Shown here one piece after another: positions 1 to 64,000 of a DNA stretch of 64,000 bases. Source of the DNA: Nannobrachium achirus (Eukaryota; Chordata; Actinopteri; Myctophiformes; Myctophidae). Under the pieces are notes generated by a model, which saw only the letters and a program-made list of their open reading frames with translations, searched no databases and was not told where the DNA came from. A program made the position numbers and the translations under genes. The DNA lies in NCBI GenBank assembly GCA_963921795.1, contig OY997639.1, positions 62,726,894 through 62,790,893 of the forward strand. Direction: 5' to 3'. Each line of letters begins with the position of its first letter. Position 1 is the first letter of the stretch.

Positions 1-109
1 ACAGGTTCTGGAAGGGGGTGGTGGAGTGGGGAGGAGGAGGAGGAGAGGGGAGAGAGAGAGAGAGAGAAGAGGCACATGAACTTAGACTACACAATTACTG
101 GTGTTCAAC

Positions 110-955
110 AGAAATGTAACCAGTAAGGCTCCCTAATGGGGAGATAAGCGACCGTAGGTCACTTATCTCCACAAATAGGGCAAAAATGTGTTTTGCCAAA
201 ATCTTCCTGATCCATGTTGATGACATGAGTGTAGACATACTGTGTAGTGATTTTCGTGATTTTAGGGCAAAATCTGTAGGAGCAGTGTCCAAAAATGTGT
301 TTTTAAAAATCGGCCTGGAGGTGGCGCTATATGGGAGAGATTCATGTTGATGGGATGAGTGTAGACATACTGTGTACCGATTTGCGTGATTTTAGGGCAA
401 AAATTGTAGGAGCAGTGTCCAAAAATGTGTTTTGCAAGAATCGGCCTCATGGTGGCGCTAGAAGAGGGCCATGTGAGAAATGAGGGGTGGGGTCTCCGCG
501 CCGGCAAGGCGGACGAATAGGTACCGGCCCCGGCTGTCCCGGTCGCTCCTAGCCGGAGTTACGGCATTTTATGTGAGCTGCAGTGTAGGGGGTCCTCCAC
601 TGGGGGCGCCACCACTTTTGCATCCGTTCTGGAGCACCAGGAGTCGGTGGTCCCCGGGAATTCCCCGTGAGCAGCCCCGTTGGGGTGGTCATTTGGTCAG
701 TTTAGCACATTTGGTCATTTTTTACATCTGGGGGTCCCCCAGGGACCTGGGGGTCCCTGGAGCTCCGGGGGTTGTAGTTTGGCAGGTAAGGAGTGTGTGT
801 GCAAAATTTGGCATGGATCGGGGCAACGGTTGCGGAAATATGAGCAGGGCAAGAGTGTGACGTGTGAGGTGTGACAGACAGACTGACGGACTGACGGACT
901 TACACTTTGTGCAGGGTTTGATAGTAAATGCGACCTACGGTCGCAATTAACAAAA
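110..955. repeat. Unclassified interspersed repeat R1, copy 1 (long)
   Basis: Both edges carry a small palindrome built on 'gcgacc': ataagcgaccgtaggtcactt near 145-170 and atgcgacctacggtcgcaatt near 928-950. The left half contains about two and a half copies of a 140-bp unit (roughly 181-470) with 'aggagcagtgtccaaaaatgtgttttt'-type sequence. The right half has clustered 'ctgacgga' units. Shorter relatives occur at 13868-14155 and 37620-37980, so this is a dispersed family. It lies in iffo1 intron 3. No coding capacity recognised. Confidence 0.6.
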
Positions 956-975
956 TGAGAAATAGTATAGACACT

Positions 976-1500
976 GTTTCACAGTATGCCTCATATGTTT
1001 CCAATTTAATTTGATGTACAGTATATGCTTCTTATTTAATGTTCCTTTACTATTTAACCCCTCTTACAATATATATTTAGTAAATACCCCCCAAGGGTCT
1101 ATAGGCCCTGTCTTTTTCCCCCTCTATACCAATATAGCCAATCTACAAGCTCACAATATGTCACATTGTGATGCCTTGAGTGTTCGCTAACCAAATTCCT
1201 ATGCTGTACATACGGTACTGTACTTCAAGTAAGGATAAACAGATTCTGATTCTGTGTGTGTGTGTTTTCCACAGATTGCTCTTCTCCTCCCTCCTCGCCT
1301 CTGTTGTGTGTCCATACATGTCTATGCAGTGTGCGCTAATATAATAACGCTGGTCTTACAAAATGGTTTCTTTCTCCCCTACCCTTCCATTACATTGACC
1401 GTTTCAGGATTTATGGACAAGCAGTATTTCATAAATATGTGCGATTGGTTTCATGACGGTCACAGTGTGAATGGATGGAGGCTCCACAGGGCTGCAGTGT
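976..1500. other. iffo1 intron 3, no gene recognised
   Basis: AT-rich sequence follows the donor of iffo1 exon 3 (1511). It contains one copy of the 'atctacaagctcacaa' hairpin motif at 1141-1172. I looked for the next iffo1 exon (a segment beginning around NLSELDTKI in the family) and did not find it, so the gene continues beyond the left edge. Confidence 0.5.
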
Positions 1501-1511
1501 GTTGGACTCAC

Positions 1512-13860
<12,349 letters not shown>

Positions 13861-13867
13861 TTAATGT

Positions 13868-14155
13868 ATTAATTGCGACCGTTAGGTCGCAAGTTACAAT
13901 GAAAACCTCCACCGGCTGTCTGTCAGTCCCTCCGTCCGTCCGTCCGTCCGTCCGTCCGTCCGTCCGTCAGTCTGTCCGTCACGTCACATCACGTCACACT
14001 TTTGGCCCTACTCTTATCTCCGGTACCGTTGCCCCAATCCATGCCAAACTTTGCCCCTGATTTCTCACATGCCCCTGTTCTAGCGCCACCATGAGGCCGC
14101 ATGTATACATGCGACCTGATAGTCGATTATCTCCCGATTAGGGAGTCTTAATGGT
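13868..14155. repeat. Interspersed repeat R1, copy 2 (short), with (CCGT)n
   Basis: Starts with the palindromic edge 'ttaattgcgaccgttaggtcgcaa' (13869-13891) and ends near 'gcgacctgatagtcgattatctcccgattaggg'. It shares 'tagcgccaccatgaggcc' and 'gttgccccaatccatgcc' with the copies at 110-955 and 37620-37980. A (CCGT)n microsatellite occupies 13929-13970. Confidence 0.65.
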
Positions 14156-15049
14156 TATTGTGCTGCTATGTGAGCAGGCTCAGCAGGGCAAGCCATTCGA
14201 TAGTGCAGCTAATAGTTCCATAATAGTCCATAGCTCCCAAAGTCGAAGGCAGGCAGGGAGGCCACACTAGCCCAATGTCCAGAGACACAAAGCAGCATGT
14301 ATGATGTAACCAGAGTTCGAGTTATGTGGGAGCCAGTAGGGGCTTAGCTCCCATAGTTAAAGTCTGGGACCCCATAGTCAACAACCCCCTTTGGGGTCTC
14401 TTTTTTTCTAAGTGTGTATTTTTTTTTTTTTTTTTTTTTTCGTTTTCTTTTTTTTTATGTTCCATTGGAAGAATTTATATTATTTATGTTAACTAGATAT
14501 ACTAAATAAACATGTTAGACAGTAAGACTAAACAATGACATCACACCGTTTAATCCTACTATTAATTTTATTATTATAAATCAGGCGCATTTAATGTGGG
14601 GTGTGAGTCTTCCTTTACCATCCGAGTTATAACACACTCGCTGCAATGGTTCCTACTTCCTACCTTTCCCCTAACCTCGCCTACCAGGCTTTCTTTCCCC
14701 ATAAGCTAGGAACCACTGCGTCGAGTGTCTGTTCTAGCCACGGCCCGGACGGCAAAGGAAGGCGGACACTCGGACAGCAACAAACAACCAAACAACGCTG
14801 TCTTGTGAGCAAGACTGTAGCCTGTGCCCGTGACATTGTTTTTTTTAGTAAATAAATATGAACCAGACCCGCCTTGTTTTGAGAAAGAAAAATACCCATT
14901 TTAGCCGACTTTATGCTACCAGAACGGGAACTTTTGGCTGGATGGCTCAGAGCTCAGATCATCAGATGGAGGAATTGGGAACTGGAGGCTGAGCAATAAT
15001 GGTGAGTTAATATGAACAGAAAAGACTGCCTGGAGTTGTCAACATAGCC

Positions 15050-15175
15050 AATGTGAAGCCCGAATTAATATTGTGAAAGGAAAAATATGATTTAATATAG
15101 GAAATACCCGTTTTAGGCGACTTTATATCCGCAATTACCCGATTTTTTTTCGCCGCCGCCCTTCGGCGCCGCCAG
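15050..15175. mobile_element. Fragment shared with the hAT-like element at 2085-3170
   Basis: The segment 'cgaattaatattgtgaaaggaaaaatatgatttaatatagg ... cgccgcccttcggcgcc' is nearly the same as the internal repeat of the 2085-3170 element, including the GC-rich 'ggcgccgcc' hairpin. The surrounding 14380-15050 holds a poly-T run (14419-14440) and no gene. Confidence 0.6.
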
Positions 15176-15599
15176 AATAGGGCTCCCATAGCTCTGTGGG
15201 TATAACTCGATCACTGGATGTAACCACTTAAGTGTTACATCAAATATTCATGCTGAGCCTGCAGTTCTTTCAAGGGTCATAACACATACTCTATGTTATC
15301 GGGCTGGCTAATGGCAGGCTACACAATTTCAAGCAGAACAGAAGGAATAACAGAGTCAAGGCTCAAGAACCCTGTCAGTAACGCAGTTGGAATGCCATAT
15401 AGTATTCTGGTTCTATTTCTTCTGTTTCAGATCTGTTTTTTGTTTTTTCCCAGATGCCACAAGCTCCCCTTCGGTCTCTGCCATGGAATATTGTGATTAC
15501 AGTTTTGCTAAATTCTATGAACTCAGTCAAAGTGTAAAATGTTAATTTTTTTATGTTTTTCATGTAAAAGAATTGGTAGGCTACATTTAGGCATAAGAA

Positions 15600-17890
15600 A
15601 ATGCATGAAAAATAATTAGTCAGTGGTCTATGAAGGCTATTCAATTATTTCACGTTTGATTTTGTGGTTATCTCATAGGAATAAAGCAAGCTAGTTGCTC
15701 AAGTGTTAATCATTTCTGTACTGTTTCCTACTCTGCTCTGGATTGCCATCTGCTGTTAAAATAAGTCAGTGTGCTGTCCCGTGCACTTTGATTGGAAGAG
15801 AAGCAGTCTGCCTACTATTTAGCATAAACAGCATTCACTTTGATCTTTCTTATTATTAAATAGATTCCCAGTAGTATTATATATATTTTTTTATCTAATG
15901 GTTTCTTCTACAGTTATGTTGTACTTGTGTGCGTAGTTTTAGTGTCTAAACACATTGTGTATGTCACGCAAAACCGTTAGTAAGATCAATAGTTTGATAA
16001 TTGAGATGGCTAGAGAGGTCTCTCGTAGGTAGGAATTTTACTCTTTTAGTATTTATCTAGTAGGTTTCTAATAAATAGAAGCCCTCTAAGAATGTTAAAT
16101 TAAATGATGGTAGGTGGTTGTTACCTTTGCATTGTAAAGCTTAGCTTATTGACCATTAAAGGCAAAACTAAATAGTTTATGCCTCTTCTTCCCTGTGCCA
16201 ATCATGATCTTAGATCAGTGTGGTTCCCTAAACATAATTTATTTTCAAGGACTATAGCACTCTATTGCAGAATGCAGACCAGAGAGTGAGGGTCTATTTT
16301 TGGAGGACCCTCAAGATAATGTTTCATTCCTTACAGCCCTCTTAAGCTTTTTTTCCACAAGGAATTTAACACACGTGGATTTATGTAATGATATCTTTAT
16401 CCAAGTTATAGTTTTTAACAGTCTTTATGGGACGCCAAGATCAGCGATCATTAGCATTCCCGAGGTTCAAAAATTATGCTTCCGAAATCTCTTGATGTTG
16501 ATTCCGCAAAGAGGACAGTTATTCACTACCCGCTCTGTGCCAAACAAAGCAGAAGCCCTTTTTAAACATATGCTTACAGTTCCTCACTATAGCACCATAG
16601 TGAACATACATCTCCAGTCATGGTTATCGAAAGAATGTTGTAAAAACATTTCGTCGTAAAAGGTTTCGTTGTTATTTTTCCTGTTTAAGCATATTTGACA
16701 TTAATAGGCCTATTAAAATGTTATTATCATTTTTTCCAGTGGTCTATCATGGATGCCATTTAATTATTTCACATTTTACATAGTGGTTATTAGTTGTTTC
16801 CTACTCTATTCTGGATTGCCATCTGCTGGTAAAATAAGATATAGTCACTGTGCTGACAATATTGACAACGTTGTCCCCTCCCGTCCCAAACGGTGCACTT
16901 TGATTGGAGGAGAAGCAGTACTGTTTAGCATAACCAGCATGCACTTCGGTCTATCTAATTATAAACTAGATTCCCAGTAGATAATGTTATATCTCAGATA
17001 ATCTCTTTTCTACAGTTATTAAGTTTTACTTGTGTGCGTAGTATTAGTGTCCAAAAAATTGTGTGTAGAGTAGACATAGGTATGCATCACCGTTACAACG
17101 ATATGTAGTTTGATAATTAACACAATTAGAGAGTTCTTTAGCCATTAGGAATTCCAACTCTTTTAGTATTTATCAAGTAGGTTCCTATTAAATAGGAGCC
17201 CCCTTACATCGTTGAAAATAAAAAAAAAACATTATATGTAAAACATAGAAGATAATATCTCTATAAATATTATTATAGTAGTTATCTAATAAATAGAATA
17301 GAGGCCCCTTACAAAGTTGAAAATAAAAACAAAACAATATATAAAGTGTAGTAGCAAAATAATGACTAGGCAAATGGACGACTCCTGATAGATTTAAACA
17401 TCTAGTCTGGAGTGGAGGGACATCTAGTCTGGAGTGGAGGGACATTAGTTAGTGATTGTGATGATGTGATCAGCTGTTCTTAGTTGTTCTCAGACTCCAT
17501 GGGACAAATTAATTAATTAGTTAATTTCGGAATGTCCTTAAAGGATAGAGCGCTTTGAGATTCAGATGCCATACGGACAGAATACTAATAATTTATAAGC
17601 TAAAATATGATCATTTTTTCAGCAGATATAAACTATATATTTAATATTCGACAACTTCATGTTGGGACGCCAGGATAAGCGATCACTAGCAATCCCGAGG
17701 TTCAAAAATTATGCTTCCGAAATCTCTTGATGTCGATTCCGCAAAGAGAGTAGTTATTCACCACCCTCTCTGTGCCAAACAAAGCAGAAGCCCTTTTTAA
17801 CGATATTTTGACAGTTCATGGGTACGAGCATAGTGAACATACATCACAGTCACGGTTGTCAAAAAAGATTGTATCGTAATAAATAACAGC
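15600..17890. repeat. 1.1-1.2-kb imperfect tandem duplication
   Basis: Two diverged copies share blocks in the same order: 'tggattgccatctgct' (15740 and 16813), 'gtgcactttgattgga' (15783 and 16894), 'ctcttttagtatttat' (16041 and 17158) and 'gaggttcaaaaattatgc' (16462 and 17697). The spacing drifts between 1073 and 1235 bp. No protein or known RNA recognised. The best conserved block (16430-16655 versus 17662-17885) is about 225 bp. A 22-bp direct repeat (tctagtctggagtggaggga) lies at 17400-17443. Confidence 0.8.
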
Positions 17891-18237
17891 AGAATGGTTT
17901 CTTTTAAATATACAGGTGTAGAATAAAACATAATTATGTAGCCTACACTTGTACAACAAGATATCGCCTCAGAAATGCAACATTTTTGACCAGTGCAGCA
18001 GAGAGCATCATGGGTAATACGTCAGTGGTCCCAAGACTGTATGTCTGCACTCTGCAGCGGCCACAGCCTCTCGTTTTTAGTAAAAAGAAAAAATACACTT
18101 TCGCTACTCACCAAAACAAAAACGGTTTTATGGAGTTGAAAGCCTAATTTCGATAGTGGGAACATTCTAAGCCCTTACCTCACGTCTAAAATACATTTTT
18201 TTCACAAAAAAATAAATAATCCACCGGCTGGAAAAAT

Positions 18238-18333
18238 ATGTTTTAGTTACTCCACTGCGCCCTCTACAGATCTTGTCAATAGAAATTTTTCATTGACGGG
18301 ACCTGTAGAGGGCGCAATGGAGTAACTAAACAT
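18238..18333. repeat. Palindromic miniature element 'ttagttactccactgcgccctctac'
   Basis: Arms of about 33 bp face each other: 'gttttagttactccactgcgccctctacag' and its near-perfect inverse 'ctgtagagggcgcaatggagtaactaaac', with a loop of about 30 bases. The 'cgccctctac' end is common in short inverted-repeat elements. No target duplication identified with certainty. Confidence 0.7.
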
Positions 18334-19690
18334 TTCTAACAAGTGTGTTAATGTGTTGATCACACTAGTCTCCTGTAAAGAAGAATACATGGGGGCTTTT
18401 TATTAGTAATAATAACTAATAAGCGTTTATCCATCTTGGCATTGATTTAATTGAATTCATTTTCCTTTAGGACAAAGAAAAGAAAATGATCTGATTGATT
18501 GATTGACGATTTTATTAGAAGGTTGCATAGGAAAAAGTAGGTACTTATTCTGTTACAACAAATATGACGTTTTATGTATCTTACTTTTAATGCTTATTTT
18601 TGTCTACTCAAAGATTAAAGAATTAGATTTTGTGAAATGGCTGGATTGAGTGTAGCTCTGGACCAGATAGATTGAGTTTTAGTACTGCAGGAACACAATG
18701 ATATTCTAACATGCATTTAATTCATCAGTGCTGCTAGCAGAAGCCTAGAGCAGTGGATATCCCAAACTTGGGGTCCCCAAATTATTTTGGGGTGTCCCCA
18801 CTCCCAGATGACCCTATAGGCTTAAACATACAGTTTTGCTCAGCCTTTTTCACTTAAAGTTATAGCTTGAAATTATAAATGAAATTATAATATCTTATAT
18901 GATATCTGTTTGATATGCATGCCACAGACCCTCATTTGAGATTTCTTTATTTATCAAATATGGCCTAATCTACACAGTAAATCCTCAATTCTTCAGTTGC
19001 TCTTTTTACCAACTGGCTTTGGACTGGTGGCGCTGTATGAGTAGGCATACTTTCTACGTTTGGTAGCCTACTTAGTAGCCTACATTTTGCAATACTTTTG
19101 TACTTTTACACAAGTAAATGTTGAATTCCATACTTGTACTACGGGCACAGGCAGCTGATAAGCGGATTCTGCTAATGCATTTCAATGGGAATAGAGCGGG
19201 TTTTTTGGAGAAATCCGCAAACGGCACAAAACAAAATACAAACTATGACGGAGAAAACAAAGCAAACCTCCTCTCAGTGAATCAAGCATGCTCTTATCCG
19301 ACCTTATGGCTTATATTGAAATGTAGCCTGCTTCCCAGTCTGAGCAAGGTGCAGCTGCCAGGTCAAACTTTCAACAGCAGTGAAGTAAGTCTTAAAGTGA
19401 CAGTAGCCTACAGGCATCAAGTTGGGATAGAACAATAACACTGTTAATAAAGACCATTCAGTAGGCTACCTATCAGGATTTGGTGGATTTCAACCATGAA
19501 AATTAGCTTTAATTTTAACCTAGTACACATGCATGCAACTTCATAATGAGGCTTTCAATGAGACTAAACAATTTCATAGACCTGTTTGACAACACTCAGC
19601 TCAGTGTGAATTCATGTGTTGTGCTTTACCCAAGCACAAAGATTTAGCAGCCCCCAGGTAGTATCTTTGAGGAAGTCCACTGGTCTAGAC

Positions 19691-20130
19691 CAGGGGTGCC
19701 CAAAAGGTAGATCGTGATCTACCAGTAGATCACCAACGGTGTGCAGGTAGACCACATGACATGCCTCTAAAAATATATAATTAAAATATAAAAAGAATAT
19801 GTCAATATGACATCAAGAAGGGCCTGCCAGCTCCCTTCATGGCTTCTAATGAAGCCAAACCTCCAATGCAAAACTTTGTTCAAGAGTCAGTAGCATTACA
19901 AAGAACCCCAAAACCTAGCACTTCCATACAGAATGGGATGAAGACATTTCCCCCAGTATTTCCCATTTATTTCCCCCTTACAGTAAGTGTGTTTGTCTAA
20001 AATGTAACACCAGTGCTGCTATTCCAAAGCCCCCCTCAGGCCCTCAGCTAAAACATTTTGGATGGGTAGATCATGTTGAGCTAGTCATTTTAAAAGTAGA
20101 TCTGACGTCAAAAAAGTGTGGGCACCCCTG
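19691..20130. mobile_element. hAT MITE with intact 8-bp target duplication
   Basis: The terminal inverted repeats are CAGGGGTGCCCA and TGGGCACCCCTG. The flanking duplication GTCTAGAC is present at 19683-19690 and 20131-20138. The 440-bp body also has 'gtagatcgtgatctaccagtagatc' near the left end. There is no coding capacity, so it is a non-autonomous Charlie-type insertion. Confidence 0.88.
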
Positions 20131-20138
20131 GTCTAGAC

Positions 20139-20480
20139 CTTGCATTGCCTTAATTTAATCCACCACTTCGGAGTGAAATGTCTGGGGCTTGAGTCTGGTG
20201 CAACGCACAGGTCCTGGATCTGGTGAGAGCAGGAGTGGACCAGACAGGAGTCAATCCACAGAGCCTAGTCCTTCAGTGCGCCAGATTTCCTCTCCCAGTC
20301 TCAGCAGAGTAGTTCCGGAGCAGCGGAGTGAAGTTCCTGTCCTGTCTTTCCCTAATGGGACTGATCGTGGGTAGCTACTGGGACTCAAGTCGGGACTAGA
20401 TCAACCCCAGCTGGGTCACCCAAGTGAGGGATATGTTTTGCGAGACCCGAAACCCCGACGAGGTTGGGGTAAAATCACTG
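20139..20480. other. Unexplained GC-richer stretch between iffo1 and gapdh
   Basis: This roughly 300-base stretch differs from the AT-rich surroundings and holds phrases such as 'gtgacccaagtgaggg'-like and 'cgagacccgaaaccccgac', then 'ggttggggtaaaatcactg'. A short plus-strand frame (20189-20371) crosses it but resembles nothing I know. It could be part of an old retroelement or an exon remnant. Confidence 0.3.
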
Positions 20481-20817
20481 AGGATACGTCCCAGTTGCAT
20501 CCATGCGATGTTTTTTCGTTTGTTGATTTATAGTTCAACTGACAGTATGCTTATTTGACAAAACATAATTCACTGTCTCAATGATCTATATAAAGATTAG
20601 AAATCAGTAGGACACGTTTAGTTATATGTTATAACATTCAGTTTAAGGTCTAATTCCATGTCTAATGATCTATAACTCAGAGCTGGCATTTACTGATAAA
20701 GTGTTGAGAAACTATGAGTCATCTCCTCCTAAAGACCATCTATCTACCTACAGTCTAATGTAGCCCCCCCTCCCAAAAAAAAAGACAGATGAGGACATGT
20801 TATCTCACAAACAGGAC

Positions 20818-20823
20818 TTTATT
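20818..20823 (-). terminator. gapdh polyadenylation signal
   Basis: TTTATT on the plus strand is AATAAA on the minus strand, about 300 nt past the gapdh stop codon at 21120. That spacing is compatible with a short 3' UTR. It is the first canonical signal downstream in the sense direction that I noticed; cleavage would fall near 20795-20805. Confidence 0.5.
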
Positions 20824-21119
20824 CCATTCCTGAATGCAGCACTTTTCAGCACCACACACAGGACAGACCTTCACACACCTTCCTTACATCTCACACAAGA
20901 ACAGAACAGGGACTCTTATAATACAAAAAATATATTGGTCATCAATTTAAAGCCAGGTTTCGTTTGTGATGTGTGGGACCTTCCTCAGGCATGTAATGGG
21001 GGACAACCATCGGGCAGTGGAATCGGGCAGAGTTATAGAGAATACAACTTCTTCATTGTATGTGAATAACTCCAGAATCAGGAGAATGTAGGTGATGTCA
21101 TGTTCATTGGCCAGTTATT

Positions 21120-26934
<5,815 letters not shown>

Positions 26935-27439
26935 GTTGCCTGGGTTGGTCTAGTCCTCTGAAAAAGTGAAAAGGTCACAGGAGAAGGGAGTGAAGAGTGA
27001 GATAAATAATCATTAAGAAAATATTAAGCACCATTTATGAGTCTACAGATTGTGACTTGTTAAGAACACAGTAGCTAGCTTAGCTAAAAAGACACACAAG
27101 ACAAAAAGTGGCCAAAAGCCAATCAAATGGATTTCTAAAGATAAACAACACAAAAAGTTTGTTGGGGGAATAACTGCAACTGTTTCCAATTAGGCCTAAT
27201 AATAGGCAAAGTTGTACAAATGTATATTTTGTCTTTGCAACAAGTCACTTGACAGTAAAGTAAATCACTAGCGAGCTACTTCTGCAACTTTGAATTAAGA
27301 GTTTAATTAGATTGTCTGTGAAATTGATTTCAAAAGCTTCCCAGATCTTTTACAATGTCTCTGTGTTTAACCAAACCCAAATCATCAGGTTGTGTTCTTT
27401 CAAAATGCAAGCCATTGATTTAAGCAATTAATTAATTAC

Positions 27440-27480
27440 CGTTTGTGAGATAGGTCTGTCTGTCTTGCGACTCCGGGTGT
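27440..27480 (-). other. gapdh: gapdh non-coding first exon (5' UTR), approximate
   Basis: The coding exon of gapdh begins at an acceptor near 26957 (minus tttttcag), 23 nt before the ATG, so a separate upstream 5' UTR exon is expected. A donor (minus cacaaacg/gtaatt) ends at 27440. It lies about 70 nt downstream of a TATA-like element at 27507-27516. The transcription start, and so the right boundary of about 27480, is inferred from TATA spacing and is uncertain by tens of bases. Confidence 0.6.
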
Positions 27481-27506
27481 GAGTGGAACGAACAGGGAGA
27501 TTCCGG

Positions 27507-27558
27507 TGTTTATATGACTGACGGCGGTGATGCCACGCCCCCCACGACCCCGCCCCCT
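27507..27558 (-). promoter_or_regulatory. gapdh core promoter: TATA box and GC box
   Basis: On the minus strand 27516-27507 reads CATATAAACA-like, a good TATA element. About 35-40 bp further upstream, 27557-27548 reads GGGGGCGGGG, an Sp1-type GC box. Both sit just upstream of the inferred gapdh first exon. A (CA)n tract of about 50 bp begins at 27583, roughly 25 bp upstream of the GC box. Motif calls are from sequence; function is inferred. Confidence 0.6.
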
Positions 27559-27580
27559 TTGAATGTCAAGGTCGTCAGCC

Positions 27581-27582
<2 letters not shown>

Positions 27583-27631
<49 letters not shown>
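27583..27631. repeat. (CA)n tract at the gapdh promoter
   Basis: About 24 CA units lie upstream of the GC box and TATA box of gapdh. Alternating purine-pyrimidine runs can adopt Z-DNA; an effect on gapdh transcription is speculation. Confidence 0.9.
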
Positions 27632-27633
<2 letters not shown>

Positions 27634-27951
27634 CTAGAAGTTCATTTGAGAACAAATTAGGCCTATTGCATAGGCCTACAGTATGTCTTTATATGAGTAC
27701 AAAGTTTGCAAGCATTTCCTTCAGGTGACAATTAATGGGACTAATCCCGGTGTCTTCACAGTGGCCTGACTTCACTGTGACTTTTATTGCAACGAAACAC
27801 AGACAGTCATCATCATAACACTGGTTCTCACAGAGCTCTGTGCACACTCCAAACATTTACAGTAGCCTACTGCCCCTGGCCTCTGCACTGTGGCTGGCTC
27901 TCGACATGCACAACAATTTCACCCACATTTACCAGAGTGTGCTGATGCTTC

Positions 27952-28291
27952 TTAAAGGGCCACTTCGCCTCTGGGACAACTAGATCTTATTGTATTGTTG
28001 TTTGGGACACAATCAACACAATCCTGAGTTATTTTTTGTATTCAATCTGTGTTTTGAGATATTTTAGTATTTCAGCTGTGCTAGTGATGCATTTTGCATC
28101 ATATGATGCATTTTGCATCATCATGCTGCATCATATGGTGCAAAACGCATCACTAGCACAGCTGTGTACTAATACTAAAATATCTCAAAACACAGATTGA
28201 ACACAAAGAATAACACAGGATTGTGTTGATTGTGTCCCAAACAACAATAACATAAGATCTGGTTGTACCAGAGGTGAAGTGGCCCTTTAAG
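27952..28291. mobile_element. 340-bp near-perfect palindromic MITE flanked by TTAA
   Basis: The left end TTAAAGGGCCACTTC and right end GAAGTGGCCCTTTAA are the tips of arms of roughly 150 bp. The arms pair almost throughout ('caatctgtgttttgagatat' against its inverse), meeting at a centre rich in 'gatgcattttgcatcat'. TTAA at both edges suggests a piggyBac-type or similar TTAA-specific element. A transcript would form a very long hairpin. Confidence 0.85.
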
Positions 28292-28588
28292 TATAAGGTC
28301 GAGATGAGGACACAGACATGTAAGTCATGGGGGTATTTGGGGTAACACACAGGGTCCCTAGATGACCTTCTCACTATATAGACAGTCACAGAGAGACGGA
28401 TCAAATCGCGGTCCTGAAGAGGCTGACATTTTGTTCAAAGACCATGACCCTTACTAACTTAGATGCCCCTCTCTCTCGTCTGAACTGCTTTGATCCATCC
28501 TGTCTCTACTCCCACAACCCCTACACTCTTTCACTGAATATTGTACAACATTGTCTTATCTATCGACTTTTATTACTAAATTAGATTG

Positions 28589-28794
28589 TTAAAGGGGAGA
28601 ACCACCCATTTTCAACATTGAACTATAGGCCTATATGTCATTAATATACCTTTGAGTTGTTATGTGGGAATAAGAAAAAAACTCCCCCCACTTGCCTAGA
28701 ATAGGAGGATTGTTTTGGGGTTTTGGCTTGCAAAGTACACCTAGTACTAGTGTCACATAGTTCAATGTTGAAAATGGGTGGTTCTCCCCTTTAA
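28589..28794. mobile_element. TTAA-flanked MITE with 37-bp inverted ends
   Basis: The left arm starts TTAAAGGGGAGAACCACCCA and the right arm ends with its inverse, ...GTTCTCCCCTTTAA. The inverted repeats are about 37 bp long and the unique centre about 130 bp. It lies 300 bp from the 27952-28291 palindrome but has different ends. Confidence 0.85.
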
Positions 28795-29369
28795 TTATAA
28801 AAAGACTAAGGCATAGTTAAGACATAGTGTTTGGTGACAAATTATTGAACGTTACCCCCCATTCCGACATCCCCACATTCCGACACTAACCCTATACCTA
28901 ACCCTGACCCTAACCCTAAACTCTATGGAAGTGCCGCCACTCAGACAATTAGAAGTCAAGGTCGGAATGGCAGCATGTCGGAATGGAGAGCGGCCCTCGC
29001 CATAATGCATACCAGAAATAAGCTTATTAAGGAAATAACTGGTAAAGGCAAGATACAAATCTAAAAATCTGTAAACTGAATTATTTGATTGTTCATAGAA
29101 TGTGATAAAACCTGGACCTCTGCATTTTGTTTCAGGGGATGACACAACATGCTGGTTTTGGTTATAATGAGGGTATCATTTAGAGTGCCATTCATAATGA
29201 ACCATATTGGAAGTATCTCCCTAGTTACATCCTTAGGGACAGCCAGCCTCACACGCTGCAGGTCCCACCTCTCAATTATTGAAACATTATTCCACAGCGT
29301 GGCATCTTGTCACCAACAGCTCAACACAAATTCACAGGCCATTATGCACAGAGCTTACTGTTGCCATCT

Positions 29370-29665
29370 GAAGTGATGGAAGGAGTTCTCACATGTTTTA
29401 CTTAAGTAAAAGCAATAATACCACAATGTAAAAATAATAAAATATTCAAATACAAGACAAGTTTTGAGCATGTAGATCTGCTATTTTCAAATAGCTAATA
29501 CACTATATAGGATTGAAGTGGTTAATGCATATTTTGTAATAATAATCTAAATCTGCAAAGTACTGTAACTAGTAACTCAAGTTTTAAAATAATTGTTGTG
29601 GAGTAAAAGTACTATATTAGCCTCAGAGATGTAGTGGCGTAAAAGTATTTACGATGTACTATGTA
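29370..29665. mobile_element. Degenerate 'agtggtggaa' element
   Basis: 'agtgatggaaggagttctcac ... cttaagtaaaagcaat' to '...gtactatgtccacc' resembles the fish element with CAGTGGTGGAAGAAGTACT ends, also found at 35430-35830. It is diverged and has no coding capacity. Confidence 0.45.
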
Positions 29666-29669
29666 AATA

Positions 29670-32240
29670 CTATGTCCACCAGGTCTTAACGCAGATGTCA
29701 TACAGCGATGGGTATACTGTTTCAACAAAGCATAACATGCAACAGATGCATTCTGCAGCATGCTTGCAAAGCATGCTCTCTGCACAAATATTTATCAGAG
29801 GGGGTCAGCTCTGTGGATACCCCGAACATAGCTAAACATACCAGGCTTGGCCTTGTGCCCTGCAGCTTAAGGTCACCGAGGGGACGAAAAGGTCAGGCTA
29901 AGATTAGACTCATCACGCTGGATGTCTGTCTGTCTGGTGAACACTTTGGCCAACAGTATACTACTGTACAGTATATGACCTGGCTTAAACTCTTGAAATT
30001 AATTCTGTACATTCTGTGTTCCTAGGTCATATGAACTATGCTGAAACTCCATATGGAAAGAGATAGGACATTGAGTCAAATATTTGTCAATTGATTAGAA
30101 CGATTGTATTATGTCTTTCCTGTAGTTCAGTGCAAGGGCAATTGTGAAATACTGGTGTGAATTTGCTTATTGTTATAAAATCTTGGAACTATTGCAGCAA
30201 AATGTGCTCAATCTGGAGGCAATCTTATCTCTGAAAGTGCACCCAAGTTCATGAACAATATCATATGATTCAGCATTGTTGATTTGTGAAACCTTTAAAT
30301 GCCCAATCACTTGTTGCTTGTTACATGATGATGAAGTCCAGTACAAACTCTAGAAAGTAGGCCTACTTGTGGTGGTTAAATGAGGACTCAGCAATGATAC
30401 AATTGCTTATACTGACATCTAGTGTGCATAGCTCAGAGCAGAAGAATCCACACACCAAGTAGCTCCCGTTAAGATACAGTGATGTTTCTAGCAACACAGG
30501 TTCTTCCTCAGACTTTGATCCAGCAACCATTGTACTGGACCTTGAGATTTGTATGTATTTCTATTCTTTTTATGTTTATCTTGGTTGAAAACAACATTGA
30601 TGCCTACTTAAAGGTAACTAAATCTAAAACCTACTGGGTACTGCAATGGCTGGATTTGGTGCCAGGTGAACCGATAGTGGTAGTCTCTCTTCTATCCCGT
30701 AAACCCCAGAGGGTTGTTGAGGCACCATAGATGATCTGCTGACCAGCTCTCTCCATCCTCCATCCTCGGCAGCTCTCATTGCCTCACTGAGTTTGAAGTG
30801 AGTCCATTCTCCGATGTTATCTTTGTTTTTGCCTCCCTCGTCTCCTGGTCACTATAGTGATAGTGACTTGCCACCAAAAGCATTCCATAGCAGATGGACA
30901 GTGCAGTACCATGCCTTTCACTATAGATGTCAGGCCTCCGCCTCACACAGACCTGAGTTTGGGGTAAATGTGAATAAGAGTACTTACTGAAAAATCTAAC
31001 AAGAATAAAACAAGATCCTCTCTGCACCGAAGATTTCTGATAATAGCATTGCTAATTCTCACCAAGCACAATATATCTTTTAACTTGCATAATCTTCTAT
31101 TTATTTCCTGTTCACCACTAGTAATGCTCTAAAACAGTGATGCTCATTCTTGTCATTAATTGATGGTTATTGATACAGTCCCTGTGTTGCTCAAACTGAC
31201 AGGTTCTTCCTGTATATATAATATAACATGTTTAAATCCATAGGCTTTGCTTTGGTATTGTTTGTAACTATTGGGCGAGGGCCTGAACATTTTCAAACAT
31301 TTACTCCCAGGTATCCCATTTGCCCATAATCAGCCTTCAGAGAAACCCATTTAGAAAGCAGAGGTAGGGGTTTGATCATCATTGATTATTTGTCAAATGA
31401 TCAGACTTTATAACCACCTCCAGCAGTCAGTAGATTTAATAACATCTCAATAACATGGATGAAAAGTCTCAGCTGTGATGAAATGAGTTCCTATTGTTTA
31501 AGACATTTCTATTGTAATGAACAGTAAGCCTACCGAGCTAGCTAGGCATAAAAGAGTGCAGAGAAAGGGGATGGCAATGGAATCAAATTCATGACATAAA
31601 ATTCTATGCATGTACGAGTCCCCAAATTTCTACATGAGACAAACCAGACTAAACACAAATGCCAAATGCATTTATTCATGCAAATTATGAATATGTATAT
31701 CTATTTATAAAGTATATATAAAACAACATTGAAGAGAACCAAAAACTAGAATTACAGATGTCATATTCAAACACTCAAAATACATTACACATACAGTTAC
31801 ACACTAACCCTGGCCTTTACACGGTTAACATTTATTCACCTAAACACTGTTCTAGACAAAGTCTGAAATACTTAAAGTGCAAATGTACCATGACAAACTC
31901 GAACGGATGGTCAAATGTGATAACAATTTGTTGTAAACATAGATCCCACATTCTTTAAAAGATTCTGTGTTGATACTTAGATGGAGGTGGTGGGGGTAGG
32001 GGGATAACTCTGTCCCGTTGAACACCAGGCATAAAGTGATTTATCTATGCTACCTACGCTAGATGAATCCATGTAAGCGATACTGCAAGGACGTGCCATA
32101 CTACAGGTTCTTAGAAGTGCTTAATAGTGCTTATGGGTATGTGAATGTGTGAATCTGTGTTTCCTTGTCATATATCATATGAAGCAATGGTTCTCAAAGT
32201 GGTTTCCAGGGATTCTGTGGGTTCCTTTAGGGGGTCTAAA
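29670..32240. other. Gene-poor stretch downstream of the CNP gene
   Basis: No coding gene recognised. Candidate polyadenylation signals for the CNP precursor on the minus strand occur near 31830 and 31670 (plus 'catttattca'), 600-770 nt after its stop; I cannot choose between them. Confidence 0.4.
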
Positions 32241-32259
32241 TTGACCCATACAAGTCTGT

Positions 32260-32335
32260 AACTCTGACAGTGTACAAATGGAACCAAATGAACCCTCACA
32301 GGTTCATTTGGTTCCATTTGTACACTGTCAGAGTT
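32260..32335. repeat. Perfect 35-bp inverted repeat just downstream of the CNP gene
   Basis: Arm 32260-32294 (begins aactctgacagtgtacaaat) is perfectly inverted at 32301-32335 around a 6-base loop. It lies about 110 nt past the CNP stop codon, so it is probably inside the 3' UTR. A related single word, 'ctacactgtcagagttaa', occurs at 42884-42901. Confidence 0.85.
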
Positions 32336-32442
32336 AAGGGGAGACCTTGAAATATGAAAGTTTGAGAAACACTGCTATGGAGGATGGCACTGCAGTCTTC
32401 GCTTTTTGTTTGTCCTCCTCCTTCCTTTTGCTATTCTGTCCA

Positions 32443-33110
32443 CTAACAGCCCAGTCCGCTCATGGAGCCAATCCGGTCCAGTTTCAGCCCGAAGCATCCT
32501 CGGTTCCACCCCCTCCGTAACCTCTCCGGTTCCGCCCGCTTCTGATTGGCCAGGGCCCCCTTCAGCAGGCGGAGCCAGGGGGTCTCGGACTGCGCGGGCA
32601 CGTCGGCCCACTTGGGGTACTCTGCTACCTTGACGGCCCCCGTGGAGAACGTGGACGGAGGGGGCTCCTCTGATTGGCTGCTGCTGCTCAGCATGTTCTC
32701 CAGGTCGTCCAGGGTCAGGAGGTCATTGTAGCGGTCCAGGAACTGACCCATGAACTACAGAGTGGAAAACCATAGACAAACACACACATGAACACAACCA
32801 CACATACATACATGAACGTTGTGTTCATGAACAGTTCATATACAATCATAGTATCATACAGAAACACAACCACACATATGTATACAGTACATACAGAAAC
32901 ACAATCACACATACCTCACATTTACAGAAACATGCAGGCACACTCACACATACAGAAACACAATGAAATACTACTCACACATACCGAAACACAATAAAAC
33001 ATACAGAAACACAACCACACATACAGAAACAGTCAAACAAAACAAACACACCGCCACACATACAATTACAGAAACACAGTCAACATACAGAAACACAACC
33101 CCCCCCCCCC

Positions 33111-33196
<86 letters not shown>

Positions 33197-34236
33197 ACAG
33201 AACAATCTCATTGGGAGCATGCTAATTCAATCAATGATACATTTCATTACTCCTCCTCTCTTATCCTCAGTCTCTCCCGCATCCTTCCTCCATTCTGCCC
33301 TTTTTGATTCCTCGCTCATACCATTTGAAGACATTTCTACCTGATTAGATGACAGAGGGGGGGGAGGTCTCACAGACTATATGAAGACATTTCTACTTGA
33401 TTAGATGGCACGGTGAGGGGGTTGGGGGACGGGGTGGAGTAGGTGGTGTTGACATGCAACACAGGTCATGAGACCAGGCTGTTGAAATTATGTAGGCTAT
33501 CATGCATGTGGTATAACCACTTAAAATCCTACTTACATACTTGATTGACTGGAGTCCCTCAGGAATGTACAGGTCTATCCCAAAAAATTTGAATATTATG
33601 TAAAAGTAAGTTTTCTTGAAACTTTCATACATCTTTTTTGAAACTTTCATATATTCTATATAGAATGCTCATTCATTGAATTATTCCAAACCTTTTTTGT
33701 TAACATTTTGAATTTTTATGGCATACAGCTTATGAATACCAAAAGTCCATATTTCAAAATATTACACGAGACCACTCAAAACAAGGATTTATAAATTATA
33801 ATAGAGAAATGTAAACTTTCTGAAGTCAGAGTTGCTTGAAGTCCAGTGGGAGGTTTCCACAGTCAGTTATGATTTTGGGTTCTATGGCATCTGCAATGCT
33901 TTTTACACAATATTCTATTTTTTGGGGGATAGACCTGTATACTAGGCCCCCTTTTTTCCCTCTACTCACAGCAGACACCACGTTGAAAGCTTGTCTGCTA
34001 TTTTGGCTAAATATTTGCACCAGAATAGGGAAGCTAGAGTTCATGTGGTTAAGGATGATGGCATGCTTTATGCCAAAGATTCACTTCTCGTCGAACGCCC
34101 AGCCCATCGTCTATTCTACATTGCTCGCATTACATACCTGCACAGCGTCAGGGGACGGGTGCAGAGCGCGCGCCTCTGTGTTCTCCAGCGGTGCCAGCAG
34201 GAGCAGAATGGCACAAAGCAGCACAGGGCACAGCAT
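32443..34236 (-). CDS. nppc: C-type natriuretic peptide precursor (two coding exons)
   Basis: Exon 1 is 34236-34138 (33 codons) and exon 2 is 32754-32443; both junctions are GT-AG and phase 0, giving 136 aa. Residues 1 to about 24 form a signal peptide (MLCPVLLCAILLLLAPL, then polar). The pro-region contains FLDRYNDLLTLDDLENML and ends in the furin-type site RLRR. After that comes a 22-residue C-terminal peptide beginning GWNRGCFGLKLDRIG and ending SGLGC. The two cysteines are 17 residues apart inclusive, and the protein stops at the second one with no tail, the hallmark of CNP rather than ANP/BNP. CNP is a secreted ligand of the guanylyl-cyclase receptor NPR-B. Teleosts have several CNP paralogues (CNP-1 to CNP-4); I could not decide which this is. 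The gene sits between gapdh and ncapd2, and its intron holds a mariner-like miniature element. Confidence 0.93.
33113..33195. repeat. (C)n then (CA)n tract in the CNP intron
   Basis: A run of about 14 C followed by about 40 CA units, preceded by 'acatacagaaacacaa' minisatellite-like units (32860-33090). All of it is inside the single intron of the CNP gene. Confidence 0.9.
33568..33939. mobile_element. Mariner-like miniature element in the CNP intron
   Basis: The inverted ends TACAGGTCTATCCCAAAAAA and its partner TTTTTTGGGGGATAGACCTGTA (one extra G) define a 372-bp element bounded by TA. That is the target preference of Tc1/mariner elements. No transposase frame is present. It lies about 200 bp from CNP exon 1. 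Confidence 0.75.
34184..34236 (-). other. Signal peptide coding segment of the CNP precursor
   Basis: The first 17-18 codons of exon 1 encode an N-terminal Met and an almost uninterrupted hydrophobic stretch rich in Leu, Val and Cys, followed by ENTEARA-type polar residues. Cleavage after an Ala near residues 22-24 is likely. This 99-nt exon is too short to stand out as an open reading frame, but it splices in frame to the propeptide exon. Confidence 0.8.
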
Positions 34237-34260
34237 GGCAGCGCAGAGAACAGCCACGAG

Positions 34261-35425
34261 TCACTAGAGGGGGTCACAAAGCCCGGGCACGACTTTCACA
34301 CAACACTGGTACCACACATACACACCAGACACAACCATTATGAGTGTGAAAGCACACAGTGACATTGATACATATTCATACATCCAGAACACTGTCCTTT
34401 AATTCCAGAAGTTTATATTTGATAGTCTATTCTGTGTAAAGGCACTGTTGGAATGTAGCCATAATGAGCTCTGCATAAATTGTATTTGCAGTTTTTGCAG
34501 CGTCAAAAATGTTGCATTGAAATTGTTGGCAGATCTGTCCATCATATACAGTAGGTCTGTCAGTATCAAGGCTTTGATACTAAAGGTCTGGAAAAAGCCT
34601 TAATAACTGTGGACTTTGTATAAAACTCATGAAACTAACGGCATGGGTACAGTTAAGGTGAATGAAAGGGATATTGATTCAAAAGTTAATAATGTACATA
34701 CTTTGATTTAGCTTTATCAATACAAAAGCATGCAGTATAAGTGACGAACAAGTCATGATTTAAAGAATTTACTGTTATTATAAAAACAACAAGTAAATCA
34801 ATAAGATGCCATACTACACCGTACAAAACTATTTAGCTCATCATAATAGTGTATAATTCTTTGAAAAGGAATAAAACACTCACCTTCCCTGTGTGAGGCG
34901 TCTTTCCCGTCAAGTCTCTCGTGTGTGTGTGTGTGTGCTTGTTCTTACAGGCTCCTCTCCATCACAGTCCCTCTTCCTGCCTCAGTTACCTCTTACTTGT
35001 TTGCACCTGCTGAGAGCAGCATCACGATGTCTCTCGCCAGGCCCCTCCCACTCTCTCCTCCTCCACTCTCTCTCTCCATCTCTGTCACACTGATGGAAAA
35101 CCAAAGGATGAATTTGGTCTCTTTGTTCACTTGGCAGAGGTTGAATGTTAGGGTATGAGGCCAGGGTGTTGCAGGGGGGCTTTTCCAGTGCCAGAGATCA
35201 GCCCCCACCCACTACCACCTCTTGTCATGGGAATGATGTCATGGCGTTTGAAGGGAGTGGAGTGACTGTCATTTCCCAGGGTGACTATACAGGAATGCTG
35301 AAGAGCCTGAGCATTTCCCTGCATCCAGGGAGCTGGCAAGGAGGCCTTGTGGTCCCATTGACATCAAATAAAACAAAATGACATCCCAGGCTCACTGTAC
35401 TTGAGCAAGGTCTGCTCGCTCATAC
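34261..35425. other. Region upstream of the CNP gene
   Basis: This should contain the CNP promoter. I see no convincing TATA box within 100 bases of the exon 1 start codon. The stretch 34880-35160 is CT-rich with a short (GT)n run; the plus-strand frames there look like low-complexity translation. Confidence 0.35.
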
Positions 35426-35429
35426 ACAC

Positions 35430-35832
35430 AGTGGTGGAATGTTAAAGTTAAGTACCCAAGTACTTTACTTACGGTTCTGATGTACTTTTACTTTACTTGA
35501 TCAATAATTGAGTCAATAATTTATACTTCTACTCCACTATCTCAGATGCAAATATTGTACCTTCTCTCTACCCCACTAGAATTTTGAAAACAGTTACAAG
35601 TTACTTTGTAGATTTAGATTAGGAAACATACATTAACGATTAACCTATTGAGCCCTTCTATATACTTCGATTTGACAATAGCTGATCTACAAGCTCACAA
35701 CATGCCACATCGGAAATGTGTTGTGAGCTTGTACATCTATTTTCGAAATATTGACCGTTTTGAAACTTCTACATTGTGGTATTGCTCATTTTCCACGTTT
35801 TAAAATAAATCTGAGTACTTCTTCCACCTGCA
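35430..35832. mobile_element. DNA element with 'cagtggtggaa' ends carrying a hairpin
   Basis: The left end 'cagtggtggaatgttaaag' and the right end (reverse complement 'caggtggaagaagtactcag') match the common fish family with AGTGGTGGAA termini. Inside, 35684-35737 is the 'gatctacaagctcacaac' hairpin. Target duplication not established. Confidence 0.55.
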
Positions 35833-36030
35833 ATGTATTTTGATCATGATTCATGGCCCATGCCACTGAAGAGCACTCCTTACTAAATTCAAAGGGCATG
35901 CTGGAAAGGGTCAGTCCTGTGCTCTACCGCTCTAAATTAATTTAGGTAGTCATCATATTATCGTTACTGTCGGGTGATAACCGTGTATGTCCAAAACAGA
36001 GCTTTTATTACGGCATTTTAAAATAGTGAA

Positions 36031-36070
36031 AGTCTACAGCTCACAACAGGTCACATTTTGAGCTTGTAGA
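36031..36070. repeat. Hairpin 'gtctacagctcacaacagg'
   Basis: Short imperfect palindrome (agtctacagctcaca / tgagcttgtagata) belonging to the same motif family as 7555-7618 and 35684-35737. Confidence 0.5.
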
Positions 36071-36079
36071 TATGGCATT

Positions 36080-37600
36080 TTCACTACTTTTGTACAACAC
36101 TCTTGTATGAAGCAGGGTATTAATTTACAAAAAACAAAGTTTAATCTTTGCCAGTTATTATAGAGATACAAGGTTTCTGCCTGAGAGCAATGTCATGCAG
36201 TCATTAGCTGCTGAAACCCCTCTATGACTCACCTGCACAAATAACCAATTTATTTCCATGATTTATCATTTTACAACTGTTCTAATTGTGTTGACATATA
36301 AACAACATCATCATTGTAACCTCTGTCTCTATCCTGTGAGACTAGATCAACACTGGTACGTATGTGTTTGTTTACAAAGTGCTCCTAAACAAATTACCAA
36401 TTTAGATTACTTCACTATTAGACTCTGTAGGAGCCTATATCAAACACTCTATCAGGACCTATTACATTACATGTTCCTTGGGTCAACTCCGAACTCTGAA
36501 AGACGTAATGCTCCAGAGGTGGAATAATGTACAATGCACCTTAAATATTTTCAATCATCGGTCTATTCTTGGCAATACAAGGGTGGACAGGAACAGTCTC
36601 ATGTCATTTACTGGCTCTAACCTTGCCCTGTAGCTTACTTACTCTTCAGGTATGCCAGTTTGGAAATATCACTCAGGGGTGCATAGTTGAAAGATTGAAA
36701 ACACTTAACTCACGAAACTCATCTAGAACTTCATTCATGTGAAGAGGCTCATATTTCATAATTTTGCACTTCTGGACAGTGATCTTAATTAGCAGATCCT
36801 ATCCCATAGTAGTTAAAGTTTAGGAATTTAGCACAAGCCTCCTCAAATGTCTTTAATTCCAATGTGTTCATATTATAATTAACTTGACCAATGTGGGTAC
36901 CCTTTCTTTGAATACATTTATTCTGGGCAAGCTTGTTTCAATGCCTGAACAACAGGAAGTCAGTCTTTGCTGTGCCCCATAAAATATATATTTTAAAACG
37001 TGTTAAACAATTCACTGTGCCTCAATATTTTGTCTTTACCTAAATCAGTTTTCTTAAGTTTCAACCAAAGTAGTGATGTGAATCACTTCGTTTTTTTTTA
37101 CACTAATCACATTGAAGTATAGATAACTGTTCATGTTAGGTTAATATGATAAACTACAGTTTTACTTCCCATCAAACGTTCACAGCTGTGTTTGAACCTC
37201 TCCATTTCCCGGCACTGCTTTAAACACAGCAACTTCTTATTCACATTAGCCTCCATCTCATTTGTCTCTGGTCCTTCCCAGGGCGTGTTGACCTCCCTTC
37301 TCTGCTGGGTAAGTTACAGTCTGTCAGAGCCATCTGCTCCCTGGACCCCCTGAAGCCAGAGCTCCACAGCTCTAGCAGGGTTACACAATACACATACGAG
37401 CCAACACATGACCCAAACCCTTTATTCATAAATAGACACAACCATGTAATCCCCAAATTGTGCGTCACACTTCATGGCACAGATTCATGTCTTCCTAGAT
37501 CAATGAGATTTAAGATTGCACTATTTTTGTAAATATCGCAGTCTCAGAAAAAAGAGGAAAGGATAAACTAAAACATAACCCCAAAATATGTTTAGTCAAG
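36080..37600. other. Gene-free intergenic stretch between CNP and ncapd2
   Basis: AT-rich, with no recognisable exon, RNA gene or bounded element on either strand. Confidence 0.4.
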
Positions 37601-37619
37601 GAGGAGTGTATCTTGATCA

Positions 37620-37980
37620 TGGAATTAATTGCGACCGTCAGGCCACAGTTACTATGAAAAGCTCCACCGGCTGGCTGTCACGTCACACTTTTGCCCTAGT
37701 CATCTCTGCCACCGTTGGCCCCATCAATGCCAAACTTTGCACACACACTCCTTGGATGGCAAATCACAACCTCCACCCCCCATTTCTCAAATGGCCCTCT
37801 TAGCGCCACCATCAGGCCGATTTTTGCTAACACATTTTTGGACACTGCTCCTACAGATTTTGGCCTAAAATCAGTACTCAAAGCAGTACACAGTATCTCT
37901 AAAGTCATGTCATCAACATGGATCTGTCCCATTTCCCATATTCCCTCCTGAATGGCTACGATTGCCACAGGAAAAAGACG
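37620..37980. repeat. Interspersed repeat R1, copy 3
   Basis: Begins 'ttaattgcgaccgtcagg' and shares with the other copies 'atgccaaactttgcacacac', 'tagcgccaccatcaggccg' and 'cacatttttggacactgctc'. Intermediate in length between the copies at 110-955 and 13868-14155. Confidence 0.65.
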
Positions 37981-39029
37981 CAAGACCAGTTAACGGTCCA
38001 TGTGCGGAGGTTGTTACAGGTTTGTTATTCTTCAAACAGAAAAGCAAAACAGCAATTCAATAGACATGGCCACGCTTCTAGCATGACTTGCAGCTTAGGA
38101 TCTGCAATAGATACCATGACTCAGTGCACAAATTGTCCTAGCATAACATCGGATTGGTGATAAGTGTCATGTACAATTAAGTTGATAGTCAGCAAGTGCC
38201 TTTACATAATCAAACGCAGAGCGCTCTCCTTTTCCTCTTTTGGGAGAGGAGAGCGTGGGCAAGAGCAGGGAGATTAGCAAGGAGGGGGAGCATAGACGCA
38301 TGTGATGTCAGCAAAGAGAGTGAGGAGCATCGTAGGAGAAAAGTAGGCGGATGAATAACTGGGGGAGAGACTCAAAGAGACCGATTTCGAGGAGGGTGAA
38401 CGACTGCAATGGGCTGACAAGAAATAACATGCTGCCATGTTCAGCAGCAGGGAACAGGAAAGTGAAAGCATCTTACATGAGATTGCGTTAAACACTGACA
38501 TTTAATGTGACACAACACGCAGGGAAAGGGAGGGGGCAAAGAGGCAAGGGAGATGGGAAGAGTGAATCGGGGCAGTAACAGTGTCGGGGCAAGCTGTTGC
38601 TGGCCAGAAGGTGCACACCACAGCTGTCCAAACACAAACTAGTGGACTTTGAGTTCTCCTGCTAATGAAGGTGTAAATCTAGCTGAAATGACCAATAGGA
38701 CCCTCCCCCCTACACACACACACACTCACTCAAGTGCCAGCAGCGCCGTGGGTTCTTTTTATCCAGACCTCCAAGACTAAATAAAGCAGACTAAACAAAA
38801 ACTCGATTTGCGAACGAACACAGTAAACAAAAACATGACTAGACTTTGGGACCATAAGTAGTAAATGGTGCATCATTTAATTTCATATGAGAGTTAGGAT
38901 CAGAACTAGAATGGGATACCACTTAGACTGAAAAAGAAAAGTGGTCTGTTTTGCAAATACAACTTATTGAAATGTTCCTGAACTGAAGGTCTGATAAATG
39001 TGGATTCAATTTTTTGACAAGGATTTTCA

Positions 39030-39091
39030 CACATTCTCGGCTCAAAATATTTTTTATTGACACATTCTCGGCTCAAAATATTTTTTATTCA
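39030..39091. repeat. 31-bp direct repeat in the ncapd2 3' UTR
   Basis: 'cacattctcggctcaaaata ttttttattga' occurs twice in tandem (39030-39060, 39061-39091), duplicating the polyadenylation signal. Confidence 0.9.
39053..39089 (-). terminator. ncapd2 duplicated polyadenylation signals
   Basis: Two AATAAA signals on the minus strand (plus TTTATT at 39084-39089 and 39053-39058) lie 170 and 200 nt beyond the ncapd2 stop. Each sits in one copy of a 31-bp direct repeat (39030-39060 and 39061-39091), so the second signal arose by tandem duplication. The 3' UTR would be about 190-230 nt long. Confidence 0.55.
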
Positions 39092-39258
39092 ATTAAAAAT
39101 ATGTTAAGAGACAAAATGTTGAAAATGTAAATGCTAGAAAAAGACAAATACAATAAGTCAGATACTACATCGAACAGACGGAAGACAGAACAAAGACGGA
39201 TGAAATAAAGAAAAAATGTGACATGAAAAAAATTGGAACGACTGAGATATACAGTAGC

Positions 39259-42200
39259 TCAGTTTCTGAGACGAGCTCGTCGTGATGTGCGAGCTATCGG
39301 TGTGGTCACTTTGGGGGTCTCGCTTTCCGTCATGACGGCATCTGATGGCAAACATGAGAAAATAGACTAGGTCAGTTAAAGGGCCATTTCAACATTTCGA
39401 TATGTTCAGCATAGAATCACCAGCACGTATCGCCACAATAAATAAAATGTTGTGCACTCACCCTCTTCATCCTCCTCTTCGTCACTGCTGAAAGTGATGG
39501 CTTGCTTCTTGGACTTGCGGGTCCGTCTTGGAGTGACAAAGGCCTCCTCGTCGCCACGCTGGGAGACCAAAGCCTTTGATGGACCTGTTTGACAGTGGGT
39601 AAATCAGACGGTGTGTGTTAGATCAAGGTTTCATGGTCCTTTGAAAGAAGCTTTGTGTGACATTCAACATAATTAACTAATCGCTGAATTTTAAAAATGG
39701 CTGCCAAATTGCCAGGATGCCAAATTTACCCATAATAATAAAAATAATAATGCACGCCCATGCACAGATCATGCACCACGTGTGTGCGCACCGTTCACAG
39801 CTTTCAAACAAAACAAAACAAAACAAAACAAAACAAAAAAAACGTTTGGAAATCCGTTCAGGCATTCATGAGATAGCAGCCATTGTGTTTTCTTCAAATG
39901 TAAACAAACATGGATGCAAAGATGGGGTTGGTATGGGGGTCAAACATGCAATTTTGGGATCGCGATCATGCCTAGTAGATAGAAGGAAGTCCAAAAATAT
40001 ATATATTTTTTTGCAAAAACAGCCCAAAGCTCAGGAAATTCGGGCGTGGCGGCATCAGAGTAGAGGAATAACTCGGGGAAACTCGTGAGGGGCAGACAAT
40101 GAGTTAACTCTCTCAGCCACGTGGAGCACCTTATTAAAACCGGATTAAACCGTAGTTCATCTGTACTCGAATTAGCCGACCGGAATTTTCCGTACTAGGT
40201 CATTAAAACCGAAATAAATGATAATTATCAAAAAACAACGATCGGCCGCTGTCCTCAGTCTCTTCTTCGGCTGGTCTAAAAGGATCATTCTCTCAACCCT
40301 TGCACCGGAAGTGCTTCTGGTCACTATCCCTTCTCTATACCCAAATTCCTGTTCACTTTCATTGTAGGAGAAGGCGTCAGCATAGCATCTCTCGGTTATG
40401 TTTTCGACCAGATACAAGTTGAGATCGGGGCTTCATACGGACTGGATTACAATCGTTTATCTCCATGTGCACGGATCGTGCACGCGAAACGCACAGGGGG
40501 GAAGACGACTCGGACAAAATCCCCACTATATGCCAATGGAGATGAGACACTTCGTGGTGAGTTTTAACCGGGGCAAGTTACAGAAGAGAAAAAAAGAATG
40601 CTGCCATCCTAGAAGGCACGCGTTGATGTTGATGTTTATAATCCTATTATGATGTCTCAGATCATAATACAATGATAGAAATTTCCGGCTAGTCCACAAC
40701 AAGCCATTCTGGCCAGGCTGGGAAAGTGTGTTAATAATGCAACATGCACCTTACAGACAAACCCCCGTTTAATTTGGTGGCTCATAAGATTCAATACAAA
40801 GAGATGCTGACCTCTCTTGGCCTTGCCCCGGCCTCTGGTGGCTTGTGGTGTTTGACAGATGGACTTCTGTCCAGACCCGCCCTCCTCCTCGTTCTCAGGG
40901 CTCTCTACGTTCTCCAGCCCCCGTGTGTGCACCGCTGTCAGCCGCTTCTCAAACTCATCCACCTGGGCCTGGTGAAGACAAGCCTATAGTCAGTAGCATC
41001 CTACACATGCACAATACTGTGTGTGAATATTGTCACTGTCGAGCAGAAACCTTGTATGTCCAAAATTGTACTTTTCAGGAAATAAAAAGAGACCGTGTTC
41101 AACGTGCAGCCAGCTAGAAGAACAGCCATTTTACTTTTTTGTGACACTGTAGTATCTAGTACTGACATCACAGACTGGCATGGACACAGAACACCATGTA
41201 TGGGCTTAAGGATCTGCCCAATGGGCACTCCAACATGGAACACCATACATGGCATGAAGATCTGCCCAACTGGCACTCCAACATTACTCTGAGACTCTTA
41301 CATTCAATCCCTCTGATACTGTGCACTGGACTAGTAGCATTCATTTACAATGTTAAAATATAGAGATCATGTTTCTGCGTTACAATTTAGGGATAGAAAA
41401 TTTGTCTTTTGAAGGCACCTGATGGATGGCCTTCATAGTCTTTTTTCACGCCTACACACAATTTCTCTTCCAGAGCTGAACCTCAGCCACTCTGACCTCC
41501 AATACGACACATTTTGTTGGCAGTATATCATTTTGTCCCCCTCCAGCCCAGCTCTGAATGTCAAGACTTAACCAATGAGATTCCAATCCGGAAAGAACAA
41601 AATTTGATTTGGGCTGCCAGTGTACACTAAATACGTTGTTTAACAGCTGATGGCATGGTGGTTGGTGAGGGTGTGCAAACCATCTGTGTGGGAATGTATC
41701 TGTATACATGTATGTATCCATGTCCGTTGTTCATGTTTTTATGAGACCCCCTCGAAAATGATACAAATCTGACTAAAACACAGACTTTTGTTTCCACTTG
41801 TACAGTTAAAGAGCTGGTCTGTTGTGGTACCTTGAGCTGGGGTTTGGCTCCACGACGGAGCTTGGCAGTGATGGAGAGCAGAGGCTGGTAGACCCCAGGC
41901 TCTGTCAGCTTGTCGCTGTAGCATTCCCAGCACTCCTGCAGTCTCTTCAGACCACGCTCACACATGGACAGCAGAGACAGGGACACGGCCACGTCACACC
42001 ACTGCCGCTCAGTCCTAGGGAGAGGACATGTGCACATTATGCTTATGGAAGTAATGTATTGGCATGCCGTGCATGTCTTGAGACAGGGAGAAACCACTAC
42101 AATACCCCTCTCAACAAACCTGAAATTCCAACTGGAGTGACTCAAGGGAAAAACTGAATGAATTACATGCATGTCCCAGATAACAGAGGCTGTGATGTCT

Positions 42201-45200
42201 ATCAATCCATTCATAAAACGTAGGGCGGAAGGGAAACCTGATTAGAAACATACAAAAATGGGGCACAGTAATTCAAAAGCCAGGACAAAGAGCCCAGGCT
42301 TTCACCCATTTCTCCCTCCCCTCTTGGTACATGTCATTATTTGTAGACGTACTCTCTTTGTGGTCCAGGGATGGATTGGTGACGCACAGCCAAGCAGAAG
42401 ACCCCAAGCAAGCAGAGGGAACTGAATTACAAAGCTAATATGGAAGGTGGATGGTCATGAAAGAAAGGGAGGGTATGGCTTTGAAGTATCACGCCAACCC
42501 TTCAATGTCCGACCCTGGCAAGAGGAGGAATACTTAAGGACACCAGAGAGAAACGCTTAGGATAATTTAGAGAAGGAACAACGAAAATGGAAGCTGTGAG
42601 TTAGTTCGGGAAAACTAAGACTCTTGCGTCACTCTTCAACTTCCGTCTCTGGTTTACTACTCCTCCTGGAATATTGTGTCTCCTCCTCCCTACTGGTTGC
42701 TTGCAATATCTGGGATCTTGGGCAGCTTAGTCTTATTGCACCGAATTATCACTCAAAACAGGAGGAGCAATTGAACATCTGAAATGTCCAGTATGAAAAT
42801 ACATTAAAGAGGGTGCAACAATTAATTAAAAAAAAAATGTTAATTTAAGTGCACACATGTAACCACATTATTATTTACATTTCTACACTGTCAGAGTTAA
42901 ATAAATACAGAGGATTGTAGAGAAAAGGTGAGACCAAATATTAGTAAAAACAGGGAAGAAAGATGTGCTCACTTTGCAGTCCTGAAGCGCTGACACAGTT
43001 TCTCAACCAGAGACTCTGTCTGCCTTTCTTTGGTGATGTATGAAAACAGCTGCCTGAAAAGAACAAACAAAATTTACATTTTAGTTGTCGTCTTGAAAGA
43101 ACAAAATAAATAAGGGTTTAATTTGGTGTTCCTCTCAAAATTCCTTATTTGACTCAAGTCTGACAAGGCACATGACACGCACTCACTTCATGATGGTATA
43201 GAAGTCTTCTGTGCTCATGCCTCTCTCTGGATCAGACAGTCTGCTGATGATGTCTGGCAGCAGGTTGTAGATGGCGTTATCCTGAGGAAGTGTTTAAGGC
43301 TGTTAAGAGACATGTGCTGTACCCTCCACTTGATTGCTCAGTATCTAGTCTTTTAGATTGTGTGATTAATAAAATACTACTATACTATTGATTGCAGAGC
43401 CAAAAAAGGAATAAAGAGGACTTATTTGTTCTGAAAGAAAATACACATTTCTAAATGTGTGTGTACCTTCGAGGCCAATTCGTTGAAGAAATTGAGGGCC
43501 AGACTGGCGATGTGAGGATGGGGGTCAATGAGCAGCACAGCCACCTCGCTGACCTGACCCTTGACCTTCAGAACATCTTTAAGCACGAGCTGGGTCAGCA
43601 CGGTCACAGCCGTTTGTCTCACTGACGGAACCTCGTCACTCAGCCTGAAGTGAGGAAGGAAAAAGGATTTTATTGGTAGGGCAATTAAAATTGGACTTTA
43701 TTCATATTGCTCTCACACGCAGCTTCTGCATGTTGATACAGAGACACGCAGCTTATGCATGTTATCCCAGACACGCAGCTTCTGTATGTTGTTACAGTCT
43801 CTGTATGTTGTCCCAGACACTCAGTTTCTGAATGTTGAGGCACTGAGGCCAGAGTGGCATGGATTAGACAAGATCACAGTACTTTATAGATGGCCATTAA
43901 AGTATTGACAAAGCCAATAACCATGAATTAGTTCAATATTGTTGTGATAAATCATGCACAATTTGGTGAGGTTGATAAAACGTGTTGTCAACAGCCATTT
44001 TCACATACAGTAGCCATTTTCAACTACGCACAAATATATTGACAATGCTGTATATACTGTAGCTGTTATGCAGCCTACCGATGCTTCCTACCTTTTTTTA
44101 CAAGCTTTTTTAAATTAGTTTTTAATCGATTTTTCCCCCCAAAGCGGTTATTGCTGAATGCATTTGCTTTGTCCTGTGTGTTATTTTTGTGTAATTTGTT
44201 TTTAAACGCTATTGAACTTTGTGATTTGCAAAATGGTAAAGTATGTTATAAATAGAGTGTTATTCTAGTCAGGCAACACATTTCCTGTTACGAGAACAAT
44301 TAGCATTTCCTGTAATGAAGATTGCAGCAACAAGATGGCCGTCGCTGGCTCATTTAAGAATACAATGGTAGACAAATAGGATGGTACCTGATGGCATTCT
44401 GAAATACTTTTAAACAAGCCTGCCACCACGCAGTACAAAAGAACCTCATTAATCGTTTGTGTGGCAGAGCAGGGCTCCTGGCAGAGGATCAAACACACAA
44501 GGCCATGGCCCGTTAATGTTGACTTCTGCTAATGCCGGTTACAGCTGAATCTATGGCTACGCAGAGGAAGAATTATAGCCATAAAGAGGGTAATTAGTTT
44601 TAATGCCCTTATCAGGAAACTCCAGGGCAGGCAGTTGGAGAAGTGTGGCCTGGCGGAGGTGTGAGCTCGCGCGTGGGAGACAATTAGAGAGTACCGTGAA
44701 ATGCTTATCGTGTAGGAAAATGCAGAGGACGCGAGGTGACGAATACTGCAAAAGCACAAAATGTTTCATACATCTTGAAAAGCCTCAGCTACAGAATAAG
44801 CTGCAATTATAATTAAGTAGCACACACGGTACACACCATAAAGGAAAGCAAGCAGTTCTGTTTCTATGTGGTGTGCATGTAAAACGGGAGCTGAAGCAGA
44901 AACGAACAGCAGTCATTATGGATATCTTTTTTGTCTTACGTGAACTTCCCTTCCCAGTGTGAGGGACACGTGGGACCCCTAGCCTTTCCCCCTCAATTAT
45001 TCTGCCCACCCATCCATGTATAATTACAACACACTACACATTATTTGCAGGAACAATGTGGAACACAGTAGTAATTATGCGGTAGTGTGTCTAAAACCAC
45101 CAGTGTCCAATTCTTAACAACGGTTCTGCACAGCACAACATCAGTGTGTGGTGATGTGTGTGTGTGTGTGTGTGTGAGATTCAGCAACTTGTTGGTGCAT

Positions 45201-48200
45201 CATAGATGCCCGTCACCATAGATGGCATCCAACAACTGACAACGAGTACTGCACTAGTATTCATAATTTAACAACCAACCCGCTTCAATGCATCCATTTT
45301 CGAAACCCAACTAGCTGTCATTAAAGGGGCCATGTCATGGTTGTTTAGGCTAAAAAAACCTGTATAAAACCGTATTATGAACCAATATTTATACAAAATT
45401 TTAAATTTTAAAAGCATGGTGTGGCCCCTTTAAAGGGAAGGAAGAAATAAATACAACAAGTAGAGAGACAACAGAAAGTGAGTGCGGCAGAGGGCGAGCG
45501 AGAATGAGTGAAATTAGGTAAAATAAGGTTATATTCTTTCCTGCTACTGAGATGGGAAAACTTCACTGGCAAGCCTAGAATGACTTGTTGATGCTTTTTG
45601 ATCCACTTCAAACATGTCTGTCTGTCTTCAAACGGGGTGCCACCACACACTAAATAAATCAGCTAATTGCTTTTTTTCGTGATATTTGCCCCAGACAACA
45701 ATCTAAGTTCTTTTGCTCTCCCTCCATCTCCCGCATGCACGCCACAGTGTTAACCTAGCATCAGCTGATGCCCTCTGTAACAATGTATGCTAATGTATGC
45801 TAGATTCAAGATTTCAAATAAATTAAATGTTCCATTATTCCTCTCTCCCGTGGTGCAAGGGGTACTCAGCATGATGCAGTGTCTCAGGGAGTATGTGACT
45901 GTTCAAAGTTTGGGAATGACTGCATTATTAGAAATAACATCAAGGTTGGAATGAGTTAGTCCCATTTGCTTGCCTAGCTCCAAACTCTACAATATGCAGT
46001 TATGCATACTGTCCACACTTCTTGAACCCAGGTTGGAAGCCTCTTACCTGGCATAGAGGTTCTGTGTCCAGGGTTCCAGGATGTTGGGGAAACGTACTGT
46101 CAGATCTCCCAGAGCCACGATGGCATTGGCCCGTACCACAGGAAGACTGGAGCGCTCCAGCACCGTAAACAGCAGACGGATGTGCTCCTCACACACCGAT
46201 GGACTGACCCAGGACACAGACATTTTCTTGATTATGTTAAGTCAATCATTTTGGTCAGTCTGCAAGTATAACAGTTATAGTGCGGCTGCACCACGCATCT
46301 CATGTTTTACCTTTTAGTTTCTACTAGACTTGTGTATAGGTTTGAATTCATTATAATAGGATCATTATTTGGACAGAAATCAAATTTTTTGCCATGCATG
46401 CAAGCCTTCTTAACACAGGCCGTCTCTGATAATAATGTAAATGTTTTTTTATTTGTGTCTTTTCACCTGATCATCATGAACTGAGAGAGGGCCAGGCAGG
46501 CTGCGGCCGTGAGCTGTGGGTGGGAGTAACGTCCTGGTGAGCTGCACACTCTGACCAGTAGGGGCAGGAAGGCAGAGAGCAGGTTTTCCTCTAAAACGGT
46601 GAGAATATTTTCATCTTTAATAACCACGGGAGAAGCAACACTTTCTAGAAAAAGCAAGGATAGGACTTGCTGGTCCATGTCAAACAGTACATCAGATAAT
46701 CAGGTAGAGAACAGGGTCATTACCAGCCAATAGTTCAGTCTCGCATATCTTCCTGATGAGCTCTGCCTCTGCGTCCTCGGCAGAGGCGCCAACCAAGCCA
46801 AGCTCCTCCTCCACAGCACTCTCATTGGCTCCCTGCTGTTGGCATAACAGGCATAGAACTAAGACTATAGTACGTCATCATTTTTAGGTCACCTTAAAAA
46901 TTACACTACAAGTGCATCTGTCACTAAGCTGATGAAGGCACAGAGCCGAAACGTGTCCATATCGTATGACATATACCAAGGTGCCCATCTTGTTTGAGCT
47001 AAGGACACCCTAATATTTCCCCTAAAAGTTACCTTTGATTTATTGGAGGGCCCCTTCTCCTCCCTCTCTTCAGTCTCAACTCTCCTCCTCCTCAGCTCCA
47101 TGCTGACGCTGCGCTCTAGGTGAGACACCTGCCAGAAAGCCACGCAGCCACATAGGGACAGCAGCTGAGCCAGACACACCGAGTTCACTACAGGGGACAG
47201 AGGCACAAAGAGACAGGAGATTAAAAAGATGATATCAAGTGACTGAATGTTGGCACACAAACGGGCACAACAAATCAAGCAACACCTCACCTTCATTGCT
47301 GGGGTCATCGCTGTCCTGAGATCCACACTCCAATTGGTCACCGTCCTTGTCCCCAGTGTCCCCAGTCTCAGCGATCTGATCCATTAAGAGGCGAGCGCAT
47401 CGCTGGAGGAGGTGGGAGCAGAGCTGGTCAGGGGACTCAGCCAGGAAGTAGATGACACGGACAGCCTGTTCCATGAAGCTCTGCCAATAGGGGTCCTCCA
47501 TCACCACACCTGGGCCACACAGGAAGAGAGTAAAGATGGTCTTTTAAGGTCTAACAATACATGAATATCAAAAAGTTCAAGACACTGTATAAAATTCCAT
47601 AAAGGAAGATTTTGTTGTTCTTAACAAGAATCCTTACTGCAAACTAACTTCACATTCGGAACAAAGTCAACCCATTGTGAAACAAGACTCAAATAATAGC
47701 TGTGTGAAAACCTCTACATTACAGCTTAGCTGTGTGAAAACCTCTTTACATTACAGCTTAATCTTCACACTTGCCCCTGCCTCCTAAGTACAGTGCATTT
47801 TACCTTCAGCAATGGCCTGTGTGAGGCAGGTGAAGAGCTGATGGTCCTGGGGCAATCTGAATGGGGCACCTTTAGATTGCTGGAAGAATGGAACAAGTAA
47901 AACATCTTCACTGTGTATCGAGATAATGAGATAACCGCCAGTGAAAAAAGCCAATTCTACAAAATGACTGCATAAAATGACAGTTTACATTTGAATATAG
48001 TAAACAAACATAGAAATCAATTCATTCATTGTTCAGTGTGTAGCGAGTCATTGTTTCCGTGTGTGGTGCTTTGTTCTTACCCTGACATGGTCTGTAATGC
48101 TACAGATAGTGATGACAGCATCTCTGGCCAACAGGAAGTCTTCAGTCACTTTCTCACCCAGCGCCACAGTACACAGGGTGTCCAGATTACTGAGGACAAC

Positions 48201-51200
48201 CTCCCTCTCTGCCCTGTTAATGGACATGCACATAGACATCAAGTCATTCAAATTTGATAGACCTTTTAGCGGCCGTTAAGACAGTTCAAAATTGTCAATC
48301 TGCCAGCATCTCCTTACTAATACACTGTTAACTTCATGCTGGCATGAAGAAACCCCCACCCACACACTACAATTAACCTCATTACCTTCATCTGCATTTA
48401 CCAGTGAAAATGGCTGCTTTGAAAAGGATCGACTCCATAATCGTACCATCATTAACCAGCCAGGAACAATATTGTAAAATTGGCATTTCCACCTCACAAT
48501 TCTGAATCACACAGACACCCGGTGTGCAATCATCTCCAGTGTGCAGGTGACTCCCAGTGCATTTACATTTGTCTTAAAAAGGCTTTACCAGTGTAGCAGG
48601 AAGTGACTCAGATATGTCCAATTCAGGGTGGACACAGTTCAGGTACATATACTGTATTGACACACAATCGACAATTCACTCAATTTGACTATTCAACAAT
48701 TCACTCATTTTGACTATTCAAACAGACCTGCTCAAAAAATATATTCTGTAGTTTGCCTCATACAAGAAAGATAAACACAGTATAGTATATTGCACACGAT
48801 GTTGCAGCAAAAGCCTTTCAACTTGCATGTAATACAGTACAACCTTAGCAATATCAAATGTACATATTTTCACCCACCCCGTCCCCCACACGCCATGTAA
48901 GGCTGGGCAACTCTAGTCTATACAGTATTTCCATTTATCAGCTGCCTGTCCCCTCTGTTGGCCTTCTCAGCCCCAGCCTGCTGCCCGAATAATGTGTGTG
49001 GGAGGCCCGGTTAGCAGAAGCACATAGGAGATTAAACAGGTTATAAATGTTGCCTGGCTGGAAGAGAGGCAGCACAGTGTGGGAGGACTGCAGATAGTTC
49101 CCCTCCTCTCCCCCTCTCATCCTGTCGCTTACCCTTCCCCTCCAGCGGTGGCCGTCTTTGAGAGAGATTGAGGGGGGGGGGGAACATTTTTAAAAGAAAC
49201 ATTCAGTTGAAAGTGCTGGCGACGAGCCAAAATGTATCTGGTTATTACTTTTCAGTACAATGCAGAGCAGCCAGGGCTGAGTTCTGGTTTTGACTAACCA
49301 CATCTTTTCCACTCAGACAGCTGAGGCAAGGACAAGCAATAAAAAGCTCTGGGCCTGGATTGGGAGTAAAGCTACACGTTCTACCCCCTCCCAATTTCAT
49401 TTCTGAGCCTACCTGAGAGAACAACTGGACAGAGTTGAAAATACAGAAGCAGTTCTGCTCATCATTATGTCTAACATGATTAAATTGCCCTCCTAGCAGC
49501 CCTCAGATTATTAAAATGCACATAGCCAACTGAATCAGGTGTCTTCCTGCCTTCATTAAAGTGATGTTACTCTTTGCTTTGGTAGAACTATGGGATGTAT
49601 AGATTACTGGCCATGAGATGAGGCAAAACACTCAGTAATTTTTTAACATTTATTCCTGTGGTCTGTGATTGGAGAATGAGTTACAGCAGAGCAGATACAG
49701 ACACACTGTATATCTATCTACAAACATATGCATATCTAGCTACATACATAGATGTATCTATCTATACACACAAATATACATATCTACAAACACTAGCTAC
49801 ATCCATAAATGAATCTATCTATCTATATACACACACATAAACATACTGTATATCTATCTATAATACATTAACATACTGTATATCTATATACAACAATATA
49901 TACACCGTATACAAACACACACACACACACACGCAATAAGACATACTGTATGCATCTACAGTACTTCTCTATATACAGATATACCCATATCTAGCAGTTG
50001 TGGGGTATGGGGGTTGGGGGATCAGTGGTTGTGGGATATGGGACTTGCCCCGCCAACACACCGACCCCCCACCCTAGGAGCACCCATTTTTTTTTGGGTG
50101 GGGGGGGGGGGGGGGGGGGATCAGTGGTTGTGGGATATGGGACTTGCCCCGCCAACACACCGACCCCCCCACCCTAGGGGCAGTCGGGGGGCATTAGGGG
50201 GAGTCAGTGGTTGTGGGGTATGGGACTTGCCCCTCCAACACACCGACCCCCCCCACCCTAGGGGCAGACACGGGGTATGGGGGGGCCCCTTGGATCTTAG
50301 GCTAGCAGGCAACAGGGTATGGGGGGCCCTTGGATCTTAGGCTAGTAGACACGGGGTATGGGGGGCCCTTGGATCTTAGGCTAGTAGACACAGGGTATGG
50401 GGGGGCCCTTGGATCTTAGGCTAGTAGACACGGGGTATGGGGGGCCCCTTGGATCTTAGGCTAGTAGACACGGGGTATGGGGGGCCCTTGGATCTTAGGC
50501 TAGCAGACACGGGTATGGGGGGGCCCCTTGGATCTTAGGCTAGTAGACACGGGGTATGAGGGGGCCCTTTGGATCTTAGGCTAGCAGACACAGGGTATGG
50601 GGGGGCCTTGGATCTTACTAGCAGACACGGGGTATGGGGGGGCCCTTGGATCTTAGGCTAGCAGACACGAGGTATGGAGGGCCTTGGATCTTAGGCTAGT
50701 AGACACGGGTATGGGGGGGCCCCTTGGATCTTAGGCTAGCAGACTCTTTTAAATTGCTTTTAAAAGTGTTTTTCTTTATGGTGATTTAATTGTTTTAATC
50801 TTTTGTTTTATTTGCTTCATTTTACTAATGTTTGCTCTCGTTTTTAAATGTCTGTAAAGCACTTTGGAACTATGTTTAGAAAAGCGCTATACAAATACAT
50901 TTTCATTCACTTACCGTAATTACCGGGGTTATAAAAATAATTCCTCATTCTCCAATCACATAGTGCAACAACAGATAATTATGATGTTAATCCAAATATT
51001 GTCAGCTATCTTTGCCAGATCACAATACAACCCAAGATTCTAAAGTTGAACATAACTTCAACAAGAGACAAATTAGGACAAATTATCACCATCCTACCCA
51101 CATGCTGCACTTTACCAGTAAGTAAAGCTTACCAGTAAGTGCAAATAGACATCGGCACCAACACTACCCATTGGTCGGGAATTTCTCGGCCTTCTAATTC

Positions 51201-54200
51201 AGTGTACTCGCATAAGCCTTTTTCTCATCACGGGGCTTAAAGAAGGTCAGCTTTATATGAAAACAATTTGATGTTGAAAAGGGTTCTAGGGTGGCAGTTT
51301 GGCCTCCAATCCCTCCATGTGCAGAGGGTGACTTGACGTTGCAGAGGACCCTACACTCTACACCATCAAGATGATACATATAAATACTTGTCTACAAAGT
51401 GCTACTAGGATACTTACAAATTGGGGCTGAGAGGCTTCTTAACAGAACAGTTTTATACCAGCTAAAAGTACAAAAAAAGCCCAGGTTCGAAAACAAATAA
51501 CTGAATATCATCAAATGCTTTGTGAAAAATACTTCAGCAGCATTCATGACGTGTAGGACTCTTACCGTGCGGCCATGCCAAGCAACAGGACTGCAGCTCG
51601 CCTGTGCAGACCGGATGTGTCCCGCTTGCCGGTGAATCTTTCCCACAGAACCTGAACCACAGTGGACTGGAGAACGCTGCCACTGCTAAAGAACTCTTGC
51701 ACCTACAGAGACGTGGATGGAAGGTTCAGAATCAGAACAGTGTGCCGTCAGAGCCAACAGGTTATGTGCATTGCACAATATGCTGCAGATGTGACGTAGC
51801 ACTGCACGGCTGTGCATGCATCCCTATCCATATATTAACTAACTGTCTGCCTGACTGACCAGGGCATACTGTAACTAGGACGTGCATGACTGCCCAAAAT
51901 CAAAGTCCATTAAAATTCTACTGCTATTAATAGCGATTATTCTACACCTTGGGGTCAGGTTATGAGCATCATCCCAGTTATTTTTCTATACTTAGAAAAC
52001 AATAACTAGGATGACCATTTCAGCCATTGTGCAGCCCTAGAAAGCCACCAAACAATCAGGCCTTTATATATATGTGAGTGAGTGAGTGAGTGAGTGAGTG
52101 AGTGAGTGAGTGAGTGAGTGAGTGAGTGAGTGAGTGAGTGAGTGAGTGAGTGAGTGAGAGAGAGAGAGAGAGGTTTCCTTACAATCTCTTCTAGACACTG
52201 GATAGTCCCCAGAGATGCATCCACCATGAGCACAGAGAGACTGTCCACCAGTGTCTGCGCTTTGGCCCTGAGGAGAGAAGAGACTTCAGACAGTGAACTA
52301 ACATCTAATAAAGATGCCAATTAAAGATTAACACTGTCAACCCAAGGAAGTTGGAGATGTGAAAATCCCTTTTTTTTTACTTTTCAAACGGTTTCCTTTT
52401 TAAATGACACCCTGTTAACTGTCTATAGAGATAACTGCAGGGTGTTCCAGGCTATCACAGCTGTCAAAGAACCTCGTCTAGCTCTCTATTCAGTAAGCCA
52501 CGACTCATCAGTCGCTATTCATCGCCCGCTACCTTATTCAATTGAGACGATGCATGACATTGAAGACATTCTGTTTTAGTTTACTTTAGGCAGCATTGGA
52601 GTCAAGCTCCAGTTAGGATGGTGTGTGTAATATATTTGTCCGTCCCCTTCTCCCCCTCAACATTACATTTATGTGTATGCCATGTAATTAGAGGAAAATA
52701 CTGTCTTCTGAAGGTTTTCTGAAAAAGAAAAGTCAAATGTTTATTTTTTAAAAAAATACAAAATGTATGTTGTATATACTCTAAAAAGATTACATTTACA
52801 CCTATATACACACAACCCATCAACGGGAAACCCAAAAATAATTCTTTAGCAGTCCAACTAAATCCAGATAGGTACCTGGTGGAGTCTCCCTGTGGGTTGA
52901 GGTAGAGGCGCTTGTAGGCTTGCACCACAGCATCTTTAACGGCAGCATCGGCCGACCACACCAGAGGAAGCATCTTCCTCACGCCGCTCAGAGAGCAGGC
53001 CACGCTGAACTCACACACCGTCACACAGAACTGTACTGCCTCCTGGACAACTGCAGGAAACAGAACAAGTTCACATCAGTGCCAGAACATGGTTCATATT
53101 AAGCCATGGTCATCAGTCCACAGTAGGGATGAAGGATGATATATTTTTTTGTATTTGTGAGGTTTTTCAGATTGTTTGGCATATATATCAGGGCTATTGA
53201 ACACCCTTTGTCTGTGTGTTGGTTAAAATAATATTGAACCAATGAAAAGATGTCTGTGTTGGTTAAAATGAAACCAATGAATAGTAAAAAGCCCTTCGGT
53301 CAAAACCTCCTAACTCCACTTGAGCTCATTGTCCCAAAAATGAACATTTTTAGGAGTTTTCGGCCCGACAGCAGTGATATATAATTTTATATGAGTTGGT
53401 AAATATTTCAAGGTTTTAATTCTAAAAAGACAACCATGTCCCTTAATGAGAAAAGAAGCAAAGAAATAAAACAGGGTTTTCCTGCACAACATATTTTGCT
53501 GAGGCATAAGTGGAAATGTGATGTCAGTGATGAACCTCTCCTTACCTGAAGTGGTTTTACAGTACAGCATAGAGTTTATGACTGAGATGGCTCTTTCCAC
53601 CTGCAGGGCGAAGCTCTCCGTGTCCCTCAGGTACTGCACCAACATTTCCTGTTTCTTCAGCTCGCTGTCCCGAGCGTCCTCTCCCTCTTTCTCTGCTCCT
53701 TCCTTCTGAGGGGTAGGAGGGAGGTTCTGACTCAACTCAGCAGCTTCATCATCAGGGCCTGAGATGGACAGACACATGGACATGGGTTTTCAAGTGTTGG
53801 CATTCCACATAAGCAAGATGTGAAAAATGAAAAGGGAAATACTTTTTCCACTATGTATATCATATTGATCACCTCATGTTAAAGGGGAATTTTGGACTAG
53901 CCGTCTTACATTAATCTGTACCGATCATTCATGGACATCAGTCCCCCCCTCCCCCCTACCGCTTGCTTCCCTTAACAGCTACAGGTAAACTGATAGAAAA
54001 AACCTGTACCTTTGAATAGCAGAGCCAATGTGTTCATCACGGTCTCTGGTGTGACACTGGACAGAGCAGAGAAGAGCGCGGACTCTGGGAAACGGCTGTG
54101 GGCCTTTATACACAGACGTACTGCATTCCTGGAAGACACAAGAAACACAAGGTCAGCCTAGCGGCGAAAGTAAAAAGGTATAAACCGTACTCACTTTCAG

Positions 54201-57200
54201 TTCTTAGGAGTCTTTTTTATTAATGATGCAGCAGCAGCAGCTTGACAGAAAGACGCGTTTCGGCTCTAGGCCATCATCAGTGTTACCTAGCGGCGAACAA
54301 AACTACTATCCCAAAGTGTAACAGAAAACATCCATTCCATGCAGGTTTTCTTTGTGAGCTTGTAGATTGCCCATTTTTGGCAAAGACGTTTGTTGTAGAG
54401 AAACACTAGCAGACCAAGTATAAAGCCTTGGGGGAACCTGGTCAACCAATGTTATGTTGGGTGGTACACCAGTCTCAAAAACAAAAGTCTGCATGCTGAT
54501 AAAGCCACAGTAGTACAGTAGAGATTTCACAGAGAACTGTTCAATGCAAATGTACTAAAATGGGACTGGACACATTCAGTTCAGAAGATTTCAAAACATT
54601 CATCCTAGTCTTTCCTTTAGTAGAAATCCCTTCACATAATGTACTTTCAAGCGTGAAGACCATATATTGTAGCTCAGGCCTAGGCCAGACGGAGCTGGAC
54701 ATTTCATATATCCTGGTTTTTCAGATATCCACATAGAAAAATATCTAGGTCCACACGACAAAGATATCTAGGTCTAAAATAACTGAGTCCCCTGACCAGG
54801 GGGACAAGCACACACAGTAAAGTCTTCAGAGATATCCGGGTTCCATGTCTACAAGGATCCAGTGAATCGGATATTTTTCAATGTCTCCAATTATTTATCC
54901 GGTTTCAAAAATATCCAGCTTCAATGTAAATTGACTTAATGACTTCAAATTAAAAAAAATTGAATCTTTCTCCATTATGTGGGACATTACTGGGTCACCT
55001 GTATTTGTTGACGCGGAGGAACTGTGCGACTTGCACGGCAGTAGTCCTGTCATCTTTTTCGTTAACTTCCTCTTCTTCCACCTCTTCCTCCTTCTCTTCT
55101 TCTTCCTCCTCTTCCTCAGTGGTGGGCTCCAGTTCAGCCCTGACAGTGACCAGGAGTTCGGGCTCCATGGCTGCCCACAGCTCGGACGCTTTGAGGACAG
55201 CCACTGATAGGGAGCGAAGACAGACAAGAACATTTTAAGTGGGGAGGGGAAAAAAAAGGTGAAAAAGAATTTACATAGTATAATCTATGATTGACATTTT
55301 CTGATGAACAACTTGACTTTTTTAAGATGGAGGAATGTCACGATGAACTTCACATTCATACCCGCTGCACAGCGTGTTCTTCCTGCACAGAGGAGGAACT
55401 GGATTGACAGTTGTCTACGGAAAAGTAATATTTCTTGTGGTTGCTCGAAGGTGACCAGATGTACTGTACATCGACCACATAATCGCAACGAGTTGCAATT
55501 GTGTTTAGTTTAGCAATTAAATTACATTTTGTGTGGCATCAATACCAAGCACATCGTAGCTACTCTGAAGTATTGGGAAGACTCCTGGTAGGATAGATGC
55601 ACAGAGATGCATTGCAAAGTAAAATAACGTATCCAATAAGTCAGGTTGTTCACAGTTCTTGCAGCAATGAACTTCTAACAAAGGAAACCAGCACTCAATT
55701 AGATCCAAGTGGGATTCTTCTTGTTTTTATTAATTGGGGGTGAACCCTTTAATAAAAACAAGAAGAATCCTACTTGGATCTAAGCGAGTGCTGGTTTCCT
55801 TTGTTATAAGAAAATAAGTCAGGCATACTTGTTGGGGAAAAAATATTTACATGAATCTTAGTTGACCCATTTATTTTACCATCTCAAAATGGCAAATTTC
55901 ACAGAATTTCACAGTTTGCATCCCTGGTTTTGGCCCTCAGATTACAAGAGAAATTAGCTCATGGCAGACTGAACCTCAGTGACAGCTGAGTGAACTCTTT
56001 TGCCTCCAACACACTCACACATGCACTCACGCACACACAATGTCAGCATCCACCTGGTCATTTCTCCACTTCAACTTTAAAATGGAGAACAATTTGGGTG
56101 ACGCCAAGTTACTGTAGGCAGGCCCTTACAGCAGAGCAGCAAATCTCAACTACACTGCCAAGATTACCAGCCAGCGGAGGCAAGAAGAAGCACTCAACCA
56201 TCTTATTCAGTCTGCTCGCATTCGCCTTGGTCTCATCATTGGGCAGCGCCATTTATTGAATTCAGTGGAAAGGAACCTGAAGCTGTAGGCTCCTAGTTTA
56301 AGACAACATTCTGTAATTTAGAAAAAAGGCTTTTGAAGTGACTTTGATTTTTCATATACCGGGTGCTTTCCCTTGCAATTTCTCTTTCAACTCTTGAAGT
56401 TTTGCAGTCTCTTTCTCCAGGGGTTTCTTCAGATCAGCACTGCTCAGCTGAGAAGACACAAAAGACAACATTAAGCTATACGGTGGTATGGCATGTTCAA
56501 CTCACTGACCATGTCTCACATGCAGTACCATTAAATACATCTTAAGATCTCTAAATACTTTAAACAAAAGTTTGTTTTGATATAATCTTTCACAATGTCA
56601 TTCCATATGATAACTTCTCTCAACACTAATCTTATTTGCCTGTGTCACTCTGCCCTCGACACTAGTGCCAAAAATACATAGAAAATGTAGTCAGTTATGC
56701 ATTTAAACATGAATAAATACAGTTTCTTCTGACAACTTGTTAAGTCGTGTAATGACAGAGCTACGAGGTGTTGCCAAAAGACTACTAAAATGATTACACA
56801 GTACGACTTTAAAATAACGTAAGGATAGGGAAAAGATGGTGTCAGCTCCGTATCTGTCCATGGCGATTTCCCTCAATTCGCCATGGTCATCAGAGAGCAG
56901 GGATGCTATAGGGAGGACTAGTGCCAGACAGAACACTGTTGAGAAGACTGCCCAGGTATCTGCCTCCCAGGATATGGTACAGTTCTGAACTGCTATACCA
57001 AGCCTTTATTTCATGCTGATATAAATCAATTTACAAATTGTATAAATTGTTTTGGTCAAAGGAGAAAGCATGCGACTATTCCAGCTACAAAGTGGATTTG
57101 TAGTTTTGTTTACCTTGCAGCTGTAGGGGTTGTGTGCGATGAAGGCAGCCAGCAGCTGAATAGCGCTCTTCACCACATGAATTGATTTGTCCATCAGCCG

Positions 57201-58735
57201 TCCCACAGCCAAACCCATAACCTCACTGTATCGACACAGAGGCAATGCCTGGCAGACAAACACATGCCGTTGAGGATGGTTTAATTCTGTGACCATAGAC
57301 CAGTCATAGACACACCCAAACACATTCTAAATGTAATGCTAAAAAAAAGCAGTGCTCCACTGAAACAATCATTCAAATCAGAAGCAGGATCTGTAATTGG
57401 CCAATTAAGTTCACATACAAGGAATTTGATTTGGCCTATTGCTTTCAGACAGATTACAGGAAAAAAGATGTACAGCACAGCGGGTGTGGAAACAAAAGCC
57501 CCCTACAAAATAGAGTAATTCAATTTGGATTGCATTGCATCCTTCTAGTAAAGTAAACCTCACCCTAAAATCCACATCATCCAGGATACATTCCTTCATC
57601 AACCCATGGTGGTAACCCCGTAACCAATCACAACATCAGACTCGAGAGTAACTGACCTTGCTGTTGACGATGCGTGTGTAGCCTTGTATTACTCGGGCCC
57701 GGACGTGAGAGTGCGTGTCGTGGAGGTGTTCCTGCAGCGTGTCAAAGTAGCGGTCTCGGTCGGCTTTACCGGACTCGTCCAGACCGTCTCCACACAGGAC
57801 CCGCACTAGAATCTCTCCCAGAATCTCACACACGGCTACACGCATGTTGGGGCTCTGCAGTGAATGAGAAACGCTGCACATGAGAATTGCACTTAACCCC
57901 CCAAACATTTGCCATGTAGAAAGATGTGTGATTAAGCAAGATTACATGATGCAAAATACATTTGTTGATATATTGCTTTAAAGTCTCAAGGACCTGTGTA
58001 TTTCATTCTCTAAAGTCAATTGGACATGCAGAACTTGCAGTAGTGCAAGAATTTATTCCAGTTCCAGGCTGGCTGGCTTCATGTCAAACAATTCACTCAA
58101 GGCTTCAATGTCTCTTACTGATCATGCTTATAGAAATGTTTTTATTCAGATGTTTGTCAATCTGCAGTGGATTAACCCTGGTCAATCAGTAGTGGTGTGA
58201 ATTATAGCCCTGATCTCATCCATCAATCAATCTGTGTCCATCAAAAGACAGCAAAACACTGAACAGTAGTGCAGTACCTCTCCCTCCAGGTGTGTGATGA
58301 GAACGCTGATGTTGGGGATCATCAGTTCTGGTACCAGGGAACCGAGCTCTGACAGGAAAGAGGCAAAAGCTTTGACACCCGACCCCTCTCTAGCCAGCTC
58401 CTCGCTTGACTTCTGACCAATCTCCCTAAAAAAAGGAGAAAGAAAAAGAAAAAAGGATCAGAGACGTACACTTGAGTTCAAAAGGCAAACAAGCCACAAA
58501 CATTGCCAGACAGTGATTGCATTTCTATTCAGTGAAGCTCAATGGTTAGATAATGCCGGTAAGACTTGCACCCAAGCTCATAACATTTAAAATATACAAA
58601 TAAAAAGATAAATGAACAGACTCAGAGGAGGGGGTTGCATCTGATTTTGGCCCTCAGATTACCAAAGAAATTAGCTCATGGCTGACTGAACCTCATTGAC
58701 AGTCGAGTGAACTCTTTGTCTCCAACACACACACA

Positions 58736-58769
<34 letters not shown>

Positions 58770-61700
58770 GTGTCAGCATCCACCTGGTCATTTCTCCAAT
58801 TCAACTTTAAATGGAGGAACAATTGGGGTGAAGACAAGTTACTGTAGGCAGGCCTATTAGCAGAGCAGCAAGTCTCAACTACACTCCCATGACAACCAGC
58901 CAGTAGAGGCAAGAAGCACGCAAACTATCTTATTCAGTCAGCTCGCATTCGCCTTGGTCTCATCATTGGGCAGGGCCATTTATTGGATTCAGTGGCACTT
59001 GTCGACCAAGTGCTTGTTGCGTATTGACTTAAATCATAAAGGTAAACGTTTAAACTTTTTTAAGTGCATCACTGTCTTTTGGCTTTGTTGGCAGCCGAGT
59101 TCACATGTCTGCCTGTTCATAGTCCCATGCAACTACAGACTTAAATTATCAATCCCTTCAAAATGTATGAACCAACAATGATTTGGCCATAATTAGACAA
59201 TGATCTTCAATGTGCAGCTTAAAAAAGTGGAACTTAAGCTTAAGAAAAAAAGGGGGAAAAAACCATGTTGGGTGGTTGCTCCCCACATTACTTGCAACCT
59301 GATCATCATTTTATTTTTTCAGAGGTCACAGACCCATGTTTGAAAACATAAATAGACTGTACAAACTGTCAAGTAGTACGTTTAGTCAATTGGACATCTT
59401 GATCTTATAAGTTGACATTTTGCAGCAGCACATCTTAAATTCACTTAACCTATAAACCTACCTATTATATTATGCACTCATCCATTATTTCCATTCTGAC
59501 TGACGTATGACATTTCCTGCTCTGACAGTCTATTGTCTAACTCTAATCCAATGCCTACTTTGTCAGAGAGGCGATGAAGCACACCAGTCAGATCATCTCC
59601 TTATTCCAAGTCAGTCAATTATCCACAAAGTCAGCTACTTTGACAAAGGAGAAGAAAGTAAAGTATCTCAGAAATACTGTTTCCTACCATTATGAGAAAA
59701 CATTTATTTTTACAACTTAGATTTACACCTTTTTGTGTACTTCCCACATAGTAGAATACTGAAATGATGCGAAAAGTGCATTTTAATAAACTCTTGACAT
59801 AACTTTATTTTCCCTTAGCTTTCAATGTGCAGTGCTGATATGGTGTCACATCTACGCCAAATAGTGCAGTTTGGTCCATTTTGCGGTCTGACTTGTAGAA
59901 CTCTTACCTTTTAGCTTAAAGTTAACTACAGTATTGGGAAGGTGTTTGATTGGTTCTCAGGAACTTAATCGAGATCAGCAGTACAGAGGAGTCTCAAAAG
60001 AAGCTGAAGGTAACTTATCGTAGACTTATTTTAATTTGTTAAATACAGCAAGTCCTTTTCATTTACATAATTATCATGGTCATTTGAAGGCAGTGTTAAT
60101 TTTGTCGACTAAGACTAAGACTAAAAGACTACAAGATTTTGATATTTTGTCGATAGACTAAAACTAGACTAAAACAGTCCCAAAAGACTAAGACTAAGAC
60201 TGTTATTTGTGTTATTCAAAAGACTAAGACTAAGACTAAATCTAAGTCTAAGACTAATGGCTGCAAAAAATTACACTGGCATTTAACTGCAATGAAATTA
60301 AAGGCAAATACATATTTTATGTATGTTTTATTTTGACCAAGTAACAGGCAGTAGAAGACAATGACTTGTTCATAATTATGTGGTTATATTAGGCTAAAAA
60401 ACCTATCCTAAAAGACGAAGACTAAAAGTCTAAGACTAATCCCAAAAGACTAAGACTTAAGCCCTTTGCACACAGGCGCGTTTAACCGCACGGATAAAAC
60501 GGACAATATAATTTTTTGAAAAGAAAACAATGATTCTCTATGACCTCATGCACACCGGCTCCGAATTAGCCGTGCGACGAGTGGCTGCCGCCGTGCGTTT
60601 TTTTCTCGATCGAACCCAGTTCGATTCGTGCGTCTTGTCGCATGCGGTAAAAAACTCATCACTCCTTTTATGACTCCTTTTTGGATCCGCAGCGCCGATT
60701 CCGCACAGCCTTGCACACCAAATCCAATGCGTTTTATTCATGCCGCAAACGAAAAAAACGCAACTGTCCTGTGTGCAAAGGGCTTAAGACTAAAATGTTT
60801 TGATATTTAGTCGACTAAGACTAGACAAAAATTATTTCAGAAGACTAAGACAGGACTAAGACTAAACGGTGTGTTATTCAAAAGACTAAGACTAAGACTA
60901 AATCAAAATTTGCTGAAAAAATTAACACTGTTTGAAGGATATTTGAAATAGCGGATGTATCGGCACAGGTCACGGCTCATGCTACAGAAGCAAATTTCTC
61001 TTTATCCACAAAATGGAATCAAGGCCATGAGTAAAATCACTTAACAAGCTTCTAGAAATAGCCCAGACATGGCATTTACTAAAGTGGACCTGGACATTGT
61101 TTAACCATGTTTGTCATACTGTAGGTAAACCAGAGACTACAATATAACATAAAAGGAAGAGGTCCTTCGACAACGGGTTAAACAATGGATGGGCACTAGT
61201 TAAAATGATGGACACTAATGCCTGAATATCATTAAACTTTTATACAAGCCGTTGTAGATTACGTTTTTTGGACTGTATGTATAGGTGAAACAGTTTCCAG
61301 AGGTCGCCCTCAGCATTGTTCTTTAAGCACTTGTTTTGTGGCATCACTCAAAATCAAAACACTGAATTGGCTAGAATAAAGAGAACCCAGAACCCACTGC
61401 AACAGGGTATTTTTCATATATCAGTCCATCATTCAAATGTACATGGGTAAAACATGCAAACAATTTATACATGCATATCACACCGACCTCATGACTTCTC
61501 CTACGATAGCTCTGACTCCATACTCTGTGCTCCACACGGACACAGCCTGGGCACACACTGATGACAGCTGTTCAAAGTGCTGCAGCAACTGAATGACCCT
61601 CACACTGGCACCTGTAGACATGAGGGTCAGGAGGGAAAAGCCAAAGGAAAACATGAAGTTGCATTATTATTGTTAACGAAATTAACCCTAGCGTAAACAG

Positions 61701-63444
61701 ATGGTAGGGCTGCAACTATCGATTTTTTTCATAGTGAATATTGTATAGATTTTTTAATTTATATTTTCATAGTGATTACTTTTCCGATCAATCAAGAAGT
61801 TTTTAAATCACCAACAAATTGATTTAAATCACCAACAAATTGATTAACCATTTTATCATTTGTTGCAAAACTGTGTCACTCAAACATAGCTAAAATAGCT
61901 ACCGGTAATCTACAAGCTCACAGGTTGCGTTGTGAACTTCTGATGAATAGCTTTGTACTCTTGCCTCTTGGTCATAGATGCAACACAACTGTATTGCGAC
62001 AATAAAAACACCTTGAACAAAACATAACAAATGCCCTCAGATTACCAAAGAACAAAGATCACAGCCATCATTGGCCTTCAACGCAAAGATTAGAGCTTCT
62101 TGCCAGGTGACACAAACACATGCATACACATAAACAAAACAACACATATCCACACACTGTCTGAAGCCCCCCACTTGTCATTTCCACATTTCTTCAGGAA
62201 AAAGACAGAGCGTAGGAGGCTGCAAGTTGACTGTGGGTGGGCCCTTACAGCAGTGTAACCGAACTTCGTCACACCGCCAAGATTACCCACCAGTCACAAG
62301 GCTACAGTCTAATCTTTTGGCCTGACTGGCTCATAATTGCCTCGTCTCATCATTGGGCATCATTTTAACATGTCATGATCATCCACGTATTTTAAGTCTA
62401 GGGCAAAGACACAACCATACTATATTTCCAGATAGCATGGTTATGTACTATATTTCCAAGGGTAATTTTCTAACTCTGGGACAGCTTAGTGTGCAACAAA
62501 CACCTGAAATTCAGAGACCACCCAGTCTCCGACGAACATTAGGCTTTAGCTGCGTATGTGTGAATGAGTGAAGGCAGACTAACCCAAGAGGTGGTTATAT
62601 TTCTTGATGAGCACTCCCAGCAGGTGGATAATGGCATCTCTGGTGGGCTTGGTCTTCACATAGATGATGGTGGGGTTCTCCATCAGCTTGTAACAGCAGA
62701 AAGTCACACAACTGAGAAGACAAGGATACAGGCATTTGGAGAATAGTATCATTAGAAATGGCATGAAAAGAGACCCAATGTCTAATCTATGATGCCATCT
62801 CCCATTAAGACCACAATGTTATCAACCGTAGACAGAGCTACAGAGCTCTCCAGTCTGAACAAGAGCAGAGGTAAATCACTTATTCCGTAATCGAGTTCAG
62901 TCGGCGATGGAAGATCCTGTCTCCCCCCTCAGCACAGTCTGCTGCGTAAGCCGATGGTGCAGCAGCCAGAATACATTTTGCCTACATGTTTAATATTTCT
63001 CAGGCATGGCCTGGGTAATATTTTTAGTCAGGCATGGCCTGGGTAATATTTTTAGTATTTCTCAGGCAGTTTCAGTGAGGATTTTAAATACCAAAGTTCC
63101 AAACAAGATTTGGAATTGTCAGACGCATGATAAACCCCAATTTGAATTATCTCTCAACATCAGTATAATTATCAGTCTCACAGTTAGCCATAAATATTCA
63201 ATTTAAAAAACGGTTTACTTGATTTTGTGAGTCATATCAAAGTCTTAGATTACAGTTGCAGTGTTCTAAACAGAAGGATTAACGGTGCTTCCTCCCACCT
63301 GATGAATTCCTCCTCCACCAGGGAGAGGCTCCAGAGCGAGCGGATGTCCAGTTGGAGGAGCTGGATCAGAGCCTGAAGAACCCTCTCCCTCTCAGAGTCC
63401 CACTGCAGCAGACCGTCTCCTCCAGCCTTCCCCTTCTTAGCGGA
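39259..63444 (-). CDS. ncapd2: Condensin complex subunit 1 (NCAPD2/CAP-D2), 3' 27 coding exons
   Basis: Minus-strand exons: 63444-63299, 62711-62584, 61611-61488, 58425-58278, 57854-57657, 57248-57114, 56447-56360, 55203-54999, 54128-54010, 53758-53546, 53050-52876, 52267-52183, 51702-51566, 48213-48081, 47879-47804, 47509-47291, 47187-47033, 46835-46724, 46590-46467, 46203-46048, 43644-43467, 43281-43187, 43053-42973, 42014-41831, 40968-40812, 39584-39462, 39341-39259 (edges +/-1). They total 3777 nt, 1258 codons plus stop, and every phase joins. NCAPD2 is the HEAT-repeat subunit of condensin I, which compacts mitotic chromosomes with SMC2/SMC4, NCAPH and NCAPG. Recognisable blocks are LLQLDIRSLW, MLPLVWSADAAVKDAV, LYLNPQGDS, VEEELGLVGAS, KVKGQVSEVAVLLIDP and AKLRRGAKP. 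An acidic, Glu-rich insert lies at 55020-55110 and a basic tail (PRRTRKSKKQ, ARTSRRARLRN) ends the protein. The 5' exons lie beyond the right edge. Four introns carry U85-like RNAs. Confidence 0.97.
41190..41286. repeat. Tandem duplication of about 50 bp in an ncapd2 intron
   Basis: 'gaacaccatgtatgggctta ... gatctgcccaatgggcactccaacatg' is repeated with small changes as 'gaacaccatacatggcatga ... gatctgcccaactggcactccaacatt'. Confidence 0.75.
43715..43840. repeat. Minisatellite of about 28 bp in an ncapd2 intron
   Basis: About four to five diverged units containing 'acacgcagcttctgcatgtt' and variants run through this stretch. Confidence 0.7.
45321..45433. mobile_element. Small TTAA-flanked MITE in an ncapd2 intron
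   Basis: 113 bp with ends TTAAAGGGGCCATG and its imperfect inverse (catggtgtggccccTTTAA). The TTAA tetranucleotide is present at both edges. Confidence 0.65.
48500..51550. other. ncapd2: Large ncapd2 intron
   Basis: The intron between exons 51702-51566 and 48213-48081 (about 3.3 kb) has no exon or RNA that I recognise. It contains the 50-kb minisatellite and (TATC)-like repeats at 49700-49900. Confidence 0.5.
50000..50745. repeat. G-rich minisatellite, two unit types
   Basis: Positions 50000-50280 hold three copies of a roughly 95-100-bp unit ('tgggatatgggacttgcccc', 'caacacaccgacccccc'). Positions 50280-50745 hold about 12 copies of a 38-41-bp unit ('acacggggtatgggggg', 'cccttggatcttaggctag'). 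A run of about 20 G lies at 50100-50119. Runs of four or more G recur once per unit, favouring G-quadruplexes on the plus (non-template) strand. Confidence 0.92.
52074..52172. repeat. (GTGA)n then (GA)n tract next to an ncapd2 splice donor
   Basis: About 21 GTGA units run into (GA)n and end 11 bases from the donor of exon 52267-52183. On the transcript this is a long (CU)n/(CACU)n pyrimidine run immediately after the 5' splice site. Confidence 0.93.
54169..54285. mobile_element. 117-bp retroposed LINE/SINE tail with 12-bp target duplication
   Basis: 'cctagcggcgaa' flanks the insert on both sides (54157-54168, 54286-54297). The insert contains 'acgcgtttcggctctaggcc' followed by 'atcatcagtg', the 'ctgatga...gccgaaacgcgt' motif found near the 3' ends of vertebrate retroposons. 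A related motif lies at 46930-46955. Confidence 0.8.
55676..55806. repeat. Fold-back inverted repeat in an ncapd2 intron
   Basis: Arms of about 55-58 bp (start 'taacaaaggaaaccagcact', end its inverse '...gctggtttcctttgtta') surround a loop of about 15 bases. There are only a few mismatches between arms. Confidence 0.85.
55931..56246 (-). ncRNA. scarna10: U85/SCARNA10-like scaRNA, copy A: pseudouridylation guide intact, methylation guide degraded
   Basis: The RNA lies in the ncapd2 intron 55204-56359, sense strand. Box C ATGATGA (56239-56233), box D CTGA (55940-55937) and the GCCC/GGGC terminal stem are present. Pocket strands AATCTT (56165-56160) and GTAAGGG (56129-56123) match U5 around U46. 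H box ACAGTA (56115-56110) lies 14 nt from the pocket, with ACA at 56043-56041 and a CAB-like TGAG loop at 56148-56145. The guide before box D reads TCTCTTGTAA instead of TCTTTGGTAA. That leaves only about four contiguous pairs next to C45, with mismatches opposite U46 and A48. Methylation of U5 by this copy is therefore doubtful. Confidence 0.78.
58650..58971 (-). ncRNA. scarna10: U85/SCARNA10-like scaRNA, copy B: methylation guide intact, pseudouridylation pocket lost
   Basis: The RNA lies in the ncapd2 intron 58426-61487, sense strand. Terminal stem GCCC/GGGC, box C ATGATGA (58966-58960) and box D CTGA (58657-58654) are intact. The guide TCTTTGGTAA (58668-58659) again positions U5 C45 five bases from box D. 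H box ACAGTA (58845-58840), ACA (58773-58771) and a CAB-like TGAG in the 5' hairpin loop (58877-58874) are all present. The pocket strands are changed: TTGTCA replaces AATCTT, and AATAGG replaces GTAAGGG, so U5 U46 can no longer be selected by the same pairing. A (GT)n run expands the segment between ACA and the D-box guide. It may act as a methylation-only guide or be a decaying copy. Confidence 0.8.
60091..60930. mobile_element. hAT-like element with 8-bp target duplication, carrying a nested insertion
   Basis: The ends CAGTGTTAATTTT and AAAATTAACACTG are flanked by TTTGAAGG at 60083-60090 and 60931-60938. The body is made of repeated 'gactaagactaa' words. It is interrupted at 60457-60787 by a second element. 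It lies in the same ncapd2 intron as scaRNA copy B. Confidence 0.87.
60457..60787. mobile_element. TTAA-type MITE nested inside the hAT element
   Basis: The inverted ends TTAAGCCCTTTGCACACAGG and CCTGTGTGCAAAGGGCTTAA bound a 331-bp insert with CG-rich contents (several 'cgcg', 'ccgcac', 'gcgccg'). Being inside the hAT body, it inserted later. Confidence 0.87.
61700..61860. mobile_element. hAT fragment 'agggctgcaactatcgat'
   Basis: The single recognisable end AGGGCTGCAACTATCGATT is a common fish hAT terminus. It is followed by AT-rich sequence and a 20-bp duplication ('aaatcaccaacaaattgatt', 61806-61845). No second end was found. Confidence 0.45.
62031..62360 (-). ncRNA. scarna10: U85/SCARNA10-like scaRNA, copy C: both U5 guides present
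   Basis: The RNA lies in the intron between ncapd2 exons 61611-61488 and 62711-62584, sense to the host. Minus strand: terminal stem ATGCCC/GGGCAT encloses box C ATGATGA (62353-62347) and box D CTGA (62040-62037). The guide TCTTTGGTAA (62051-62042) before box D pairs with U5 loop sequence UUACUAAAGA (one G-U), and its fifth base from the D box faces C45. Inside is an H/ACA part. Pocket strands AATCTT (62284-62279) and GTAAGGG (62248-62242) flank U46-A47 of U5. The lower stem is GGTGGG/CCCACC and the upper stem is 8 bp. A 14-nt distance leads to the H-box position, which reads ACAGTC instead of ANANNA (62234-62229). An ACA box is at 62160-62158. The U5 sequence is recalled from memory. Human U85 is also hosted by NCAPD2. 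Confidence 0.85.
63002..63060. repeat. 28-bp direct repeat in an ncapd2 intron
   Basis: 'caggcatggcctgggtaata tttttagt' occurs twice in tandem. Confidence 0.85.
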
Positions 63445-63810
63445 CTGAAACAGAACAAAGACAAACCGCCGTTCACAAATGGAACCAATGCAGTCCACCG
63501 TGGGCCTTTGGCTTCACTGTAGTGAAGATGTCAAACACATTACACAAGTTAATTTGATTCATGACCAGTTTGGTTACTTTGTTTATGAAAGATATGCATT
63601 ATGTTTGTTTGCTTTACGTAATGTGATTAATATTGTACAATTTATCATCTTGTGAAGAATAGCTTTGCTAGTCATATATGCAACACAACTGTATTGTACT
63701 GTATGTGCATGTGAAAATAAAATGCCTTGGGACAAGGTATCACTGCCACTGCTCACTCTGATGGGATGGGTTCAGCAAATCCCAAGCAAAACACTAGTAG
63801 CACCAAATAA

Positions 63811-64000
63811 ATGCCCTCAGATTACCAAAGAACAAAGATCACAGCCATCATTGGCCTTCAACGCAAAGATTAGAGCTTCTTGCCAGGTGACACAAACACA
63901 TGCACACAAATAAACAAGACAAAACAACACAACACATATCCACACACTGTCTGAAGCCCCCCACTTGTCATTTCCACATTTCTTTAGAAGAAAGACAGAG
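63811..64000 (-). ncRNA. scarna10: U85/SCARNA10-like scaRNA, copy D: 3' part, cut by window edge
   Basis: About 190 nt are nearly identical to the 3' half of copy C (62031-62209), lying in the intron 5' of the first visible ncapd2 exon. The end stem GGGCAT, box D CTGA (63820-63817) and the U5 C45 guide TCTTTGGTAA (63831-63822) are intact. The pseudouridylation pocket, H box and box C would lie beyond the window. The strong similarity to copy C, including matching upstream flank (63655-63720 resembles 61945-62010), indicates a recent duplication of this intron segment. Confidence 0.75.

Follow-up and report, generated by a model that had tools for sequence, protein, structure and literature searches.

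Do several copies of a guide RNA with two targets, lying in one host gene, all keep both of their guides? The question is raised by a locus of the myctophid fish Nannobrachium achirus, within a stretch of 64,000 nucleotides (GCA_963921795.1, contig OY997639.1) that was analysed whole and is called the window below. A first-pass annotation had described four U85/SCARNA10-like RNAs in introns of ncapd2, here c1 to c4 in order of position, and had treated them as four equivalent guides of dual function. According to an excerpt of PMC3766210, human SCARNA10/U85 has NCAPD2 as its host and U46 and C45 of U5 as its targets. The chicken counterpart, GGgCD80 (U85), appears in an excerpt of PMC2653536 as one isoform of 342 nt that lies in intron 3 of NCAPD2 and has a C45 guide of 11 nt.

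The identity of the host follows from its coding sequence. A multi-exon gene runs on the minus strand across 56-64 kb of the window, and the joined translations of seven of its exons (318 residues) matched condensin complex subunit 1 (Ycs4) in a protein search with an E-value of 1.4e-32, query residues 7-314 aligning in order with chain residues 165-472. By this match, the host of the U85-type copies is ncapd2. The annotation had taken this host to be conserved, and the condensin subunit 1 exons, together with the hosts named for human and chicken in the excerpts of PMC3766210 and PMC2653536, agree with it. In the sense of the gene, the seven exons are found on the minus strand at 63301-63444 (downstream of c4), 62585-62710 (between c4 and c3), 61490-61609 (between c3 and c2), 58284-58424 (downstream of c2), 57660-57854, 57117-57248 and 56361-56447. 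All rest on exon translation, the protein match and splice-type ag and gt found no more than about 6 nt from either end, and their borders are approximate. Between the last two, in a separate ncapd2 intron, lies a fifth scaRNA-type RNA of the gene, SCARNA8 (56837-56969, minus strand; Rfam RF00286, 108.9 bits, E = 8.6e-21), so that the exon at 56361-56447 separates it from c1.

Copies c2 and c3 are in sense orientation and flanked on both sides by exons within the protein match. An eighth fragment downstream of c1, at 55064-55189, is cut inside its frame, shows neither ag nor gt and falls outside the protein match; the far border of the c1 intron is therefore placed by eye. Copy c4 stands upstream of the first ncapd2 exon seen, its own upstream exon being off the window, and is taken as intronic because the protein match does not begin until residue 165, so that coding exons must precede it.

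The three complete copies, which had been placed on the sense strand of ncapd2, were borne out on the minus strand at 55933-56244 (c1), 58650-58971 (c2) and 62033-62358 (c3). The window end leaves only the 3' part of c4 (63813-64000, minus strand), with its sense 3' end at 63813 as claimed. Box C (ATGATGA), box D (CTGA) and the closing GCCC/GGGC stem had been ascribed to all four; they are present in the three complete copies, but of these features c4 shows box D and the GGGC arm, its box C and GCCC arm lying beyond the window end. The consensus of the H box is ANANNA; the copies read ACAGTA in c1 and c2 and ACAGTC, one letter off, in c3, and the ACA triplet follows the 3' hairpin in all three. 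The CAB box has the consensus ugAG, and by eye the loop of the 5' hairpin carries UGAG in c1 and c2 and GAAG in c3.

Comparison with Rfam snoU85 (RF01296, curated gathering score 41 bits) supports the family assignment. At Rfam's own cut-offs, a scan of the 64 kb matched the model on the minus strand at 62073-62358 (c3, 70.3 bits, E = 1e-15) and 55932-56244 (c1, 61.1 bits, E = 4.5e-13), so that two of the four copies reach the curated score, and it found no further snoU85 in the whole window. Under a looser threshold, in a 16-kb scan, c2 matched at 58649-58971 with 29.8 bits against the cut-off of 41 (E = 1.2e-4). The c4 fragment gave no snoU85 match in Rfam even when scanned alone, a miss that may be expected with only its 3' part in the window. 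The proposed U85 identity is thus upheld by matches beyond chance, at the curated score for c3 and c1 but not for c2 or c4. Four of five exact motifs were confined within the window to the U85-type copies; the fifth, an 8-mer, occurs at four further sites. Elsewhere, exact-pattern scans of collections described as being without fish gave no match among viral contigs and, for a pattern of 20 positions, three of them free, eight prokaryote stretches among genome contigs, which we take as chance. Matches to miRNA families at 55686-55796 did not reach the family cut-offs and fall on an inverted repeat of 62 nt; they were rejected as miRNAs.

A guide for C45 methylation should pair with U5 through the stretch that immediately precedes box D, its fifth nucleotide from the box facing C45. 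The U5 sequence used for pairing has the same loop as the one given in PMC7960923. Three of the four copies carry this antisense element: CTTTGGTAAT-CTGA occurs on the minus strand in c2 (58654-58667), c3 (62037-62050) and c4 (63817-63830), with C45 opposite the fifth nucleotide. In CTTTGGTAAT, positions 2 to 11 upstream of box D form 10 contiguous pairs with U5 42-51, one G-U included. The same place in c1 (55937-55950, minus strand) reads CTCTTGTAAT-CTGA, a former C45 guide with two changes relative to c2, c3, c4 and the Rfam consensus, which put mismatches opposite U46 and A48 of U5. Both changes are placed on the c1 side, since c2 agrees with c3 and c4. The predicted duplex with U5 reaches -10.3 kcal/mol for c2, c3 and c4 versus -3.3 for c1. 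When 11 small-RNA sequences were scanned crudely, U5 C45 was the top site for the c2 and c3 guides, by a small margin (17 vs 15), and was absent from the four best sites listed for the c1 guide.

The pseudouridylation pocket is distributed differently among the copies. Copies c1 and c3 share the same two strands, TAATCTT and TGTAAGGG, which are predicted to pair with U5 around U46 through 7+6 bp; among the 11 small-RNA sequences, U5 U46 was their top site with a score of 27, followed by a U4atac site with 22. In c1 the 5' H/ACA hairpin spans 56123-56166 on the minus strand from the left strand (56160-56166) to the right strand (56123-56130). In c3 it spans 62242-62285, also minus, with the strands at 62279-62285 and 62242-62249, the pocket intact and the upper stem uninterrupted. 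Compared with c1, the c2 pocket (58853-58895, minus strand) differs across 15 nt by 6 substitutions plus 1 deletion, and reads TTGTCAT on the left (58889-58895) and TAATAGG on the right (58853-58859). The Ψ46 pocket is therefore found in two of the three testable copies, c1 and c3, and not in c2, the pocket of c4 being off the window. The 3' hairpin is weakened in c2 as well, folding at -16.8 kcal/mol versus -26.2 and -26.0 in the other two complete copies, and the 5' hairpin folds at -20.9 versus -23.8 and -31.6 kcal/mol. In a hand reading with shifted register, 6 of the 7 positions of the changed right strand in c2 could still pair.

These results revise the picture of four equivalent guides of dual function: among the three complete copies, c1 has lost one half of that function and c2 the other. 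The internal H/ACA unit is indeed present in all three complete copies but is damaged in c2; the claimed pairing with C45 and U46 together is borne out for c3 only, while c1 is without a good C45 guide, c2 is without an intact Ψ46 pocket and c4 offers the C45 element only. Judged by its membership features, c3 is U85, its H box lying one letter off the consensus, and c4 is very probably U85 too. As far as their sequences tell, c1 and c2 are U85-derived paralogues, each failing one defining feature.

How the copies are related can be read from their pairwise identities. Copies c1 and c2 share 84.8% identity over 369 columns, short flanks included, versus 63% over 243 columns for c1 and c3 and 61% over 337 columns for c2 and c3. 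Copy c4 is placed by its 91% identity to c3 across 195 columns, with 7 mismatches and 10 gap positions, and 96 nt are unbroken from 63809 to 63904. By these identities the copies form two subfamilies, c1/c2 and c3/c4. The likeness of c3 and c4 ends within a few bases past the sense 3' end, except for a displaced stretch of 67 columns at 70%. An assembly duplication of c3/c4 was considered and rejected, the two lying in different introns with different flanks. The flank common to c1 and c2 extends for only 15-24 nt on each side.

The alignment of c1 with c2 comprises 308 aligned sites with 37 substitutions, 18 gap columns being left out. Differences fall at 6 of 14 sites in the pocket versus 31 of 294 in the rest (Fisher p = 0.003). 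The ends are unchanged (0/31 at box C, 0/8 at box D), as is the lower stem of the 5' hairpin (0/6, or 0/13 with the H box), and the upper hairpin differs at 2/29. The 5' bridging arm differs at 9/39 sites, the 3' bridging arm at 5/53, the 3' hairpin at 8/64, the GU linker at 4/28, the C45 guide at 2/13 and the ACA stretch at 1/10, outside the triplet. In this one pair of sequences the pocket is the fastest-changing region, with the 5' bridging arm fast too, a distribution that is suggestive of more than drift. Within the bridging stem, a paired change keeps one pair (GCA..TGC in c1, GCT..AGC in c2).

What history would produce such a set? The best account, which we hold to be more likely than not, is that U85 multiplied by duplication inside ncapd2, leaving c3, and perhaps c4, bifunctional, while c1 and c2 lost opposite guides. 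Going by the known behaviour of the family, each intron, once spliced, would release an RNA that forms a box C/D RNP with a box H/ACA RNP inside. By predicted pairing, c3 and probably c4 could direct both U5 marks, the 2'-O-methyl group on C45 and the pseudouridine at U46. One further duplication would have given rise to c1 and c2, of which c1 could direct only Ψ46 and c2 only Cm45. Sequence, predicted structure and pairings are what the analysis shows; expression, RNP assembly and modification we infer. The same copies could instead belong to a dispersed family of scaRNA retroposons (scaRTs) and have chanced into ncapd2, and the short common flank of c1 and c2 would suit such an origin. All four copies, however, share the sense orientation within one gene, their sense 3' ends are followed by no A-run of more than four, the host is the same as in human and chicken, and in the window neither the curated Rfam cut-off nor four of the five exact motifs pointed to additional members. 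With A-runs, Rfam, motif scan and flanks within the window all considered, an interspersed repeat or retroposon is not favoured, and we regard it as the most improbable of the explanations. Acquisition of new targets by c1 and c2 is also highly improbable in our view, even though change is concentrated in the c2 pocket. Among the 11 small-RNA sequences, the top site of that pocket, over four cuttings, was position 102 of U6atac (score 20, 5+6 pairs), and that of the c1 guide was U1 C13 (score 15). These scores are below those of U5 U46 for c1/c3 (27) and U5 C45 for c2/c3 (17) and similar to those that the intact guides reach at their runner-up sites (22 and 15), so that no new target stands out.

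The more serious competitor to two specialised copies is that one U85 works (c3, perhaps c4) and that two intronic copies drift, their reciprocal loss being coincidental; this is quite possible, though we lean against it. Copy c3 keeps everything (its full fold has z = -4.6, with none of 100 shuffles as good) and could alone supply both marks. The lesion of c1 amounts to two substitutions in a 13-nt stretch, and an excerpt of the review PMC11028025 describes the antisense elements of extra snoRNA copies as free to mutate. Divergence is fast in other parts of c1/c2 too, and c2 may simply be decaying, given that its full fold (-100.8 kcal/mol, z = -1.0) was equalled or bettered by 12 of 100 shuffles, that its score lies below the Rfam cut-off and that its 3' hairpin is weakened. 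Unconstrained drift, on the other hand, sits poorly with c1, whose pocket is intact and whose full fold (-123.8 kcal/mol, z = -5.2) was matched by none of 100 shuffles. Nor does it readily account for boxes C, D and H, the ACA triplet and the end stem being the same in c1 and c2, for the unchanged C45 guide of c2 or for the paired change in the bridging stem. To return to duplication with loss of opposite guides, the reciprocal pattern is possibly a maintained division of labour and not drift under cover of c3. That the modules have truly parted, so that c1 would keep the dyskerin-type Ψ46 guide only and c2 the fibrillarin-type Cm45 guide only, on a common scaffold retained by both, is a tentative proposal that we consider doubtful.

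The case has precedents for each of its parts. Its likeness to U85/SCARNA10 (RF01296) covers the composite C/D architecture with internal H/ACA, the NCAPD2 intron and the U5 C45 and U46 targets. It differs in the four copies in the gene, compared with the one isoform in the chicken excerpt, and in c1 and c2 each being without one good guide. The annotation's claim of an expanded copy number accordingly holds within the window relative to chicken's one, but the PMC3766210 passage leaves unstated that human has exactly one gene. Excerpts of the chicken paper PMC2653536 propose that new snoRNA copies may arise chiefly by intragenic duplication, and describe cis-duplicated paralogues in neighbouring introns of one host, their guide regions often conserved. 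The paralogues across introns of one host seen here resemble these, except that a composite scaRNA has been multiplied and that damage to the guide modules is reciprocal in one pair. The same source reports that the human double guides U32A/B and U69 appear as single guides in chicken; those cases separated two methylation guides or two Ψ guides, whereas the split proposed here would run between the methylation guide and the Ψ guide of a single composite RNA. Set against known U85, intragenic duplication and the separated double guides of chicken, the locus shows U85 expanded along a route already known, and what is unusual is the reciprocal pattern. Among the literature matches listed, no title dealt with more than one U85 copy in a fish ncapd2.

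If c1 and c2 are merely decaying, the locus represents an ordinary local snoRNA expansion. If instead their guides have indeed been divided, it would be a natural subfunctionalisation experiment in non-coding RNA, with the bifunctional c3 as a control in the same gene, and would show how a composite guide RNA splits after duplication, as protein genes do. Copies with one guide only would then allow the two U5 marks to be separated genetically at a natural locus.

The Rfam scan of the window placed a SCARNA8-type RNA within an ncapd2 intron, on the minus strand at 56837-56969. In human, SCARNA8 is hosted by a different gene, HAUS6/FAM29A; a literature search returned no confirmation of HAUS6/FAM29A as the human SCARNA8 host. 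Once this RNA is counted, the scaRNA-type RNAs in this stretch of ncapd2 number five in total.

For c3 and c4, two of the U85/SCARNA10-type copies in the gene, alignment revealed a similar stretch past each copy's sense 3′ end (61930-61996 and 63642-63696, respectively; 70% similarity), located at unequal distances from the two copies. Judged by eye, it looks like a transposable element end that may have been carried along in the c3/c4 duplication. The repeat scan identified a MITE-like inverted repeat at 55672-55810 (62 nt, 94% complementary, spacer of 15 nt), which several miRNA families matched at a looser Rfam threshold, all of them sub-threshold. The same scan detected a G-rich minisatellite at 50002-50744, with a unit of ~40 bp over most of its length.

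Two U7 snRNA genes (16033-16086 and 17147-17203, plus strand) and two U11 snRNA genes (16428-16563 and 17663-17798, minus strand), all from the Rfam scan, alternate across 16033-17798, as if one U7-U11 unit had been duplicated in tandem.

A long open frame on the minus strand (9735-10904) resembles an intermediate-filament protein and, read by eye, may correspond to IFFO1. In human, IFFO1 is a neighbour of NCAPD2 at 12p13, and an IFFO1-like frame here would mean conserved synteny.
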